Positions 1 to 64,000 of a stretch of DNA of 64,000 nucleotides are shown in pieces; position 1 is the stretch's first letter; every line of letters begins with the position of its first letter. Both the position numbers and the translations under genes were made by a program. Origin of the DNA: Acidovorax sp. 107 (GTDB lineage Bacteria; Pseudomonadota; Gammaproteobacteria; Burkholderiales; Burkholderiaceae_C); the NCBI RefSeq assembly GCF_003058055.1, contig NZ_QBTZ01000001.1, forward strand, positions 498,501 through 562,500. Direction: 5' to 3'. The notes under the pieces are model-generated. The model did no database searches, had not been told where the DNA came from, and worked only from the letters and a program-made list of their open reading frames with translations.

Positions 1-528
1 TGGTCGCGCAGCTCGCTCACCCGGCAGTTCTTCCTGTCGGTGAACGTGAGCGTGCGGCAGTTCCGTCAGCCCGACTTTGTGGAGCAGGTGCTGGGCGTGC
101 TGGATGCCACGGGCGCCAACCCGGAGCGCCTGAAGCTCGAACTCACCGAGAGCCTGTTGATGGCCGATGTCGAGGACGTGATTGCCCGCATGGAGCACCT
201 GCGCCGCTACGGCGTGGGCTTCTCGCTCGACGACTTTGGCACGGGCTATTCCAGCCTGAGCTACCTCAAGCGGCTGCCGCTCGACCAGCTCAAGATCGAC
301 CAGGGCTTTGTGCGCGATCTGCAGACCGACCCCAATGATGCTGCCATTGTGCGCACCATCCTGGCCCTGGCCGACAGCCTGGACCTGGCGGTGGTGGCCG
401 AGGGCGTGGAGACCACGGGCCAGCTGGAGTTTCTGCAGCGCTACGGCTGCAAGGCCTTTCAGGGCTACCTGTTTGGCCGGCCCATGCCTGCCGAAGTGCT
501 GGAGCGGGCACTGCGGCCTGCGCTATGA
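1..528 (+). CDS. EAL-domain protein (c-di-GMP phosphodiesterase), C-terminal part
   Basis: The reading frame is open at the left window edge, so only the last 175 codons are seen. They cover most of an EAL domain: the ELTES segment, DDFGTGYSS, the K-I-D of LKIDQGFV, the EGVET motif and the closing QGYLFGRPMP. These are the metal- and substrate-binding motifs of active EAL phosphodiesterases, which hydrolyse cyclic di-GMP to pGpG. The N-terminal EAL signature and any sensory or GGDEF domains lie outside the window, so the input signal is unknown. The motifs that can be seen are intact. The next gene starts about 50 bp downstream on the same strand. Confidence 0.93.
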   Translation, partial: WSRSSLTRQFFLSVNVSVRQFRQPDFVEQVLGVLDATGANPERLKLELTESLLMADVEDVIARMEHLRRYGVGFSLDDFGTGYSSLSYLKRLPLDQLKIDQGFVRDLQTDPNDAAIVRTILALADSLDLAVVAEGVETTGQLEFLQRYGCKAFQGYLFGRPMPAEVLERALRPAL

Positions 529-577
529 CCTGCGTTAAGGCAAAGGCCCGCCAGCGCGCGCAGTTCACAATCGCACC

Positions 578-1789
578 ATGAAAAAACAGGTGTTGGTCGC
601 CGGTGGCGGCATTGGCGGCTTGGCCGCTGCGTTGGGCGCATCGCGGGCGGGATGGGATGTGCGGCTGTACGAGCGCGCTGCTGCATTCAGCGAAGTGGGT
701 GCGGGCGTGCAGATCGGGCCCAACGTAGTGCGCCGCTTGCAGGCATGGGGCCTGCAGCAGCCGCTGCAAGCGGTGGCGGCCTTCCCCAGCCGCTTGCAGG
801 TGCGCAACGCCGTCAGCGGCAAAGAACTGGCCGTGTTGCCCCTGGGGCCCACGGCGGTGGAACGCTATGGCGCGGCCTACGCCACCATTCACCGTGCGGA
901 CCTGCATGGCCTGCTGCTGTCTGCCGTGACCAAATACACCGACACGCAACTGCACCTGGACCATGCGATCGACAGCTTTGCCGATGCCGACGGCGTGGTG
1001 ACTGTGCGCACCAGCCGCGGCAAGCAGGTCGAGGGCGATGCCCTGATCGGTGCCGATGGCCTGTGGAGCCGCACCCGCACCCAGCTTCTGGGTGCTGTGC
1101 CGCTGCGCGTGACGGGGCACCTGGCCTACCGCGCGCTGGTGCCGCAGCATGCGCTGCCCGACGCCTTGCGCACGGCACAGGTCACCGCGTGGCTGGGCCC
1201 GCGCCTGCATGCGGTGCAGTACCCCGTGCGCCGGGGCGAGTTGCAGAACCTGGTGGTCATCGTGCAAGGGCCCGCACCGCAAGACTTGGAGAACTGGGAC
1301 CACGCCGCCAATGCCGCAGGCCTGGAGCACGCGCTGCAAGGCACCTGCACAGCGCTGCAAGACGTGGTGCGCAGCGTGACTGCCGTGGGTGGTGCAGGCT
1401 GGCGCCTGTGGCCCTTGTGCGACCGCCCGCCGGTGCGCAGCGCCGACGAGATGGCGCAGGGCCTGGTGGGCCTGTTGGGCGATGCCGCGCACCCCATGCG
1501 GCCGTACCTGGCGCAGGGTGCGGGCATGGCGATCGAAGACGCGGCCGAGTTGCAGCGTGCACTGGCCATGCACGACCTCGATGTACCGCTGCGCCTGCGC
1601 CGCTACGCGCTCAACCGCTGGCAGCGCAACGCGCGGGTGCAGGCCCGGTCCACGCGCAATGGTCGCATCTTCCACGCCACGGGGCCCGTGCGCTGGGGGC
1701 GCGACCTGTCGTTGCGTTTGCTGGGTGAGCGCGTGCTGGATGTGCCCTGGCTGTACCGGGGCGATGGCTCCAGCGCCAGCTCGTTGTGA
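578..1789 (+). CDS. FAD-dependent aromatic monooxygenase (salicylate / 3-hydroxybenzoate hydroxylase type)
   Basis: 403 residues, the usual length of group A flavin monooxygenases. The N-terminus has the FAD-binding Rossmann motif GGGIGG at residues 9-14 and an acidic residue closing beta-2 (LYERA). The DG motif (GADGLWSRTR) lies near residue 158 and the GD motif (GDAAHPMRPYLAQG) near residue 300. These mark an NAD(P)H-using hydroxylase of the UbiH/salicylate hydroxylase superfamily, acting in the cytoplasm. The closest family feel is 3-hydroxybenzoate 6-hydroxylase or salicylate 1-hydroxylase. No ring-cleavage gene is adjacent, so the substrate cannot be assigned. It could equally be a quinone- or pyridine-ring hydroxylase. 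Confidence 0.88.
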   Translation: MKKQVLVAGGGIGGLAAALGASRAGWDVRLYERAAAFSEVGAGVQIGPNVVRRLQAWGLQQPLQAVAAFPSRLQVRNAVSGKELAVLPLGPTAVERYGAAYATIHRADLHGLLLSAVTKYTDTQLHLDHAIDSFADADGVVTVRTSRGKQVEGDALIGADGLWSRTRTQLLGAVPLRVTGHLAYRALVPQHALPDALRTAQVTAWLGPRLHAVQYPVRRGELQNLVVIVQGPAPQDLENWDHAANAAGLEHALQGTCTALQDVVRSVTAVGGAGWRLWPLCDRPPVRSADEMAQGLVGLLGDAAHPMRPYLAQGAGMAIEDAAELQRALAMHDLDVPLRLRRYALNRWQRNARVQARSTRNGRIFHATGPVRWGRDLSLRLLGERVLDVPWLYRGDGSSASSL

Positions 1790-2105
1790 GGTACCGGGTG
1801 GTGACAACCGCCCGTCAGAAACCGTCCGTTTCCTGACCCAGCAGGGTGGGTGAACGGCATCGCACGGTTGTCAGGACATTCCCTATCCGGGGCAACCCCT
1901 GCGAGCGTTTTGCAGGGTGAACTTCGTGCAGTGTGCCACGCTCTACCACTGTGTGTGCAACGCCACAAAAAGGCCAGTCACATGCCCGCGAATTCGCTGT
2001 TCAAGCGCAGTTCGTGGTGCTACAACGTACCAAGCCGGTAGTGATTGCCAATGCAACACCGTGGTACCACCTGAGCCCGCCAGGGGTGCCGCCACAGGAG
2101 GTCGT
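1790..2105. other. Intergenic region upstream of prkA
   Basis: 316 bp without a supported gene. It should hold the promoter of the prkA-yeaH-spoVR operon. I see a perfect 10-bp palindrome GTGGTACCAC at 2061-2070 and a strong Shine-Dalgarno AGGAGG just before the prkA ATG. I looked for a sigma-54 site (TGGCAC-N5-TTGC), as used by E. coli yeaGH, and found no convincing match. In-frame extensions of prkA through this stretch are not family-like. Confidence 0.5.
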
Positions 2106-4028
2106 ATGGATGCCATCAGCAACTTCGCCGCGCGCTATGCCCGTAGCCGCGAAGAGGAAATGTCGATCGACGAGTACCTCGCCGAGTGCAAACGTGATCC
2201 CATGGCCTACGCCACATCGGCCCAGCGCATGCTGGCCGCCATTGGCGAGCCCGAGATGGTGGACACGCGCAACGACCCCCGCCTGTCGCGGCTCTTTGCC
2301 AACAAGGTCATCAAACGCTACCCCGCCTTCACCGAGTTCTACGGCATGGAGGAGTCCATCGAGCAGGTGGTGAGCTTCTTCCGCCATGCCGCGCAAGGGC
2401 TGGAGGAGCGCAAGCAGATCCTTTACCTGCTGGGCCCCGTGGGTGGCGGCAAGAGCTCCATTGCAGAGCGCCTCAAGGCCCTGATGCAGAAGGTGCCGTT
2501 CTATGCGCTCAAGGGCTCTCCGGTCAACGAGTCGCCGCTGGGCCTGTTCGACGCCGCAGAAGACGGCCCGGTGCTGGAGGAACAGTTTGGCATTCCGCGC
2601 CGCTACCTGCAGCGCGTGCTGTCGCCCTGGGCAGTGAAGCGGCTGGAAGAGTATGGCGGCGACATCCGCCAGTTCCGTGTGGTCAAGCGCTACCCCAGCG
2701 TGCTCAAGCAGGTGGGCATCGCCAAGACCGAGCCGGGCGACGAGAACAACCAGGACATCTCCAGCCTGGTGGGCAAGGTGGACATCCGCAAGCTCGAAAC
2801 TTTTGCGCAGGACGACACCGATGCCTACAGCTACAGCGGCGGCCTGTGCCTGGCCAACCAGGGCCTGCTGGAGTTTGTGGAAATGTTCAAGGCACCCATC
2901 AAGGTGTTGCACCCGCTGCTCACCGCCACGCAGGAGGGCAACTACAAGGGCACCGAAGGCTTTGGCGCCATCCCGTTTGACGGCGTGGTGCTGGCCCATA
3001 GCAACGAAAGCGAGTGGAAGGCGTTTCGCAACAACAAGAACAACGAGGCGTTTCTCGACCGCATCTACATCGTCAAGGTGCCGTACTGCCTGCGCGTGAG
3101 CGAGGAAACGCGCATCTACGAAAAGCTCATCCGCGAGTCATCGCTGGGCAACGCTGTGTGCGCGCCGGGCACGCTCAAGATGATGGCGCAGTTCGCCATC
3201 CTCACGCGGCTGAGGGAGCCCGAGAACTCCAGCATCTTCAGCAAGATGCAGGTGTACGACGGCGAGAGCCTGAAGGACACCGACCCGCGCGCCAAGAGCT
3301 ATCAGGAGTACCGCGACTACGCGGGCGTGGACGAGGGCATGACGGGCATCTCCACGCGTTTTGCGTTCAAGATTTTGTCCAAGGTGTTCAACTTCGACAG
3401 CGCCGAGGTGGCGGCCAACCCGGTGCACCTGATGTATGTGCTGGAGCAGCAGATCGAGCGCGAACAGTTCCCGGCCGAGCTGGAGACCAAGTACACCGGC
3501 TACATCAAGGAGTTCCTGTCGCCACGCTATGCCGAGTTCATCGGCAAGGAGATCCAGACCGCCTATCTGGAAAGCTACAGCGAGTACGGCCAGAACATCT
3601 TTGACCGCTACGTCACCTACGCCGACTACTGGATCCAGGACAACGAATACCGCGATACCGACACCGGCGAGGTGTTCGACCGCGGCGCGCTCAATGCCGA
3701 GCTGGAGAAGATCGAGAAGCCCGCAGGCATCGCCAACCCCAAGGACTTCCGCAACGAGATCGTCAACTTCGTGCTGCGGGCACGTGCCAACAACCAGGGC
3801 AAGAACCCGAGCTGGACCAGCTACGAAAAGCTGCGCCTGGTGATCGAGAAGAAGATGTTCTCCAACACCGAAGAGCTGCTGCCGGTGATCAGCTTCAACG
3901 CCAAGGCCAGCGCCGAAGAGGCCCGCAAGCACGAGGACTTTGTCACCCGCATGGTCAACAAGGGCTACACGCCCAAGCAGGTGCGGCTGCTGTGCGAGTG
4001 GTACCTGCGCGTGCGTAAGAGTAGCTAA
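2106..4028 (+). CDS. prkA: PrkA family serine protein kinase (YeaG)
   Basis: 640 residues from the ATG at 2106, which follows an AGGAGG ribosome-binding site and matches the E. coli YeaG length (644). The protein has an AAA+ PrkA domain with Walker A GPVGGGKSS at about residues 109-117, then the C-terminal PrkA kinase-like region. The family contains a Ser/Thr kinase and, in Bacillus, a reported AAA protease activity. In enterobacteria it is induced under nitrogen starvation and in stationary phase. A longer in-frame version starting at 1917 is rejected because its first 63 residues do not look like the family. It is the first gene of the conserved prkA-yeaH-spoVR triad (47 bp to the next gene). 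Confidence 0.97.
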   Translation: MDAISNFAARYARSREEEMSIDEYLAECKRDPMAYATSAQRMLAAIGEPEMVDTRNDPRLSRLFANKVIKRYPAFTEFYGMEESIEQVVSFFRHAAQGLEERKQILYLLGPVGGGKSSIAERLKALMQKVPFYALKGSPVNESPLGLFDAAEDGPVLEEQFGIPRRYLQRVLSPWAVKRLEEYGGDIRQFRVVKRYPSVLKQVGIAKTEPGDENNQDISSLVGKVDIRKLETFAQDDTDAYSYSGGLCLANQGLLEFVEMFKAPIKVLHPLLTATQEGNYKGTEGFGAIPFDGVVLAHSNESEWKAFRNNKNNEAFLDRIYIVKVPYCLRVSEETRIYEKLIRESSLGNAVCAPGTLKMMAQFAILTRLREPENSSIFSKMQVYDGESLKDTDPRAKSYQEYRDYAGVDEGMTGISTRFAFKILSKVFNFDSAEVAANPVHLMYVLEQQIEREQFPAELETKYTGYIKEFLSPRYAEFIGKEIQTAYLESYSEYGQNIFDRYVTYADYWIQDNEYRDTDTGEVFDRGALNAELEKIEKPAGIANPKDFRNEIVNFVLRARANNQGKNPSWTSYEKLRLVIEKKMFSNTEELLPVISFNAKASAEEARKHEDFVTRMVNKGYTPKQVRLLCEWYLRVRKSS

Positions 4029-4075
4029 GGTCGGTGCCAGGGCCACAGGCCCTGCATGGGGAACTGGAGCAACGG

Positions 4076-5344
4076 ATGGCATTGCAAATCATCGACCGCA
4101 GGCTCGCTGGCAAGAACAAGTCGGTGGGCAACCGTGAGCGATTTGTTCGCCGCTACAAGGAGCAGATCGCGGATGCGGTGCGCCGTGCCGTTTCGCAGCG
4201 CGGCATCCGCGACATGGAGCAAGCCGAGAACATCACCATCCCGCGCAAGGACATCAGCGAGCCCGTGTTCCACCACGGCCAGGGCGGTATCCGCGACATG
4301 GTGCACCCCGGCAATGCGGACCATGTGCGTGGCGACCGCATCGAGCGGCCGCAGGGTGGGGCGGGCGGGCGCGGTTCGCAGGCCAGTGACAGCGGCGAGG
4401 GTGAGGACGACTTCACCTTCACGCTGACCAAGGAAGAGTTCATGCAGCTCTTTTTTGAAGACCTGGCGCTGCCGCACCTGCTGCGCACCCACATTGGCGA
4501 GAACCCGCAGTGGAAGTCGCGCCGCGCAGGCTTCAGCCAGGACGGCATCCCCAACAATCTGGCCGTGCTACGTACCATGCGCGGTGCTTTAGGTCGGCGC
4601 ATTGCGCTGGGCAAGTCGGCGCACCGCGAGCTGTTGGCGCTGCAAGCCGAGCTGGATGCGCTGCTGGCGCAGGACGACGGCACCAGCGAGGCGGTAGCTG
4701 AGTTGCAGCGCCGCATCGATGCGCTCATGGCGCGCATCGGCAAGATTCCCTACCTCGACCCCATCGACCTGCGCTTTCGCGCCCGCACGCCGGTGCCTGT
4801 GCCCAGCAGCCAAGCGGTGATGTTCTGCGTGATGGATGTGTCGGGCTCCATGGATGAGACGCGCAAGGACCTGGCCAAGCGGTTTTTCATCCTGCTGTAC
4901 CTGTTTCTCACGCGGCACTACGAGACCATCGACATCGTGTTCATTCGCCACCATACCCAGGCAGCCGAGGTGAGCGAGGAGCAGTTCTTTCACTCCACCG
5001 AAAGCGGCGGCACGGTGGTGAGCAGCGCGCTCGTGCTGCTGGACCAGATCATCCGTGCGCGCTACCCGCAGGGCGACTGGAACATCTATGTGGCCCAGGC
5101 CAGCGATGGCGACAACTTCACCAACGACAGCGGCATCTGCCGCAACCTGCTGGTGGACAAGATCCTGCCGCTGGTGCGCTACTTTGCCTATGTGCAGGTG
5201 GCCGAGGAAGAACAGAACCTGTGGGAAGAGTACAGCCAGCTGGCGCCGCTGTCCGCCCACTTTGCGATGCGCAAGGTCGCCGCACCCGGAGACATCTACC
5301 CCGTGTTCCGCGACCTCTTCAAGAAAGAAGGGGTGGCCGCATGA
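4076..5344 (+). CDS. YeaH/YhbH family protein (DUF444, VWA-like)
   Basis: 422 residues from the ATG at 4076, close to E. coli YeaH (427). The N-terminus has the family's basic start (IIDRRLAGKNKS). A metal-ion-adhesion-like motif, VMDVSGSMDE, sits near residue 253 and starts a von Willebrand factor A fold with DxSxS. The role is not established; it is nearly always encoded between a PrkA kinase and a SpoVR protein and is presumed to work with them in a cytoplasmic stress response. Its stop codon overlaps the start of the spoVR gene by 4 bp (ATGA), so the two are probably translationally coupled. Confidence 0.95.
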   Translation: MALQIIDRRLAGKNKSVGNRERFVRRYKEQIADAVRRAVSQRGIRDMEQAENITIPRKDISEPVFHHGQGGIRDMVHPGNADHVRGDRIERPQGGAGGRGSQASDSGEGEDDFTFTLTKEEFMQLFFEDLALPHLLRTHIGENPQWKSRRAGFSQDGIPNNLAVLRTMRGALGRRIALGKSAHRELLALQAELDALLAQDDGTSEAVAELQRRIDALMARIGKIPYLDPIDLRFRARTPVPVPSSQAVMFCVMDVSGSMDETRKDLAKRFFILLYLFLTRHYETIDIVFIRHHTQAAEVSEEQFFHSTESGGTVVSSALVLLDQIIRARYPQGDWNIYVAQASDGDNFTNDSGICRNLLVDKILPLVRYFAYVQVAEEEQNLWEEYSQLAPLSAHFAMRKVAAPGDIYPVFRDLFKKEGVAA

Positions 5345-6972
5345 ACAACGTTGTGCAGTACCCCGTGCTGGAGCGGCGCCTCAGCGACAACCCCTGGAAG
5401 ACCGCTGCCGTGGGCGAGCGCCGCCACCGCGCGGTGCCCGGTCAGCCCCTGCCCGCCGGGGCACGGCCCACAGAGCCGCTGCCCGACCCGAGCGACTGGA
5501 CGTTCGAGCTGATCGAGCGCTACCACGCCGCCATTGCGGCTACTGCGGAGCGCTTCGGCCTCGACACCTACCCCAACCAGCTGGAGGTCATCACCGCCGA
5601 GCAGATGATGGACGCCTACTCCAGCGTGGGCATGCCGGTGAACTATCGGCACTGGAGCTACGGCAAGGAGTTTCTGGCCACCGAGCGGCGCTACCGGCGC
5701 GGCCACATGGGGCTGGCCTATGAGATCGTCATCAACTCAAACCCCTGCATCAGCTACCTGATGGAGGAGAACACCACCGCCATGCAGGCGCTGGTGATTG
5801 CCCACGCCGCCTACGGGCACAACAGCTTCTTCAAGGGCAACTACCTGTTTCGCATGTGGACCGATGCGTCCAGCATCATCGACTACCTGGTGTATGCCAA
5901 GGACTATGTGGCGCAGTGTGAAGAACGCTATGGCACGGGCGACGTGGAGCGGCTGCTGGACTCGTGCCATGCCCTGGCCAACTTTGGTGTGGACCGCTAC
6001 CGCCGCCCCTCCAAAAAGAACCTGGCGCGCGAGCGCCTGGAGCGTGAGCAGCGCGAGGCCTATGCCCAGCAGCAGGTGAACGAGCTGTGGCGCACCTTGC
6101 CCACGCGCCCTGGCAAGGAGGATGCGGCGCAGGAGCACAACCGCTTTCCGCAGGAGCCGCAGGAGAACATCCTGTACTTCATCGAAAAACACGCACCCTT
6201 GCTGGAGCCGTGGCAGCGCGAGATTGTGCGCATCGTGCGCAAAATCGCGCAGTATTTCTACCCGCAGCGCCAGACCCAGGTGATGAACGAAGGCTGGGCC
6301 ACCTTCTGGCACTACACGTTGCTCAACACGCTGTACGACGAAGGCTACCTCAGCGATGGGGTGATGATCGAATGGCTGGGCTCGCACACCAACGTCATCT
6401 ACCAGCCGCCCGTGGGGCACCGCGCCTACAGCGGCATCAACCCCTACGCGCTGGGCTTTGCCATGTACCGCGACATCCAGCGCATCTGCCAGCACCCCAC
6501 GGCGGAGGACCGGCACTGGTTCCCCGACATCGCAGGCACGCCCTGGCTGCCTGCGCTGGACCATGCCATGCGCAACTTCAAGGACGAGAGCTTCGTCGGC
6601 CAGTACCTCAGTCCCCATCTGATGCGCGAAATGCGCCTTTTTGCGCTGCACGACGATGCCAATGAGCGCGAGCTGTTGGTCAGCGAGATCCACGATGAAA
6701 ACGGCTACCGCAGCCTGCGCCAGCTGCTGTCGCAGCAGTACGACCTGGGCACGCGCGAGCCCAACATCCAGGTGTGGAACGTGAACCTGCGCGGCGACCG
6801 CAGCCTGACCCTGCGCCACACCCAGTACCAGGGCCGCCCGCTGGCCGACGACACGCACGAGGTGCTCAAGCACGTGGCCCGGCTGTGGGGCTTTGGGGTG
6901 CAGATCGAGAGCGCGGACGCCGATGGCAACCACGCGGTGGTGCTGCACCAGGTGCCCGCAGCAGCGGCATGA
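5341..6972 (+). CDS. SpoVR family protein (YcgB-like)
   Basis: 543 residues starting at the ATG that overlaps the yeaH stop. The protein is soluble and shows the SpoVR family core: a histidine-rich MNEGWATFWHYT segment near residue 315 (reminiscent of zinc-dependent hydrolases) and conserved blocks such as YGHNSFFKGN. Bacillus SpoVR affects spore cortex formation; the E. coli homologue YcgB is a sigma-S-dependent stress gene. This organism gives no sign of sporulating, so a stationary-phase role together with PrkA and YeaH is the sensible reading. It is about 30 residues longer than YcgB at the N-terminus. It is the last gene of the triad and is followed by a short interspersed repeat. Confidence 0.95.
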   Translation: MNNVVQYPVLERRLSDNPWKTAAVGERRHRAVPGQPLPAGARPTEPLPDPSDWTFELIERYHAAIAATAERFGLDTYPNQLEVITAEQMMDAYSSVGMPVNYRHWSYGKEFLATERRYRRGHMGLAYEIVINSNPCISYLMEENTTAMQALVIAHAAYGHNSFFKGNYLFRMWTDASSIIDYLVYAKDYVAQCEERYGTGDVERLLDSCHALANFGVDRYRRPSKKNLARERLEREQREAYAQQQVNELWRTLPTRPGKEDAAQEHNRFPQEPQENILYFIEKHAPLLEPWQREIVRIVRKIAQYFYPQRQTQVMNEGWATFWHYTLLNTLYDEGYLSDGVMIEWLGSHTNVIYQPPVGHRAYSGINPYALGFAMYRDIQRICQHPTAEDRHWFPDIAGTPWLPALDHAMRNFKDESFVGQYLSPHLMREMRLFALHDDANERELLVSEIHDENGYRSLRQLLSQQYDLGTREPNIQVWNVNLRGDRSLTLRHTQYQGRPLADDTHEVLKHVARLWGFGVQIESADADGNHAVVLHQVPAAAA

Positions 6973-7035
6973 GCGGTGTGCCCTGGTGCCGCCGCGTCTT
7001 CGGGATGCTGCAGCTGGCGGTGGGCGATGTGTTTG

Positions 7036-7098
7036 CTCTTGTTTTGATAGCTGAAAGCGAATGTTGCACTAACGCTATCGCCCAATTTGACTCAAAAA
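7036..7098. repeat. Short interspersed repeat, copy 1
   Basis: Copy of the 'TTGATAGCT-N-AGCG...' family: TTTTGATAGCTGAAAGCG, then ATGTTGCACTAACGCTATC and an A-rich end. The GATAGC/GCTATC ends can pair. It lies after spoVR and before the convergent merR gene, a typical intergenic placement. Confidence 0.7.
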
Positions 7099-7478
7099 AA
7101 GGGTGAGAGTGCCTGGGTGCGGGGCGCCCGGGCCTGCAGCGGGCAGTCGGTGGCCACGCGCTCGGCCAGCGTCTGGCGCAGGGCCTGCAGCGCCGCGATG
7201 CGTTCGTCAATCTCCTGCAGCTTGGCAGCCAGCACCTGCGCCAGCGCGGGGCCGGGCTCGGCGGCGTCCCAGATGGCGGGCAGCCTGTCGCCAATCTCGG
7301 CCAGGGTAAATCCCAGCTGCTGCGCAGTGCGGATGTACTGCACCAGCGTCACCACCTCGGGCGGATAGTCGCGGTAGCCGTTGCCGAGCCGTCGTGCGCG
7401 GATGAGACCCTGCTGTTCATAAAAACGCAGCGCCTCGCGACTCAAACCTGAGGCCGTAGCCAGTTCTCCGATCAGCAT
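7092..7478 (-). CDS. MerR family transcriptional regulator
   Basis: 128 residues. The N-terminal winged helix-turn-helix (IGELATASGLSREALRFYEQQGLI) is diagnostic of MerR regulators, followed by the second DNA-contacting region (GNGYRDYPPE) and a dimerisation coiled coil at about residues 80-115. The C-terminal part holds only one cysteine (DCPL), so the two- or three-cysteine metal-binding arrangement of CueR, MerR or CadR is missing. The inducer is unknown. It is transcribed divergently from a small membrane protein gene, with a MerR-type operator between them, which suggests that gene is its target. Confidence 0.92.
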   Translation of the reverse strand: MLIGELATASGLSREALRFYEQQGLIRARRLGNGYRDYPPEVVTLVQYIRTAQQLGFTLAEIGDRLPAIWDAAEPGPALAQVLAAKLQEIDERIAALQALRQTLAERVATDCPLQARAPRTQALSPFF

Positions 7479-7512
7479 TCCACGCTCCCTCCAACAACAA
7501 AGAACAAAGTGC

Positions 7513-7546
7513 TTGACCCTGAAGCGTACTTCAAGGTGGAAGCTAG
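7513..7546 (+). promoter_or_regulatory. MerR-type promoter and operator
   Basis: A -35-like TTGACC at 7513-7518 is followed by a 22-bp dyad, ACCCTGAAGCG/TACTTCAAGGT, at 7516-7537. The -10 region would fall around 7538-7546 after an over-long 19-21 bp spacer. A dyad inside a stretched spacer is how MerR proteins activate transcription. The site faces the membrane-protein gene at 7580. Confidence 0.65.
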
Positions 7547-7579
7547 GGGCCTCATTGATTCATTCAGAGGCTTCCTGTC

Positions 7580-8050
7580 ATGCACATCCCCGCTTTTGCT
7601 TCCGACCGTTACCTGCGCATCGTGCGCGCCAGCGGCTGGTACGACCTGTTGGTCACCTGGCCTTTTGCCCTGCCCTGGACCTTTGCCTGGCTCTACGCCC
7701 AGCTGAACCTGCTGGCCCAGACGCTTGCGCTGCCAGGCATCTTGCACCCGCTCGACGCCACGCACATGCTGCTGGCCAACCTGCTGGGCTCGGTGGTGGT
7801 GGTGTGGTCGGTGGCGCGCATCGTGGCGCCCACGGTGTTGCTGGGGCGGCTGGATGGCGTGGCGCGGTTTCTGTTTGCCGCCTGGCTGATCTATGCCGTG
7901 GCGCACGGGGCCAATGCCATCGTGCTGGGTTTTGCCGCATTCGAGCTGGTGTTTGGCGTGCTGCAGTGGTGGCGCGTGGTGGGCACCGGCGCAGCGCTGT
8001 GCCCGCCAGGCCCCGCACGGATCAATGCGCGGGCGCGGGCAGCAGCCTGA
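7580..8050 (+). CDS. Small integral membrane protein, function unknown
   Basis: 156 residues with about four hydrophobic segments (roughly residues 20-40, 60-80, 90-110 and 112-132). It has no signal peptidase site and no motif I recognise. The N-terminus carries LRIVRASGWYDLLVTWPFA, so it enters the membrane quickly. It is the likely target of the divergently encoded MerR regulator, because the dyad at 7516-7537 lies in its promoter. Its 3' end overlaps the convergent MFS gene by 29 bp. Family membership is not known to me. Confidence 0.75.
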   Translation: MHIPAFASDRYLRIVRASGWYDLLVTWPFALPWTFAWLYAQLNLLAQTLALPGILHPLDATHMLLANLLGSVVVVWSVARIVAPTVLLGRLDGVARFLFAAWLIYAVAHGANAIVLGFAAFELVFGVLQWWRVVGTGAALCPPGPARINARARAAA

Positions 8051-9254
8051 AGGCCAGCGCGCCGACACCCAGCATGGTGGCAATGGTCAGCATCACCGCC
8101 ACATAGGGGTCGGCGCCCCGCGCCGTGGCAATGGATGCGGCCACGCCCGTCACCCACTGCATCAACGCCACGCCCAGAAACATCGCCATGGTGAACACCG
8201 CCATGGCGCGCCCCGTGACGGCGGGGGCGTAGGCCGAGCGAACGTCCGAATACTGCAGCACCATGTAGCCGGACAGCAGCCCCACGGCAATGGAGCCCCC
8301 CACGTCCAGCCACTCGGCGTGCAGAAAGCCCATGGCCGCAAACACGGCCCCCAGCAGGGCGGTAAAGCCCAGCAGCCAGCGCCTGCGCCGTGTGGGGCCG
8401 GGGTCCAGCCGACCAAAAAAGGCCGGACTGAACAGCGACACCAGCGACGACAGCATGGCCACGTTGCCGCTGGCCACCAGCGAATAGCCGTGCCGCTCGA
8501 TCAACAGTGGGCCCAGCCACAGCCCGCGCAGCGTGAGGAAAGAGGCATACGTCATCAGCGCCAGCAGCATGATGCCGGCGGTGTGCGGTAGCAGAAACAG
8601 GGCGCCAAAGCCGCGCACCGCCTGCAGCACCGACTCGCGCGGGGCGTCTTCATGGGCGGCCTGCGCGGGCTCATGCACCTTCCAGAAGATCAGCAGCCAG
8701 GCCAGCGCCGCCAGGCCCGCCAGCACGCCAAACCCCATGCGCCAGGACGACTGTTGCACCAGCCACGCCAGGGGCGTGCCGGTAAATAGCATGCCCAGTC
8801 CGCCCACCCCCATGGCCACGCCCGACACCATGGCAAACCGCGACGCGGGAAAGTAGCGTGCGATGAACACGGTGCACACCAAAAACGCGGGCGCGCAGCC
8901 CACACCAATCAGCACCTGTCCCAGCAGCACCGTGCCATAGCCAGGCGCCAGTGCTGACAGCACCGCGCCCGCAATGGTGAGCGGAAAAGCCAACAGCAGC
9001 GTGCGCCGCACACCGTACAGATCGATGCCAATGCCCATGAACAGCTGCATGGTGCCAAAGGCAAACGCAAAGGCTCCGGCAAACACCCCCAGCGCCTGCG
9101 CCGACAGGCCGAACTCGGCCCGCAAGCCCGTCGCCATGATGGCCGTGATGGTGCGAAAGGCCTGGCTCAGCGCAAAGCCTGACACCAGCGCCAGCAGCAT
9201 GGTCCATGCGGCGCCGGGGGCAAGAAGCGGTGCAGAGGGCTGCGATGTGGGCAC
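8022..9254 (-). CDS. Major facilitator superfamily transporter
   Basis: 410 residues from the GTG at 9254, which has a GGAG about 10 nt upstream. Twelve hydrophobic segments are arranged in the usual two halves. The loop after TM2 reads GIDLYGVRRTLL, close to the MFS motif A (D-x-x-G-R-R). An N-terminal extension to 9539 is possible in frame but is low-complexity, arginine-rich and not membrane-like, so it is rejected. The substrate cannot be inferred. The family is mostly proton-driven efflux or uptake of small organic compounds. Confidence 0.88.
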   Translation of the reverse strand: MPTSQPSAPLLAPGAAWTMLLALVSGFALSQAFRTITAIMATGLRAEFGLSAQALGVFAGAFAFAFGTMQLFMGIGIDLYGVRRTLLLAFPLTIAGAVLSALAPGYGTVLLGQVLIGVGCAPAFLVCTVFIARYFPASRFAMVSGVAMGVGGLGMLFTGTPLAWLVQQSSWRMGFGVLAGLAALAWLLIFWKVHEPAQAAHEDAPRESVLQAVRGFGALFLLPHTAGIMLLALMTYASFLTLRGLWLGPLLIERHGYSLVASGNVAMLSSLVSLFSPAFFGRLDPGPTRRRRWLLGFTALLGAVFAAMGFLHAEWLDVGGSIAVGLLSGYMVLQYSDVRSAYAPAVTGRAMAVFTMAMFLGVALMQWVTGVAASIATARGADPYVAVMLTIATMLGVGALAFRLLPAPAH

Positions 9255-9879
9255 GGGGGGAGGTCTCCAGGGCAGATGCCGGCGGCTGTCGGGAGGGGCT
9301 CTCCCTCGGCCATCAGGCCCGGCGAGGTTACCCGCAGAGCACAGGCGCCGCTGTCGCCGACGGACGGAGCGGTGCCACCGGGGCGGCGCCTGCAGGTGGG
9401 CTGGTTCGGGGGCTCTTAGGGTATGTCCCAGTCCGCCCGCTACATACCCCACCAAACGCATCGGATGTTGCCCGTTTTGGGGCGCTTGTGCCAGCAATCG
9501 GCGGTTTGAACCGTGGATTGGGCTTTTGAATGCACCCAATTGGGCCTTGTCAGCAGGTCGCAGGCGCCGTCATGAGGGCGCCACAGGGCGTAGGCAGACT
9601 TTAGAGGAGGCTCTCGATGTGGGGATGACCCCAATGACGGTGCCGGGGGCGTGGGGCAATCTTGTGTCCATGCGCTGCACCGGGTGTTGGCCACGGTTCT
9701 GGAATCGCAGATTTCGGTCTCTCGCAATCAGGATGGTGCAGGTGGTGGTGAATGGCAAGGTTTGTGCTTAGGTGGCAGGCAGGGGCGCTGAAAAGGCCCT
9801 GTGGGCCGGTGGCCACAAGCCGTTGGATGGAAGTTGTCGGGCGGGCTGCGAGGCTGCGCCGCGATGTCAGGAGTGACCG
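9255..9879. other. Intergenic region, no supported gene
   Basis: About 625 bp between the MFS gene (leftward) and a lipoprotein gene (rightward). Reading frames here are short and lack recognisable protein sequence or ribosome-binding sites. An 8-bp inverted repeat, GGGTATGT / ACATACCC (9419-9426 and 9442-9449), forms a possible hairpin or operator. The stretch should hold promoters for both flanking genes. Confidence 0.5.
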
Positions 9880-10242
9880 ATGAAGACGATGGTTTTGCTG
9901 GGTTCGGGTGCGTTGGCTACCTTGTTGTTGTCGGGCTGCGCAAGCCAGCCCCCGGTGATGCAGGCGTTCAACGCCCCCGCCGATGGCAGCAGCATGCAAT
10001 ACGCCTGCGGCAATGGTGAAAAGGTCGAGATGCAGTTCTACCCCGAGCAGGGACGCAGCGTGATGCGCCGCAGCGGCTGGACGGTGGAACTGCCCAAACA
10101 GGCCGCTGACAGCGGCTATGCCTACAGCAACGGCCCCACCACGGTGCTGGGCAAGGGCAATGAGCTGACGATCCAGATTGGACACCTGGCACCGATCTGG
10201 TGCCGCAGCAACCGCGGCATGATGGTGGCTGGCGTCCAGTAA
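9880..10242 (+). CDS. MliC-like lipoprotein (lysozyme-inhibitor fold)
   Basis: 120 residues. A signal peptide ends in the lipobox LLSGC (Cys20). The mature part has the pattern of the MliC/PliC domain: a Y-x-C-G-N-G start near residue 41, a basic middle, 'SGYAYSNGP' and 'LGKGNELTIQ' near the end, with a second cysteine (IWCRS) available for a disulfide. MliC proteins sit in the outer membrane and inhibit c-type lysozyme. The motif most tied to inhibition is only loosely conserved here, so the inhibitor role is inferred. The gene stands alone with its own upstream region. Confidence 0.72.
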   Translation: MKTMVLLGSGALATLLLSGCASQPPVMQAFNAPADGSSMQYACGNGEKVEMQFYPEQGRSVMRRSGWTVELPKQAADSGYAYSNGPTTVLGKGNELTIQIGHLAPIWCRSNRGMMVAGVQ

Positions 10243-10295
10243 CCTGCCCCCTTTGACCCCAGCCTGTGATGGGCTGGTGTGGTTTTCGCTTTTTT

Positions 10296-10328
10296 CAGGG
10301 CCTGTGCAGCCTGTCTGCACAGGCCCTG
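10296..10328. repeat. Perfect 14-bp inverted repeat between convergent genes
   Basis: CAGGGCCTGTGCAG, a 5-nt loop, then its exact complement. It lies between the convergent MliC-like gene and the lipoprotein gene ending at 10336. The T-run (10290-10295) precedes it on the + strand, so it is not a textbook intrinsic terminator for either gene, though it may act as one or protect mRNA 3' ends. Confidence 0.6.
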
Positions 10329-10335
10329 TGTCGTT

Positions 10336-10857
10336 TCAGCGCGCCTCGGGCGTGCAGGCGCCAGGGGCGGCTGCTGCAGACGCAGGGCGCTGCTCCAGCA
10401 TGCGGGGGGCGACCAGCAGGTTGCCCTGTGCGTCCCGCACGGTGACGACCACCTCGCGGCTGCTGTCGGCGCGGGTGTCGCTGAAGTGCAATTGCATCTC
10501 GGCGGCCACGGTGCGGGTTTGGGGCTCGCCCCCGTTGGCAAATTCCGTGGTTTCCAGCGTGCCCTGCAGCAGCGCCACGCCCTGCGCATCGATCTGCCAC
10601 GGGCCGGTGAACACAAAGCGCTGGCAGCTGATGCTGAGTTCCACCCGCTCGTTTTCCAGCAGCAGCTCTGCGCCACCGCAATGCAGCGCGCAGGGGGCAC
10701 CCACCGTGAAACCCGCGCCCGAGAAATAGACCGTGCCGTTGATCGGGCCAGTGCCCGTGCCGCCGGTGCCGGGACCGCAGGCGGCCAGCACCAGCAGGGC
10801 AGCGGCGGTGGCCAGCAGCCGGGCCGCCCGGGCCCAGAGTTCAGGAAGGACGTTCAT
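10336..10857 (-). CDS. Putative lipoprotein, function unknown
   Basis: 173 residues from the ATG at 10857. The N-terminus is a lipoprotein signal ending in LVLAAC (Cys27), followed by a Gly/Thr-rich linker. The mature domain of about 140 residues has two early cysteines (PCALHC) and a later one (SISCQ), mostly beta-strand-like sequence, and no family I recognise. Its start codon overlaps the end of the upstream DUF6502 gene by 17 bp, so the two are probably one transcription unit. A partner or periplasmic accessory role is possible but unsupported. Confidence 0.75.
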   Translation of the reverse strand: MNVLPELWARAARLLATAAALLVLAACGPGTGGTGTGPINGTVYFSGAGFTVGAPCALHCGGAELLLENERVELSISCQRFVFTGPWQIDAQGVALLQGTLETTEFANGGEPQTRTVAAEMQLHFSDTRADSSREVVVTVRDAQGNLLVAPRMLEQRPASAAAAPGACTPEAR

Positions 10858-11668
10858 CTTGGTCTGCGGCATAGAAGTAGCTGCCAAAGCGGGCGCGCCG
10901 GTTGCGCTCGCCAGGTGGGGTGTTTTTCTGGTCGTGGTCGTAGCGGGCCTGGGCCTCGGTCATCACCGTCTTGAAGGCCTGGCGCCATGCCTTGGCGGCC
11001 ACGGCGTGCAGGCGGCGGGCTGATTCTTCGCTGAGCTGGTCCACAAACACGGCCTGCTCCAAGTAGTTGTGCTCGCCCTCCAGGTTGAGGCTGGCGGCGG
11101 CCAAATGGTCGTGCAGGTTGTCCTGCATCAGCTGCGCCATCTCGGCAAAGCCCTGGCGCGGCACAAAACCGGCGGCCAGCAGGCGGATCTGGCCGTCCTC
11201 GCCTTCCTCGGCCATGCCCAGGCGCACCAGTTCGTCAAGCACCGCTCGGGGCCGCACATCGCTGCTGATGCTGGCCACCAGGCCGTCGAAGTGCGGGGGC
11301 TCGCCGCTGCGGGGCAGGGGGCGGGGCTGGCCCTCGTCGTCCAAGCAATCCGTCTGGCTCAGCCAGCGCGCGGCCACCTGGCTGGCCATGTTCAACGGGG
11401 TTTCGCCAGCTTCTTCTTCAGCGGTGGGCTCGGCCAAGCGGCCCAGGTTGCGCACATCGCGCCGGTGCACGCCCGACATGAGGCTCACTGCACTGTCGGT
11501 GGTTTTTTTGCCCGTGCGCTGCAGCTCGTCGTGCGCAGCGTCCAGAAACACCTTCTTCATCGCCGCCGCAAACGCGGGGTAGGCCACGCCATTGCGCAGC
11601 AGCAGGCGCGCCAGAGGGCGCAGCACGTGCAGGGCAGAGGCCAGAACGATGGCGGAGCGGGAGGGCAT
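10841..11668 (-). CDS. DUF6502 family protein
   Basis: 275 residues from the ATG at 11668; an in-frame extension to 11764 does not look like the family. The N-terminal block (LARLLLRNGVAYPAFAAAMK) resembles a winged-helix DNA-binding start, and the middle reads as a regulatory-type helix bundle (VHRRDVRNLGRL). This pattern matches proteins grouped as DUF6502, found mainly in Beta- and Gammaproteobacteria; function unknown. It is cytoplasmic, with no signal peptide. It is co-directional and overlapping with a small lipoprotein gene, and divergent from the beta-propeller lipoprotein gene at 11834. Confidence 0.75.
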   Translation of the reverse strand: MPSRSAIVLASALHVLRPLARLLLRNGVAYPAFAAAMKKVFLDAAHDELQRTGKKTTDSAVSLMSGVHRRDVRNLGRLAEPTAEEEAGETPLNMASQVAARWLSQTDCLDDEGQPRPLPRSGEPPHFDGLVASISSDVRPRAVLDELVRLGMAEEGEDGQIRLLAAGFVPRQGFAEMAQLMQDNLHDHLAAASLNLEGEHNYLEQAVFVDQLSEESARRLHAVAAKAWRQAFKTVMTEAQARYDHDQKNTPPGERNRRARFGSYFYAADQDERPS

Positions 11669-11833
11669 GAAAAAAAAGGGCCGAGACGCGGCGGGTGTCA
11701 GGTGCAGGCTGTGATTGTCATCTGGTTGACGGCTGGAAATTGTGTGGGATATTATCCCACTCATCTACGATGCGGTGTGGGCGCAAGCCGACGCCTCGCC
11801 GTGGGTATCCGCATTCACAGGGAGAACAAGCAC

Positions 11834-13867
11834 ATGAAGAACCGAGGGTTGATGAACACATTGGCGGGCATGTCCCATGCGTCGCCCGCATGGCTGGCCG
11901 TGGCCACCGCCGCATTCGTGGCGGGCTGCGGTGGCGGGGAGGGCGGCAACCCGCAGACCCCCAACGAGGCGCGGCTGCAGGTGGCGCGTTCTGGCGATCT
12001 GGTGGCCTACTTCAAGGCCAAGATTGCGCAGCGGGTGGCGCTGGGCTACCCGGGCACGGCCATCACCGTGCCCACCGTGGGTGGCTTGAGCAGCGCGGGC
12101 AGCGTGGTCACCCACACCGGTGTGCCGCTGGCAGGCACGGCGGTGGAGGAAGACGGCCTCATCAAGGCCGAGGGCAACATGCTGTATGGCTTGCACCGCG
12201 CCTACGCCACCGACACCGGCCGCGAGCCGCCGCGCCTGGCCGCCCTGGCCCGCGCGGCCGACGGCAGCCTGACCGGCGTGGGCAGCGCGGTGCTGGACGC
12301 CAAGTTCATCCCCCAGGGCTTTTATGTGGCGGGCGGCGGCACGCGCGCTGCCGTGCTGTCGCAGCGAGACCCGTATGCCGACCGCCAGCCCGTGGTGGCT
12401 GCGGCCGACGCTGGTATCACCGTGTTGCCGGAGTACAGCCGCACGCTGTCGCTGGACCTGTTTGCCATCCACAAGGACATGGCGCCCGCGCAGATCAAGC
12501 AGATGCGTATCGATGGTCTGCTGGTGGGCAGCCGCCTGATTGGCAACACGCTGTACCTGGTCACCACCTGGTCGCCCGACCTCACACGTTTTACCGTACC
12601 GGCAGGGGCCACGGCATCGGCGGTGGAAGCAGCACTCAAGGACCTGAACACCGCCGCGCTGGTCCCCACCCTGCGCGTGGATGGTGGCCAGCCGCAGCCG
12701 CTGGTCAACGAGGCCGACTGCCTGGTGCAGACGGGCAACGCGTCGCTGTCGCTGCAGCTCACGTCCATCACGGCCATCGACCTCACCTCGTCCAGCCTGG
12801 CGCGCACCAGCCGTTGCTTTGCGGGCGGCAGCGAGGCGGTGCATCTGGGCGCGCGCAGCGTGTATGTGGCCAGCTCGCGGCAGTACCGCTATGGCGGCGA
12901 TGTGGCCAACGCCGTGTTCCCGGCCGACAGCCGCACCGACATCCACAAGTTCACCTTCCGTGGCGCGCAGGTGGACTACGACGCATCGGGCAGCGTGGAC
13001 GGCCACCTGGGCTGGGACCTGCGCCGCCTGCCATCGCGCCTGAACGAATACCAGAACGATCTGCGCGTGCTGACCTTCACCGGCAAGACGGGCCAGAGCG
13101 GCATGCCGCCGGTGACCATTCAGGCCCAGCAGGCCTCCCCCGCGCTGCTGACCGTGCTGCGCGACAGCGGCCGCGACAGCTATCTGGGCCCGCAGGCCAA
13201 GCTTCCCATCCGGCTGCGCACGGCGCGGGGCGACCAGCAGATTGACAACCTGTTCTTTGCAGGCCCTCGGGCCTATGCCACCCCCTTTGCCACCACCGAA
13301 CCCGTGTGGGTGCTGGACCTGGCCAACCCCGCCAGCCCCACCGTGGCGGGCGAGCTGGCGGCGGGCGGCCATGCCGACCACCTGGTGCCGCTGCCGAACG
13401 GCCTGTTGCTGGGCGTGGGCAAGGACAGCGCCCAGGGCGGTGTGGCCGACGGCCTTCAGCTTGCGGTGTTTGACGTGCGCAATGCCGCGCAGGGCAAGCG
13501 CCTGGCCACGCAGGCGGCGGGCGGCCGGGGCAGCATCACCACGCTCGACAGCACCCGACCAGTGCTCAACCTGCAAGCCGTGGATGGCAAGGTGCGCATC
13601 GCCTTTCCCGCCCGCGTCTACCAGGCACCCACGGGCGTAGGCACGCCACCACCCGTGCGGGGCTACCAGGGCGCCTTGCAGCTGGAGGTGAACACCACCA
13701 CCGGCGCGCTGGCCCAGCGCTCCATGGTGGTGTCCACCGCCCTCCTGAACGGCGACACGCCCGGGCTGTACAGCCGCTTTGACATCGCCAACGAGCGCAG
13801 CCTGCAGGTGGACAACGTGGCTTACCAGCTCTCGGGAGGCCAGGTGTTCACCAGGGCCGGAGACTGA
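11834..13867 (+). CDS. Beta-propeller domain lipoprotein (Beta_propel family)
   Basis: 677 residues from the ATG at 11834, preceded by GGAG. The signal sequence ends in FVAGC (Cys32), so a lipid-anchored export is likely. The body matches the secreted C-terminal beta-propeller family: an 'EEDGLIKAEGNMLYGL' block near residue 103, 'TDIHKFTFRG' near residue 372, then 'HLGWDLRRLPSRLNEYQ' and 'DLRVLTFTGKTG', as in the family's IHKF...EY-x-x-x-LRVATT pattern. The function of the family is unknown; propellers usually bind ligands or proteins. Longer in-frame versions beginning near 11069 run antisense to DUF6502 and are rejected. A strong terminator follows. Confidence 0.85.
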   Translation: MKNRGLMNTLAGMSHASPAWLAVATAAFVAGCGGGEGGNPQTPNEARLQVARSGDLVAYFKAKIAQRVALGYPGTAITVPTVGGLSSAGSVVTHTGVPLAGTAVEEDGLIKAEGNMLYGLHRAYATDTGREPPRLAALARAADGSLTGVGSAVLDAKFIPQGFYVAGGGTRAAVLSQRDPYADRQPVVAAADAGITVLPEYSRTLSLDLFAIHKDMAPAQIKQMRIDGLLVGSRLIGNTLYLVTTWSPDLTRFTVPAGATASAVEAALKDLNTAALVPTLRVDGGQPQPLVNEADCLVQTGNASLSLQLTSITAIDLTSSSLARTSRCFAGGSEAVHLGARSVYVASSRQYRYGGDVANAVFPADSRTDIHKFTFRGAQVDYDASGSVDGHLGWDLRRLPSRLNEYQNDLRVLTFTGKTGQSGMPPVTIQAQQASPALLTVLRDSGRDSYLGPQAKLPIRLRTARGDQQIDNLFFAGPRAYATPFATTEPVWVLDLANPASPTVAGELAAGGHADHLVPLPNGLLLGVGKDSAQGGVADGLQLAVFDVRNAAQGKRLATQAAGGRGSITTLDSTRPVLNLQAVDGKVRIAFPARVYQAPTGVGTPPPVRGYQGALQLEVNTTTGALAQRSMVVSTALLNGDTPGLYSRFDIANERSLQVDNVAYQLSGGQVFTRAGD

Positions 13868-13895
13868 AGCGCTGCCGGTTGCGACTCAGGGAGAG

Positions 13896-13951
13896 AACTA
13901 TAAAAACGATAGCTGCTTGCGCTTTTCTGTAGGGCGCAGGCGGCAGTTCAA
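13896..13951. repeat. Short interspersed repeat, copy 2
   Basis: ACTATAAAAACGATAGCTGCTTGCGCTT... matches the same family; GCTGCTTGCGC can pair imperfectly with GCGCAGGCGGC. It lies directly before the terminator at 13952. Confidence 0.65.
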
Positions 13952-13990
13952 AGGCCTGTTCACCGGGGTGGTGAACAGGCCTATTTTTTT
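13952..13990 (+). terminator. Intrinsic terminator of the beta-propeller gene
   Basis: A 13-bp perfect stem, AGGCCTGTTCACC / GGTGAACAGGCCT, with a GGGGT loop, is followed by ATTTTTTT. It ends transcription arriving from 11834. The leftward kynA gene ends 17 bp downstream and may use the same hairpin. Confidence 0.9.
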
Positions 13991-14006
13991 CGGCGCGGCG
14001 TTGTGC

Positions 14007-14897
14007 TTACAGGTCGGTGCGCAGCTTCCAGATCTCGGGGAACAGCACCACATCCAGCATCTTGCGCAGGTAGCTCACCCCGCCCGTGCCGCCCGTGCCG
14101 CGCTTGAAGCCGATCACGCGCTCCACGGTGGTCACGTGGCGGAAGCGCCAGAGGCGGAAGGCGTCCTCCAGATCGGTCAGCTCCTCGCCCAGCTGGTACA
14201 GGTCCCAGTGCTTGTCGGGGTTGCGGTACACGGTGAGCCAGGCCTGCTCCACCGCGTCGTTCTCCACGTAGGGCTGTGTCCAGTCGCGTTCGGTGTGGCT
14301 GGCGGGCACGTCCAAGCCGCGCCGCGCCAGCAGGCGCAGGGCCTCGTCGTACAGCGAAGGTGCCTCGTAAGCCGCCTGCACCAGCGCCAGCAGGTCGGCG
14401 CGGTGCTCGTGGGGCTTGAGCATGGCGCGGTTCTTGTTGCCCATCGAAAACTCGATGCAGCGGTATTGGTAGCTCTGGAAGCCGCTGGACTGGCCCAGGT
14501 ACGGGCGCATGGCGCTGTACTCGGGCGGCGTCATGGTGGCCAGCACGTCCCAGGCGTGCACCAGCTGCTCCATGATCTTGCTGACACGCGCGAGCATCTT
14601 GAAAGCGGGCGGCAGCTCGTCGCGCGCAATGTGGCCGATGGCCGCGCGCAGCTCGTGCAGCATGAGCTTCATCCACAGCTCGCTGGTCTGGTGCTGCACG
14701 ATGAACAGCATCTCGTCGTGCGCTGGCGACAGCGGCTTTTGTGCGGTGAGGATGGCATCGAGCTGCAGGTAGTCGCCGTAGCTCATGCTTTGGCTGAAGT
14801 CGAGCTGGGCGCGCTCTGCGTGCACGATGGATTCGGGCAGGGCGGCAGATGCCGCGTTGTTGTTGTCACCCGCAGGGGTTTGCGAAAAAGGGCACAT
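14007..14897 (-). CDS. kynA: Tryptophan 2,3-dioxygenase
   Basis: 296 residues, the normal length for bacterial TDO. It opens the indole ring of L-tryptophan with O2 to give N-formyl-L-kynurenine. Family hallmarks are the N-terminal 'SYGDYLQLD...[20 protein letters not shown]' region (substrate- and heme-contacting), the central '[15 protein letters not shown]' block, the proximal heme ligand in [11 protein letters not shown] (His254) and the [13 protein letters not shown] loop that closes on the substrate. It acts in the cytoplasm as a tetramer. It is the last gene of a leftward kynB-kynU-kynA operon (18 bp after kynU), giving a full route to anthranilate and alanine. Confidence 0.98.
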
Positions 14898-14915
14898 GGT
14901 GGTTTGCCTTTCCGA

Positions 14916-16226
14916 TCAGGTGACGGCGTGCGTCTGGTTGAACTCGGCCTTTTGCCACTCGCCGCCCTCCAGCACCTGGCGCAGGTGTTCCACGGCGTTC
15001 CAAACGTCTTCAAAGCCCAGGTACAGGGGTGTGAAACCAAAGCGCAGGATGTCCTTGTGGCGGCCCGTGCCGCCGTCGCCCTTGCGGAAGTCGCCGATCA
15101 CCCCGCGCGCAATCAGCGCCTGCACGATGGCGTAGGCACCGCTGCCCTGGCCGTTCACGCCAGCGCCTTCATCGCGCGTCAGGCACACCTGCGAGCCGCG
15201 CTGTGCGTGCTCACGCGGCGTGGCCAGGCCCAGGCCGTGGCCTGCACAGCGTTCTTCCACCAGCTGGATGAACAGGTCGGTGAGCGCCAGCGACTTGGCG
15301 CGCAGAGCGGCCATGCCGCCCAGGCTTTGTGCAGCGGTGAACACATCCAGCCCGCATTGCAGGGCCGACAGGCTGATGATGGGCTGCGTGCCGCACAGGT
15401 AGCGCGTGATGCCCGGGGCGGGTTGGTAGTCGGGCGTGAAAGCAAACGGTGCAGCGTGACCCCACCAGCCGGACAGCGGCTGCCAGAAGCGGTCAGCATG
15501 GCGTGGGTGCACCCACACAAAGGCCGGTGCGCCAGGGCCGCCGTTCAAATATTTGTAGCCGCAGCCGATGGAGAAGTCGGCGCCCGCGCCGTTCAGGTCC
15601 ACAGGCACTGCGCCCGCGCTGTGTGCCAGGTCCCACACGCACAGGATGCCCTGGGCGTGCGCCGCAGCGGTGATGGCGGCCATGTCGTGCATGGCGCCGG
15701 TGCGGTAGTTCACGTGGGTGAGCATCAGCACGGCCACGTCGCTCGTCAGCGACGCGGCAATTTCTTCGGGCTCCACCAGCACCAGCTCCAGGCCGCGCTC
15801 CTTGCACAAGCCTTCGGCAATGTAGAGGTCGGTGGGGAAGTTGCTGCGCTCGCTCACGATGCGCTTGCGGGCGGGGCTGTCTGCGCGGGCGATGTTGAGC
15901 GCCGCGCTCAGCACCTTGTAGAGGTTGATGGAGGTGCTGTCGGTGCACACCACTTCATCCTGGCCCGCGCCGATCAGCGGGGCGAGCTGGTTGCCCAGGC
16001 GCTGGGGCAGGTCAAACCAGCTGGCGGTGTTCCACGATTTGATGAGGTCGGTGCCCCATTCGCGGGTGACCACATCGGCCACACGCGCAGCGGCGGCCTT
16101 GGGGGCCACGCCCAGCGAATTGCCGTCGAGATAGATCACGCCGGGCGGCAGGGCGAAGTGGTCGCGCAGGGCGCGCAGCGGGTCTTGGGCGTCGCGGGTG
16201 CGGCAGTCTTGAAGGGTGATGGACAT
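14916..16226 (-). CDS. kynU: Kynureninase
   Basis: 436 residues. A PLP enzyme that cleaves L-kynurenine to anthranilate and L-alanine. It has the fold-type I start with 'YLDGNSLG' near residue 33, the '[12 protein letters not shown]' region, the aspartate pair site '[10 protein letters not shown]' and the PLP lysine in [12 protein letters not shown] (about residue 225). '[11 protein letters not shown]' and the '[14 protein letters not shown]' C-terminal block are also typical. It lies between kynA and kynB, all leftward. A copy of the short interspersed repeat separates it from kynB. Confidence 0.98.
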
Positions 16227-16244
16227 GGGCGTTGGGGGAGGTGA

Positions 16245-16313
16245 TTGCTATGTTATTGATAGCTGTTGGCGCATGTTTTACTGGCGCTTCCAGCCAAAAA
16301 TGCTTGAAATTCT
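16245..16313. repeat. Short interspersed repeat, copy 3 (kynB-kynU gap)
   Basis: GCTATGTTATTGATAGCTGTTGGCGC...ACTGGCGCTTCCAGCC...GCTTGAAATT: a full-length copy with the typical tail. It fills nearly all of the 97-bp gap inside the kyn operon. Confidence 0.75.
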
Positions 16314-16323
16314 GTGTATCGCG

Positions 16324-16980
16324 CTAGTCCAGCGCCCGCAGCACGGCCCGCACGGGGGATGCATCGGCTGTGGTCAGCTTCAGCGGCAGGGCGATGAGTT
16401 CGTAGTCGCCCGCGGGCACGGCGTCGAGCACCAGGTTTTCGAGCACACGCAGGCCCCGGCGGCGGATGACCTGGTGGCTGTCCAGCGTCTTGCTGTCGGC
16501 CGGGTCGATGCTGGCAGTGTCGATGCCCACCAGCAGCACGCCCCGGTCGGCCAGGCGCTCGATGGTGCCGGGCGCGTAGGCGGCCAGCTGGGCGTCCCAG
16601 CGGTCCACGGGCATGTGTTCGTAGGTGCGCACCAGCACGCGCTGCGGCAGGGTGCCGTTCACGGCGTGGGCGATGTGTTCCCAGGTGATGAGCGGGCCGC
16701 AGCCGATGGCGTGGATCACGCGGCAGGGGCCCAGAAAGGCGTCGAGCGATACGTCGCCAATGGTGGCGCCCTGTGCGTCGTAGTGCAGCGGCGCATCGGC
16801 ATGCGCGCCCACATGGGGCGACATCGTGATCGCGCTCACATTGACCGGGCAGCCTGGGCCGATGGTGGCGCACCACTGCTGGCTGTAGGCCGTGTCGCCG
16901 GGGAACACAGGGCTGCCCGCGTGCACGGGCGGCGAGATGTCCCAAAGCTGGCGGGCGGTGGGGGAGGAAGGCGTTGACAT
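16324..16980 (-). CDS. kynB: Kynurenine formamidase (arylformamidase)
   Basis: 218 residues, the length of bacterial KynB (cyclase family). It hydrolyses N-formylkynurenine to kynurenine and formate. The start is [18 protein letters not shown], and the metal-binding motif HxGxHxDxPxH is intact (His56, His60, Asp62, His66). '[10 protein letters not shown]' and '[22 protein letters not shown]' are family blocks. It is the first gene of kynB-kynU-kynA. In many Proteobacteria this operon is controlled by an Lrp/AsnC-type regulator, kynR; no such gene is in the window. Confidence 0.97.
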
Positions 16981-17192
16981 GGGACAAAGTTTGCATGTCC
17001 CGAAAAACCCGTGGTGTCGGTTATTTCCAACAGCTGGCGGATTTTTTGTTGAAGCCTAAACTATTTGAATGAGGCAGTAGCCCGGCTGCTACCCAGAAAA
17101 AAAACCAGGCCTCCCGCCAGCCGCGCCGTGAGCATCGGGGGTCTCGCTCGGTCTGCAGCGCACCTTTGTTGCTCGATGCGTGCAGAGGGTTC

Positions 17193-18599
17193 CTAGCTGC
17201 CGTGGGGGAGAGGAATGCGAACAAAAAATCCCACGCCCCGGCCGTTCAGGCCCGCACCCACCTGCACCTGCCCGCCCATGCGCAGCACTGCCTGCCGCAC
17301 GATGGCCAGGCCCAGGCCCGAGCCGGTGGCGACATGTCCCAGGCCCCGGTAGAAGCGCTCAAACACCCGCTGGTGCTCGGTGGCCGGAATACCGGGCCCG
17401 TCGTCCTGCACTGACAGGTGCAGCACCGAGTCCTCGCGCCGCAGTGCCACCGCCACGTTGCCGCCATTGGGCGTGTAGCGCACCGCGTTGTCGATGAGGT
17501 TGTGCGCAATCGACTCCAGTGCGGGCAGGTCCAGCCGGGCGTCCAGGGTGTCGGGGGCGTCCAGCGACAGCTCGATCTGCCGCGCCATGGCCTGCGGTGC
17601 CGCCTGGGCCAGCGCGGCGCGCAGCCAATGCGCCACGTCCAGGTTGCGCGGGGCGGGGCGCTGGGCGTCGTCCAGCGCTGCCAAGTCCAGCAGCTGTTGC
17701 GCCAGGTGCGAGGTGCGGGCGATGGCCTGCTCCAGGTGGGCCTGCGCCTGGGTGCGCTCCTGCGCGATCTGCGACCGGGCCATCACATGGGCCTGGGCCG
17801 TGATCACGGCCAGCGGTGTGCGGATCTCGTGGGCCGCGTCCTGCACAAAGGCGCGCTCGCGTTCGACCTTCTGGCGCAGCTGCGCAAAGAGGTGGTCCAG
17901 CGACTGCTCCAGGGGCTTGAGTTCGCGGTGGCGGGCGTTGAAGCCCACGGGCTGCAGGTCGTCGGTGTTGCGCTGGGCGATGCGGTAGGCCAGTTGCTGC
18001 AGGGGGCGCAGACCATTGCGCACTGACAGCCAGACGGGCAGCAGCACAAACGGTGCGGCCAGCAGCAGGTAGGGCAACAGCGACTGCGCATTGCGTGACA
18101 AAAACGCAGCGTCGGAGCGCTTGGGGTCGGCGATGGTGAGTGCCCAGCGTGCATTGCGGCCCGCGTAGATGCGGTGCACCTGACCGTTGACGAGCGTCTC
18201 GGTGATGGAGCCATCGGGCGCGCGGGCAGGCAAGGGCTCCCAACCGGGCGACGCATACGCGCGTTGGCCCTGAGCGTCCCGCAGTTCGTAGAGCGATGTG
18301 CCCGGCAGCGTGGCCAACTGTCGTCGGCGGATGTTGGTCCAGATATCGGTCGAGGCGAGCGCCGCCGCCGCGAGGGCTGGGTCCGTCACCTCTTGCAGCG
18401 ATACCAGCACGGCATCGCCATACTTCTGCAGCCCCGGCTCGTTGGTGATGGTCTGCTTGTAGGTTGCAAAGATATAGCCCAGCAGCACGGCCCACACCAG
18501 CACAAAGGCCAGCAGCACCGACACGACGCTGCGGCGCACCAGCGTGGGCTCAGCCAGCCAGTCCCAGGCAGCGCGCAGAGAAGGCTTGGAGGTGTTCAT
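17193..18599 (-). CDS. Sensor histidine kinase (QseC/TctE class)
   Basis: 468 residues. TM1 is at about residues 24-45, a periplasmic domain of about 125 residues follows, then TM2 near 175-195 and a HAMP linker. The phosphoacceptor box is HEIRTPLAV (about residue 258). The ATPase part has DNAVRYTPNGG, DDGPGIP, the F box (VFERFYRG) and GLGLAIV. It is a group HPK2a kinase of the type paired with OmpR regulators such as QseB, PmrA or TctD. The start codon overlaps the regulator's stop (ATGA), a coupled pair. The stimulus is unknown; the periplasmic domain resembles the 'two-component sensor kinase N-terminal' region. Confidence 0.94.
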   Translation of the reverse strand: MNTSKPSLRAAWDWLAEPTLVRRSVVSVLLAFVLVWAVLLGYIFATYKQTITNEPGLQKYGDAVLVSLQEVTDPALAAAALASTDIWTNIRRRQLATLPGTSLYELRDAQGQRAYASPGWEPLPARAPDGSITETLVNGQVHRIYAGRNARWALTIADPKRSDAAFLSRNAQSLLPYLLLAAPFVLLPVWLSVRNGLRPLQQLAYRIAQRNTDDLQPVGFNARHRELKPLEQSLDHLFAQLRQKVERERAFVQDAAHEIRTPLAVITAQAHVMARSQIAQERTQAQAHLEQAIARTSHLAQQLLDLAALDDAQRPAPRNLDVAHWLRAALAQAAPQAMARQIELSLDAPDTLDARLDLPALESIAHNLIDNAVRYTPNGGNVAVALRREDSVLHLSVQDDGPGIPATEHQRVFERFYRGLGHVATGSGLGLAIVRQAVLRMGGQVQVGAGLNGRGVGFFVRIPLPHGS

Positions 18600-19261
18600 G
18601 CTTGCAGCAAGTAGCCCACGCCCCGCACGGTGCGGATCAGCTCGGCACCGATCTTGCGGCGCAGGTTGGACACATGCACCTCGATGGCCGCAAAGTCCAC
18701 GGGCTCGCCCAGCGGGTCCAGCCGCTGCGACAGCACGCTTTTGGACACCACCACGCCGGGCTCGCGCGCCAGCTCCAGCAGCAGCTGGAACTCGCGCGGC
18801 GACACATCCAGCACCATGCCATTGCGCTGCACCGCGTGGCGGCGCGGCTCGATCACCAGCTCGCCCAGCACCCAGCGCTCGCTGGCCTGGCGCGCGCTGC
18901 GGCGCAGCACGGCGCGGATGCGCGAGAGCAGTTCGGCCGTGGCAAAGGGCTTGATCACAAAGTCATCGGCCCCGCCGTCCAGGCCCGCCAGCCGGTCCTC
19001 CACCGCTGAGCGCGCGGTGATCACGATGATGGGCACCTGCCCGCTGTGCCCGGTCTGGTTGCGCCAGCGCGCCAGCAGGTCAAAGCCACTGCCATCGGGC
19101 AGCGTCAGGTCCAGCAGCACGCAGTCCACCGTGGTGGCATCGACCGTGGCGGGCGCATCCACGGCGCGGCGCAGCCATTCGCTGGTCAGGCCCTCCACCT
19201 TCAGCGCGGACTGCAGCGCGCGGCCCAGGTCCAGGTCGTCTTCGATGAGCAGGATGTGCAT
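18596..19261 (-). CDS. OmpR/PhoB-type response regulator (QseB/TctD class)
   Basis: 221 residues from the ATG at 19261 (MHILLIEDD). The receiver has the acidic pocket (E8, D9, D10), the phosphoacceptor in VLLDLTLPDGSG (about residue 51) and the lysine of VIKPF. The C-terminal winged helix has RNGMVLDVSPREFQLL and EVHVSNLRRKI...IRTVRGVGYLL, typical of OmpR-family regulators. An in-frame extension upstream to 19489 is not family-like. It is divergent from the S9 peptidase gene at 19384; the intervening 122 bp contains CCTTAAGG near 19322, a possible half site for a regulator of this class. Direct control of the peptidase is not shown. Confidence 0.95.
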   Translation of the reverse strand: MHILLIEDDLDLGRALQSALKVEGLTSEWLRRAVDAPATVDATTVDCVLLDLTLPDGSGFDLLARWRNQTGHSGQVPIIVITARSAVEDRLAGLDGGADDFVIKPFATAELLSRIRAVLRRSARQASERWVLGELVIEPRRHAVQRNGMVLDVSPREFQLLLELAREPGVVVSKSVLSQRLDPLGEPVDFAAIEVHVSNLRRKIGAELIRTVRGVGYLLQA

Positions 19262-19383
19262 GGGGCGATTGTGGCGGGAGCAGCCCCGGTTGCGTGGTGC
19301 CGCAGCGGCACCTTTGGCTGGCCTTAAGGCGGGGCTTTGCACAATGGGCGTATCCAATGGCTCAACACATGGGGGAGAAAGCA

Positions 19384-21369
19384 ATGGCATCGACGACAAG
19401 GCAGGAGGGAATGCGGCGATGGTGGGGTGGCGCGGCGCTGGCTGCGGCATTGGCTTTGGGGGGCTGTGCATCGGGGCCCACGCACCCATCGCTGGCCGGG
19501 GCGCAACTGCCCGACCTGGTGCCGGTGCGCGACTTCGTGGCCAGCCGCCAGTCCAGCGGCGGCTACCGCGTGTCGCCCGATGGAAAGCGCATTGCCTGGT
19601 TTGGCACCGACGGCGTGGTGCCTGCGATCTGGGTGCAGTCCATCGATGGGGGCGACGCCAAGGCGTTTCGCATCCGTGCGCGCGCCATCCGCTTCAGTGC
19701 CAACAGCCGCTGGCTCGGCATCACGGCCGACCCCACGGGCGATGAAAACACCCGCATCTATGCGGGCGCGGTCGAGGGCCCCGGTACCGACTTGCGCGAG
19801 CTGATGCCTGCACCGCGTTCAGTGGCGCATTTTGCGGAGGCGGTGGATGCCTCGTCCGACTTCATCGTCACCTCCAACCAGCGCGACAAGAAAGTGTTTG
19901 ACCTGTACCGCGTGAACCCGGCGGGTGGCGCGCCGGTGCTCATGGCCACGAACCCCGGCAATGTGGGCTGGTGGGGCGTGGACACCACGGGCCAACTGCG
20001 CGCCCGGGCGCGGATCCAGGGCGAACAGGTGTTGCTGGAGCGACCTGGCGCCGAGCCGGGCAGTTGGGTGACGGTGGCAGAGCGCAGCCGGTGGGACACG
20101 CTGAACATCTTTGGCCTGCACGATGAGGGGCGCAAGGCCTGGGCCCTGTCGAACCGGGGGCGCGACAAGCTGGCGCTGGTGCGGCTGGACCTGACCACGG
20201 GCACCGAGGAAGAGTGGTTTGCCTCGCCCGATGTGGACCTGGACAACGTGACGCTGAGCCGCCGCACCCGCGAGCCGCTGCTGGCGTACTTCATGCCGGG
20301 CTACCCGGCACGCAAGGTGTTTGACTCCGCGCTTGATGCCCGGCTGTCTGCGCTGGCCGGTGACAAGCCTGCAGAGGTGCTGGTGACCAGCCTGGACCAG
20401 ACCGACAAGGTGCTCACGGTGGCGGTGGCCACCGACCGGGGCACGCGCAACTACCTGCTGCGTGATGGGCAGGAGCCCCGCTTCTTGGGCGAGAACCGGC
20501 TGAGCCTGATTGCCAAGGACCTGGCCCCTACCGCGCCCATCACCTACACCGCGCGCGATGGTCTCACCCTCCACGGCTACCTCACGCTGCCCGTGGGGGC
20601 TGCGCCGCAGCGGCTGCCCACCGTGCTGCTGGTGCATGGCGGCCCGTGGGCGCGTGACCGCTGGGGCGATGGCGCCACCAGCCGCGCCATGCAGCAGTTT
20701 CTGGCCAACCGGGGCTATGCGGTGCTGCAGGTCAACTACCGGGGCTCCAGCGGCTACGGCCGCAACCATATGGAAAAGGCCCGGGGCGAGTTCGCGGGCC
20801 GCATGCACGACGACCTGGTGGACGGCGTGCGCTGGGCGGTGGAGCGCGGCGTGGCCGACGCGCAGCGCGTGGCGATCTACGGTGCCAGCTACGGCGGCTA
20901 TTCGGCCCTGGTGGGCGCCACCTTCACGCCCGAGGTGTTTGCCTGCGCCGTGGATGTGGTGGGCGTGACGGACATCGCGCGCTTGCTGGAGGCCGCACCG
21001 CCCTACTGGGAGCTGGGCCTGCCCTGGTGGCACCGCTATGTGGGCAACCTGGCCATGCCGGAAGACCGCGCCCGTATGGACGCGAAGTCGCCCCTGTACC
21101 GGGCGGAACATGCGCAAAAGCCCATCCTGATCATGCACGGCGTGAACGACCCGCGCGTGAAGCTGGAGCAGTCCGAATGGATGGTGGCGGCCCTGCGCAA
21201 GGCGGGCAAGCCGGTGGACTACGTCACCTTCACCGGGGATGGCCATGGCAACCAGCGCTGGCCCAACAACCTCACCATGTACCGCAAGACCGAGGACTTC
21301 CTCGCCCAATGCCTGGGTGGGCGGACCAGCGGTTTTGACTACTACCAGCTGGGCGCGTGGGCGTTCTGA
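19384..21369 (+). CDS. S9 family (prolyl oligopeptidase-type) lipoprotein peptidase
   Basis: 661 residues from the ATG at 19384, preceded by GGGGGAG. The signal sequence ends in the lipobox LALGGC. The N-terminal half is a beta-propeller (repeated 'SPDGKRIAWFG' and 'SANSRWLGI' blades). The C-terminal half is an alpha/beta hydrolase with HGGPWARD (oxyanion), GASYGGYSAL (Ser about 502), NDPRV (Asp about 588) and GDGHGN (His about 620). The triad is intact. S9 peptidases of this kind cleave short, often proline- or acyl-blocked peptides; here at the cell envelope. The stop overlaps the next start (TGATG), so the two genes are coupled. Confidence 0.93.
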   Translation: MASTTRQEGMRRWWGGAALAAALALGGCASGPTHPSLAGAQLPDLVPVRDFVASRQSSGGYRVSPDGKRIAWFGTDGVVPAIWVQSIDGGDAKAFRIRARAIRFSANSRWLGITADPTGDENTRIYAGAVEGPGTDLRELMPAPRSVAHFAEAVDASSDFIVTSNQRDKKVFDLYRVNPAGGAPVLMATNPGNVGWWGVDTTGQLRARARIQGEQVLLERPGAEPGSWVTVAERSRWDTLNIFGLHDEGRKAWALSNRGRDKLALVRLDLTTGTEEEWFASPDVDLDNVTLSRRTREPLLAYFMPGYPARKVFDSALDARLSALAGDKPAEVLVTSLDQTDKVLTVAVATDRGTRNYLLRDGQEPRFLGENRLSLIAKDLAPTAPITYTARDGLTLHGYLTLPVGAAPQRLPTVLLVHGGPWARDRWGDGATSRAMQQFLANRGYAVLQVNYRGSSGYGRNHMEKARGEFAGRMHDDLVDGVRWAVERGVADAQRVAIYGASYGGYSALVGATFTPEVFACAVDVVGVTDIARLLEAAPPYWELGLPWWHRYVGNLAMPEDRARMDAKSPLYRAEHAQKPILIMHGVNDPRVKLEQSEWMVAALRKAGKPVDYVTFTGDGHGNQRWPNNLTMYRKTEDFLAQCLGGRTSGFDYYQLGAWAF

Positions 21370-21788
21370 TGGGGCAGGCCGTCACTTGGTTGCTTGCCCG
21401 CTGGGGGCAGCGCGGCTGCGGGTTTGCCACCGCACTGGCCTTGGCCGCCGTGTGTGGTGCGGCAGGTGCCCAGCCCGTCGCACCAGCGGGCGCCGCCTCG
21501 GCTGTTGCTGAGGATGCCGCCCCTGCGGCTCCGGTCTACACCCGGGCGCGGGTGGTGTCTGTGGAAGCGGATGCGGGCGGCAACGCCACGCATGTGCGGC
21601 TCAAGCTGCTGCCCCGCGCCAAGTTGCCGTTCACCACACAGACCTTCCGGGTCGTCAACCCTGCCTTGCTGCACGGCATTCCGCAGGGGGCCTGGGTCCA
21701 GTTCACTGCCCGGCACATCGACGGCGAAAACACGCTCACGTCCATCCGCGTCACGGCGGAGTGCAAGCGGTTTGAGCGATGTGACTGA
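21369..21788 (+). CDS. Secreted CusF-like small protein, metal ligands not conserved
   Basis: 139 residues. A hydrophobic signal peptide ends near AAGAQP (about residue 35) and an Ala/Pro linker follows. The C-terminal 80 residues resemble the five-stranded CusF/CopK-like barrel: 'ARVVSVEADAGG', 'FTTQTFRVVNPALLHGIPQGAWVQF', 'TLTSIRV'. In CusF the second block carries the copper-binding Met-Thr-Met; here it reads T-T-Q-T, so copper binding by those residues is unlikely. It starts inside the stop codon of the S9 peptidase gene. It could be a structural partner of the peptidase; the function is unknown. Confidence 0.65.
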   Translation: MGQAVTWLLARWGQRGCGFATALALAAVCGAAGAQPVAPAGAASAVAEDAAPAAPVYTRARVVSVEADAGGNATHVRLKLLPRAKLPFTTQTFRVVNPALLHGIPQGAWVQFTARHIDGENTLTSIRVTAECKRFERCD

Positions 21789-21872
21789 CTGCCCTGGCGG
21801 GGCGGGGCGCATTGCAGCTTGCGCTGCATCAAGGAGAGATTGAGGCGGCGACCACTGCGATACAGATATTGA

Positions 21873-21891
21873 TAGAATGAGAATCACTATT
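21873..21891 (+). promoter_or_regulatory. Fur-like box upstream of feoA
   Basis: AATGAGAATCACTATT matches 13 of 16 positions of the core of the Fur consensus GATAATGATAATCATTATC. It lies 23 bp before the feoA start in an AT-rich patch (21861-21900), where the promoter should be. Iron-repressed transcription of feoAB fits. Confidence 0.75.
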
Positions 21892-21913
21892 ATTTGTATC
21901 GAGGCCAGTCACC

Positions 21914-22252
21914 ATGAAAACCATGGACGATGGCGCTGCGGCGCGGTTGCATCTTCCTACGCAGCAGAACCTGTCTTCGCGGCTGGACCAATTGCCGCGC
22001 CGCGCCTTGGGCCGGGTCACGGGCTTGTTGCCCGCGCAGGACGCGCAAGAGCACAGCACGCTGCTGCGCTTGCTGGAGATCGGCTTTCTGCCCGGTGAGA
22101 CCGTGCAGGTGGTTGCACGCGGCGGCTGGGGCGGCGACCCCATCGCGGTGCGCGTCGGGCAGGCCACGTTTGCGCTGCGCCGCCAGGAGGCCTCCATGGT
22201 GCAGGTGCAGCCGTTGGATGATGCCACCCTGCCTGCCAAGGAGCTGGCATGA
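21914..22252 (+). CDS. feoA: Ferrous iron transport protein A
   Basis: 112 residues, a little longer than the usual 75-85 because of an N-terminal tail of about 30 residues. The SH3-like FeoA domain is clear: 'RALGRVTGL', 'LRLLEIGFLPGETVQVVARGGWGGDPIAVRVG', 'FALRRQEASMVQV'. FeoA is a small cytoplasmic protein needed for full FeoB activity. The start codon is inside the Fur-controlled AT-rich zone. Its stop overlaps the feoB start (ATGA). Confidence 0.95.
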   Translation: MKTMDDGAAARLHLPTQQNLSSRLDQLPRRALGRVTGLLPAQDAQEHSTLLRLLEIGFLPGETVQVVARGGWGGDPIAVRVGQATFALRRQEASMVQVQPLDDATLPAKELA

Positions 22253-24174
22253 GCGCTCAGGCCACTGTGCAGCCCAACGCCGCCGATGCGCCCCTGCGCG
22301 TGGCGCTGCTGGGCAACCCCAACTGCGGCAAGACCGCGCTGTTCAACCTGCTCACCGGGGCGCGCCAGAAGGTGGCCAACTATGCGGGTGTGACGGTGGA
22401 GCGCAAGGAAGGCCTGCTGCAGACCACCGCTGGCCGCCGCGTGCGCGTGCTGGACCTGCCGGGCGCCTACAGCCTGCATGCACACAGCGTGGACGAGGCC
22501 ATCACCCGCGACATCGTGCGCGGGCGCCGCGCGGGCGAGCCCGTGCCCGATGTGCTGGTGTGCGTGACGGATGCCACCCACCTGCGCCTGAACCTGCGCC
22601 TGGTGCTGGAGGCGCGCGCCCTGGGCCTGCCCATGGTGCTGGTGCTCAACATGATGGACGTGGCCGAGCGCCAGGGCATCGCCATTGACCGCGAGGTGCT
22701 GTCGCGCGAGCTGGGCATGCCCGTGCTGGCCACCGTGGGCGTGCGCGGCAACGGCGCGCAGGAGCTGGTGCAGTGGCTGGATGGTGCCAACCTGCAGCAG
22801 CTGCAGCGCCCCGTGGTGGCGCCCGATGCGGCGGCGCGGCTGGACGCGAGCGACCTGGAGGCGCAGAACGATGTCATTCGCACCCACCAGGAGGTGCGGC
22901 GCATTCTGGACCAGGCCGTGCGCGTGCCGGTGGTCAGCCTGCGCACGGACGACCGCATCGATGCGGTGGTGCTGCACCCGGTGTGGGGCCTGTTGATCCT
23001 GGCGGCCACGCTGTTCCTGATGTTCCAGGCGGTGTTCAGCTGGGCCGAGCTGCCCAAGTCGTGGATCGAAGATGGCGTGGGCTGGCTGGCAGCCTTGGTC
23101 AACGCCCACATGGCCGACGGCCCCTTGCGCAGTCTGCTGACCGACGGGGTGCTGGCGGGCGCGGGCGGGGTGCTGGTGTTTTTGCCGCAAATCCTGTTCC
23201 TATTCCTGTTCATCCTGGCGCTGGAGGACTCGGGCTACCTGCCGCGTGCGGCGTTCTTGCTGGACCGCGTGATGGGCACAGTGGGCCTGTCGGGCCGCTC
23301 GTTCATTCCGCTGCTGTCGAGTTTTGCCTGCGCCGTGCCCGGCGTGATGGCCACGCGCTCCATCACGCACTGGCGTGACCGGCTGGTGACCATCATGATC
23401 GCCCCGCTCATGACCTGCTCGGCGCGCCTGCCGGTGTACGCGTTACTGATTGCTGCCTTCATCCCCGAGAGCACCGTGGCGGGGGTGTTCAACCTGCAGG
23501 GCGTGGTGCTTTTTGCGCTGTATGTGGCGGGCATCGCCAGCGCCATGGCCGTGGCGGCGGTGGCCAAGCTGGCCCGCAGCGACACGCGCGCCACGCCGCT
23601 GATGATGGAGCTGCCCGCGTACCGCTGGCCCAGCGTGCGGGGCCTGGCCTATGGCCTGTACGAGCGGGCGGTGATTTTCATCAAGCGGGTGGGCGGCATC
23701 ATCCTGGCCGTCACCGTGTTGTTGTGGTTCCTGTCCACCTACCCCGGCGCGCCAGAAGGCGCCACGCAGCCCGCCATCACCTACAGCCTGGCCGGCCAGC
23801 TGGGTCGCCTGCTGGAGGTCATCGTCGCGCCGATTGGCTTCAACTGGCAGATTGCCATTGCGCTGGTGCCCGGCATGGCGGCGCGCGAGGTGGCGGTGAG
23901 CGCATTGGGCACGGTGTACGCGCTGTCTGCCACGGGCGACGAGGTGGCCAGCCAGCTGGGGTCGCTGATTGCGGGGTCGTGGTCGCTGGCCACCGCGCTG
24001 TCGCTGATGGCCTGGTATGTGTTTGCGCCTCAGTGCATCTCCACCATTGCCGCCGTGCGCCGTGAGACCAATGGCTGGCGCTACCCGCTGCTCATGGTGG
24101 GGTACCTGTTTGCCATGGCGTATGCCGCCAGCTTTGTGACCTACCGCGTGGCGCTGGCGCTGGGCGGGGGCTGA
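22249..24174 (+). CDS. feoB: Ferrous iron transporter B (GTPase permease)
   Basis: 641 residues, shorter than E. coli FeoB (773) but normal for the compact betaproteobacterial form. The cytoplasmic G domain has G1 GNPNCGKT (residues 22-29), G2 in AGVTVERKEG, G3 DLPGAYS and G4 NMMD. The membrane part has the two gates of the FeoB family: 'LEDSGYLPRAAFLLDR' and the cysteine-containing 'IPLLSSFACAVPGVMATR', later 'IAPLMTCSARLPVY'. It imports Fe2+ across the inner membrane. It is coupled to feoA and followed 14 bp later by a small Cys-rich protein gene. Confidence 0.98.
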   Translation: MSAQATVQPNAADAPLRVALLGNPNCGKTALFNLLTGARQKVANYAGVTVERKEGLLQTTAGRRVRVLDLPGAYSLHAHSVDEAITRDIVRGRRAGEPVPDVLVCVTDATHLRLNLRLVLEARALGLPMVLVLNMMDVAERQGIAIDREVLSRELGMPVLATVGVRGNGAQELVQWLDGANLQQLQRPVVAPDAAARLDASDLEAQNDVIRTHQEVRRILDQAVRVPVVSLRTDDRIDAVVLHPVWGLLILAATLFLMFQAVFSWAELPKSWIEDGVGWLAALVNAHMADGPLRSLLTDGVLAGAGGVLVFLPQILFLFLFILALEDSGYLPRAAFLLDRVMGTVGLSGRSFIPLLSSFACAVPGVMATRSITHWRDRLVTIMIAPLMTCSARLPVYALLIAAFIPESTVAGVFNLQGVVLFALYVAGIASAMAVAAVAKLARSDTRATPLMMELPAYRWPSVRGLAYGLYERAVIFIKRVGGIILAVTVLLWFLSTYPGAPEGATQPAITYSLAGQLGRLLEVIVAPIGFNWQIAIALVPGMAAREVAVSALGTVYALSATGDEVASQLGSLIAGSWSLATALSLMAWYVFAPQCISTIAAVRRETNGWRYPLLMVGYLFAMAYAASFVTYRVALALGGG

Positions 24175-24188
24175 GGAGGAACGTTGTG

Positions 24189-24431
24189 ATGGCCCAGCAA
24201 TTCATCGTTGGTCTGATTGTGCTCGCGGCGGCACTCTATGTGCTCTGGCGTTACCTGCCCGGGCGCTGGCGCCAGGGGTTGGGCAAGGTCCACCCGGGGT
24301 TGGTCCAGTCGCCGGGCTGTGGCGCGAGCGATGGTGGGTGCAGCAGCTGCGGCAGTTGCGCGGCGCCATCCGATGCAGCAACTGCAAAGCCCGTAGCAAT
24401 GCCCGTTCGTCGTGGATCTGCTTCTCAGTGA
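24189..24431 (+). CDS. Small Cys-rich single-pass membrane protein of the feo operon
   Basis: 80 residues from the ATG at 24189; a GTG one codon earlier is also possible. A GAGGA site precedes both. One transmembrane segment lies at residues 5-25 (FIVGLIVLAAALYVLWRYL). The tail has a CG-x-SDGG-C-SSC-GS-C cluster (four cysteines) that could bind iron, zinc or a cluster. Similar short proteins close many betaproteobacterial feoAB operons in the place of FeoC (DUF6587-like). Its role, perhaps in FeoB assembly or iron handling, is inferred from position only. Confidence 0.8.
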   Translation: MAQQFIVGLIVLAAALYVLWRYLPGRWRQGLGKVHPGLVQSPGCGASDGGCSSCGSCAAPSDAATAKPVAMPVRRGSASQ

Positions 24432-24495
24432 ATGCTATCTTTTAGATAGCTAATAGCGAATGATTCACTAGCGCTACAGGCCGTTTTGGCTCCAA
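24432..24495. repeat. Short interspersed repeat, copy 4
   Basis: GCTATCTTTTAGATAGCTAATAGCG, ATGATTCACTAGCGCTA, then GGCCGTTTTGGCTCC. It lies in the convergent gap between the feo operon and the HD-domain gene and includes a short GCTATC/GATAGC hairpin. Confidence 0.75.
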
Positions 24496-24499
24496 TCGC

Positions 24500-25180
24500 C
24501 TACTGGTACAGCTGGCCTTGGCCCAGCGCGCTCAGCGCCTGTTGCAGGTTGACGCGCGCCTGGGCCTCGTAGCGCTGCGCAAAGTAGTCCGTGCCGTAGA
24601 TGTGCGGGCGGTCCAGAAACCCCTGCAGCACGGCGCTGCGCCCCGCCACATAACGCGGCCAGCGCACAAAGAAGTATTCACGCCGCACGTTGCGTTCGAA
24701 CTGCCGGTACACCGTGTCGTTTTGGCCCAGGATGGCGAGGTCGATGTCCACCACCCACAACGCATCGCCGGTGAGCGGGCCCGGGGTGTGGCGGGTGTCC
24801 ATCACATGCTGGTGCACGGTATCGGCCAGCGCGGTGGGCAGCCCTTGACCCAGCAGGAACTGACGCGCCCAGTCGGCGCTGTGTGCCTCGTTGTGCCCGC
24901 TCCACGGCCAGTAGATGGCGTCGTGGTACCACAGGGCGAGGGCCACAGCATGGGAGTTGTGGAGCGCGCAGGGCTGCTGGTTCTGCACCGTCTGCAGGTG
25001 CCGCAGGCAGGCCCGCAGGTGGCTGGTGTCGTGGTAGGCGCGGGGCCAGCGGGCCCAGCTGCGCAGCAGGCGCCGGCCTTCAGCACGCCAAGCGGGCGTG
25101 TCGCGCCCCAGCGCTTGGCCCAGGGCCTGCCAGTGCGCCAGCAATTCGGCGCTGTGGGCGGGCTGGCGGCGCCAGGGCAT
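24500..25180 (-). CDS. HD-domain phosphohydrolase-like protein
   Basis: 226 residues. It belongs to the predicted metal-dependent HD superfamily: YHDTSHL near residue 49, WYHDAIYWP near residue 84, a further His in 'TVHQHVMDTRH' and 'VVDIDLAILG' near residue 143. These supply the H...HD...D metal site. Such proteins hydrolyse phosphate esters of nucleotides or related molecules; the substrate is unknown. It starts 8 bp after the argF stop, in the same direction, so it is probably the last gene of argD-argF-HD. A link to arginine metabolism is not established. Confidence 0.85.
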   Translation of the reverse strand: MPWRRQPAHSAELLAHWQALGQALGRDTPAWRAEGRRLLRSWARWPRAYHDTSHLRACLRHLQTVQNQQPCALHNSHAVALALWYHDAIYWPWSGHNEAHSADWARQFLLGQGLPTALADTVHQHVMDTRHTPGPLTGDALWVVDIDLAILGQNDTVYRQFERNVRREYFFVRWPRYVAGRSAVLQGFLDRPHIYGTDYFAQRYEAQARVNLQQALSALGQGQLYQ

Positions 25181-25188
25181 GGGGGCTT

Positions 25189-26139
25189 TTAGGCCAGTTT
25201 GCCCAGCAGCAGGTACTCCATCAGGGCCTTCTGCACGTGCATCCTGTTTTCCGCTTCATCCCACACCACCGACTGCGGCCCGTCGATCACGTCGGCCTCG
25301 ACCTCTTCGCCCCGGTGTGCGGGCAGGCAGTGCATGAAGAGGGCGTCGGGCTGGGCGGCGGCCATCATTTCGGTGTCCACACACCAGTCGGCAAAGGCCT
25401 TCTTGCGCGCTTCGTTCTCGGCTTCGTAACCCATGCTGGTCCACACATCGGTGGTGACCAGGTCGGCGCCTCGGCAGGCTTCCATGGGGTTGCTAAAGAA
25501 TTGATAGCTGTCAGCGCTGATTCCATGGGCGCCAGCGGCCAATTTCTCGTCCACTTCGTAGCCGCGCGGGGTGCTCACATGCACCTTGAAACCCAGCAGC
25601 GACGCCGCCTGCAGCCAGGTGTTGGCCATGTTGTTGCCATCGCCTACCCAGGCCACCGTCTTGCCCTGGATGGAGCCACGGTGCTCGATGTAGGTGAAGA
25701 TGTCCGCCAGGATCTGGCAGGGGTGGTACTCGTTGGTCAGGCCGTTGATCACGGGCACGCGCGAGTTGGCGGCAAAGCGCTCGATCTTGGCCTGCTCGTA
25801 GGTGCGGATCATCACCAGGTCGGTCATGCGGCTGATGACCTTGGCGCTGTCCTCGATGGGCTCGGCGCGGCCCAACTGGCTGTCGCCCGTGGTCAGGTGC
25901 ACCACACTGCCGCCGAGCTGGTACATACCCGCCTCAAAGCTCACACGCGTGCGGGTGCTGGCCTTCTCGAAGATCATGGCCAGCGTGCGGTCCACCAGCG
26001 GGTGGTGCTTTTCGTAGGCCTTGAACTTCTTCTTGATGAGCGCGGCGCGCTCGAACAGGTAGGCGTACTCGTCGGCGGAGAGGTCGGTGAACTGCAGGTA
26101 ATGTTTCAGCGTCGTCATGGCAGTGGGACTATTCTTCAT
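25189..26139 (-). CDS. argF: Ornithine carbamoyltransferase
   Basis: 316 residues. It makes citrulline from ornithine and carbamoyl phosphate. The carbamoyl-phosphate motif is STRTR (in FEKASTRTRVSFE); the ornithine-side motif is HCLPAHRG, with the HPCQ loop (NEYHPCQILADI) also present. The ATG at 26139 overlaps the argD stop (ATGA); a second ATG at 26118 (MTTLKHYLQF) is where family similarity begins. Residues of about 198-216 (between KLAAGAHG and the NPMEACRGADLVTTDVW block) are encoded by a copy of the chromosomal short repeat, in frame and without a stop. Confidence 0.97.
   Translation of the reverse strand: MKNSPTAMTTLKHYLQFTDLSADEYAYLFERAALIKKKFKAYEKHHPLVDRTLAMIFEKASTRTRVSFEAGMYQLGGSVVHLTTGDSQLGRAEPIEDSAKVISRMTDLVMIRTYEQAKIERFAANSRVPVINGLTNEYHPCQILADIFTYIEHRGSIQGKTVAWVGDGNNMANTWLQAASLLGFKVHVSTPRGYEVDEKLAAGAHGISADSYQFFSNPMEACRGADLVTTDVWTSMGYEAENEARKKAFADWCVDTEMMAAAQPDALFMHCLPAHRGEEVEADVIDGPQSVVWDEAENRMHVQKALMEYLLLGKLA
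25490..25547. repeat. Short interspersed repeat, copy 5, inside argF
   Basis: GCTAAAGAATTGATAGCTG, TCAGCGCTGATTCCATGG, GCGCCAGCGGCCAATTT: the same order of blocks as the intergenic copies. It lies fully inside argF and is read through in frame (on the minus strand) as a surface segment of about 19 residues. Confidence 0.7.
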
Positions 26140-27332
26140 TCAGCCAGGATGGCTTTGACCAGCGGGGTCAGCTTGGCGACGATCTCGTCGGCTTCGGCGG
26201 TGGTGAGGATCAGCGGGGGCACCAGGCGGATCACGGTGTCGGCCGTGACCGACAGCAGCAGGCCTGCCTCGGCCGCGCGGCCAATCAGGGCGCCGCAGGG
26301 CTTGTTCAGCTCAATGCCCAGCATCATGCCCTGGCCCCGGATCTCCTTCACACCGGGCAGGCTGCCCAGCTCGCGCTGCAGTGCCGCCTTGAGGTGCTCG
26401 CCCACCGTGGTGGCATTTTGCAGCAGGCCGTCTTCTTCCATGATGCGGATGGTTTCGACCCCGGCGCGCATGGCCAGCGGGTTGCCGCCAAAGGTGGTGC
26501 CGTGGTTGCCGGGCTGCAGCACGTTGGCGGCCTTGGGGCCCGCCACCACCGCGCCAATCGGCACACCCGAGCCCAGGCCCTTGGCCAGCGGCATCACGTC
26601 GGGCACGATGCCGGCCCACTGGTGGGCAAACCACTTGCCGGTGCGGCCCATGCCGCACTGCACTTCGTCGATCATCATCAGCCAGCCGCGCTCGTCGCAC
26701 AGCTTGCGCAGCTGCTGCAGGTATTCCACGCGCATGGGGTTGATGCCGCCTTCGCCCTGGATGGTCTCGAAGAACACGGCCACCACGTTAGGGTTGCCTT
26801 CGGTGGCCTTCTTGATGGCTTCGATGTCGTTGAGCGGCACGCGGATGAAGCCCTCGACCAGCGGGCCGAAGCCGCTGTAGATCTTGGGGTTGCCGGTGGC
26901 CGACATGGTGGCAATCGAGCGGCCGTGGAAGGCCTTTTCGTACACCACGATCTCGGGCTTGGCGATGCCCTTGTCCACGCCGAACTTGCGTGCGATCTTC
27001 AGGGCTGCCTCATTGGCCTCCAGGCCCGAGTTGCAGAAGAAGACGTTCTGCATGCCCGACAGCTCCACCAGCTTGGTGGCCAGCTGCTCCTGCAAGGGCG
27101 AGTGGTAGTAGTTGGAGGTGTGGATCAGCTTGGTGATCTGGTCCTGCAGCGCGGGCACCAGCTTGGCGTGGTTGTGGCCCAGCGTGTTCACGGCAATGCC
27201 GCCCAGGCCGTCCAGGTATTCCTTGCCGTTCACGTCCCACACGCGGCTGCCTTGTCCACGGGCCAGCGCGATGGGTACGCGGCCATAGGTGTTCATCACG
27301 TGGGGCGAAGCGGCCTCAATGAAAGCGGTCAT
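26136..27332 (-). CDS. argD: Acetylornithine aminotransferase
   Basis: 398 residues from the ATG at 27332, which has GGAG nine bases upstream; a longer version to 27374 adds a non-family tail. It is a class III PLP aminotransferase that converts N-acetylglutamate semialdehyde and glutamate to N-acetylornithine. Motifs are 'FCNSGLEANEAALKIAR', 'FETIQGEGGINP', the aspartate pair site MIDEVQCGMGRTG, the PLP lysine in LAKGLGSGVPIGA and 'GTTFGGNPLA'. ArgD enzymes often also serve as succinyldiaminopimelate aminotransferase in lysine synthesis. It is coupled to argF. Confidence 0.96.
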   Translation of the reverse strand: MTAFIEAASPHVMNTYGRVPIALARGQGSRVWDVNGKEYLDGLGGIAVNTLGHNHAKLVPALQDQITKLIHTSNYYHSPLQEQLATKLVELSGMQNVFFCNSGLEANEAALKIARKFGVDKGIAKPEIVVYEKAFHGRSIATMSATGNPKIYSGFGPLVEGFIRVPLNDIEAIKKATEGNPNVVAVFFETIQGEGGINPMRVEYLQQLRKLCDERGWLMMIDEVQCGMGRTGKWFAHQWAGIVPDVMPLAKGLGSGVPIGAVVAGPKAANVLQPGNHGTTFGGNPLAMRAGVETIRIMEEDGLLQNATTVGEHLKAALQRELGSLPGVKEIRGQGMMLGIELNKPCGALIGRAAEAGLLLSVTADTVIRLVPPLILTTAEADEIVAKLTPLVKAILAE

Positions 27333-27488
27333 GCGGAAATCTCCAGACGGTGCAGTGGCGAAAAAACGAGTCACGATTCTAGGGGGAGCAGGGCGACGGT
27401 CTGTTGACGATTGCGCATCAGTGCAATGCAGCCCACTACCTGAGTTTGGGGTGCTATGTGTAGCGCGGCAGAGGGATTAGGGAGCCAG

Positions 27489-27502
27489 CTCTTATATAAG
27501 AG
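27489..27502. promoter_or_regulatory. Perfect 14-bp palindrome CTCTTATATAAGAG
   Basis: An AT-rich perfect palindrome lies 71 bp before the DUF3579 start. Similar (G)TCTTATATAAGA(C) sites occur in betaproteobacterial promoters of central carbon genes, where I associate them with GntR-type regulators; that link is from memory and unconfirmed here. TATATAAG may also act as the -10 region, so a repressor site is plausible. Confidence 0.55.
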
Positions 27503-27573
27503 TTAGAATGTCGCGTTGCGGTGCAACATGCAGTGATCCTGCGTCTGTGCCCTCACTACCACTCCAATCCCCG

Positions 27574-27900
27574 ATGGTTTCCCCCTCCTCCAAAGAAGTC
27601 TTCATCCAGGGCATCACCCACGAAGGGAAAACCTTTCGTCCCAGCGACTGGGCCGAGCGGCTGGCCGGGGTGATGAGCAGCTTTCGACCCGGTGGAGCCC
27701 GGCCGGGCAGCCATTTGAGCTATTCGCCCTGGTGCATTCCCACCACGCTCAATGGCGTGAAATGTGTGGTGGTGCACCGCGACCTGCAGGGGCACGAACC
27801 CATGGCCTGGGACTTCGTGATCAATTTCGCCCGTGACAACAACCTGCAGGTGGCCGAGGCTTGCCTGCTGCCCGACGTTCCCCCGCTTCCAAAGCCCTGA
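27574..27900 (+). CDS. DUF3579 family protein
   Basis: 108 residues from the ATG at 27574 (MVSPSSKEVFIQGITHEGKT), where family similarity starts; an in-frame ATG at 27508 would add 22 non-family residues. The sequence 'FRPSDWAERLAGVMSSF', 'YSPWCIPTTLNGVKCVVVHRDL' and 'MAWDFVINFARDNNLQV' is the conserved core of DUF3579, a cytoplasmic protein common in Beta- and some Gammaproteobacteria. The function is unknown. It is a single-gene unit next to argD (divergent), behind a perfect 14-bp palindrome. Confidence 0.88.
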   Translation: MVSPSSKEVFIQGITHEGKTFRPSDWAERLAGVMSSFRPGGARPGSHLSYSPWCIPTTLNGVKCVVVHRDLQGHEPMAWDFVINFARDNNLQVAEACLLPDVPPLPKP

Positions 27901-27951
27901 GGGTGCGCCTGCCGGGGCGCAGACGGTGGCCTGCGCGCGCCGTGGAGCCCC

Positions 27952-28488
27952 TCAATAGCGCACGATGAGCGCAACGATGCCAAGGAACGCGGCCACCGCT
28001 GGTTCCATGCCAGGCAAGTCGATCACAAGCTCCCGTTTGAAGGTGATGGCCGACCTCTCCCGGATGCACCCCAGCGGTTGTCCGGTGGAGAGGTGGGTGA
28101 CGGGGAAGTTCTTTGTGAGCCAGCCGGAAGACGTCCCGACCTCGATGTCAGCCGGCTGCGTCATCACGATGCGCGGCAGGCGCCGACCGGTGTTTTGGCT
28201 CAGAACGTCTGCCTGGGCGTGTATGGATTCGTCGGCGGTTTCGAGCGTGTAGCGGATATCGCTGACGTACCCCCGGCTCAGGTAGCAATGCCGCACCCTC
28301 CAGGCCTGGCCGTGCAAAGTCATCTGAATGTCGCCCTTGGCGGCATCTTCGGCGCTGAAGACGCGCAACCGGGCATTTTTGGCCTGCGCAAACCACGCGT
28401 AGTGGAATCCACCCACCACCAGGCTTTCGGTGCCATCCAGAAACTCGTAGGCAAAACCATCCAACGCTGACTTCTGCCGCAGGATCAT
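27952..28488 (-). CDS. Hypothetical protein, possible LURP/scramblase-like fold
   Basis: 178 residues, no signal peptide, and a hydrophobic C-terminal tail (VAAFLGIVALIVRY) that could anchor it in the membrane. The body is mainly beta: 'YEFLDGTESLVVGGFHYAWFAQAKNARLRVF', 'GDIQMTLHGQAWRVRH', 'RYTLETADESIHAQADVL'. The pattern of a beta barrel with a hydrophobic end resembles tubby C-terminal/scramblase-like proteins, but I cannot confirm it. It is convergent with DUF3579. I see no partner gene. Treat as uncharacterised. Confidence 0.7.
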   Translation of the reverse strand: MILRQKSALDGFAYEFLDGTESLVVGGFHYAWFAQAKNARLRVFSAEDAAKGDIQMTLHGQAWRVRHCYLSRGYVSDIRYTLETADESIHAQADVLSQNTGRRLPRIVMTQPADIEVGTSSGWLTKNFPVTHLSTGQPLGCIRERSAITFKRELVIDLPGMEPAVAAFLGIVALIVRY

Positions 28489-28552
28489 GGGGCCTCATGG
28501 AGTGGGGGTATTGCGGGGCAATGTAGCCGGTTGCCGTGAGGAAGCCCTCAAC

Positions 28553-28588
28553 GAAAAAACCGCCCGAAGGCGGCTTGTTCGTTTTTTT
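28553..28588 (-). terminator. Intrinsic terminator downstream of rpsT
   Basis: On the minus strand GCCGCC-TTCG-GGCGG is followed by a run of T. The TTCG tetraloop and U-tract make a textbook hairpin, about 80 bp after the rpsT stop. The flanking A/T runs make it symmetrical, so it may also work for + strand transcripts. Confidence 0.85.
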
Positions 28589-28668
28589 GCTGGCAGCGCA
28601 CCCGTTACAAACGGCGAACGGCAGGTGCCGTTCGGGCTGTTTGCCTGCCGGGGCAGGCGGTCAATTGA

Positions 28669-28971
28669 TTAAGCGGCTGCGGGTGCCAGGGCTTTCACCT
28701 TGGCAGACAGACGGCTCTTGTCGCGAGCAGCCTTGTTCTTGTGGAAGATGCCCTTGTCAGCCACGGTGTCCACCACGGCTTGCATCTTGGCGAACAGTTC
28801 GGTCGCCTTGGTCTTGTCGCCAGCCAGAACAGCCTTTTCGACGTTCTTGACAGCGGTACGGTATTTGGAACGCAGCGAGGTGTTTGCAGCGTTGATCTTG
28901 ACGTCCTGACGGACGCGCTTGCGGCCCGACGCCAGGCGCGGGTTCTTCTTCTTGGGTTTTGCGGATGCCAT
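28669..28971 (-). CDS. rpsT: 30S ribosomal protein S20
   Basis: 100 residues, strongly basic, slightly longer than E. coli S20 (87). It binds 16S rRNA early in 30S assembly. Diagnostic sequence is [23 protein letters not shown] at the start and '[20 protein letters not shown]' at the end. As in most Burkholderiales it is a single-gene unit, divergent from murJ, with its own terminator at 28553-28588. Confidence 0.98.
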
Positions 28972-29215
28972 TGTTTAGTTCCTTGGGTCTGTGGATGATG
29001 CCAGCAAAGCCAGCGATTATAGCCCAGAGCCTTTCGTTGCGCCACTGCGACAACGGTTCACGCCCACCTCCCCCACTTCCTGCCCGCCTCACAGGCACTG
29101 TTCACAGTGGGTGATCCACACCCTCATGAAGGATCATCGCTTGAAGCGTCTGTCGCCTCATTGGTCTGCACTGCCTCCTGAAAGTGCGCGCCTGCAAGCG
29201 CATACACTCCCGCCG

Positions 29216-30781
29216 GTGTCACTGTTCAAAGCCGCCTCCACCGTTTCCCTGTTGACCCTCGTCTCCCGCATCACGGGGCTGGTGCGCGAGTTGCTCATGG
29301 CCTCCGTCTTTGGGGTCAGCGCCATGACGGACGCCTTCAATGTGGCGTTCCGCATTCCCAACCTGTTCCGCCGGGTGCTGGGCGAGGGCGCCTTCAGCCA
29401 GGCCTTTGTGCCGGTGCTGGCCGCCACCCGGGCCGAAGATGGCGACGACGGCGCCAAGGCGCTGATCGACCATGTGGGCACCTTGCTGGCCTGGACGCTG
29501 GTGCTGCTCTGCATCGCCGGTGTGCTGGGCGCGCCCTGGATGGTGTGGGCCATGGCCAGCGGCATGAAGCAGTCCCCCCAAGGCTTTGACGCCGCCGTCA
29601 CGATGACGCGCTGGATGTTCCCCTACATCGGCTTCATGTCTCTGGTGGCGCTGGCCGGGGGCATTCTCAATACTTGGAAGAAGTTTGCGGTGCCCGCCGC
29701 GTCGCCGGTGCTGCTCAACATCGCCCTCATCCTGTCCATCACGTTGGGCGCGCCCTTGTTTGCACGCCACGGCATCGAGCCCATCTATGCCCAGGCAGCG
29801 GGCGTGATGCTGGGCGGCCTGCTGCAACTGGCCATCCAGGTGCCTGCGCTACTGCGCCTGGGGCTGCTGCCCCGCATTGGCGTGCGCTGGGCTGCCATCC
29901 GTGCGGCCTGGGCCGACCCCACCACCCGCAAGGTGGCGCGCCTGATGCTGCCCGCCTTGCTGGGGGTGAGCGTGGCGCAGGTGTCCCTGCTCATCAATAC
30001 ACAGATTGCCTCGCACCTGGCCACCGGCAGCGTGAGCTGGATCACCTATGCCGACCGCCTGATGGAGCTGCCCACCGCCTTGCTGGGCGTGGCGCTGGGC
30101 GTGGTGCTGATGCCGCAACTGGCCAGCGCCCGCGCCAAGCAAGACGACGAACGCTATTCGGCCATGCTCGACTGGGGGTTGCGGCTGGTGGTGGTGCTGT
30201 CGGTGCCCTGCATGGTGGCGCTGCTGGTGTTTGCCAAACCGCTGGTGGCCGTGCTGTACCACTACGGCGCTTTTGCCGACCGGGATGTGCAGCAGACCAC
30301 CCTGGCCCTCGCGGGCTATGGGGTGGGCATTGTGGGTATCGTGGCCATCAAGGTGCTGGCGCCTGGCTACTTTGCCAAGCACGACATGCGCACCCCCATG
30401 CTGATTGCGGTGGCGGTGCTGGCGCTCACGCAGATGATGAACTTTGTGCTGGTGCCTTACTTGCAGCACGCGGCGCTGACGCTGTCCATCGGGGTAGGGG
30501 CGATCATCAACGCCACCTGGCTGTTGGTGGGCCTGCTGCGGCGTGGCAGCTACCGGCCCCTGCCGGGTTGGGGGCGGTTTGCCCTGCAGGTGGTGGCGGC
30601 CAGTGCCTTGCTGGCCGTGCTGCTGGCGTGGGGTGCCCAGCATTTTGATTGGGTGGAAATGAAGGCACAGCGCCTGCAGCGCATTGGCCTGCTGGCCGCC
30701 ATGATGGTGGCCGCAGCGGTGCTGTACTTCGGCGCCCTGTGGGCGGCTGGCCTGAAGCTGCGCCAGTTGCTGCGCCGCTGA
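29216..30781 (+). CDS. murJ: Lipid II flippase MurJ (MviN)
   Basis: 521 residues from the GTG at 29216 (V-S-L-F-K-A-A-S-T). Family proteins start at this block, so the in-frame extension to 28991 is rejected. There are fourteen hydrophobic segments. The N-terminal signature 'VSRITGLVRELLMASVFG' and 'MTDAFNVAFRIPNLFRRVLGEGAFSQAFVPV' contains the arginines lining the central cavity needed for lipid II. It moves lipid-linked peptidoglycan precursors across the inner membrane and is essential. It is divergent from rpsT, the usual order in betaproteobacteria. The SirB1-like gene follows by 91 bp. Confidence 0.97.
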   Translation: MSLFKAASTVSLLTLVSRITGLVRELLMASVFGVSAMTDAFNVAFRIPNLFRRVLGEGAFSQAFVPVLAATRAEDGDDGAKALIDHVGTLLAWTLVLLCIAGVLGAPWMVWAMASGMKQSPQGFDAAVTMTRWMFPYIGFMSLVALAGGILNTWKKFAVPAASPVLLNIALILSITLGAPLFARHGIEPIYAQAAGVMLGGLLQLAIQVPALLRLGLLPRIGVRWAAIRAAWADPTTRKVARLMLPALLGVSVAQVSLLINTQIASHLATGSVSWITYADRLMELPTALLGVALGVVLMPQLASARAKQDDERYSAMLDWGLRLVVVLSVPCMVALLVFAKPLVAVLYHYGAFADRDVQQTTLALAGYGVGIVGIVAIKVLAPGYFAKHDMRTPMLIAVAVLALTQMMNFVLVPYLQHAALTLSIGVGAIINATWLLVGLLRRGSYRPLPGWGRFALQVVAASALLAVLLAWGAQHFDWVEMKAQRLQRIGLLAAMMVAAAVLYFGALWAAGLKLRQLLRR

Positions 30782-30872
30782 GCGGCAGTGGCAGATCTGG
30801 CCCCCGAAATACCCTGCAAAGCCCGTCCTTCTGTGGCTTGACGCCATGGCGACGGCCCCGTACAAAGCTGCC

Positions 30873-31724
30873 ATGTCCCTGAGCCTTTCCGTGCCCACCT
30901 CGCTGGAGTACTTTGCATCGTTGGTGCAAAGCGACGACCACTTTCCGCTGCTTGAGGCCGCCGCCAGCCTTGCGCAGGATGAGTACCCCGAGTTCGACGT
31001 GCAGCAACTGCTGGGCGACGTGGATCAGCTGCAGGCCCGCATCAAGCGCCGCCTGCCTGCCGACGCGCCCGCGCTGCAGCGGCTGCGCACGCTCAACCAG
31101 TTCTTTTTTGCCGACCTGGGTTTTGGCGGCAACATCAACAACTACTACGACCCCGAAAACAGCTACCTCAACGCCGTGCTGCGCACGCGCCGGGGCATTC
31201 CCATCAGCCTGGCCGTGCTGTGGATGGAGCTGGCACAGGGGCTGGGCCTGCACGCGCGGGGCATTGCGTTCCCGGGGCACTTCATGGTCAAGGTGCTGCT
31301 GCCCAAGGGCCAGGTGGTGCTGGACCCGATCTCGGGCCAGTCACTCAGCCGCGAGGAGCTGGCCGAGCGGCTGGAACCCTACAAGCGCCGCAACGGTCTG
31401 GTGGACGACTACGACGTGCCACTCGGCCTGTATCTGCAGGCGGCCACGCCGCGCGACATCATTGCGCGCATGCTGCGCAACCTCAAGGAGGTGCACCGTA
31501 CGCAGCAGGACTGGCAGCGGCTGATTGCCGTGCTGGACCGGCTGATCGTCCTGTTGCCCCAGGCCTGGGGCGAGCGGCGCGACCGGGGCCTCGCGCATGC
31601 CGAGCGCGGCAACACAGCCGAGGCCGTGGCCGACCTGGAGGCCTATCTGGCCCACAGCGAAGACGGGCTCGACATCGACCTCATCGCCGACCGGCTGAGC
31701 GCCCTGCGCAACGCCAACGGGTGA
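30873..31724 (+). CDS. SirB1 family protein (transglutaminase-like plus TPR)
   Basis: 283 residues from the ATG at 30873; an upstream ATG at 30846 would add nine residues. The N-terminal half has the SirB1 core: 'LNQFFFADLGFGGNINNYYDPENSYLNAVLRTRRGIPISLAVLWMEL' (a transglutaminase-like fold), then 'FPGHFMVKV'. The C-terminal third is a TPR-like helical repeat (residues about 205-280). Homologues next to prmC and prfA occur in enterobacteria; the role is unknown. It follows murJ in the same direction and may share its transcript. Confidence 0.9.
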   Translation: MSLSLSVPTSLEYFASLVQSDDHFPLLEAAASLAQDEYPEFDVQQLLGDVDQLQARIKRRLPADAPALQRLRTLNQFFFADLGFGGNINNYYDPENSYLNAVLRTRRGIPISLAVLWMELAQGLGLHARGIAFPGHFMVKVLLPKGQVVLDPISGQSLSREELAERLEPYKRRNGLVDDYDVPLGLYLQAATPRDIIARMLRNLKEVHRTQQDWQRLIAVLDRLIVLLPQAWGERRDRGLAHAERGNTAEAVADLEAYLAHSEDGLDIDLIADRLSALRNANG

Positions 31725-31752
31725 TTCCCGGCGGCGGGCGTCAAAAACAGTT

Positions 31753-32601
31753 TCAGAACGGGGTGCTGTCTGCGGGCAGGGCCGCCTGCAATTGCGCCAC
31801 CTGCCGGCGCAGTTCGGTGTTCTCAGCCGTCAGCTCGGCCACGCGGATGCGCAGCGTGTGCAACTCGTCAGTATTGGCCTCGGCACCGGCGGCCGGTTCC
31901 GCTGTAGCTTTGTCTTCTGACGGAGCCTCCTCGCGCGGCTTGCGCTTGTTGAGTTCGCGCACCCGCTTCGCTGCCTGCTTGAGTTCGTCCTTGCCGGCCA
32001 CAGCGGCCGCCACCTGTTCCTCGGCGGGCAGGGTGGCCACAGCGGCCGCAGCGTTGATGGAGATGGTGCCGGACTTGACGGCGGCTACCAGCTCGGGCGC
32101 GGCCTGCTTCTGGATTTTTTCGATCATCACCACTTGGCTGCTGCTTAGGCGTGCAGCCTTGGCAATGGCCTCGCGGCTGTTCAGCGGGTCGGGGGCGGGC
32201 AGGGCGGCTGCGGCCTCGGAAGCGTCAGCGGTGGGAGCGGCTTCGGCGGTCTCTGTGGAGGTGGCTGCGCGCGCCTTGCGCTCGGCCATGATCTCGCGCT
32301 TGCGCAGCGCGAGCACGCCGCGCTGGAAGTCCGACACGCTGCGGCGGCCCAGGTGCTGGTCGATCATCCAGAGGTGCACGTCCTCCATCGACTGAAAGCG
32401 CGGGTTCTGCACGGTCTGGAACGGCAGGCCATGCTTTTGGCAGATGCCATAGCGGTTGTGGCCGTCTACCAGCACATCGCCCCACAGCACCAGCGCGTCG
32501 CGGCAGCCCTCGGCCAGGATGCTGCGTTCCAGCGCGTCATGTTCGTCGGGGGTCAGGGGTTCGATGTAGGCTTTGAGTTCTTCGTTGACGACGATGTTCA
32601 T
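31753..32601 (-). CDS. ParB/KorB-like protein (orphan, no ParA partner)
   Basis: 282 residues. The N-terminus is a ParB/sulfiredoxin-like domain: LTPDEHDALERSI, then 'DALVLWGDVLVDGHNRYGICQKHGL' (the DGHNRY is the hallmark). The middle has a helix-turn-helix-like part ('NSREAIAKAARLSSSQVVMIEKI', residues about 142-165). The C-terminus is a Lys/Glu-rich linker and a coiled coil (ENTELRRQVAQLQAAL). This is the 'plasmid replication/partition related' type found on betaproteobacterial chromosomes. No parA or parS is seen, so a role in gene regulation or CTP-dependent DNA binding is possible, but not shown. Confidence 0.82.
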   Translation of the reverse strand: MNIVVNEELKAYIEPLTPDEHDALERSILAEGCRDALVLWGDVLVDGHNRYGICQKHGLPFQTVQNPRFQSMEDVHLWMIDQHLGRRSVSDFQRGVLALRKREIMAERKARAATSTETAEAAPTADASEAAAALPAPDPLNSREAIAKAARLSSSQVVMIEKIQKQAAPELVAAVKSGTISINAAAAVATLPAEEQVAAAVAGKDELKQAAKRVRELNKRKPREEAPSEDKATAEPAAGAEANTDELHTLRIRVAELTAENTELRRQVAQLQAALPADSTPF

Positions 32602-32661
32602 GGTGCAGGCGGTCCGGGGATCTGGGCAAGGGGCGCGATTGTAGAGGCCCTGCGTTGGCGG

Positions 32662-33729
32662 CTACGCGTCGCCCGTGCCTCGCAGGGCCAGCCAGCCCGC
32701 CACGGCCGTGAAGGCCGCCACCACGGCCACGATGATCCAGAAGCCGTGGCCGTTGTCCGCCAGCGGCACGCCGCCCACATTCATGCCGAACAGGCCAGCC
32801 AGAATGTTGATGGGCAGAGCCAGCACCGTCACCACCGTCAACACAAACAGGCTGCGGCTGTTGGCCTCCTGCACGCTGGCGGCAATTTCTTCCTGCAGCA
32901 GCTTGATGCGCTCCTGCAGGCCTTGCATGTCGCGCAGCACCACCGAAAACTCCTCGGTCGAATCGCGCAGCTCCTGCGCGTCGTCGGCGCCCATCCAGGC
33001 AGGCGGGTGTTGCAGCAGGCGAAACAGCGCCGCCGGCTCGGGCGCCAGCAGCCGCTGAAGGCGCACCAACAGGCGCCGCAACACACCCAGCCGAGCGCGC
33101 TTGTGGTCCAGGCGGCCAGCCAGCAGCGCGTCTTCCACATCGTCGATGCGTTGTGTCACGCCCCGCACGATGTCCACCAGGCCCGAGGCCTGGGTGCGCA
33201 TCAGCTCGGCCAGCAGCGCTACGCTGGAGCAGGGCGCGTTGCCGCTGCGCACAGCGGTGCGCAATGCGTCCACCGACCGCAGTGGGCGCGTGCGGCCCGT
33301 CACCATCAGATGGGGCGCCACGCTGGTCCACAGGGTGGCAATGTCTGAGGGCTCGAACGCAAAGTCAAAGTGGGCGTCGTTGAGCACGGCAATCAGCGTG
33401 TCATCGTCGCGCTCGATGCGGGTGGAGACCGAGCGGTCCTTGAGGGCGTCAAAAAAAGCCGCAGGCAGGGCTGCGTGACGCTCCATCCATCGCACGGCCT
33501 GCGCGTGGCTCAGGTTGAAGTGCAACCACAGGAACTGGCCTGGCGGCGCTGCGCCCGCCTGCAGGCTGGCCAGCCATTGCGCGGCCTGGGCCGAATCCAC
33601 CTCGTGCGGCGGGGTGTCGGTGCCCAGCAGGTAGCCGCAGATCAGCCCGGCGGCATCTCCGCCGTAGTTCTGGCTGGCGCTGGCGGTGAGGGGGGCGGAC
33701 AAAAGGGGGGTGTGGTCTGCGGGCGGCAC
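32662..33729 (-). CDS. CorA-family divalent cation transporter (ZntB-like)
   Basis: 355 residues. A long cytoplasmic domain with the coiled-coil helix ('LHRLLQ...VEDALLAGRLDHKRARLGVL') precedes two C-terminal transmembrane helices. The signature G-M-N is in LFGMNVGGVPLA (about residue 310), with 'NGHGFW' after it, as in ZntB. The family transports Mg2+, Zn2+ or related cations; ZntB imports zinc in a proton-driven manner. Start and length fit ZntB. It is divergent from the PPK2 gene. Cation specificity cannot be read from sequence. Confidence 0.92.
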   Translation of the reverse strand: MPPADHTPLLSAPLTASASQNYGGDAAGLICGYLLGTDTPPHEVDSAQAAQWLASLQAGAAPPGQFLWLHFNLSHAQAVRWMERHAALPAAFFDALKDRSVSTRIERDDDTLIAVLNDAHFDFAFEPSDIATLWTSVAPHLMVTGRTRPLRSVDALRTAVRSGNAPCSSVALLAELMRTQASGLVDIVRGVTQRIDDVEDALLAGRLDHKRARLGVLRRLLVRLQRLLAPEPAALFRLLQHPPAWMGADDAQELRDSTEEFSVVLRDMQGLQERIKLLQEEIAASVQEANSRSLFVLTVVTVLALPINILAGLFGMNVGGVPLADNGHGFWIIVAVVAAFTAVAGWLALRGTGDA

Positions 33730-33857
33730 GGCCTCGCATGCTGGCCTCTGGGCATGACAGTGTCGTGACAGATCACGCCAGTGTCACGGCGTTGTCACCG
33801 CAGCCGACCACCATTGCGCATCTGTTTTGCACTACCGCCGGATGCTTGCCCATGTTC

Positions 33858-33863
33858 TATAAT
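33858..33863 (+). promoter_or_regulatory. Consensus -10 (TATAAT) of ppk2
   Basis: A perfect TATAAT, 25 bp before the ATG at 33888. No good -35 lies at 16-18 bp. If it is used, transcription starts near 33870, downstream of the alternative ATG at 33852, which supports the 33888 start. Confidence 0.45.
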
Positions 33864-33887
33864 AACGCCCTCGACACGCAGGAGCTG

Positions 33888-34766
33888 ATGCAACGCATCG
33901 CCAACGACCTGATTGACAGCTATGACGAAGAGCTGGAACTGGAGATCGAAGACCGCGAGGTCGATGACATCGGCGCCCCCAGCCCCGGCGACAAGCTGGC
34001 GCGCCAGCAGTACTTCAAGGACTTGTTTCGCCTGCAGGGCGAGCTGGTCAAGCTGCAGGACTGGGTGCAGCACAGCCGCCAGAAGGTGGTGATCCTGTTC
34101 GAGGGGCGCGATGCCGCAGGCAAGGGTGGCGTCATCAAGCGCATCACCCAGCGGCTGAACCCGCGCGTGGCCCGCGTGGCCGCACTACCAGCGCCCAATG
34201 ACCGTGAGCGCACGCAGTGGTACTTTCAGCGCTATGTAGCGCACCTGCCTGCGGCGGGCGAGATGGTGCTGTTTGACCGCAGCTGGTACAACCGCGCGGG
34301 CGTTGAGCGGGTGATGGGCTTTTGCACTGACGACGAATACGAAGAGTTCTTCCGCACCGTGCCCGAGTTTGAAAAGATGCTGGTGCGCTCGGGCATCACG
34401 CTCGTCAAATACTGGTTCTCCATCACCGACGAAGAGCAGCACCTGCGCTTTCTGGGTCGCATCCACGACCCGCTCAAGCAATGGAAGCTCAGTCCTATGG
34501 ACCTGGAAAGCCGCGTGCGCTGGGAGGCTTACACCAAGGCCAAGGAGACCATGCTGGAGCGCACCCACATCCCCGAGGCGCCCTGGTGGGTGGTGCAGGC
34601 GGTGGACAAGAAAAAGGCGCGCCTGAACTGCATTGCCCACCTGCTGTCGCAGCTGCCTTACCAGGAGGTGCCGCACCCGCCCGTGGTGCTGCCCGATCGC
34701 GTGCGCAACCCCGAATACCTGCGCCAGCCCGTGCCTGCCAGCATGTACGTGCCAGAGATCTACTGA
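33888..34766 (+). CDS. ppk2: Polyphosphate kinase 2
   Basis: 292 residues from the ATG at 33888 (alternative 33852). The P-loop is EGRDAAGKGGVIKR (about residues 72-84), and the Walker B/lid region is 'LFDRSWYNRAGVERVMGFC', a PPK2 signature. The enzyme transfers phosphate between polyphosphate and nucleotides, usually forming GTP or ATP from GDP or ADP (class I). The C-terminal 'RWEAYTKAKETMLERTHIPEAPWWVV' is also conserved. It is cytoplasmic. The gene stands alone with a TATAAT -10 box just upstream of its start. Confidence 0.95.
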   Translation: MQRIANDLIDSYDEELELEIEDREVDDIGAPSPGDKLARQQYFKDLFRLQGELVKLQDWVQHSRQKVVILFEGRDAAGKGGVIKRITQRLNPRVARVAALPAPNDRERTQWYFQRYVAHLPAAGEMVLFDRSWYNRAGVERVMGFCTDDEYEEFFRTVPEFEKMLVRSGITLVKYWFSITDEEQHLRFLGRIHDPLKQWKLSPMDLESRVRWEAYTKAKETMLERTHIPEAPWWVVQAVDKKKARLNCIAHLLSQLPYQEVPHPPVVLPDRVRNPEYLRQPVPASMYVPEIY

Positions 34767-34787
34767 GGTACCCGGCGCGCTGCGCGG

Positions 34788-35177
34788 TTATCTGTCCTTC
34801 AGCAGGGCAATGGTGGCGATCACGTCCCGCACCTTGAAGGGCTTGATCAGCACACGCCGCACCTGCAGCGCCTTCATTTTCACGGCGGTGGACGCATCCA
34901 CCTGTGTGGTGGTCACGGCCACTGGCACATCGGCACTGACGGCCAGCGCATCGTTGCGCACCTGCTCCAGCAGGGCGACGGCCTCCTGCTCTTGCTCGTC
35001 CAGCGAGACGATCACGCCCGCATAGCTCTCATGGCTCAGCCGCTGCTGGGCCATGCGCACGCTGTTCACCTGCCGCACCACGGGCAGGTTCAGCTGGCGG
35101 GCCGTGGCCACGATGATGCTGCCGGTCAGCGAACTGGGTTCTACCAACAGGATGTCCTGGGGGCTGCGGTCGCTCAT
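34788..35177 (-). CDS. Degenerate receiver-domain protein
   Basis: 129 residues from the ATG at 35177, which overlaps the GAF gene's stop (ATGA). The fold is that of a response-regulator receiver: 'ILLVEPSSL' (beta-1), 'AGVIVSLDEQEQE' and 'RVLIKPFKVRDVI' with the KPF lysine. The usual acidic pair after beta-1 (E-D-D) is replaced by E-P-S, and the phospho-aspartate position is shifted or lost. It probably does not work as a normal phosphorylated receiver and may bind a partner. The coupled GAF protein is the likely partner. Confidence 0.8.
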   Translation of the reverse strand: MSDRSPQDILLVEPSSLTGSIIVATARQLNLPVVRQVNSVRMAQQRLSHESYAGVIVSLDEQEQEAVALLEQVRNDALAVSADVPVAVTTTQVDASTAVKMKALQVRRVLIKPFKVRDVIATIALLKDR

Positions 35178-35680
35178 GGGGCGGGCGCTCCCTGTTCGCG
35201 CCGCACCAGCTCTTCCACCGCCAGATCGCGCAGGGAGCCGAGGATGGCCAGATCGATGTCGTCCAGGGTGCGCGGTTTGTTGTCGATCAGGCACAGCGTG
35301 CCCACGTTGTGCCCATTGGGCAGCTTGAGCGGAGCGCCTGCATAGAACTGGATGTGAGGTTCACCCGTCACCAGCGGGTTGCCGATGAAGCGCTCGTCCT
35401 GGTTCACATCGGGCACCACCATGATGTCGTCCTGCAGGATGGCGTGGCCGCAGAACGAGATGCCGCGTGCTGTCTCGCACTGGTCCATGCCCACCCGCGA
35501 CTTGAACCACTGGCGGTCGTCGTCGATCAGTGAGAGCAGCGCCGTGGGCACATCAAACTCTTGTGCGGCAAACGCGGTCAGGCGGTCGAACCGCTCCTCG
35601 GGCGGTGTGTCCAGAATCAGCAACTGGCGCAGGGCCTGCAGGCGGTCGGGCTCGTCGGCGGGGCGGGGTGGTTCTTGCAT
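35174..35680 (-). CDS. GAF-domain protein
   Basis: 168 residues from the ATG at 35680 (MQEPPRPADE); an in-frame ATG at 35716 is also open. It is a single GAF domain: 'RLTAFAAQEFDVPTALLSLIDDDRQWFKSRVGM', 'TARGISFCGHAILQDDIMVVPDV', 'IQFYAGAPLKLPNGHNVGTLCLIDNKPR'. The 'CETARGISFCGHAI' pattern is common in stand-alone GAF proteins linked to cyclase/kinase networks. The ligand is unknown. It is encoded with, and probably co-translated with, a degenerate receiver. Confidence 0.88.
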   Translation of the reverse strand: MQEPPRPADEPDRLQALRQLLILDTPPEERFDRLTAFAAQEFDVPTALLSLIDDDRQWFKSRVGMDQCETARGISFCGHAILQDDIMVVPDVNQDERFIGNPLVTGEPHIQFYAGAPLKLPNGHNVGTLCLIDNKPRTLDDIDLAILGSLRDLAVEELVRREQGAPAP

Positions 35681-35787
35681 GGTGGCGGCCCGGGTGGGTG
35701 GTGCGGCAAAGCGCACCGATTATCGGCCGGTGCCGTTTGATTTGCACGGCGACGGGTCATCGATGTCCGTCTCGTGTGCGTGACCGA

Positions 35788-36783
35788 TCAATGGCTGCGC
35801 GCGCTGCCCAGCGACGGCGTGCCGCCGCGCCCGAACTGGTGCCAGGCCCGGCGCAGCTGCGTGTCAGAGCTGAAGCCCGCCATCAGCGCGGCCTGCGTCA
35901 CGTTCTGGCCCGAGCGCAGCGCGGCCTCGGCCGTGGCCAGGCGAATGCGGCGCAGGTACTGCAGCGGGGCGATGCCCGCATGTTCCAGAAACAGCCGCGT
36001 CAGGTGCCGTGGCGAGGTGTGTGCCACCTCGGCCATCTGCGGCACGCTCCAGTCGGCCTGGGGCTGCTGGCCCACGGCGTCCTGCACGCGGTGCAGGGCC
36101 GGGTGCAGGTGGTTGCGGTGGTGCAAGAACGGCGAAAACTCGGGGTCGTTGGGCCCGCGGCGCAGCGCCACCACCATGGCCTGCGCTACCTGCGCTGCCA
36201 GCGCAGGGCCGCAGGTGTCCGAGATGCGGTGCAGCAGCAGGTCGATGCCGGTGGTCACACCCGCGCTGCTGTACACCGCGCCATCGGCCACAAACACACG
36301 GTTGGCCACCACGTCGCAGCGCGGGTCCACGGCGGCCAGCTCGTCCAGGTGCTGGTGGTGCGTGGTGGCGCGGCGCCCTGTCAGCAGGCCGGCGTGGGCG
36401 GCCAGCACCGAGCCCGCGCACACGGTGACCAGATCCAGCTGCCCGGCCACGGGCCGCAGGCCGCGCAGCCAGTGCAGCAGCGCGCGGGCCGCATCGCTCT
36501 CCACGTCAATGTGTTGGCCGGCCAGTCCCACCAGCACTACCCAGGCGGGCGTGGGCAGGGTGGTAGGCAGCGGCTCCAGCCCTGTCAGCACGGCGCCCAC
36601 CGAAGTCATGGATTGCGGGGTGGGGCTCACGAAATGCTGCACAAACCGCTCGGGCTGGCCCCGGCCTACCAAGGCCTGGTTGGCGATGCGCAGTGCTTCG
36701 GCCGGGCCGGCCCAGTCCAGCACCAGGCTACCCGGCAGCAGGGCGAAATAGACGTGGATGGAGGAGGAGGTCGGGTTCTGCAT
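35788..36783 (-). CDS. GlxA family transcriptional regulator (DJ-1/PfpI plus AraC)
   Basis: 331 residues. The N-terminal 200 residues form a DJ-1/PfpI-like domain (VTVCAGSVLAAHAGLLTG has the 'nucleophile elbow' Cys). The C-terminal 100 residues are an AraC/XylS double helix-turn-helix with 'WSVPQMAEVAHTSPRHLTRLFLEHAGIAPLQYLRRIRLATAEAAL'. GlxA-type regulators respond to small nitrogen metabolites such as arginine, choline or glycine betaine. It lies downstream of, and in the same direction as, the DJ-1 and isochorismatase genes, so it may control them. Confidence 0.92.
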   Translation of the reverse strand: MQNPTSSSIHVYFALLPGSLVLDWAGPAEALRIANQALVGRGQPERFVQHFVSPTPQSMTSVGAVLTGLEPLPTTLPTPAWVVLVGLAGQHIDVESDAARALLHWLRGLRPVAGQLDLVTVCAGSVLAAHAGLLTGRRATTHHQHLDELAAVDPRCDVVANRVFVADGAVYSSAGVTTGIDLLLHRISDTCGPALAAQVAQAMVVALRRGPNDPEFSPFLHHRNHLHPALHRVQDAVGQQPQADWSVPQMAEVAHTSPRHLTRLFLEHAGIAPLQYLRRIRLATAEAALRSGQNVTQAALMAGFSSDTQLRRAWHQFGRGGTPSLGSARSH

Positions 36784-36810
36784 CGATGGCGTTGATTGGC
36801 TAAAAGCGTG

Positions 36811-37488
36811 TCATGGCTGAGGGTTCCAGGGCGTGTCCATCTGGCGGGCCGTGCGCTCGGACAGCGCCGCGCCCAGCAGCCGGGTGACCATATGCAGGCT
36901 CATGTCGATGCCCGCGCTGATGCCGGCCGATGTGACCAGCGCACCCCGGTCCACCCAGCGCACATTCTCCCGCACGTTGAGCGCGGGGTACTGCGTGCGC
37001 AGGTCCGCAATATCCTCCCAGTGCGTGGTGGCCGGGCCTTCGGTCAGCACACCGGCTGCGGCCAGGATGAAGGCCCCCGTGCACACCGAGGCCGTGATCT
37101 GCGCGGCCCCAGCAGCCTGGACCACCCAGGCGCGGGTGGCGGGGCAGGCGGCAGCGGCATCGACCACGCCGCCGGGCACGATGAGCACGTCGGGCACGGT
37201 GGCGCAGGCAAAGTCCGCATCGGGCAACACGCGCAGGCCCGCGCGGGCGCGCACCGGGGCCATGCTGCGGGCTACGCACTGCACCACAAACGGTGCGGCA
37301 GCCTCCGGGTGCTGCCGCTGGTGCATGCGGCTGGCGGTGGTGAAGACCTCGTAGGGCCCGCCCAGGTCCAGGGCCTCCACGTCGTCGAACACCAGGATCG
37401 CGACCTGCAACGGCTGCGTGCTCACTGGTGCACCTTCGGCTTCGCCTGCGGTGCGAGCTTGCTTGGGGCGGCCCGGCGCGGCGCTCAT
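36811..37488 (-). CDS. DJ-1/PfpI family protein (isonitrile hydratase-like)
   Basis: 225 residues from the ATG at 37488, which overlaps the isochorismatase stop (ATGA); a GTG at 37425 (V-S-T-Q-P-L-Q) is where the domain begins and is an alternative start. The conserved Cys is in ITASVCTGAFILAAAG (Cys136), with 'ATTHWED' and 'TSAGISAGIDMSLHM' after it, as in isonitrile hydratase (InhA). The family includes amidase, chaperone and glyoxalase activities. It has no AraC domain, unlike the neighbour at 35788. An enzyme acting on a small nitrogen-containing molecule is the best guess. Confidence 0.88.
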   Translation of the reverse strand: MSAAPGRPKQARTAGEAEGAPVSTQPLQVAILVFDDVEALDLGGPYEVFTTASRMHQRQHPEAAAPFVVQCVARSMAPVRARAGLRVLPDADFACATVPDVLIVPGGVVDAAAACPATRAWVVQAAGAAQITASVCTGAFILAAAGVLTEGPATTHWEDIADLRTQYPALNVRENVRWVDRGALVTSAGISAGIDMSLHMVTRLLGAALSERTARQMDTPWNPQP

Positions 37489-38045
37489 GCGGCTGCCCGG
37501 TCCAGAGCCTGCTGCACGGTGCACAGCGTTGCAAAGCGGCCCTGCAGCACGGTGGCGGTGCGGGTCTTGATGTCGGCTGCGGCCAGCACCTGGCCGTCGG
37601 GCTGCACCATGTCCCAGGTCAGGGTGGCATCGGTCACGTAGTCCACATTCCAGCCCAGGTCCGAGGCGTGGCGCGTGGTGGTTTCGCAGCACTGTTCAGT
37701 GCGAATGCCGCTGATGATGAGGCGCTGGATGCCATGGCGCGTGAGCCACACATCGAGGCCCGTGCCCACCAGTGCGCTGTGGCGCGACTTGGTGAAGGTG
37801 GCCGCCGCCTCAAAAGGCGCCAGACCGTCAAGCGCGCGCACCTGGCCCGAGGCCTGCGAGAACGGGTTCTCGGTGACCTCCGGGCCTTCGCTATGGAACA
37901 CGCGCAGCACCGGGATGCCCCGCGCCACACTCCCGTCGATCAGCGCGTTCTGCGCCTGCAGGTAGGCGGGCAGGTCGTGTTCGGTGAAAAAAGGGCGGTG
38001 GCGGAACGATTCCTGGACATCGATCACTATCAGACAGGTTTTCAT
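37485..38045 (-). CDS. Isochorismatase-family cysteine hydrolase
   Basis: 186 residues. The catalytic triad of the family is intact: Asp9 (LIVIDVQ), Lys86 (TFTKSRHSAL) and Cys119 (SGIRTEQCCETT). The family hydrolyses vinyl ethers, nicotinamide and other amides or carbamates. A nicotinamidase, N-carbamoyl amidase or isochorismatase role cannot be told apart without structure. It is the first gene of a coupled set: isochorismatase, DJ-1-like, GlxA-type regulator. The grouping suggests catabolism or detoxification of an amide- or nitrile-type compound. Confidence 0.9.
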   Translation of the reverse strand: MKTCLIVIDVQESFRHRPFFTEHDLPAYLQAQNALIDGSVARGIPVLRVFHSEGPEVTENPFSQASGQVRALDGLAPFEAAATFTKSRHSALVGTGLDVWLTRHGIQRLIISGIRTEQCCETTTRHASDLGWNVDYVTDATLTWDMVQPDGQVLAAADIKTRTATVLQGRFATLCTVQQALDRAAA

Positions 38046-38366
38046 GATGCGCTTTCAAAGGAAGTGGTTGGGATGTGCCTATGTTCGTTGTTCAAAGGCG
38101 CGAGGTCCGAACCGACGGAGACAGGATTCGATCAATTTAAGCCATCATCATTTTGCGGGTGGACAGACCTGGCTGTGCGTGCAGGCGCCTTTCATGCGCT
38201 GGGGATGCCATACCAGGAGGTTTTGAGGCCAAATCGTTGGTAGGCGCCCGTGAATCATGCTTCTATAGCTATTAAAAAAGTAGCGACATCTATTCCAGGC
38301 AGGAAGCTGTTAAGGTGACTAGGGTTTTCCCTGTGTTTTCGACATCGCCTGCAAGACCACCTGCCT
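38046..38366. other. Intergenic region between divergent genes
   Basis: 321 bp separating the leftward isochorismatase operon from the rightward esterase gene. No convincing ORF is present. It contains a degenerate copy of the short repeat (38261-38310), and should hold the promoters of both genes. AT content is higher than in the neighbours. Confidence 0.5.
38261..38310. repeat. Short interspersed repeat, copy 6 (degenerate)
   Basis: GCTTCTATAGCTATTAAAAAAGTAGCG...ATTCCAGGC keeps only the ATAGCT...AGCG blocks. It is the most diverged copy and could be chance similarity. Confidence 0.4.
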
Positions 38367-39476
38367 ATGCCCCGCCGCTCCCGCCTGTTCTCGCTGTCGT
38401 CCCTGGCGCGGGCCTACCAGCGCAATCTCAAGGCTTTCGCGCGGGTTGCGCGGGCCACCACCCAGCCGGTGCGGGCCAAGGCGGCGTCCAAGCTGCGGGC
38501 GGCGCCGCGCAAGGTGGCGGTGGCCAAAGGGCCCTCCACGGCCCGTGCGCCGCGCTCGGCCGGCAAGCCGGTGCCGGTGCGGGGCGAGTGGATCTCCGGC
38601 GTTGCGCCCGGCCCGGCGGGGGCGCGGCGGTTTCATGCGTATGTGTCCACCGGGCTGGCCCTGCGTCCGGGCGAAAAGCTGCCGCTGCTGGTCATGCTGC
38701 ACGGCTGCGGCCAGACGGGGCGGGACATTGCCGCCGTGTCGCGCATGAACCGGCTGGCGGCGCGCCATCGGTTCGTGGTGCTGTATCCCGAGCAGGAGCG
38801 CGTGGCCAACGCCCAGGGCTGCTGGAACTGGTTTGAACGCCGCAATGGCCGCGCCGAGGCCGAAGCCGCCACGCTGCTGGCCGCCGTGGACAAGGTGGCG
38901 CGCCGCCTGCCGGTGGACCCTGCGCGGGTGGCGGTGGCCGGGCTGTCGGCAGGCGCCAGCATGGCAGTGCTGATGGCGGCGCTGTTCCCTAACCGGTTCT
39001 GCGCCGTGGCCATGCATTCCGGCGTGGCGCCCGGCACGGCCGAATCGGCTGCCACCGCCCTGGCCGCCATGCATGGCCGCCGCGAAGCCCATCTGCCCGA
39101 CCTCCCTGCGGCTACCGCTGCAGCCACCCCGGTGCTACCCGTTGGCGCCCCTGCGGCCTTGCCCCCTCTGTTGATCCTGCATGGCGATGCCGATGGTGTG
39201 GTGTCGGTGCGCAATGCTGCAGCCACCGCTCAGTTGTGGGCCGATGCGCTGGGCGCGCGGGCGGGTGCCATCCGCACCTTGCAGCGGGGCCAGCGCTACC
39301 CCATGCGGGTGACCGAATTCAAGGCCCGCGGGCGCACCATGGTCGCCCTGCGCGAAGTGGTCGGGCTGGCCCATGCCTGGAGCGGCGGCACCGCCCAGTT
39401 GCCCTACAGCGACCCGGCCGGTCCGGATGCGTCGGCGCTCATCTGGGCCTTTGTGGCCCGGCAATTCGGAAAATAG
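38367..39476 (+). CDS. PHB depolymerase-family alpha/beta hydrolase (esterase)
   Basis: 369 residues. After a basic N-terminus of about 75 residues, an esterase domain of the PHB depolymerase type follows: 'LPLLVMLHGCGQTGRDIAAVSRMNRLAARHRF' (oxyanion), the nucleophile in AGLSAGASMA (about residue 193), Asp in LHGDADGVVS (about 273) and His in GLAHAWSGG (about 335). No classical signal peptide is evident; the Ala/Arg/Lys-rich N-terminus could be phasin-like or PHB-granule directed. It may act on PHB oligomers or on other esters. It is a single gene. Confidence 0.9.
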   Translation: MPRRSRLFSLSSLARAYQRNLKAFARVARATTQPVRAKAASKLRAAPRKVAVAKGPSTARAPRSAGKPVPVRGEWISGVAPGPAGARRFHAYVSTGLALRPGEKLPLLVMLHGCGQTGRDIAAVSRMNRLAARHRFVVLYPEQERVANAQGCWNWFERRNGRAEAEAATLLAAVDKVARRLPVDPARVAVAGLSAGASMAVLMAALFPNRFCAVAMHSGVAPGTAESAATALAAMHGRREAHLPDLPAATAAATPVLPVGAPAALPPLLILHGDADGVVSVRNAAATAQLWADALGARAGAIRTLQRGQRYPMRVTEFKARGRTMVALREVVGLAHAWSGGTAQLPYSDPAGPDASALIWAFVARQFGK

Positions 39477-39540
39477 CCAAGAAAATGGCCGCAAGCGCTC
39501 GTGCATATTGCGCTAGCTGCTATCAAAAGATGACTGAAAA
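39475..39540. repeat. Short interspersed repeat, copy 7 (inverted)
   Basis: In reverse orientation: TTTTGATAGCAGCTAGCGCAATATGCACGAGCGCTTGCGGCCATTTT. It is nearly identical in order to copy 9 at 62083. It directly follows the esterase stop, where its hairpin (GCAAGCGC ... GCGC) can act as a terminator. Confidence 0.75.
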
Positions 39541-39581
39541 AGCCATGGGGTGCCTCCTGGGCAGGGGGCGCAACCTCGGGG

Positions 39582-40688
39582 TCACACCAGCCGAGCGGCC
39601 ACCAGTTCCTTCTTGAGGTAGGCGTAGAACAGCGGCGCCGCCACCAGCCCCGCAGGGCCAAACACGGCCTCGGCTACGAACATGACGGACAGCAGCTCCC
39701 ACACACCCATCTGGGTGCGGCGGCCCACCACCTTGGCGTTGATCACATATTCGGCCTTGTGGATCAGGATCAGGAAGCCCAGGCAGGCGGCGGCCGCGAG
39801 CGGCGACACCGACAGCCCCACGATGGTGATCACCACGTTGCACACCAGGTTGCCCACGATGGGCACCAGCCCGGCCACGAAGGTGAAGGTGATCAGCACC
39901 GGCGTGTAGGGCAGCTGCAGCCCCCAGATCGGCAGCACAAACAGCAGAAACAGGGCGGTGAGCAGGGTGTTGAAGGCCGCGATCCAGAACTGCGCCGCCA
40001 CGATCTGGCGGAACGCCTCGCCGAACAGCGTGATGCGCAGCTTGAGCTGCTGGGCCAGCGGGCCGCGCGCCAGCACCGGCGGACGCACCGCAGCCAGCGC
40101 GCCAATGAGCAGGCCCACGTAGGCAAACAGCACACCGGCCAGCCACGCCCGCCCTGCCATGGCCAGCGCACCGGCCTTGGCGCCCAGGTAGCTGGCAATG
40201 ATGCGCTGGATGTCCGCCACGCCCTCGGGCAGGTGGGCGGCCATGTCGGCGGGCAGCTTCAGGCGCAGCTCCAGCACCGTGCGGGCCATGTAGGTGAGCA
40301 GTTCCTGGTACTGCTGCGGTGCGCTAACGAGATAGCCGCGCGAATGCGTGAAGCCCACCGCCAGCAGTGCCAGCGGCAGCAGCATCACCAGGCCAGCCGC
40401 CGTGACCTGCGCCACGCGCAGGTGGGTGGCGGACGGCGTGACCTGGCGCTGAACGCGGCCCAGCCCTGCGGCAAACCAGCCCGTGAGCGCGCGGGTCAGC
40501 AAAAAGCCCAGGCACACGCACAGCAGCCCGGGCAGCAGGCCGCGCCACATCACCAGCAGCAGCGCAGCGGCCACCAGCAAGTAGCTGGCCACCACGATGC
40601 TCTGGCTCAGGGCGCGCGGCGGCAGGGTGGTGGGCGTGGGCTCAGTCTGCGCTGAGTGGGCGGGTGCCGGAGCGGGGCGCTGCGCCAT
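39582..40688 (-). CDS. AI-2E family transporter (PerM/YdgG-like)
   Basis: 368 residues with about eight hydrophobic segments. Family features: 'LFLLFVLPIWGLQLPYTPVLITFTFVAGLVPIVGNLVCNVVI', and 'VGRRTQMGVWELLSVMFVAEAVFGPAGLVAAPLFYAYLKKEL' near the C-terminus, which match the conserved ends of the AI-2E transporter family. Members export signals, Na+/H+ or other substrates; the name reflects E. coli TqsA, so the substrate is open. It lies 33 bp downstream of purM in the same direction, the usual Burkholderiales arrangement. Confidence 0.92.
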   Translation of the reverse strand: MAQRPAPAPAHSAQTEPTPTTLPPRALSQSIVVASYLLVAAALLLVMWRGLLPGLLCVCLGFLLTRALTGWFAAGLGRVQRQVTPSATHLRVAQVTAAGLVMLLPLALLAVGFTHSRGYLVSAPQQYQELLTYMARTVLELRLKLPADMAAHLPEGVADIQRIIASYLGAKAGALAMAGRAWLAGVLFAYVGLLIGALAAVRPPVLARGPLAQQLKLRITLFGEAFRQIVAAQFWIAAFNTLLTALFLLFVLPIWGLQLPYTPVLITFTFVAGLVPIVGNLVCNVVITIVGLSVSPLAAAACLGFLILIHKAEYVINAKVVGRRTQMGVWELLSVMFVAEAVFGPAGLVAAPLFYAYLKKELVAARLV

Positions 40689-40721
40689 GCGCGGTAAGGG
40701 GGCAGTGTTCCAGGTCGGGTA

Positions 40722-41771
40722 TCAGGCCACCACCACGGAGGCGCCTTCGCCACGCGCGGCGATCGTGCCAATCGCATACACCTGCTCGCCCGCAGCGCGC
40801 AGCGTGGCGGCCGTGGCTTCGGCGTTGGCCGCATCCACCACCACCACCATGCCGATGCCGTTGTTGAAGGTGCGGTTCATCTCGATGTCGTCGATGCCGG
40901 CGGTCTTTTGCAGCCAGGCGAACAGCTCTGTCTGGGGCCAGCTGCCCTTCTTGAGGTGGGCGGCGGTGCCCTCGGGCAACACGCGGGGGATGTTCTCCAG
41001 CAGGCCGCCGCCAGTGATGTGGGCCAGGGCCTTGATGGGGTGAGCAGCCAGCGCGGCCAGCACGTTTTTCACGTACAGACGGGTGGGTTCCATGATGGCC
41101 TGCTTGAAGGGCTTGCCGTCCAGCGTGGCGGGCACGGCGCCCTGGCTTTCAGCGCGGTCAATGCACTTGCGCACCAGCGAGAAGCCGTTGGAGTGCACGC
41201 CGTGGCTGGCCAGGCCCAGCACTACGTCGCCAGGGGCCACGTCCTTGCCGGTCAGGATCTTGGATTTTTCGACCGCGCCCACGGCAAAGCCGGCCAGGTC
41301 GTATTCACCCGCCGGGTACATGCCGGGCATTTCGGCGGTTTCGCCACCGATCAGGGCGCAGCCCGAGAGCTCGCAGCCCTTGGCAATGCCGCCGACCACG
41401 GCGGCGGCCGTGTCCACGTCGAGCTTGCCGCAGGCGAAGTAGTCCAGGAAGAACAGGGGCTCGGCGCCCTGCACCAGCACATCGTTCACGCTCATGGCCA
41501 CCAGGTCGATGCCCACGGTGTCGTGCATGTTCCATTCAAACGCCAGCTTGAGCTTGGTGCCCACGCCATCGGTGCCGGAGACCAGCACGGGCTCCTGGTA
41601 GCGCTTGGGCACCTCAAACAGCGCGCCAAAGCCGCCGATGCCCGCCAGCACACCTTCGCGCATGGTCTTCTTGGCCAGCGGCTTGATGCGCTCGACCAGG
41701 GCGTCGCCCGCGTCGATGTCAACGCCGGCGTCTTTGTAGGAGATGGGGGTGGAGGGGGCAGAAGAGCTCAT
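40722..41771 (-). CDS. purM: Phosphoribosylformylglycinamidine cyclo-ligase
   Basis: 349 residues, the standard length. It closes the imidazole ring of AIR in purine synthesis, using ATP. Motifs include '[21 protein letters not shown]', '[10 protein letters not shown]', '[17 protein letters not shown]', '[30 protein letters not shown]' and '[16 protein letters not shown]'. All belong to the PurM ATP- and dimer-interface core. It is cytoplasmic. It is the upstream partner of the AI-2E transporter gene on the minus strand; a structured repetitive element lies in its upstream gap. Confidence 0.98.
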
Positions 41772-41850
41772 GGATGGTGTGGTGCTGGTAGGCCCGCCGG
41801 GCGGGCTGGAATCCGGGGATTTTAAGGGGCACGCCTCGGCGCCCCGGCAC

Positions 41851-42121
41851 AGAGCCTGTTCAAGGTCTTTTTGGAGATCGCATTGGAGTGCAATCGGGAT
41901 GAGTGGATGCTTCGGATGCGCCGCATGGGCTCATGCCCATGCAAGCAGCCGGGGCGTCCAATCGCCCGATTTCACTCCAACCCTTCGGGCAAGTGCCTTG
42001 CCGGGCGGTTTGCGGCGTTGCGGCACTTGCCAATAGCACAGGCTATTGGCTGCGCCCCGCGCCTTGCACCCCATCCCGGCAAGGTACTTGTGCGACTCCA
42101 AAAAGACCTTGAACAGGCTCT
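41851..42121. mobile_element. 271-bp MITE-like element with nested palindromes
   Basis: The ends are inverted repeats: AGAGCCTGTTCAAGGTCTTT at 41851 is matched by its reverse complement ending at 42121. The arms extend to 32 and 31 bp with one extra base. Inside are two arms. Arm A (41883-41980) has a 16-bp stem, TTGGAGTGCAATCGGG, and an inner hairpin GCATGGGC-TCAT-GCCCATGC (41923-41942). Arm B (41990-42090) has a 16-bp stem, CAAGTGCCTTGCCGGG, with an inner GCCAATAGC-ACAG-GCTATTGGC hairpin (42029-42050). No ORF or target duplication is clear. The right end touches the stop codon of the MFS gene. Confidence 0.75.
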
Positions 42122-43338
42122 TACCCCTGTGTGGCAGGGGGCTTTGGGGTGCGACCGTGCCAGGTAGATTGCACCAGCACGCCGGCCAGCGCCAGCGTGG
42201 CAAACAGCATTCCGGCGCCAAACGCGGCGCTGGCGCCCAGCCGGTCCCACAGCAGGCCCGCCAGGCCGCTGGCCACCAGCAGCGCCACACCGCTGACCAG
42301 GTTGAACATGCCAAACGCCGTGCCCCGTAGGTCGGCCGGTGCGGTGTCGGCCACCATCGTGGCCAGCAGCCCCTGCGTCATGGCCATGTGCAGGCCCCAC
42401 AGCGCAATGCCCAGCCAGGCAACGGCGCCCCGGTCGCTGAAGGCCAGCAGCGCATCGGCCGCAATCAGCACCACTAGCCCCCAGGCCAGCAGCGTGGTGT
42501 GGCGGGTGCTGTCTGCCAGTTTGCCCAGCGGATAGGCACCCAGCGCAAACACCACGTTCATCAGCACCAGCACCAGGGGCGTCCAGGCCAGGGACAGGCC
42601 GCCCTGCTGCACGCGCAGCACCAGAAACGCCTCGCTAAAGCGGGCCAGCGTGAACACGGCGCCCAAGGCCACCACCCCCCAGTAGGCGCCACCCAGGCGT
42701 CGCAGGTTCTCGCGGCGGATGGGGTTGGTGCGCACGGCGCAGGCGGTGCGTTCGGGCTCTTGCACGCCCACCAGCAGCAGGGCCACACACAGGGCGGCCG
42801 GAATCACCGCCACCCAGAACACGGCGCGGAAGTCATTGGCCCACAGCAGCATCAGCCCCATGGCGAGCAAGGGGCCCAGAAACGCGCCCACGGTGTCCAG
42901 CGACTGCCGCAGCCCGAACGCCGCGCCCCGCATGCCGGGCGGCGCCAGGTCGGCCACCAGCGCATCGCGCGGCGCGCCGCGGATGCCCTTGCCCACGCGG
43001 TCGATGAGGCGCGCCGTGACCACCAGGCCCACGGTGGGCGCGATGGCAAACAGCGGCTTGGACAGCGCCCCGAGCCCGTAGCCCAGCACCGCCAGCGGCT
43101 TGCGCCGCCCCCACCAGTCGCTCAGTACGCCCGAGAAAACTTTCAGAACCAGCGCCGTGGCCTCGGCTGCGCCCTCGATGAGGCCCACGGCCAGCATGCT
43201 GACCCCCAGCGAGGTGACCAGGAACACGGGCAGCAGGCTGTGGATCATCTCGGACGACACGTCCATCAGCAGACTGACGAAGCCCAGCGCCCAGATGCTC
43301 GCGGGCAGACGCTTGGCGGGGGAGGCAGGAGCTGTCAT
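42121..43338 (-). CDS. Major facilitator superfamily transporter
   Basis: 405 residues with 12 transmembrane segments. The N-terminus (FVSLLMDVSSEMIHSLLPVFL) and the loop 'VLSDWWGRRKPLAVLGYG' (motif A) match a distinct MFS group often annotated as YajR-like or 'MFS_1'. 'RLIDRVGKGIRGAPRDALVADLAP' is highly conserved in that group. The substrate is unknown. The stop codon TAA at 42121 lies at the very end of the inverted-repeat element, so the element inserted next to, or formed, the 3' end of the gene. It is oriented toward purM. Confidence 0.92.
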   Translation of the reverse strand: MTAPASPAKRLPASIWALGFVSLLMDVSSEMIHSLLPVFLVTSLGVSMLAVGLIEGAAEATALVLKVFSGVLSDWWGRRKPLAVLGYGLGALSKPLFAIAPTVGLVVTARLIDRVGKGIRGAPRDALVADLAPPGMRGAAFGLRQSLDTVGAFLGPLLAMGLMLLWANDFRAVFWVAVIPAALCVALLLVGVQEPERTACAVRTNPIRRENLRRLGGAYWGVVALGAVFTLARFSEAFLVLRVQQGGLSLAWTPLVLVLMNVVFALGAYPLGKLADSTRHTTLLAWGLVVLIAADALLAFSDRGAVAWLGIALWGLHMAMTQGLLATMVADTAPADLRGTAFGMFNLVSGVALLVASGLAGLLWDRLGASAAFGAGMLFATLALAGVLVQSTWHGRTPKPPATQG

Positions 43339-43597
43339 GGTGCAAGGCAGGCGAGGGTGAGGCCGAGCGGCGGCTGGCAGCAGACTAAAATCGCGGCCAT
43401 TGTCGCCCAGCCCCTGCCAGGGAGCCGGTCGGTGACCACGCGCCGTACGCCACTTTGTCGCCGCGCCTGGCCGGAGTCATCGACGGCCCGGTGCCTTCCC
43501 ACCCACTTGTGATGCCGCTGCTGACCCTCTTCCTGACCGCCGCTTCCGCACCTTCCGCCACGGTTCAGCCTGCGCTGTGCGGGTGCCGCGCATGACG

Positions 43598-44296
43598 ATG
43601 AAGCAACTGGCGCTGGACATCGGCCTGGCCACCGGGCCGACTCTGGAGCGTTTTTTCCCCGGACCCAATGAGGCCGCGCTGCAGCACCTGCGCCTGGCCG
43701 CCGGGGCAGGCAGCAGCGAAGCCACCCGTTCCCCGGTCCCCACCTACCTGTGGGGCGAACCGGGCAGCGGCAAGACCCATTTGCTGCAGGCCGTGCGCCA
43801 GGCCCTGCGCGAGCAGGGCTCCAGCGTGGGCTGGCTCGACCCCTCGGTGGCCGAGCCGCCGGATTTTGATGAAAGCTGGGCCGCCGTCGTCATGGACGAC
43901 GTGCACCTGTACAGCACCGCCCAGCAGGCCACCGCCTTCAACTGGTTCGTCAACGCCATCAGCCCCGCCAGCGGCAGCCAGCGCTGGGTGCTGGCTGCGG
44001 GCGATCTGCCCCCCGCCGACCTGCCGCTGCGCGACGACCTGCGCAGCCGCCTGGGCTGGGGCCATGTGTTCCAGCTGCAGCTGCTGGGCGAGGCCGAGCG
44101 CCGCGCTGTGCTGCGCCAGGAGGCCGACGCCCGCGGCGTGTTTCTGGGCGATGAAGTCATGGATTACATGCTCAACCGCTTTTCGCGCGACCTGGGCAGC
44201 CTCATGCAGCTGCTGGACCAGCTCGACGCGTTTGCCTTGCGCACCCAGCGCGCCATCACGATTCCGTTGCTCAAGACGATGCTCGAATCGGAGTGA
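43598..44296 (+). CDS. hda: DnaA regulatory inactivator Hda
   Basis: 232 residues from the ATG at 43598 (MKQLALDIGL); an ATG two codons earlier is also open. An AAA+ protein related to DnaA domain III: Walker A GEPGSGKT (residues 53-60), Walker B 'AVVMDDVHLY' and sensor regions 'AAGDLPPADLPLRDDLRSRLGWGHVFQL'. The N-terminus QLALDIGL carries the clamp-binding motif (QL-x-LDI-like). Hda on the beta clamp stimulates ATP hydrolysis by DnaA and limits re-initiation. The gene leads the hda-HAD-pcnB-folK group. Confidence 0.95.
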   Translation: MKQLALDIGLATGPTLERFFPGPNEAALQHLRLAAGAGSSEATRSPVPTYLWGEPGSGKTHLLQAVRQALREQGSSVGWLDPSVAEPPDFDESWAAVVMDDVHLYSTAQQATAFNWFVNAISPASGSQRWVLAAGDLPPADLPLRDDLRSRLGWGHVFQLQLLGEAERRAVLRQEADARGVFLGDEVMDYMLNRFSRDLGSLMQLLDQLDAFALRTQRAITIPLLKTMLESE

Positions 44297-44331
44297 CGCC
44301 GTGCCCTACTTTTGCCTTTTTGTGACTTTGA

Positions 44332-45042
44332 ATGACTTCTGAACCTCGCCGCCTGCGGCTTGCGCTGTTTGACCTGGACCACACGCTACTGCCGCTCGAC
44401 TCCGACTACGAGTGGGGCGAGTTCACCATCCGCATCGGCTGGAACGACCCGGTGGAGTTCGCGCGCCGCAACGACGAGTTCTATGCCCATTACCAGGCCG
44501 GCACGCTCGACGTCCACGACTACGTGCGCTTTGCCACCGAGGCCGTGCGCCTGCGTGGGCCCGAGGCCGCAGCGGTGGCGCACCAGCAATTCATGCGCGA
44601 GGTCATCAGCCCGGCCATCAAACCCCAGGCGCTCGAACTGATCCGCCAGCACCAGGCGGCGGGCGACGAGGTGCTGATCGTCACCGCCACCAACGAGTTC
44701 GTGACCACGCCCATCGCCCAGGCACTGGGTGTGCCGCAGCTGCTGGCCGTGCAGCTGGTGCGCGATGCCAGTGGCTGGTACACCGGCGAGATCGACGGTA
44801 TCCCCACCATGCGCGAAGGCAAGGTGCGCCGCATGGAACAATGGCTGGCCGAGCGGCAGCTCAGCTGGGCCGATGTGGAGAGCACGTTCTACAGCGACTC
44901 CATGAACGACGTGCCCCTGCTGGAAAAGGTGAACCACCCGGTCGCCACCAATCCCGACCCACGCCTGCGCGCCCTCGCCCAGGAGCGCGGCTGGCGCATA
45001 CTGGACCTGTTCGCGGCCCCCACAGGCCAGGATGCCTCCTGA
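44332..45042 (+). CDS. HAD-IB family hydrolase (SerB/CicA-like phosphatase)
   Basis: 236 residues. The DxDxT nucleophile motif is LFDLDHTLL (Asp14, Asp16). The core also has 'VLIVTATNEFVT' (motif II) and 'STFYSDSMNDVPLLEKV' (motif III/IV). The length and the cap match the HAD-IB group that includes phosphoserine phosphatases and broad small-molecule phosphatases. The substrate is unknown. It follows hda by 35 bp and precedes pcnB by 41 bp in the same direction. Confidence 0.93.
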   Translation: MTSEPRRLRLALFDLDHTLLPLDSDYEWGEFTIRIGWNDPVEFARRNDEFYAHYQAGTLDVHDYVRFATEAVRLRGPEAAAVAHQQFMREVISPAIKPQALELIRQHQAAGDEVLIVTATNEFVTTPIAQALGVPQLLAVQLVRDASGWYTGEIDGIPTMREGKVRRMEQWLAERQLSWADVESTFYSDSMNDVPLLEKVNHPVATNPDPRLRALAQERGWRILDLFAAPTGQDAS

Positions 45043-45083
45043 CACCTGCGCCCAGCGCCCGACCCCCTGATACCTCCCTACCC

Positions 45084-46694
45084 ATGATCAAGAAGTTCAT
45101 CGACAAACTGCTGGGCAAATCGACGCCTGGAGCCTCGGGCGGCAAGCCCCACTTCGGCAAGCGCGAAGAGGTGCCGGCCTCGGTGCACGGCATCAACCCC
45201 GATCTGGTGGACCGCCGTGCCGCCGAGGTGGTGCAGACGCTCAAGGACGCGGGCTTCGAGGCCTACATCGTGGGCGGCGCCGTGCGCGACCTGCTGCTGG
45301 GCCTGCGCCCCAAGGACTTCGACGTGGCCACCAACGCCACGCCCGAGCAGGTCAAGGGCCTGTTCCGCCGCGCCTTCATCATCGGCAAGCGCTTTCGCAT
45401 CGTGCACGTGGTGCACGGCCGGGGGCGTGAGCACGAGGTGATCGAGGTCTCGACCTTCCGTGCCTACCTCGACAACGCCGCCGCGGGCCAGGTGGCGGGC
45501 AACGAAAAGACCAGCAAGGCGCAGCTGTCCAGCATGCAGCATGCCGTGGACGCCAGCGGCCGCGTGCTGCGTGACAACGTCTGGGGCCCGCAGGACGAAG
45601 ATGCGACGCGCCGCGACTTCACCGTGAACGCCATGTACTACGACCCGGTGAGCCAGGTCGTGGTGGACTACCACAAGGGTTTGCAGGACGCCAAGAAGAA
45701 GACGCTGCGCATGATTGGTGACCCCGCCACACGCTACCGCGAAGACCCGGTGCGCATCATCCGCGCGGTGCGCTTTGCCGCCAAGCTCAGCCCGCTGGGG
45801 TTCAGCATCGACGCCAAGTCGGCAGCGCCCCTGGTGCAGTCGCAGGCACTGCTGGCCGAGGTGCCCCAGAGCCGCATGTTTGACGAAATGCTCAAGCTGC
45901 TGCAGACGGGCCACGCCATTGCCACCATCGAGCAACTGCGCAAGCTGGGCATGGCCAAGGGCATTTACCCGTTGCTCGATGTGGCGGTGGAGCGTGCCGA
46001 CACCCCGTTCGTCAAAGCCGCTCTGGTGGACACCGACCGCCGCGTGAACGAAGGCAAGCCCGTGGCCCCCAGCTTCTTGCTGGCCTGCGTGCTGTGGGAA
46101 GACGTGCGCAATGGCTGGCAGGAGCGCCTGAACCAGCGCCAGCACCCGCTGCCCGCGCTGCAGGAGGCCATCGACGAGGTGTTCGACAAGCGCATCGGCG
46201 ACGTGTCGGGCCGGGGCAAGCTCGCAGCCGACATGCGCGAGATCTGGGTCATGCAGCCGCGCTTTGAAAAGCGCGTGGGCAATACGCCGTTCGGCATGGT
46301 GATGCAGCCGCGCTTCAGGGCCGGGTTCGACTTCATGCGTCTGCGTGCCGATGTGGGCGAGGTGGAAGAAGCGCTGGCCGAGTGGTGGCAGGACTTCCAG
46401 GCCGCCGACGACGAGCGCCGTGATGACCTGATGGACCAGGCCAAGGAAGAGCAGAAGGCGCGCCAGAAAGTGCAGCCTGTGGTCAAGCGCGTACCCCGCG
46501 CCGCACCCGCGGCCGATCCGCGCCGTGTGCCCCGTGCCGATGGCTCGGCGCCGGTCGCTGCTGGGTCGGATGCTGGGCCCGCGGACGGCGACACCGAATT
46601 CCCCTCAGACGGTGCTGCCCCCAAGAAGCGCCGCCGCCGCCGTCGCAAGCCGGGTGGTGGCGAAGGCGCCGCCCCCGCCACTGCGGGCGAGTGA
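45084..46694 (+). CDS. pcnB: Poly(A) polymerase I
   Basis: 536 residues from the ATG at 45084 (MIKKFIDKLLGK). Class II nucleotidyltransferase: 'YIVGGAVRDLLLGLRPKDFDVATNATPEQV' gives the GG...DxD catalytic part (about residues 62-85), followed by 'RFRIVHVVHGR' and 'DEDATRRDFTVNAMYYDP', and the 'EDPVRIIRAVRFAAKL' block typical of PcnB. It adds poly(A) to RNA 3' ends and promotes decay. The C-terminal 65 residues are basic and Pro/Ala-rich (KKRRRRRRKPGGG), a likely RNA-binding tail. Confidence 0.96.
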   Translation: MIKKFIDKLLGKSTPGASGGKPHFGKREEVPASVHGINPDLVDRRAAEVVQTLKDAGFEAYIVGGAVRDLLLGLRPKDFDVATNATPEQVKGLFRRAFIIGKRFRIVHVVHGRGREHEVIEVSTFRAYLDNAAAGQVAGNEKTSKAQLSSMQHAVDASGRVLRDNVWGPQDEDATRRDFTVNAMYYDPVSQVVVDYHKGLQDAKKKTLRMIGDPATRYREDPVRIIRAVRFAAKLSPLGFSIDAKSAAPLVQSQALLAEVPQSRMFDEMLKLLQTGHAIATIEQLRKLGMAKGIYPLLDVAVERADTPFVKAALVDTDRRVNEGKPVAPSFLLACVLWEDVRNGWQERLNQRQHPLPALQEAIDEVFDKRIGDVSGRGKLAADMREIWVMQPRFEKRVGNTPFGMVMQPRFRAGFDFMRLRADVGEVEEALAEWWQDFQAADDERRDDLMDQAKEEQKARQKVQPVVKRVPRAAPAADPRRVPRADGSAPVAAGSDAGPADGDTEFPSDGAAPKKRRRRRRKPGGGEGAAPATAGE

Positions 46695-46741
46695 CGTTAC
46701 CGAGAGCTGCCTTGACCGTGGCTGAGCCGGCGCATCCGGTG

Positions 46742-47266
46742 ATGAGCGATGCCGAGGGTGGCGCCCCGCGGGCAACCCCTGCGGTTTCCGTATTTATCGG
46801 CCTGGGCGCCAACCTGGGGGACCGGGAAGCCACCCTGCGCGCGGCCTTGGCCGCCATCGGCCGGTTGCCCGGGACGCAGCTTCTGCGTGTATCGCCCCTC
46901 TACGGCAGCGCGCCGGTCGATGCCGGTGGCCCGGACTACCTGAATGCTGTGGCCGAAGCAACCACCACCCTCGCGCCCGAGGCCCTGCTGCAGGCATTGC
47001 AATCCATCGAACAAGCCGCGGGCCGCGAGCGCCCCTACCGCAACGCCCCGCGCACGCTGGATCTGGACATCCTGTGGTTTGGCGACTGTGTGATGGACAC
47101 CCCCGCACTCACCGTGCCCCACCCCCGCATGGCCGAGCGTGCGTTTGTGTTGCGCCCCCTGGCCGACCTGGTGCCGGATCGGGTGGCGGCGTCCGCCTTG
47201 TCCGGGGTGGCAGACCAGTCCATTCGCTGCATTGCAAAGGCCGATTGGGTAGATTCTCCTGATTGA
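46742..47266 (+). CDS. folK: 2-amino-4-hydroxy-6-hydroxymethyldihydropteridine pyrophosphokinase
   Basis: 174 residues from the ATG at 46742; a GTG at 46691 overlapping the pcnB stop (GTGA) would add 17 residues. HPPK signatures are 'VFIGLGANLGDREATLRAAL', 'SPLYGSAPVDAGGPDYLNAV' and 'RPYRNAPRTLDLDILWFGD', with the two metal-binding aspartates of DLDIL. The enzyme transfers pyrophosphate from ATP in folate synthesis. It follows pcnB, as in many Proteobacteria. Confidence 0.93.
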   Translation: MSDAEGGAPRATPAVSVFIGLGANLGDREATLRAALAAIGRLPGTQLLRVSPLYGSAPVDAGGPDYLNAVAEATTTLAPEALLQALQSIEQAAGRERPYRNAPRTLDLDILWFGDCVMDTPALTVPHPRMAERAFVLRPLADLVPDRVAASALSGVADQSIRCIAKADWVDSPD

Positions 47267-47582
47267 TCAAGGTACGCGGGACAATTTCGCCAGGTGCCCT
47301 AAGCAAGCTCATTCGTTGCGCATCCAGAGTGGCCGTTTAGAGCTTTCCCTGTCCTGTTCATGTCGGAACTGAGCGCAAGGGGCTTTTCCGCTCACGCTGC
47401 TGGACAAATGCTCGGGGCGCAGTTTTCGGGCCTCAGAGTCCTTATTCAAGTCGACTGCAACGTGCGCTTGACCAGGAACAGCGGAAGCCGTTCACTGAGT
47501 TTTGACGCCGCTCTTAATGCGCAGTTAAGTGGCGGCAGACACATTCATTGCTTGCCCTTTTTCTACGGGCGGAGAATGTTGC
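47267..47582. other. Intergenic region before the glycosylation locus
   Basis: 316 bp with lower GC than the left neighbours. It holds a CTTAAT-N5-GTTAAG direct repeat (47513-47529) and a ribosome-binding site (GGAG) before the GTG at 47583. I see no convincing ORF. The glycosylation genes 47583-51448 should be transcribed from here. Confidence 0.6.
47513..47529 (+). promoter_or_regulatory. PmrA-like direct-repeat box
   Basis: CTTAAT-GCGCA-GTTAAG: two TTAA half sites 11 bp apart, as in the PmrA consensus CTTAAT-N5-CTTAAT. It lies 54 bp before the GT2 gene start, a suitable position for activation. The regulator is unknown; the QseB/PmrA-like regulator at 18596 is one candidate. Confidence 0.6.
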
Positions 47583-48635
47583 GTGAATCACCCGTTGATT
47601 GCAAAGGAAGTCGTCGCGCTCGTTGACCGAGCGGCCGAACAACCCGTTGCCTACAGCGCCGTCGCTGACCGTTCCGGTGAACTGCGCACCCTGCAGTCCA
47701 TCAGCTGCGTGATCCCATGCTACAACGAAGCCGAAAATCTGGAGCGCCTGCTGCCGTTGGTGTGCGAAGCGCTGGCCAGGTTGGCCCCGCGGTGGGAGAT
47801 CGTGCTGGTCGATGACGGTAGCTCGGACGGCACCGCCGAGCGCCTGCGGGAATGGACGCTCCAGCCTGGCGTGCGGGGGGTGCGGCTGTCGCGCAACTTT
47901 GGCAAAGAAGCTGCGCTCACGGCCGGTCTGCAGGTCGCTGCGGGCGACGTGGTGGCGACGATGGATGCGGACCTTCAGCATCCCCCTGCCTTGCTGGATA
48001 GCTTCGTGCGCCACTGGCGCGCCGGGGCCGACGTGGTGTACGCAGTGCGCAAGCACCGCGAGACCGAGAGTGCCTTCAAGCGCTTGGGGGTACGCTGGTT
48101 TTACCGCCTGATCAATGGAGCAGACCGGTTTGAGGTGCCGCCCGGCGCAGGGGATTTCCGCTTGATGGATCGCAAGGTGGTGGATGCACTGCTGGCGCTA
48201 CCGGAGCGCAATCGGTTCATGAAGGGTTTGTACGCCTGGGTGGGATTTGAGGCAGTGGCAATACCCTATGTGCCTGATGCCAGGGTTCACGGACACAGTC
48301 ATTTCAGTCCGATCCGCATGATCCGGTTGGCGTTGGATGGTTTGACGGCTTTCACCGTGTGGCCACTGCGTGCGGTGATTGCGCTGGGTTTTGTGTTGGC
48401 GCTGCTGGCGTTTGGCTATGGTGCGTACCTCACGGTCACCTACTTCCTGTACGGCCACGACGTGAGTGGCTGGACCACCATTGTTGTGAGTCTGATGCTG
48501 TTTGCCGGTATCCAGTTGGTTTCCCTGGGTGTGGTCGGTGAGTATGTGGGGCGCATCTACGAGGAAGTGAAGCGACGGCCGTTGTATGTCGTGGAGTCCG
48601 ATTTGGGTCGTGGTTTGGGGGCGTTCCATGAATGA
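47583..48635 (+). CDS. Family 2 glycosyltransferase (ArnC/DPM1-like), undecaprenyl-phosphate sugar transferase
   Basis: 350 residues from a GTG at 47583 with GGAG eight bases upstream; a farther in-frame GTG at 47529 lacks that. GT-A fold with 'SCVIPCYNEAENLERLL', 'VLVDDGSSDGTAE' (about residue 77) and 'ATMDADLQHPP' (about residue 128, D-x-D). The C-terminus has two transmembrane helices, as in ArnC and GtrB. Such enzymes load a sugar onto undecaprenyl phosphate at the inner membrane. With an ArnT-like gene next, GlcNAc, GalNAc or another hexosamine is a good candidate, because no Ara4N synthesis genes (arnA, arnB, arnD) are here. Its stop overlaps the next start by 8 bp. Confidence 0.92.
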   Translation: MNHPLIAKEVVALVDRAAEQPVAYSAVADRSGELRTLQSISCVIPCYNEAENLERLLPLVCEALARLAPRWEIVLVDDGSSDGTAERLREWTLQPGVRGVRLSRNFGKEAALTAGLQVAAGDVVATMDADLQHPPALLDSFVRHWRAGADVVYAVRKHRETESAFKRLGVRWFYRLINGADRFEVPPGAGDFRLMDRKVVDALLALPERNRFMKGLYAWVGFEAVAIPYVPDARVHGHSHFSPIRMIRLALDGLTAFTVWPLRAVIALGFVLALLAFGYGAYLTVTYFLYGHDVSGWTTIVVSLMLFAGIQLVSLGVVGEYVGRIYEEVKRRPLYVVESDLGRGLGAFHE

Positions 48636-50205
48636 TTGGAAGCGTTCGGGCGGACTGCGTGATGGAGTGCTTGTCGCCGCGTTGATTCTTTTTTGGCTGG
48701 CTGCCACTGCATGGGCGCGTCCCTTGATGCTGCCCGACGAGGGGCGGTATGTCTCGGTGGCCTGGGAGATGCTGCGTTCTGGTGATTGGCTGACACCGAC
48801 GCTCAACGGCTTGCCCTTCTTCCACAAGCCACCCCTGTTTTATTGGATCACTGGCGCAGCGTTGTCGGTGGGAGGATTGACAGAGATTGCCGCCCGTGCG
48901 GCATCCATTGCTGGAGCGACCTTGGGCGCATTGTCTTTGTACCTCTTCACAAGGCACTGGTGTGGTTTGGCATCGGCACGGCGTGCCTTGTGGGTGCTCT
49001 TGGCTCAGCCTCTGTTTTTTGTGGGCGGGCAGTTCGCCAACCTTGACATGCTGGTAGCCGGCTGTATCACCGCCACGATCCTGGCGTTGGCCCATGCAGC
49101 CTTGTGTTTTGAGCAAGGGCTTGCTTACCGCAGGGCCTTGCTGCTGGCCTATGGCCTGTCCGCCTTGGGCGTTTTGGCCAAGGGGCTGATCGGCTTTGTG
49201 ATACCTGCCATGGTGGTGGGCTTCTGGCTGGTGTTGCGCAGACGCTGGCGCACGGTCTGGGCGCTCATGTCCCCAACGGGGGCGATGCTGTTTTTGCTGG
49301 GGGCAGCCCCCTGGTTTCTTGCCATGCAGCAGCGTTTCGATGGCTTCCTGCACTATTTTTTTGTGGTGCAGCATTTCCAGCGCTTTGCAGCCGGCGGGTT
49401 CAACAACGTACAACCTGCATGGTTTTACCCCGTGGTTTTGGCGCTGATGAGTTTGCCTTGTCTGCTGTGGAGCCGCAGCTTGCTGACGCAGAGGTACTTT
49501 GTGGGGATAGCTGCGGTATCGCCTCAGCATGCCGCAGTGCGCCAGTTGATGGGGCTGGCGGTGTTTTGCGTGGTGTTGTTCTTTTCAATGCCGCAATCCA
49601 AGTTGCTAGGCTATATCTTCCCTGCCGTTGCTCCCTTGGCGTGGCTGATGGCCGACGCCAGCGGGGCATCAGCCACGGGAGCTTCACGCCAGCGCTGGTG
49701 GTGGGCCACTCTCGCGTTCAGTGCAGTGTTGGGGCTGGGTGTGGTGGCAGGGTTGGTGTGGGATCAACGCCATTCCACCCGCAACCTTGGGCTTGCTCTG
49801 CGCGAGTACCGGGCTGACGGCGAGCCCGTGTATTTCATTCGGAGCTATCACTACGACGTACCGTTCTATGCGCGTCTGCAAGACCCTGTGGTGGTGGTTG
49901 ATGATTGGGATGATCCAGAAATTGCATTGCGCGATAACTGGCGCAAGGAGATGTCGGATGCAGGCGGATTCTCTCGCCAGCGCGCAGAACAGTTGCTGAT
50001 GACGCCAGTAGCGCTGCCTGCGGCGCTTTGCCGCCAGCCGGTCAGCTGGGTGGTAGCGTCTGAGGCATTGCGCAAGCGCTACGATTTTCTGGCGCAAGCA
50101 GAAGCGGTGCTCACCTTGCGTGGGGAAACCCTGTGGCGCGTCGATGTGCGCCAGCCCGCACAGCTCAGCGCTCTGCGCTGCGCAGGAACGCCCAATGGCG
50201 GCTGA
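48628..50205 (+). CDS. ArnT-like glycosyltransferase (GT83), lipid A sugar transferase
   Basis: 525 residues from the ATG at 48628. About 12 transmembrane segments and a periplasmic C-terminal domain, as in ArnT. The N-terminal catalytic loop LMLPDEGRYVSVAWEML (Asp37-Glu38) and 'LPFFHKPPLFYW' correspond to the metal-binding and catalytic loops of GT-C enzymes of this family. ArnT moves a sugar from undecaprenyl phosphate to lipid A phosphate in the periplasm. Homologues FlmK (Francisella) and LgmB (Bordetella) transfer hexosamines. It overlaps the GT2 gene by 8 bp and has lower GC than genes further left. Confidence 0.92.
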   Translation: MNDWKRSGGLRDGVLVAALILFWLAATAWARPLMLPDEGRYVSVAWEMLRSGDWLTPTLNGLPFFHKPPLFYWITGAALSVGGLTEIAARAASIAGATLGALSLYLFTRHWCGLASARRALWVLLAQPLFFVGGQFANLDMLVAGCITATILALAHAALCFEQGLAYRRALLLAYGLSALGVLAKGLIGFVIPAMVVGFWLVLRRRWRTVWALMSPTGAMLFLLGAAPWFLAMQQRFDGFLHYFFVVQHFQRFAAGGFNNVQPAWFYPVVLALMSLPCLLWSRSLLTQRYFVGIAAVSPQHAAVRQLMGLAVFCVVLFFSMPQSKLLGYIFPAVAPLAWLMADASGASATGASRQRWWWATLAFSAVLGLGVVAGLVWDQRHSTRNLGLALREYRADGEPVYFIRSYHYDVPFYARLQDPVVVVDDWDDPEIALRDNWRKEMSDAGGFSRQRAEQLLMTPVALPAALCRQPVSWVVASEALRKRYDFLAQAEAVLTLRGETLWRVDVRQPAQLSALRCAGTPNGG

Positions 50206-50596
50206 GCAAGTAGGTCGCTCCGGCCACCGAGACCAACACGCAGGCCAGCAGCAGGTCGTAGCGCGCCGAGGTCCACCGCAACAGCAATGCATAGGCGAGT
50301 TCGTTGACGAGAAAGCCTCCACCCGAAATACACAGGAAGCGCAACCCAGCGCTGCCCACGGAGGCACCATGACCGCGAAAGCTGAGCTGGTGGTGACCGG
50401 TGAACGACACCGTCAGTGCGACGATCCAGCCCACGACGTTTGCCTGCAGTGGCGCCCAATGCGCGAACGCCACCATGCCGGTGGCGACGCCCCAATGCAC
50501 AGCAGCGGCGACGCATCCGACCACCACAAACCAGCCGATGCGGCCGCGCTGCTTGTTGGCAAATCGCAGGAGATGGGGTGGCCGGTTTTGGATCAT
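50165..50596 (-). CDS. GtrA-family membrane protein (putative flippase)
   Basis: 143 residues from the ATG at 50596 (MIQNRPPHLLRF); an ATG at 50608 is also open. Four transmembrane segments with the GtrA patterns 'FVVVGCVAAAVHWGVATGMV', 'NVVGWIVALTVSFTGHHQLSFR' and 'FLCISGGGFLVNELAYALLL'. GtrA proteins are proposed to flip undecaprenyl-phosphate-linked sugars across the inner membrane. The gene lies antisense to the locus: convergent with the ArnT-like gene (41 bp overlap) and divergent from the YdjC-like gene (about 24 bp overlap). Confidence 0.9.
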   Translation of the reverse strand: MIQNRPPHLLRFANKQRGRIGWFVVVGCVAAAVHWGVATGMVAFAHWAPLQANVVGWIVALTVSFTGHHQLSFRGHGASVGSAGLRFLCISGGGFLVNELAYALLLRWTSARYDLLLACVLVSVAGATYLLSRHWAFLRSAER

Positions 50597-51448
50597 GGTG
50601 GGGCACACCAGCTTAGCAGTTGGCGCAGCATCAGCATTTGCGTGGACGACTTTGGTTTACACCAAGGTATCAATGAGGCTGTATTCGCCCTGGCGCGACA
50701 GGGGCGTGTGCAGGCTGTGTCTGCCATGGTGGGCGGCGCGGCGTGGATAGAAGGCGCGCGGGGCTTGTTTGAGGTAGCACGCACAGGTAGCGTAGAAATA
50801 GGGTTGCACCTGGACCTCACAGAGTGTCCGATCAACCCCGCAAGCCGCCGGCCCTTGGGTCACCTGATTGCGCAGGCTTACCTGCACCAACTGGGCCCAG
50901 CAGCTCTGCGTGCAGAGGTAGCGAGTCAACTGGACGCTTTTGAAGCGGCTCTGGGCTGCGCTCCCGCCTATGTGGATGGGCATCAACACGTGCATCAGTT
51001 GCCGCAGGTACGCAATGTGCTGCTGCAAGAACTTGCCGACAGATATCCCTCGGGTGGGCTGTGGTTGCGCGCGACGCATGCACCGCAAGGAGCGGCACAT
51101 CTTGATGCGCGCACTCGGTTCAAGAGCCACGTCATTGCGTGGTTGGGTGCACGGGCGCTATCGGCACTTGCGCAGCATCAGGGGCTGCGGCAAAACGCGC
51201 GGTTGCTGGGTGTCTATGACTTCCGTGGAGATGCTGCTCAGTACCGCGCCCGGCTCGATGCATGGCTGCATGCGGCTCGCCATGGCGATCTGCTGATGTG
51301 CCATGCCGGGCTGCTTTCACCAGGCGAGCATGATTTGCTGACAGCGGCTCGGCAGGCAGAGCTTGAGGTTCTTGGCGCAGAAGCTTTTGAGGACACTCTC
51401 CATGCTGCGCGCGTGCGTCTTGCGCCGATGGGGCAAATTTTGGCGTGA
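50573..51448 (+). CDS. YdjC/ChbG-family deacetylase (NaxD/LgmC-like)
   Basis: 291 residues from the ATG at 50573; the start is uncertain (a TTG at 50588 is possible). Clear YdjC domain: 'SICVDDFGLHQGINEAVF' (metal-binding Asp-Asp), 'VEIGLHLDLTE' and 'AYVDGHQHVHQLPQV' (metal-binding His). YdjC proteins remove acetyl groups from N-acetylhexosamines. In Francisella, NaxD deacetylates undecaprenyl-phosphate-GalNAc before transfer to lipid A, and a similar deacetylase acts in Bordetella Lgm. The adjacent ArnT-like gene makes this the most likely role here. It has no signal peptide, so it works in the cytoplasm. Confidence 0.88.
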   Translation: MGWPVLDHGGAHQLSSWRSISICVDDFGLHQGINEAVFALARQGRVQAVSAMVGGAAWIEGARGLFEVARTGSVEIGLHLDLTECPINPASRRPLGHLIAQAYLHQLGPAALRAEVASQLDAFEAALGCAPAYVDGHQHVHQLPQVRNVLLQELADRYPSGGLWLRATHAPQGAAHLDARTRFKSHVIAWLGARALSALAQHQGLRQNARLLGVYDFRGDAAQYRARLDAWLHAARHGDLLMCHAGLLSPGEHDLLTAARQAELEVLGAEAFEDTLHAARVRLAPMGQILA

Positions 51449-51541
51449 CTGTCAGCGCAATGAAGGGCAGCGTCCATGCCGCCCCGCGAGGCGAGGGCGA
51501 TACCGCGACACGGTACCACGGTACATCCATCGCCCCGCTTC

Positions 51542-52522
51542 TTAATCCACCTTGGCCCCGGACGCCTTCACCACCTGCTGGTACTTGGCACGTTCGCTGG
51601 CCATGAAGCTGTCGAACTGCTGCGGCGTGGTGGCCACGGGTTCGGCCAGCAGGGCGGCAAAGCGGGTCTTGGTCTCGGGCGCATTCAGCGCCGCCACAAA
51701 GGCCTTGTTCAGCTTGTCGATGATGGGCTTGGGCGTGGCGGCAGGCGCCACCAGGCCCCACCAGGTGTCGATGGAGAAGCCCTTGAACGTGGCAGACAGG
51801 GGCGGCACGCCCGGCAGCGAGGCCGAGGCGTCGAGCGAGGTCACGGCCAGCGCCTTGAGCTTGCCCGCGCGGATATTGGGCGCAGCGGCGGCCAAGTTGT
51901 CGATGTTGAAGTCCACCTCGCCCGCCAGTAGCGCCAGCTGGGCCGGGTTGGCGCCCCGGTAGGGGATGTGCAGGGCATAAATGCCAGCGCGCTGCTTGAA
52001 CATTTCACCGGCCAGGTGGCCCGCGCTGCCGTTGCCGCCGCTGCCGTAGTTCAGCTTGGCGGGGTTGGCCTTGGCGTAGGCAATCAGGTCGGCCACGGTG
52101 TGGATCTTGAGCTGCTCGGCCTTGGCGGCGTTCATGACCAGCACGTTGGGCACGCGCACCATCTGCGTGATGCCGGCGAAGTCCTTGCCTGCGTCGTAGG
52201 GCATGCGGGCATACAGCCAGGGGTTGACCGCATGGGTGGCGGTGGCTGCGATACCAATCGTCAGACCGTCGGGTGCTGCCTTGGCAATGGCGTCGGCGCC
52301 AATGTTGCCGCCTGCGCCGCCCTTGTTGTCGATGATGACCGTGCCCAGCGAATCGCGCACGCGCTCGGCCAGCGCGCGGGCCGTCACATCGATGGGGCCG
52401 CCAGGTGCATACGGCACGATCAGGCGGATGGGCTGGCCGGCATCCTGCGCCGAAGCGATGGAGGGAGAAAACACCGTTGCGGCGGCAACGGCACTGGCGA
52501 GGAGGATGTTTCTGCGGTTCAT
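51542..52522 (-). CDS. Tripartite tricarboxylate transporter (Bug/TctC) substrate-binding protein
   Basis: 326 residues from the ATG at 52522 (MNRRNILL); an ATG three codons earlier is also open. A signal peptide ends near IASAQDA (about residue 26). Bug signatures are 'PIRLIVPYAPGGPIDVTARALAERV', 'VIIDNKGGAGGNIGADAIAKAAPDGLTIG' and 'NYGSGGNGSAGHLAGEMFK'. It binds a carboxylate in the periplasm. No TctA/TctB membrane genes are adjacent. The two-component genes upstream and on the same strand suggest that it may act as a sensor input, as shown for Bordetella BctC. Confidence 0.95.
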   Translation of the reverse strand: MNRRNILLASAVAAATVFSPSIASAQDAGQPIRLIVPYAPGGPIDVTARALAERVRDSLGTVIIDNKGGAGGNIGADAIAKAAPDGLTIGIAATATHAVNPWLYARMPYDAGKDFAGITQMVRVPNVLVMNAAKAEQLKIHTVADLIAYAKANPAKLNYGSGGNGSAGHLAGEMFKQRAGIYALHIPYRGANPAQLALLAGEVDFNIDNLAAAAPNIRAGKLKALAVTSLDASASLPGVPPLSATFKGFSIDTWWGLVAPAATPKPIIDKLNKAFVAALNAPETKTRFAALLAEPVATTPQQFDSFMASERAKYQQVVKASGAKVD

Positions 52523-52594
52523 GGGTGCCATTGTGCAAAAAATTCGTAAGAAAGCTTATGAAGCCCTGAGGCGGTGATGGTCAGGCGGCGACGT

Positions 52595-53281
52595 TCATGC
52601 GGAACGGGGTGCGCCGAGCGTCACACCCAGGTCTTCTACCAGCATGCCCAGTTCGTGCGACGAGCGGATGTCGAGCTTCAGGAAGATGGCGGACCGGTGC
52701 GTGTCCACGGTGCGCGGGTCGATGGGGCGCTCCGGGTCTCGCTGGGCCAATGCGCGGGCCACTTCTTTGCTGCTGAGGCCCGTGCCCAGCAGTTGGGCCA
52801 CCTCTTGCTGGCGTGGGCTCAGGGCGCTCCAGCGCTCCCGCAGCAAGTGCTGCCGCTGCGCCTGCTGTGCCTGCGCCTTCGACAGCGTCGAGGCTTTCTC
52901 GACAGCGGCCAGCAAGGTGGCTTCGTTGCACGGCTTTTCGAGCCAGTCCACCGCGCCCTGCTTGACTGCCGCGACGGCGGAGGACAGTTCGCCATGGGCC
53001 GACAGGAAAACGGTCTTGAGCGCGCTGTGGCGCTGGCCGAGTTCGTGGAACACCTGCAGCCCGCTCAGGCCCTCCATGCGCAGGTCCAGCAGCACGCAAC
53101 CGGACTGGTCCAGGGCGGCTTGAGCCAGAAAGGCCTCACCGCCCTTAAAGGAGCGCACCGTGTATCCGCGTGCCAGCAGCAGGGTCGCCAGCGATTGGCG
53201 CACGCCTTCGTCGTCGTCCACGATGTAGACCACGGTGTCATCGGGCGACTCGGCGGCGGTGGGGAGGGTGTCGTAGGTCAT
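52595..53281 (-). CDS. FixJ/NarL-type response regulator
   Basis: 228 residues. The receiver has the acidic pocket (VDDDEGVRQS), the phosphoacceptor Asp66 (CVLLDLRMEG) and Lys near residue 116 (WLEKPC). The C-terminal LuxR-type helix-turn-helix reads 'LSPRQQEVAQLLGTGLSSKEVARAL...DPRTVDTHRSAIFLKL'. The ATG overlaps the stop of the sensor kinase gene (ATGA), so the two are coupled. It likely controls transport genes; the Bug gene starts 72 bp downstream. Confidence 0.95.
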   Translation of the reverse strand: MTYDTLPTAAESPDDTVVYIVDDDEGVRQSLATLLLARGYTVRSFKGGEAFLAQAALDQSGCVLLDLRMEGLSGLQVFHELGQRHSALKTVFLSAHGELSSAVAAVKQGAVDWLEKPCNEATLLAAVEKASTLSKAQAQQAQRQHLLRERWSALSPRQQEVAQLLGTGLSSKEVARALAQRDPERPIDPRTVDTHRSAIFLKLDIRSSHELGMLVEDLGVTLGAPRSA

Positions 53282-55479
53282 GGTGCGGCGGCATTCTCAG
53301 GGGCGTTGGCGAGCGGCAGGCGGATCTCGAAGACTGCGCCGCCGCCCTCGCGGTTGTGGGCCTGCAGCTGGCCACCCATGCTCTCAATGATGGATCGGCA
53401 GATGTTGAGGCCCAGGCCCAGTCCGTCGGAGCGTGTGGTGAAGAATGGTTCGAACAGGCGCTCTGCGATGCCGGGCGGCAGGCCCGGGCCCCGGTCGAGC
53501 ACCTGCACCAGCGCGTGGCCGTGGTCTGCTGCCAGGCGCAGCCGCAGTTCGTGCCCTTCGGGCGGGGGCTGGTGCGTCTGCATAGCCTGCAGGGCGTTCA
53601 GGCCCAGGTTGATCACCACCTGTTCGAGCAGCACGCGGTCGGCGCTCACCTTCAATGGGGTATCGGCCTGATCGACGCGCACAGGAATCCCCTGCCGGCG
53701 CGCTTCGGCGCGCAGCAGCAGCTCCAATGACTGCTCCACGATGGCCGACAGGTCGCAGGGCTCGCGGCTCTCGGGGTGCTGGCGCACCCAGCGGCGGATG
53801 CGGCCCACGATGTCGGCGGCACGCAGCGCCTGGGCCGACAAGGCCTCCAGGCTGTCGTTCAGAGGTCCCGTCTTGCCCTGCGCGGCCAGCGCACGTGCAG
53901 CCGCTGCGTAGTTGACCAGGGCGGCGAGCGGCTGGTTCAGTTCGTGCGCCAGCGTGGAGGCCATCTCGCCCACCGTGATGACGCGCTGCACCCGCTGCAG
54001 CTGGGTCTCGCGCTGCTGCTGCTGTTCCTCGGCCCGCTTTTGCGCGGTGATGTTGACCACCGAACTCATCCAGCCGATGTGCTGCCCGCTGCCGTCGATA
54101 AGGCGCGTGGTGTAGAACATGGTGTACACGTCCGAACCATCGCGGTGCCTCAGGCGGTTTTCCCGCCCCTGGGGAAACGCGTTGCCAGCCAGCACGGTGT
54201 CGCTGTCGTTCCAGTGGCGGTCCAGCTCGTCAGGGTGCCAGTAGGGATAGGGCGGCCGTTGGCCGATGAGTTCATCGGCCCGGTAGCCCACCATGTCGCA
54301 CATGGCGGCGTTGACGTAGACGATGCGGCCTTCCAAGTCGCGGGCACGCATGCCCACCAGCAGCGAGTCTTCCATCGACTGGCGAAACGCCTGGGCTTGC
54401 TGTAGCGCGTGGGTGCGCTCCTGCACGCGCTGCTCCAGTTCGATGCGGGCCAGGCGTGTCTCTGCCAGCCGCCGCTCGCGCAGTTGCCAGTAGAGCGCGC
54501 CCAGCACCAGCAGACCCGAGGCCAGTGTGGCCAGCGCCCAGGCCTGCTGCCGTGCCAATGCCACCACGCGGCTGTCGGCGGTAACGGTGAGGGTCCAGCC
54601 CAGATCGGGCAGCTTCTCCTCAAAGGCCAGATACCGCTTGCCGCCCGGGCCGTCCAGGCGCAGTTCGGCCCCGGGCGAGTCGTCCTGGGGGCGCAGGGTC
54701 CAGGGCACGGCGCGCGGGGTCCAGCCCGTGCCGTACTGTTCGTTGTGCTGCAGCTGCTGTACCAGCGGTGTGGGCAAGGGGCGGCTGGTGCGGTAGAGCC
54801 AGTCGGGCACGGAGCCCAGAAACACAATGCCCTGCTCGTCCTTCACGAACACCGGGTCACGCAGCTGGGCCCAGGGGTCTGAGATGGGCTCCATGCGCAC
54901 CTTGACCGCCACCACGCCGATCACACGGCCCGCCTCGACCACCGGGGCGGAGACAAACAGGCCGGGCTCGCCCGTGGTTTTGCCCACGCCATAAAAGCGG
55001 CCCGTCTGGCCCGCGAGGGCGTCGCGAAAGTACGGGCGGTTGCCGTAGTTCTGGTGGACAAAGCTGTTGGGGGTGTCCCAGTTGCTGGACGCGAGCGTGA
55101 GGCCCTGCGGGTCCATCACGTACAGCATGTCAGAGCCCGCATGCTGGTTCACCGCCTGCAGGTAGGCGTTGGCAGCGTCGCGCACAGCCTGCGATGCAGG
55201 TTGGCGCAGCAGTTGCCGCACCAGCGGGTGCTGCGCGGCCGTGAAGGGCAGATAGTTGTAGCGCGTGGCCACGCCGCGCAGCGCCAGGGCTTGCACCTCG
55301 CCAAGGCGGCGCAGGTTGTCCCACTGGGCATCGCGTTCGCTCTGTTCAGCCCATTCACCCGCACCCCACACCAGCAGCGCCGCCAGGCACAGCAGCGTGG
55401 CAATGAAGCCCGCGCGCCGCGCCTGGGGCCAGCGCTGCGGCGCGCCCTGCGGGGTGGGCTGGGCGGGCGCTGGGCGCAC
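53278..55479 (-). CDS. dCACHE/PAS sensor histidine kinase (DctB/FixL-like)
   Basis: 733 residues from a GTG at 55479. TM1 at about residues 24-44, a periplasmic double-CACHE domain (about 50-300) with 'NYGNRPYFRDALAGQTGRFYGVGKTTGEPGLFVSAPV', TM2 near 305-325, then a coiled coil, a PAS domain (about 355-480), the phosphoacceptor in LAHELNQPLAALVNYA (His512) and the ATPase part 'VVINLGLNALQAM', 'DRGPGLP' and 'GLGLGLNICRSI'. The DctB-type CACHE senses C4-dicarboxylates or similar acids. Paired with a FixJ-type regulator rather than an NtrC-type one. Confidence 0.94.
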   Translation of the reverse strand: MRPAPAQPTPQGAPQRWPQARRAGFIATLLCLAALLVWGAGEWAEQSERDAQWDNLRRLGEVQALALRGVATRYNYLPFTAAQHPLVRQLLRQPASQAVRDAANAYLQAVNQHAGSDMLYVMDPQGLTLASSNWDTPNSFVHQNYGNRPYFRDALAGQTGRFYGVGKTTGEPGLFVSAPVVEAGRVIGVVAVKVRMEPISDPWAQLRDPVFVKDEQGIVFLGSVPDWLYRTSRPLPTPLVQQLQHNEQYGTGWTPRAVPWTLRPQDDSPGAELRLDGPGGKRYLAFEEKLPDLGWTLTVTADSRVVALARQQAWALATLASGLLVLGALYWQLRERRLAETRLARIELEQRVQERTHALQQAQAFRQSMEDSLLVGMRARDLEGRIVYVNAAMCDMVGYRADELIGQRPPYPYWHPDELDRHWNDSDTVLAGNAFPQGRENRLRHRDGSDVYTMFYTTRLIDGSGQHIGWMSSVVNITAQKRAEEQQQQRETQLQRVQRVITVGEMASTLAHELNQPLAALVNYAAAARALAAQGKTGPLNDSLEALSAQALRAADIVGRIRRWVRQHPESREPCDLSAIVEQSLELLLRAEARRQGIPVRVDQADTPLKVSADRVLLEQVVINLGLNALQAMQTHQPPPEGHELRLRLAADHGHALVQVLDRGPGLPPGIAERLFEPFFTTRSDGLGLGLNICRSIIESMGGQLQAHNREGGGAVFEIRLPLANAPENAAAP

Positions 55480-55515
55480 GGTCAGTGGGGTGGCTCGTGT
55501 CGTGGATGTGCCGGG

Positions 55516-56568
55516 TCAGCCGCCGTGCTTGTCGGCTTCTGACGTGAACGCGTCGGCAAAGAATTCCTCGGGCGGCAGGCCGCGTTGAGCGCTGTAGGCA
55601 GCGCGGGCGGATTCGACCACGATGGGCGCACCGCAGGCATAGACTTGGTGGCCCGAAAGATCCGCAAAGTCGTCCAGCACCGCCTGGTGCACGAAGCCGG
55701 TACGGCCGGTCCAGCCGTCTTCGGGCAGGGCGTTGGAAATGACCGGCACATAACGCAGCCATGGCAGCTCCGCCACGCGGGCCTTGGCCCAGTCGTCCAG
55801 GTACAGGTCGTCGGGGCGGCGGCCTCCCCAGTACAGCACGGTGGGGCGGGTCATGCCCTTGAACTGCAGGTGCTCAATCAGCGCCTTGATGGGGGCAAAG
55901 CCGGTGCCGGATGCCAGCAGCACGATGGGCTTGTCCGAATCTTCGCGCAGGAAAAAGCTGCCGAACGGGCCTTCGACGCGCAGGATTTCCTTTTCTTTCA
56001 TCGCGCCGAACACGTGGTCTGTGAACTTGCCGCCCGCCATGTGCCGGATGTGCAGCTCCACGCCCGGCGTCTCGGCCTGGGTGTGCGGTGCGTTGGCCAT
56101 CGAGTAGGCACGGCGGGCACCGTCGCGCAGGATGAATTCAATGTACTGGCCCGCGTGGTAGCGGAAGCTGTCTGCTGCAGGCAACTGCAAGCGCACCTGC
56201 ATCACGTCGTGCGACTTCTTTTCGAGCGACGCCACGCGCACCGGCATCTTCTTGACGGGGTAGGCGCTTTCGTCGGTGACCTGGCGGGATTCAAGCACCA
56301 CATCGGACAGCGGCTGGGCGCAGCAGGTGAGCACCAGGCCTGCCGCTTCTTCATCGGCCGTGAGGGCCTTGGACTGGTGGGCGCCGTGCTGGACGGTCCC
56401 GCTGATTTTTTTGCATTTGCACGAGCCACAGGCGCCGTCCTTGCAGCCATAGGGCAGGCCCACGCCGCTGCGGATGGCTGCGGCCAGGATGGCTTCGCCC
56501 GCATTGGCACTGAAAGCGCGGCCGCTGGGCTGCACGGTGATCTGGAAAACGGACTCAGCGCTGGTCAT
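55516..56568 (-). CDS. 2Fe-2S ferredoxin / FAD-NAD(P)H oxidoreductase (AscD/DdhD-like)
   Basis: 350 residues from the ATG at 56568; an in-frame TTG at 56601 would add 11 residues. The N-terminal plant-type 2Fe-2S domain has Cys42, Cys47, Cys50 (GCKDGACGSC) and Cys82 (LTCCAQ). The FAD part has 'RRAYSMANAP', and the NAD part 'LLASGTGFAPIKALIEHL' and 'YACGAP'. This fold is shared by CDP-6-deoxy-hexulose-3-dehydrase reductase, phenol and toluene monooxygenase reductases and vanillate demethylase reductases. Electron acceptor unknown; no oxygenase is adjacent. Divergent from the epimerase gene. Confidence 0.92.
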   Translation of the reverse strand: MTSAESVFQITVQPSGRAFSANAGEAILAAAIRSGVGLPYGCKDGACGSCKCKKISGTVQHGAHQSKALTADEEAAGLVLTCCAQPLSDVVLESRQVTDESAYPVKKMPVRVASLEKKSHDVMQVRLQLPAADSFRYHAGQYIEFILRDGARRAYSMANAPHTQAETPGVELHIRHMAGGKFTDHVFGAMKEKEILRVEGPFGSFFLREDSDKPIVLLASGTGFAPIKALIEHLQFKGMTRPTVLYWGGRRPDDLYLDDWAKARVAELPWLRYVPVISNALPEDGWTGRTGFVHQAVLDDFADLSGHQVYACGAPIVVESARAAYSAQRGLPPEEFFADAFTSEADKHGG

Positions 56569-56616
56569 GGAGTGGGTATCCTCGGGGGCTCTAGTAGTCA
56601 ACGGACGGCCCCGATT

Positions 56617-57561
56617 TTGCCTTCAAACCAAAACCCCCTTGGCGCCCTGCCGGCCCGCTTTCGCCGCGAACGTCTGCTCATCGTCGGCTGTGGTGATGTA
56701 GGTCAACGGGTGCTGCGCAATGTGCAGACCGGCCCCGGGGCCGGGCGCATGCAGGTGCTGGCACTGACCTCCAGTGCCGGGCGGGTGGCGGAGCTTCGGG
56801 CACAAGGGGCCCGGCCTCTGGTGGGCAATCTGGACGATGCGGCCACGCTGCGCAGGCTGTCTGGTCTGGCCACGCGGGTGCTGCATCTGGCGCCCCCGCC
56901 CGGGGAAGGCGCGGGAGGGGATGCCTGGTGGCGCGACCCGCGCACCGTGGCGTTGACCCGCGCACTGCGGCTGCGCAGCCTGCCAGCGTCATTGGCCTAT
57001 GCGTCCACCAGTGGAGTGTATGGCGACTGCCAGGGTGCCCTGGTGGCTGAGACGCGCTCCGTGGCCCCCGGTACGCCGCGTGCCCAGCGCCGTGTGAATG
57101 CCGAGCGGGCTGTGCGCCACCTGGGCCGTGCCGGCGTGCGGGCCTCCGTGCTGCGCATTCCGGGCATCTACGCGCCCGACCGAGAGGGGGGCACCCCGGA
57201 GGCGCGCTTGCGCCGGGGCACTCCGGTACTGGTGACCGAAGACGATGTGTTCACCAACCACATCCATGCCGACGACCTGGCGCGGGCGTGCATGGCCGCG
57301 GTATGGAAAGGGCGCCCGCAGCGCGCCTACAACGTGAGTGACTCCACGCAGATGAAGATGGGGGACTACTTCGACCTGGCGGCCGACCTGTACGGCCTGC
57401 CGCGCCCGCCGCGTGTGCCGCGCAGCACGGCGCAGGAGCAGCTGTCGCTGATGCTGCTGAGCTTCATGAGCGAATCACGCCGGCTGGACAATCAGCGCAT
57501 GCTGCGCGAGCTGGGGCTGCGGTTGCGTTATCCCAGTGTGGCCGAAGGTTTGCGGGCCTGA
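56617..57561 (+). CDS. NAD-dependent epimerase/dehydratase family protein
   Basis: 314 residues from a TTG at 56617, the best in-frame start after the divergent promoter; no ATG exists before the fold. A short-chain Rossmann protein: 'RLLIVGCGDVGQRVL' near residues 20-34, 'LAYASTSGVYGDCQGALVAE' (Ser-Thr-Tyr region), then 'FTNHIHADDLARACMAAVWKG' and 'AYNVSDSTQMKMGDYF'. It resembles the YeeZ-type atypical SDRs. The cofactor motif is GCGDVG rather than GxxGxxG. Substrate unknown. Confidence 0.88.
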   Translation: MPSNQNPLGALPARFRRERLLIVGCGDVGQRVLRNVQTGPGAGRMQVLALTSSAGRVAELRAQGARPLVGNLDDAATLRRLSGLATRVLHLAPPPGEGAGGDAWWRDPRTVALTRALRLRSLPASLAYASTSGVYGDCQGALVAETRSVAPGTPRAQRRVNAERAVRHLGRAGVRASVLRIPGIYAPDREGGTPEARLRRGTPVLVTEDDVFTNHIHADDLARACMAAVWKGRPQRAYNVSDSTQMKMGDYFDLAADLYGLPRPPRVPRSTAQEQLSLMLLSFMSESRRLDNQRMLRELGLRLRYPSVAEGLRA

Positions 57562-57615
57562 GAAGCCGCGCAAGAACTTCGAACTTTTCTCATGCTGCCG
57601 GCAACGGGCGCCAGA

Positions 57616-58278
57616 TCAGCGGGGGTAGCTGTTGCCTTGGGCGTCGTAGCAGCGAAACACGTTGCACTGCGTGAATTTTTTGGGGGCAGGGGTAGGCGCC
57701 GGTGGCTGCACCGGCGTGGGCCGCACGGGGTAGTACGGAGGGGGCACGACCACCACGGGCGCCGTGGTGTTTGACCGGGGACGGGATTTCTCCACCTCCG
57801 CATAGCCCTGGGGGCCCAGACAGTCCAGATCGACCTGGCGCTGTGCTGCCTCCACCCGCAGGTTTTGCTCGTAGCCTCCGCCCGTAGCGCTGCTCAGCAC
57901 CACGTCCAGGTTCCGCCGTGAGCGGGCGCATTCTGGAGAGCGCGCATAGTCGGTGGCTTTGGCCGGGGCCGTGTGGTCCCGCGGTGCGTTGCGCCGTGAT
58001 TCGGTCTCTGCGGCAGTTGCCTCGGCCTGCAGGCGCTGCTGTTTGCGGGCCAGTGCTTCGGCGGCTTCTTCGCGTTCCTGCTGGATCTCCTGCGGGGTTT
58101 TACGGGCCTCCACCTCGCGCTCAGCGGCGCCGCTGGCGCACTTGCCGTCGGTATAGGTGACCTTGCCTGTGGCGGCGTCGGTGCAGCGTATCACTTGCGC
58201 CTGGGCTCCCCAGGGAGCCAGGGCACCCAGGAAGACCACGCACAGACCAGCGATGAGGGAGTGTTTACGTGGCTTCAT
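57616..58278 (-). CDS. DUF4124-domain secreted protein
   Basis: 220 residues. A signal peptide ends near GAQAQ (about residue 28). The DUF4124 domain follows: 'QVIRCTDAATGKVTYTDGKCAS', with two cysteines. A long Glu/Arg/Ala coiled coil spans residues about 52-95 and a Pro-rich stretch (PVVVVPPPYYPVRPTPV) precedes a Cys pair (QCNVFRCYDAQGNSY) at the C-terminus. The family is periplasmic and common in Beta- and Gammaproteobacteria; function unknown. Followed leftward by no clear partner. Confidence 0.85.
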   Translation of the reverse strand: MKPRKHSLIAGLCVVFLGALAPWGAQAQVIRCTDAATGKVTYTDGKCASGAAEREVEARKTPQEIQQEREEAAEALARKQQRLQAEATAAETESRRNAPRDHTAPAKATDYARSPECARSRRNLDVVLSSATGGGYEQNLRVEAAQRQVDLDCLGPQGYAEVEKSRPRSNTTAPVVVVPPPYYPVRPTPVQPPAPTPAPKKFTQCNVFRCYDAQGNSYPR

Positions 58279-58323
58279 GGTGACGAGGAGGTGGTGGGGG
58301 GCAGCGGGTTCAACGCCAGGCCA

Positions 58324-58869
58324 TCAAGGTTTTTCCTGGCTGTTGGACTGTTGGCGCGAGCGCCAATCGTATGGGCTCGGGGTGTAGCTGTCGGGCGCCA
58401 GCCGGCCGGGGCGGTTCTCGCGGTTGCGGCGGTCTTCGGCAGCGCGGCGGTCACGTTCGGCCTGTTCGCGGCGGGCTTGGTCTTGCTCGCGGGCGCGGCG
58501 GTCGGCTTCGCGGGCTTGCTGATCGCGGCGGTCGCGTTCGCGGGCGGCCCGGTCACGCTCTGCGCGGTCGCGTTCACGCTCTCTTTCGCGCCAGTCATTG
58601 CGGTTGCGGTCGTTGTCCCAGCGGTTGTCGTCGCGGTCACGTCCACCGTAATAGACGGCGGGCGGCGGGGCCGAATAGATCACGCCGGGCGCACGGTACA
58701 CGGGCGGTGCCTGGTACGCCGGCTGTGGGGCTCCGTAGATGTAGCCTGGCTGCTCGTACACAGGGTAACGAGGAGTGTCGTAGTACGGGTCGCCCGGCAC
58801 GGTGGCACACCCTGTCACCAGGGCTCCCAGGACGGTGGCGGAAAGGATGCGGGTGATGGTGTAGGTCAT
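58324..58869 (-). CDS. Lipoprotein with a highly charged Arg/Asp/Glu tail
   Basis: 181 residues. Lipoprotein signal ending in ALVTGC (about Cys21), then a Tyr/Pro-rich stretch (YVPxx and PPVYRAPGVIY), and a low-complexity Arg/Asp/Glu/Gln segment of about 90 residues ('RDRDDNRW', 'RERERERDRAERDRAARERDR'). The tail looks like a single long, charged helix. No enzymatic motif. It may be an envelope-anchored spacer or nucleic-acid/peptidoglycan-binding element; that is speculation. Confidence 0.75.
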   Translation of the reverse strand: MTYTITRILSATVLGALVTGCATVPGDPYYDTPRYPVYEQPGYIYGAPQPAYQAPPVYRAPGVIYSAPPPAVYYGGRDRDDNRWDNDRNRNDWRERERERDRAERDRAARERDRRDQQAREADRRAREQDQARREQAERDRRAAEDRRNRENRPGRLAPDSYTPSPYDWRSRQQSNSQEKP

Positions 58870-59208
58870 GGTGATCAGACTCCGGCCGACTGGGCGCGTT
58901 CCGCCTTGTCCGTAAAGCCCTTGAAAAGCGCTCCGGTGGAGCGTTACAAATTTCGGAGGGCTGGCACAGGGGTACCAACCACTTTAGCGCGCGGGCGTGC
59001 CATTTGGTTGACTTTGCGCCGGTGCAGGTGCCGCTTGCCGCCGTAACAACCCGTGTCAGCCGGAGTGGATGTGACGTGAATACATCAAAAACGATAGCAG
59101 TCAAGCCATGTGCTGATGGCGCTATCTGCTGTTTGGGTCCGAAAATTCTGCCAGGCCCGTGCACCGCGTCGGGGCGCGCAGGGCCCCTCGGGTTGGCCGC
59201 GCGCAGGT
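58870..59208. other. Intergenic region with a repeat copy
   Basis: 339 bp upstream of the lipoprotein gene and downstream of cheV. It has a small hairpin CGCTCC-GGT-GGAGCG (58929-58943) and the repeat copy at 59083. No ORF looks genuine. Confidence 0.5.
59083..59148. repeat. Short interspersed repeat, copy 8
   Basis: ATCAAAAACGATAGCAGTCAAG...GATGGCGCTATCTGCTGTTTGG...GAAAATT: a copy with complementary GATAGC/GCTATC ends, about 60 bp downstream of the cheV stop. Confidence 0.65.
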
Positions 59209-60168
59209 TTACTTGGGCAGGACGTTGCGGATCGTTTCGGCCAGGTCTTCCGCCACAAACTTGGCCACATAGCCGTCTGCCCCCACGCTGCGCACATGGT
59301 CTTCGTTGGCCGAGCCCGACAGCGACGAGTGGATGACCACAGGCAACCCATGAAAGCGGGCGTCCTGCTTGATGTTGCGTGTCAGCGTGAATCCGTCCAT
59401 CTCGGGCATTTCCAGGTCGGTCAGCACCATGGCCACGCGGTCGAGCACGGTCTTGCCTTCGGCCGCCGCACTCCTGGCGATTGCGTTGAGCCGGTCCCAG
59501 GCCTCCTTGCCGGACTTCACCATTTCATACGGGGCATTGAGCACCTTGAGCTCTTGTTCGATCAGCGAGCGGGCCACGAACGAATCGTCGGCCGCCAGGA
59601 TGATGCAGCCGGGCTTGAGCTTGAGTTTCGCGCCCACCTTCTCCTCGGTGACCTCCTGGCCGTCCGAGGGCGAGATCATCTGCAGGATGGCTTCCACGTC
59701 CAGCACCTGGGCAAGGCGGGACTCATCGGTATTACCGTCCAGGCGGGCAATGCTGGTCACCAGCTTGCCCGCGGCGCCGCTGGTCTCGGCCGACAGCACC
59801 TGCTTCCAGTCCAGTCGCACGATGTCTTCCACCGACTCGACCGCAAACGCCTGGGTGGTGCGCGCGTACTCGGTCACCAGCATGATGTTGAGGCCCGTCT
59901 GGGGCTTGCAGCCCACGATGGAGGGCAGGTCCAGCACCGGGATCACCTGCCCGCGCAGGTTGACCACGCCCAGCGAATGGGCTGTGGTGCCCGCGATCGG
60001 CGTGATGCTCGGCATGGCCACGATCTCGCGGATCTTGAACACATTGATGCCAAACAGCTCCGATTTGCCCAGCGCGCTATCGGTGCCCAAGCGAAATAGC
60101 AGCAGTTCGAACTTGTTGGTGCTGGTGAGGTTGGTCCGCTCGTCGATGTCCTGCTGGATGGCTGTCAT
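59209..60168 (-). CDS. cheV: Chemotaxis protein CheV (CheW-receiver fusion)
   Basis: 319 residues from the ATG at 60168, which has GAAGGA six bases upstream. The N-terminal CheW domain (residues about 15-165) has 'FGINVFKIREIVAMPSITPIAG' and 'VVNLRGQVIPVLDLPSIV'. The C-terminal receiver has 'CIILAADDSFVARSLIEQELK', the phosphoacceptor in LTDLEMPEMDG and a following lysine region (VAKFVAEDL). CheV couples receptors to CheA and tunes signalling through its receiver. No other chemotaxis gene is in the window, so it is a detached chemotaxis gene. Confidence 0.95.
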   Translation of the reverse strand: MTAIQQDIDERTNLTSTNKFELLLFRLGTDSALGKSELFGINVFKIREIVAMPSITPIAGTTAHSLGVVNLRGQVIPVLDLPSIVGCKPQTGLNIMLVTEYARTTQAFAVESVEDIVRLDWKQVLSAETSGAAGKLVTSIARLDGNTDESRLAQVLDVEAILQMISPSDGQEVTEEKVGAKLKLKPGCIILAADDSFVARSLIEQELKVLNAPYEMVKSGKEAWDRLNAIARSAAAEGKTVLDRVAMVLTDLEMPEMDGFTLTRNIKQDARFHGLPVVIHSSLSGSANEDHVRSVGADGYVAKFVAEDLAETIRNVLPK

Positions 60169-60380
60169 GTTGGGTCCTTCGCGCGGTAGGTAATGGAGAT
60201 ACGCGCCTTTACAAATTCTAGGACCCAAACGCCGTGTGCAGTGGGCTAAATCTTCAGGCAATACCCGAATATTGCACTGCAGCAAGTTGGCGTGGCTGCG
60301 CCGTTGCGGTGCGCCGTGCCAGGCTCCCTCCCGTGCGGGCGTCAAAAAGACTGCACACGGGTGCTGGCAGGCCTCGGTTA

Positions 60381-61283
60381 TCAATCCGAAATGCCCGGTA
60401 CCTGCCGCAGATACGCATGCAGCGCCGCGATGGCCTGGCGCACCTTGGCGGGCTGTGCATCGCGTTGGGGCGTGACGGCCCAGACGTCCAGCGTGCCAAA
60501 CGACCACTCCGGCAGCAGCCGAGCCAGTCGCCCGGCCTGCAGCGCATCGTGAGAATCCATGCTGCCCACCAGGGCCAGCCCCAGTCCTGCCTCGCACATC
60601 TGCTGGATCGACAGCTGGTTGTTGCTGGCAATGCGCGGCTCCACCCGCAGCGCGCGGGGTTCGCCGGTGGGGCTGCGCACGTCGATGAGCAGCCCACCCC
60701 CCTCTCGCGCAAAGCCCAGCCAGCTGTGGGACAGCAGCGCGTCCGGGTGCTGGGGCATGCCATGTGCGGCCACCCAGTCGGGCGATGCGCACAGGTACCA
60801 ACTCATGCCCCCCAGGCGCCGAGCCGCCCAGGTCGAATCCGCCAGGCGCCCGTAGCGCACGGCCAGATCGATGCGGGCGTTGATGAGATCAATGGTGGAG
60901 TCGTCCACCAGCAGCCGCAGGCGCAGCGTCGGGTGCGCGGCCAGCAGGTCGCCCAGGGCGGGCGCAATGTGCCGCGCAAAACCTACGGTGGCCGACATTC
61001 GCAACTCGCCGCTGGGCGCATCGCGCGAGGCCGCCAGTTCGGCGCGCGCTTGCTCCGCCGCAGCCCACATGGCAGCGCAGCGCGCGTGGTACCGCTGGCC
61101 TGCCTCGGTCAGCGCCAGCTTGCGCGTGGAGCGGTGCAGCAGCGTCACGCCGCCATCGCTTTCGAGCTTGCGCACCTGCTGACTCACCGCCGAGGTGCTC
61201 ATGCCCAGGGCGCGGGCGGCGCCGCTCATCGAGCCGTGCTGCACCACGGCGGCAAACACGGCCATGCGTTTGAGGTCTTCCAT
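60381..61283 (-). CDS. LysR family transcriptional regulator
   Basis: 300 residues. The N-terminal winged helix-turn-helix is 'MAVFAAVVQHGSMSGAARALGMSTSAVSQQVRKLE'; the C-terminal part is a periplasmic-binding-like effector domain. The sequence type (GARALGMSTSAVSQQVRKLE) is the CrgA/DsdC-like class. It is divergent from an NAD(P)-binding oxidoreductase gene at 61418, with a 134-bp intergenic region holding an inverted repeat; control of that gene is likely. Effector unknown. Confidence 0.94.
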   Translation of the reverse strand: MEDLKRMAVFAAVVQHGSMSGAARALGMSTSAVSQQVRKLESDGGVTLLHRSTRKLALTEAGQRYHARCAAMWAAAEQARAELAASRDAPSGELRMSATVGFARHIAPALGDLLAAHPTLRLRLLVDDSTIDLINARIDLAVRYGRLADSTWAARRLGGMSWYLCASPDWVAAHGMPQHPDALLSHSWLGFAREGGGLLIDVRSPTGEPRALRVEPRIASNNQLSIQQMCEAGLGLALVGSMDSHDALQAGRLARLLPEWSFGTLDVWAVTPQRDAQPAKVRQAIAALHAYLRQVPGISD

Positions 61284-61316
61284 CAGGAGGCAACGGGAGT
61301 GGTAAGGAGTTGATTG

Positions 61317-61331
61317 TGAAGTGAGGCTTCA
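61317..61331. promoter_or_regulatory. Inverted repeat TGAAG-N5-CTTCA, possible LysR site
   Basis: TGAAG-TGAGG-CTTCA lies 34 bp upstream of the lysR start, in the divergent region. A TTGACA at 61366-61371 is a plausible -35 for the rightward gene. The dyad has the symmetry of LysR-type recognition sites. Confidence 0.5.
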
Positions 61332-61417
61332 AAGAAAAGGCTGTTTTAGCCCTCTACCGCCTGATTTGACAAGCTCCTATTCTCACTGCATCGCAACTTT
61401 GACCCCAAGGACACCGT

Positions 61418-62059
61418 ATGAACATCGCCCTGATTGGTGCCACCGGTTTTGTCGGCTCGGCCGTGCTGAATGAACTGCTGCAACGTGGTCACCGCGTGAC
61501 CGTGCTGGCCCGCAACCCTGGCAAGCTCACCCCCCGCGAAGGCCTCACGGTGGTCGCCGCCGACGCGCAGGACGCCACCCAGGTGGCCAAGGCGGTCGCT
61601 GACCACGACGCGGTGGTCAGCGCTTACAACCCTGGCTGGACGGTGCCAGACATTCACGACCAGTTCCTCAAGGGCACGCGCGCCATCATCGACGGCACCA
61701 AGGCCGCCGGTGTGCGCCGACTGCTGGTGGTAGGCGGCGCAGGCAGCCTGTTTGTGGCGCCCGGCGTGCAGCTGGTGGACACCCCTCAGTTCCCCGCCGA
61801 ATGGAAGCAGGGCGCTCTGGCCGCGCGCGAGGCGCTGAACTGGATTCGCACCGAAAACACGCTGGACTGGACCTTCCTCTCGCCCCCCATCCTGCTGCAG
61901 CCCGGCGAGCGCACCGGCCAGTACCGACTGGGCGACGAAGCCCCGCTGATGAACGGCGACCAGCCTGGCAGCATCAGCGTGGCCGACCTGGCCGTGGCAA
62001 TGGCGGACGAACTGGAGACACCACGCCACGTGCAAAAGCGGTTCACGGTGGCTAACTGA
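61418..62059 (+). CDS. NAD(P)-binding oxidoreductase (NmrA/YwnB-like atypical SDR)
   Basis: 213 residues. The start 'MNIALIGATGFVGSAVLNELLQRGHRVTVLARNPGKL' has the atypical SDR motif GATGFVG and a basic residue after beta-2 for NADPH. 'RLLVVGGAGSLFVAPG' and 'DWTFLSPPILLQPGERTGQYRLG' fit the YwnB/NmrA-like group. The catalytic Tyr-x-x-x-Lys of classical SDRs is absent, so it may be a sensor or a reductase of quinone- or flavin-type substrates. Divergent from a LysR regulator that is its likely controller. Confidence 0.9.
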   Translation: MNIALIGATGFVGSAVLNELLQRGHRVTVLARNPGKLTPREGLTVVAADAQDATQVAKAVADHDAVVSAYNPGWTVPDIHDQFLKGTRAIIDGTKAAGVRRLLVVGGAGSLFVAPGVQLVDTPQFPAEWKQGALAAREALNWIRTENTLDWTFLSPPILLQPGERTGQYRLGDEAPLMNGDQPGSISVADLAVAMADELETPRHVQKRFTVAN

Positions 62060-62082
62060 ACAGTGCCCGGTAGTGATTAACT

Positions 62083-62142
62083 CCTGATTTGATAGCTGCA
62101 AGCGCAATATCCACTAGCGCTTGCGGCATTTTTTGCTTCAAA
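62083..62142 (+). repeat. Short interspersed repeat, copy 9, with terminator hairpin
   Basis: CTGATTTGATAGCTGCAAGCGC...CACTAGCGCTTGCGGCATTTTTT. GCAAGCGC (62098-62105) pairs with GCGCTTGC (62117-62124) and is followed by TTTTTT (62129-62134), so this copy should end transcription from the oxidoreductase gene. Confidence 0.8.
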
Positions 62143-62151
62143 CCCTCAGAT

Positions 62152-63432
62152 TCACCCCGTAAACCACCGCATCGGCACCAGCACCAGCGATGGAAACAGC
62201 ACCATCAAGAACATCACCGCGAACTGCGCCACCATGAACGGGATGACGCCCCGCGTGACGTCGTCCATGCGCATCTTGCCCACGCCGGCCACCACATTCA
62301 GCACCGTGCCGACCGGTGGGGTGATGAGCCCGATGGCGTTGTTGATGATGAACAGCACGCCAAAGTAGACCGGGTCGATGCCCGCAGCCTTCACCACCGG
62401 CATCAGCACGGGCGTGAGGATGAGGATGGTGGGCGTCATGTCCATGGCGGTGCCCACGGCCATCACCAGCACCATGATGGCAATGAGCAGCAGCGTGGGG
62501 TGTTCCATCAGCGGCTTGAGCAGGCCCACCAATTGGCGCGGGATGTCGGCCACGGTGATGAGCCAGGCGCTGACCATGGCGGCCGCCACCAGGAACATGA
62601 TCACCGCCGTAGTTTTGGCGGCGCTGGTGAACACCTCGGCCAGTTGGCGCCAGTGCAGCTCGCGGTAGACCACCGTTGCCACGAACAGGGCGTAAACCGC
62701 GGCCACCGCGGCCGCCTCGGTGGGGGTGAACACGCCCATCTTCAAGCCCACGATCACGATGACCGGCAGGAACAGCGCCCAGGTGGATTCCTTGAGCGCC
62801 TGCAGCTTCTCGGCGGTGGATGCCTTGGGCGGTGGCGTGACGTTTTCGCGCTGCGAGACCCAGTACCAGGTGACTGCAATCGCCAGCCCCATCAGCAGCC
62901 CCGGCACGATACCCGCCAGAAACAGCTTGCTGATCGACACATTGGCCGCCACGCCAAACACCACAAAGCCAATGGACGGCGGGATGACCGGCGCGATGAT
63001 GCCGGCCGACGCAATCAGCCCGCCTGCGCGCGCCTTATCGTGCCCGGCTTTGACCATCATGGGCAGCAGCAGGGCTGCCAGTGCCGCTGTGTCGGCCACG
63101 GCCGAGCCCGACAGCGCCGCCAGCATGCAGGCGGCCAGGATGGCCACAAAGCCCAGCCCCCCGCGCTTGTGCCCCACGAGCGTGAGCGCGAGCTTGACGA
63201 TGCGCTGCGACAGCCCGCCCACGTTCATGATCTCGCCCGCCAGCATGAAGAAGGGCACGGCCAGCAGCGGAAAGCTGTCCGCGCCGTTGATCACGTTCTG
63301 CGCGAGGATCTGCGCATCGAAAAGGTCCAGATGCCACATGAGGGCTGCGCCGGACACCAGCAGCGCGTAGGCAATCGGCACGCCGATGGCCATGGCGGCC
63401 AGCAGGGAGCCGAGGAAGATAAAAACGGTCAT
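62152..63432 (-). CDS. dctM: TRAP transporter large permease (DctM)
   Basis: 426 residues with about 12 transmembrane segments. TRAP-T DctM patterns are 'FPLLAVPFFMLAGEIMNVGGLSQRIVKLA', 'GSAVADTAALAALLLPMMVKAG' and 'ASAGIIAPVIPPSIGFVVFG', near residues 55-150. It exchanges a periplasmic-protein-bound organic acid for Na+ across the inner membrane. It is 33 bp downstream of the small permease gene, in the same direction. The substrate-binding protein (DctP) is not in the window and probably lies to the right. Confidence 0.96.
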   Translation of the reverse strand: MTVFIFLGSLLAAMAIGVPIAYALLVSGAALMWHLDLFDAQILAQNVINGADSFPLLAVPFFMLAGEIMNVGGLSQRIVKLALTLVGHKRGGLGFVAILAACMLAALSGSAVADTAALAALLLPMMVKAGHDKARAGGLIASAGIIAPVIPPSIGFVVFGVAANVSISKLFLAGIVPGLLMGLAIAVTWYWVSQRENVTPPPKASTAEKLQALKESTWALFLPVIVIVGLKMGVFTPTEAAAVAAVYALFVATVVYRELHWRQLAEVFTSAAKTTAVIMFLVAAAMVSAWLITVADIPRQLVGLLKPLMEHPTLLLIAIMVLVMAVGTAMDMTPTILILTPVLMPVVKAAGIDPVYFGVLFIINNAIGLITPPVGTVLNVVAGVGKMRMDDVTRGVIPFMVAQFAVMFLMVLFPSLVLVPMRWFTG

Positions 63433-63465
63433 GGAAGTGCGCTCCAGGTCATTGCGGTGTGGGGC

Positions 63466-64000
63466 TCACTGGCGTGAGGCCGTGGGCGCGGGGGCTGTGT
63501 GCGGCAGCTGGCTGCCCACGGCGGCCAGTTCTTCGGATTCGGCGATCTGCACCAGCTCGCTGTCTGGCATTTGCCCCGACACGATGCGCCACAGGTCCAG
63601 CGCCAGCAGCAGGCCAGCCGCCACGGCAAACACCACGCCGGACGCATAAAAGATGGCCATGGATGCGCCGGTGACCGGTGCATCCACATCCCAGTTGATG
63701 CGCGCCTGCGCCAGTGCGCCGCTGAACAGCAGCCAGGTGCACCAGATCATCAGCGCGTAGCTCAGGGCCAGGCAAATGCGCTGGCCTAGCGGCGGCAGGC
63801 GCGCCAGCAGAAAGTCCGTGCCCAGGTGGCCCCGCTCGCGCACCGCCACGATGGCGCCCAGAAAGGTGATCCACACAAACAGCCAGCGCGAGACCTCCTC
63901 GCTGATGGCAATGCCGGAGTTGAACGCATAGCGCAGCACCACGTTGCCGAACACCATGGCCACCATCACGGCCAGCGCGAGCGCGATGAGCAGGTTGATC
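63466..64000 (-). CDS. TRAP transporter small permease (DctQ), 5' end outside window
   Basis: The last 178 codons of a small four-helix membrane protein are visible; the frame stays open to the right edge (N-L-L-I-A-L-A-L-A before the first in-window GTG at 63969). The DctQ core is clear: 'FGNVVLRYAFNSGIAISEEVSRWLFVWITFLGAIVAVRERGHLGTDFL'. DctQ pairs with DctM to make the TRAP membrane unit. The true start is off the window. The C-terminal tail after the last helix is polar (ELVQIAESEELAAVG). Confidence 0.93.
   Translation of the reverse strand, partial: INLLIALALAVMVAMVFGNVVLRYAFNSGIAISEEVSRWLFVWITFLGAIVAVRERGHLGTDFLLARLPPLGQRICLALSYALMIWCTWLLFSGALAQARINWDVDAPVTGASMAIFYASGVVFAVAAGLLLALDLWRIVSGQMPDSELVQIAESEELAAVGSQLPHTAPAPTASRQ

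Follow-up and report, generated by a model that had tools for sequence, protein, structure and literature searches.

The four genes at positions 47583–51448 of the window, by which we mean the whole 64 000-nucleotide stretch of Acidovorax sp. 107 DNA analysed here, most likely form an Lgm/NaxD-type system that modifies lipid A with a hexosamine. The assignment rests on the orthology of the ArnT-like protein to LgmB, an arrangement of genes that also occurs in a Bordetella locus, the active-site residues of the YdjC protein, the lack of ArnD and the consistent co-occurrence of YdjC with the ArnT-like protein. A sequence-only reading of the same DNA had arrived at this type of locus, and the evidence listed above, together with the protein folds, agrees with it. 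The features are as follows.

47583–48635, plus strand: GT2 polyprenyl-phosphate glycosyltransferase, LgmA-like and of the GtrB/PgfS type; start at GTG 47583 or TTG 47595
48628–50205, plus strand: ArnT-like GT-C glycosyltransferase, LgmB orthologue by sequence; starts with an ATG, within an 8-nt overlap with the end of the GT2 gene
50165–50205, no strand: convergent overlap of the 3′ ends of the arnT-like gene and gtrA, 41 nt
50165–50608, minus strand: GtrA-family membrane protein, putative flippase; start at GTG 50608 or ATG 50596
50573–51448, plus strand: YdjC-family N-deacetylase, NaxD-like; start codon uncertain

All four genes are open frames lying together at the coordinates first proposed, and each product scores above the curated cut-off of the Pfam family named for it (Glycos_transf_2, PMT_2, GtrA_DPMS_TM and YdjC), so the composition of the set and its family assignments stand; the minus-strand position of gtrA had been absent from the sequence-only reading. 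The locus sits between folK and a TctC-type gene, a site at which it is also found in four relatives. Its nearest relatives place the host probably in the Comamonadaceae, with pcnB 93% identical to that of Acidovorax soli. A genome of the same genus (G076) lacks all four genes at this position and gave no YdjC or ArnT-like match. A further genome, G127, carries an LgmB-type ArnT alone there, with the GT2, GtrA and YdjC genes on another contig. No known RNA family reached its gathering threshold between 46600 and 52600, and a sigma-70 promoter scan of 47200–51700 returned 0 sites against 0.9 expected by chance; the nine terminator-like sites in the latter region, compared with 5.2 ± 2.7 expected, are not taken as signal. 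Comparison of window positions 47201–47640 with seven near relatives for a conserved upstream element gave short, weak matches only (12–39 nt), the best of which (E = 7 × 10−4) lies within coding DNA, while one match, in L002, lies around the GT2 start.

The ArnT-like protein (PMT_2, 40 bits) has the ArnT fold and is 43% identical to Bordetella LgmB over 515 residues, compared with 33% over 317 residues for Escherichia coli ArnT. The LgmB anchor was P0291 of Bordetella parapertussis, a protein of 539 residues with Leu3 and Gly539, and its identity as LgmB is consistent with a published LgmB deletion spanning L3–G539 (excerpted text of PMC12039235). In the tree, the window protein falls inside an LgmB clade of 27 rows (support 100/100), and eight Ara4N-type ArnTs, namely seven arnD-linked proteins and E. 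coli ArnT, fall outside it. The position of window His66, directly before the catalytic Lys of ArnT, is His in all 27 rows of the LgmB clade but Glu in all eight members of the outside Ara4N set; elsewhere in the alignment of 69 rows it is Ala or Gly in L037, L067 and L071, which lie outside the LgmB clade in the tree, and a gap in L030. The catalytic residues, proposed earlier as a check, are present at all five positions compared, with D37, R40, K67, D140 and Y329 aligning to D55, R58, K85, D158 and Y345 of C. metallidurans. The protein scores 159 bits against the Ara4N-ArnT model, which has a cut-off of 567 bits, and LgmB itself, at 199 bits, is equally far below it. Judged by sequence, then, the gene product is an LgmB orthologue.

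The YdjC protein (PF04794, 155 bits, 3.3e-45) is 41% identical to a Bordetella pertussis YdjC protein over 274 residues. Its model, in which residues 1–13 have pLDDT values under 50, finds ChbG (7vi8) as the best fold match, and the catalytic residues that the sequence-only reading had asked about are in place: six active-site positions of ChbG are identical (D25, D26, H79, H137, H244 and R260, the last being equated with ChbG R223 by alignment only). As far as these residues tell, the active site is intact. Assignment of the protein as ChbG or HpnK itself was rejected, because its scores against the two NCBIfam models, 64.4 and 59.2 bits, fall well short of the respective cut-offs of 227 and 232.6 bits.

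The first gene had been called ArnC-like. Its product belongs to the GT2 family (PF00535, 122 bits, 2.8e-35), but ArnC is not its nearest relative: against curated models and solved structures it scores 285 bits (8e-84) with GtrB sll0501 and 271 bits with PgfS, whose cut-off it does not reach, compared with 187 and 167 bits for ArnC. Identity is 34% to E. coli ArnC; with the counterpart in the Bordetella genomosp. 4 locus it is 58% over 314 residues. With PgfS and GtrB as its nearest relatives, and a score below the PgfS cut-off, the enzyme does not by itself tell which sugar it handles.

Gene order was compared in the best 80 of 506 matches to the window YdjC, which are not a random sample, having been picked by likeness to that protein. 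The order GT2+, ArnT+, GtrA−, YdjC+ recurs in 42 of these 80 loci, including those of Bordetella genomosp. 4 (L081) and Achromobacter (L010, L014 and L036 being counted in it by their gene coordinates). In 64 of the 80 (65 of 81 with the window), YdjC is accompanied within the stretch by both a GT2 and an ArnT-like gene, and 17 of the 80 have these three genes without GtrA in the fetched stretch. Among 150 genomes of the family, 39 show an ArnT match that reaches 200 bits or more, and all of these also have YdjC, the base rate of which is 54 of 150; these counts are uncorrected for relatedness, and the set of 39 is defined by score, the tree having taken in only some of its proteins. For 35 of the 54 family YdjC genes an ArnT-like match lies within 6 kb, and in nine of these cases it scores below 100 bits; the remaining 19 have none at that distance.

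The GtrA protein (PF04138, 67 bits, 1.7e-18) is encoded on the strand opposite to its neighbours. Its gene runs into the end of the arnT-like gene, whose stop is at 50205, and a start at ATG 50596 would give it a further overlap of 24 nt with the beginning of ydjC. A reversed gtrA adjoins ydjC in 51 of the 80 other loci. The convergent arnT and gtrA genes overlap in 45 of 46 such pairs, window included, and always in the same phase; the one exception (L035, −611) owes its value to an ArnT frame split in two, of which the first piece was measured. No B. pertussis name was seen among the GtrA matches listed (120 of 365, most of them without a name). The N-terminal extension of P0088 aligns to antisense gtrA with a score of 136, whereas none of 500 shuffled comparisons exceeded 74. 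In B. pertussis, too, ydjC is thus probably preceded by DNA corresponding to the 5′ portion of gtrA in antisense; this trace speaks for homologous DNA of that part only, and not for an intact gene. The reversed gene might conceivably be a conserved control device, arnT–gtrA–ydjC forming a noncontiguous operon in which overlapping flippase and arnT/ydjC transcripts would mutually set their levels, by double-stranded RNA processing or transcriptional interference, with the arrangement retained in Burkholderiales, Accumulibacter/Propionivibrio, Thiobacillus and a Thermomonas; we regard this as possible but rather unlikely.

The closest experimental parallel is the lgm cluster of Bordetella (BP0396–0399; PMC9858536), in which lgmABC correspond to BP0399–BP0397 (PMC6181320) and which places glucosamine (+161) on lipid A (PMC11895810); in B. 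pertussis, lgmA, lgmB and lgmC are reported to be required and lgmD not to be essential (PMC4993483), all as given in excerpts of these reports. With Bordetella the window shares the ArnT-like orthologue, the related GT2 and YdjC proteins and a gene order with reversed gtrA, the last read from Bordetella genomosp. 4 and not directly from B. pertussis; the genomic site between folK and the TctC-type gene is different. The Francisella flmF/flmK/naxD system, which adds galactosamine to lipid A, uses the same kinds of enzyme, namely a polyprenyl-phosphate HexNAc transferase, an ArnT-like transferase and a YdjC deacetylase, and is likened here by description only. We infer the identity of the sugar, the order of the steps, the lipid A acceptor, the role of the flippase and the phenotype. 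The GT2 would transfer GlcNAc (or GalNAc) from its UDP-sugar onto undecaprenyl phosphate on the cytoplasmic side, deacetylation by YdjC would expose a free amine, the carrier could be turned to the periplasmic face by GtrA or another flippase, and the ArnT-like enzyme would then place the hexosamine on a lipid A phosphate. Such a modification would lessen the negative charge of the surface and, with it, sensitivity to cationic peptides. Among the 10 of 13 records listed on Acidovorax lipid A structure, titles and abstract beginnings yielded no report that settles the sugar.

The fold of the ArnT-like protein also invites comparison with the arnBCADTEF operon of E. coli K-12, which likewise combines a GT2 with an ArnT-fold enzyme to bring an amine-bearing sugar to lipid A. 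The sequence-only reading had stated that arnA, arnB and arnD are missing. Across the whole genome, the absence of ArnD is borne out, by a query that does find ArnD in 14 of 150 family genomes, and ArnA gives two separate partial matches only, but ArnB-like matches of up to 46% identity exist elsewhere. An Ara4N system was rejected because ArnD is missing and ArnA incomplete, and also on the ArnT tree and the His/Glu position. A remnant, in which other parts of the genome supply 4-amino-4-deoxy-arabinose for the protein to attach, could draw on the fold and on these ArnB-like matches; we consider it very improbable, given that ArnD and a whole ArnA are wanting, that YdjC stands here as the deacetylase instead of ArnD, that the protein groups with LgmB and not with the arnD-linked ArnTs, and that His replaces Glu at a position that splits the two sets completely (27/27 versus 8/8). 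Moreover, in three genomes (G040, G081 and G084) ArnTs linked to arnD and to YdjC coexist as distinct proteins, and G090 has both kinds, its high-scoring ArnT being on a different contig from YdjC.

Gtr serotype-conversion triads consist of GtrA, GtrB and a strain-specific glycosyltransferase, and the GtrA and GtrB-like GT2 of the window could belong to a system of this sort, in which the acceptor of the GT-C enzyme is not lipid A but O-antigen, core or some other periplasmic glycan, and YdjC makes the sugar an amine. In six of the 80 other loci, and also in L103–L105, the fetched stretch contains GT2, GtrA and YdjC but no gene that is clearly ArnT-like, suggesting that a similar donor module may serve other acceptors. 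The triads differ from the window in its YdjC, its antisense gtrA and its GT-C enzyme, an LgmB orthologue, and since LgmB acts on lipid A phosphates in Bordetella (partial texts of PMC11401268 and PMC12039235), we think a different acceptor improbable. It is scarcely credible that YdjC is an unrelated neighbour, a chitooligosaccharide or hopanoid enzyme beside a plain glycosylation triad: gtrA does stand between it and the other two genes, on the other strand, and the family does include ChbG and HpnK, but the protein is far from either model, accompanies a GT2 and an ArnT-like gene in most of the loci compared and has a family member in every one of the 39 genomes with a high-scoring ArnT match.

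The Lgm/NaxD-type reading thus remains the one we favour: the locus very probably functions as expected for its family, as judged from comparison of its proteins, and adds a member to the known systems of this type. It would extend the lipid A amino-sugar modification of Bordetella to environmental Comamonadaceae, and membership of the LgmB clade, His in place of Glu and a YdjC partner should serve as markers that tell hexosamine systems from Ara4N systems. The antisense placement of gtrA, which is broadly conserved, in turn raises a testable question, namely how flippase and transferase are balanced.

All four genes of the cluster that the sequence-only reading had placed at 47583-51448 are present, and each product passes the cut-off of its Pfam family:

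47583-48635, + strand, GT2 glycosyltransferase
48628-50205, + strand, ArnT-like GT-C glycosyltransferase
50165-50608, - strand, GtrA-family membrane protein
50573-51448, + strand, YdjC-family deacetylase

The GT2 gene and the ATG of the ArnT-like gene share 8 nt. The genes pcnB and folK lie upstream of the cluster; it is followed, on the opposite strand, by a gene for a TctC-type receptor and those of a two-component pair. A search of the whole genome (5.11 Mb, two contigs) returned a single YdjC protein, a single ArnT-like match and two proteins of the GtrA family. The proposal that this is an Lgm/NaxD-type lipid A hexosamine locus was borne out; it is very probably a new member of a kind of system already known, in a host that its relatives suggest to be a Comamonadaceae bacterium.

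The GT2 assignment of the first gene stands, but the protein is nearer to GtrB and PgfS than to ArnC. It shares 34% identity with ArnC and 58% with the GT2 of the Bordetella genomosp. 4 locus; among curated models PgfS scores best (270.6 bits, where 500 is the cut-off), and among solved structures GtrB sll0501. The lack of arnA, arnB and arnD, read as an argument against Ara4N, held for ArnD, which was not found in the whole genome by a query that finds it in 14 of 150 family genomes; ArnA gave just two separate partial matches, and ArnB-like matches do exist. Three of these aminotransferase matches (best 46% identical) lie within about 10 kb at 4667945-4678054 of contig C1, and a fourth (36%) adjoins the second GtrA in the region 3897980-3901328; these regions are probably other amino-sugar clusters. 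The Bordetella modification is described as GlcN, detected as +161 (PMC11895810, PMC11401268), and the sugar here would be GlcN or GalN.

The catalytic residues of the YdjC protein are predicted to be intact. In K. pneumoniae ChbG, the metal ligands are D11, H61 and H125, the likely acid/base residues D10 and H206, and R223 lies in the groove (PMC9402603); the six equivalent positions here, counted from the ATG at 50573, are D25, D26, H79, H137, H244 and R260, the last two paired by position and invariance, as the pairwise alignment stops before them. In an alignment of 82 rows, four of the six positions are invariant, and the two Asp residues are conserved in every row but one, which has a gap there (81 of 82). 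The structure model (pLDDT 92.2) has ChbG (7vi8) as its closest fold, with a TM score by query of 0.66-0.68. Identity as ChbG or HpnK was nevertheless rejected, since the scores fall far below both model cut-offs, as do those of the B. pertussis YdjC protein (P0088), to which the protein is 41% identical over 274 residues.

Gene order was compared in 80 loci, the best of 506 matches in named records to the YdjC protein, which with the window make 81 entries. The order GT2+ ArnT+ GtrA- YdjC+ occurs in 43 of the 81 (42 of 80 without the window), among them Acidovorax soli, Comamonas, Achromobacter, Alcaligenes, Bordetella genomosp. 4, Thiobacillus, Accumulibacter and Thermomonas haemolytica. GT2, ArnT-like and YdjC genes are present in the fetched stretches of a further 17 loci, where no GtrA was found (11 ordered GT2 ArnT YdjC, six GT2 YdjC ArnT), and six loci have GT2, reversed GtrA and YdjC with no clear ArnT-like gene; the remaining 15 entries show rarer orders, broken frames or ends at contig edges. 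Five loci with GT2 and YdjC (L009, L018, L027, L038 and L044) have only very weak ArnT-like frames (20-30 bits), perhaps other GT-C enzymes that pass the amino sugar to another acceptor. Two Lysobacteraceae loci without gtrA, L004 (Thermomonas beijingensis) and L005 (a MAG of that family), encode proteins 58-71% identical to those of the window and group with Comamonadaceae in the ArnT tree; horizontal transfer and gtrA loss are a possible origin.

In the working that we propose, the GT2 enzyme would make undecaprenyl-phosphate HexNAc, YdjC would remove its acetyl group, GtrA or another flippase would move the deacetylated carrier sugar, and the ArnT-like enzyme would transfer the hexosamine to a lipid A phosphate. 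The Bordetella modification is reported to need lgmA-C and not lgmD (PMC4993483), and no gtrA was found in 17 of the 80 loci, so the flippase may be replaceable.

Among the 150 family genomes, 54 have a YdjC match; these include all 39 in which an ArnT-like match reaches 200 bits or more (Fisher p 5e-24, kinship ignored). Some ArnT-like match lies no more than 6 kb from 35 of the 54 YdjC genes (nine of these under 100 bits), and none from the other 19. For nine of the 14 ArnD genes there is an ArnT-like match no more than 10 kb away, scoring 102-132 bits to the window protein, and ArnD and YdjC occur together in five genomes. By these scores and linkages, two ArnT kinds, each with its own partner, coexist in the family.

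The cluster lies between folK and a TctC-type gene in the window, A. soli, Paenacidovorax caeni, Comamonas terrae and one further locus (L057). In a genome of the same genus (G076), the folK site carries instead an isochorismatase-family gene and an AraC-type (AraC/DJ-1 type) regulator gene (L101, 3331-5093), and in another relative (G127) an LgmB-type ArnT-like gene, about 71% identical, was found there alone (L102, 6914-8392). We infer from this pattern that the cluster is old at the site in these relatives and was lost or reduced in places. Another contig of G127 has GT2, GtrA and YdjC together, and the stretch fetched there shows no ArnT-like gene (L103, 8498-10799); in this genome the donor part of the pathway is thus separated from the acceptor part.

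Where arnT on the plus strand stands beside reversed gtrA, the 3' ends overlap in 45 of 46 entries; the overlap measures 23 to 143 nt and has one and the same phase in all 45. Between the gtrA and ydjC starts, the spacing runs from an overlap of 99 nt to a gap of 197 nt (52 entries, start codons as chosen). The terms noncontiguous operon and excludon are in use for such layouts. The reversal is not bound to the ArnT-like gene: the six loci without a clear one share it. Exceptions are four loci with gtrA on the ydjC strand (L037, L067, L071 and L077), L103 and L105, with gtrA on the strand of GT2 and ydjC, and L104, where it shares that of GT2 only. The annotated N-terminal extension of P0088 resembles an antisense reading of the Bordetella genomosp. 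4 gtrA (score 136, against a maximum of 74 in 500 shuffles), so at least the 5' part of the arrangement is probably also present in B. pertussis. In that species, loss of normal RNase E function by mutation is reported to raise lgm transcripts almost six-fold, in passages that do not name gtrA (PMC8386462); such a rise would be consistent with RNA-level control. Shared descent alone could keep the arrangement, so its conservation is no proof of function, and the reversed gtrA is a feature that deserves a further look.
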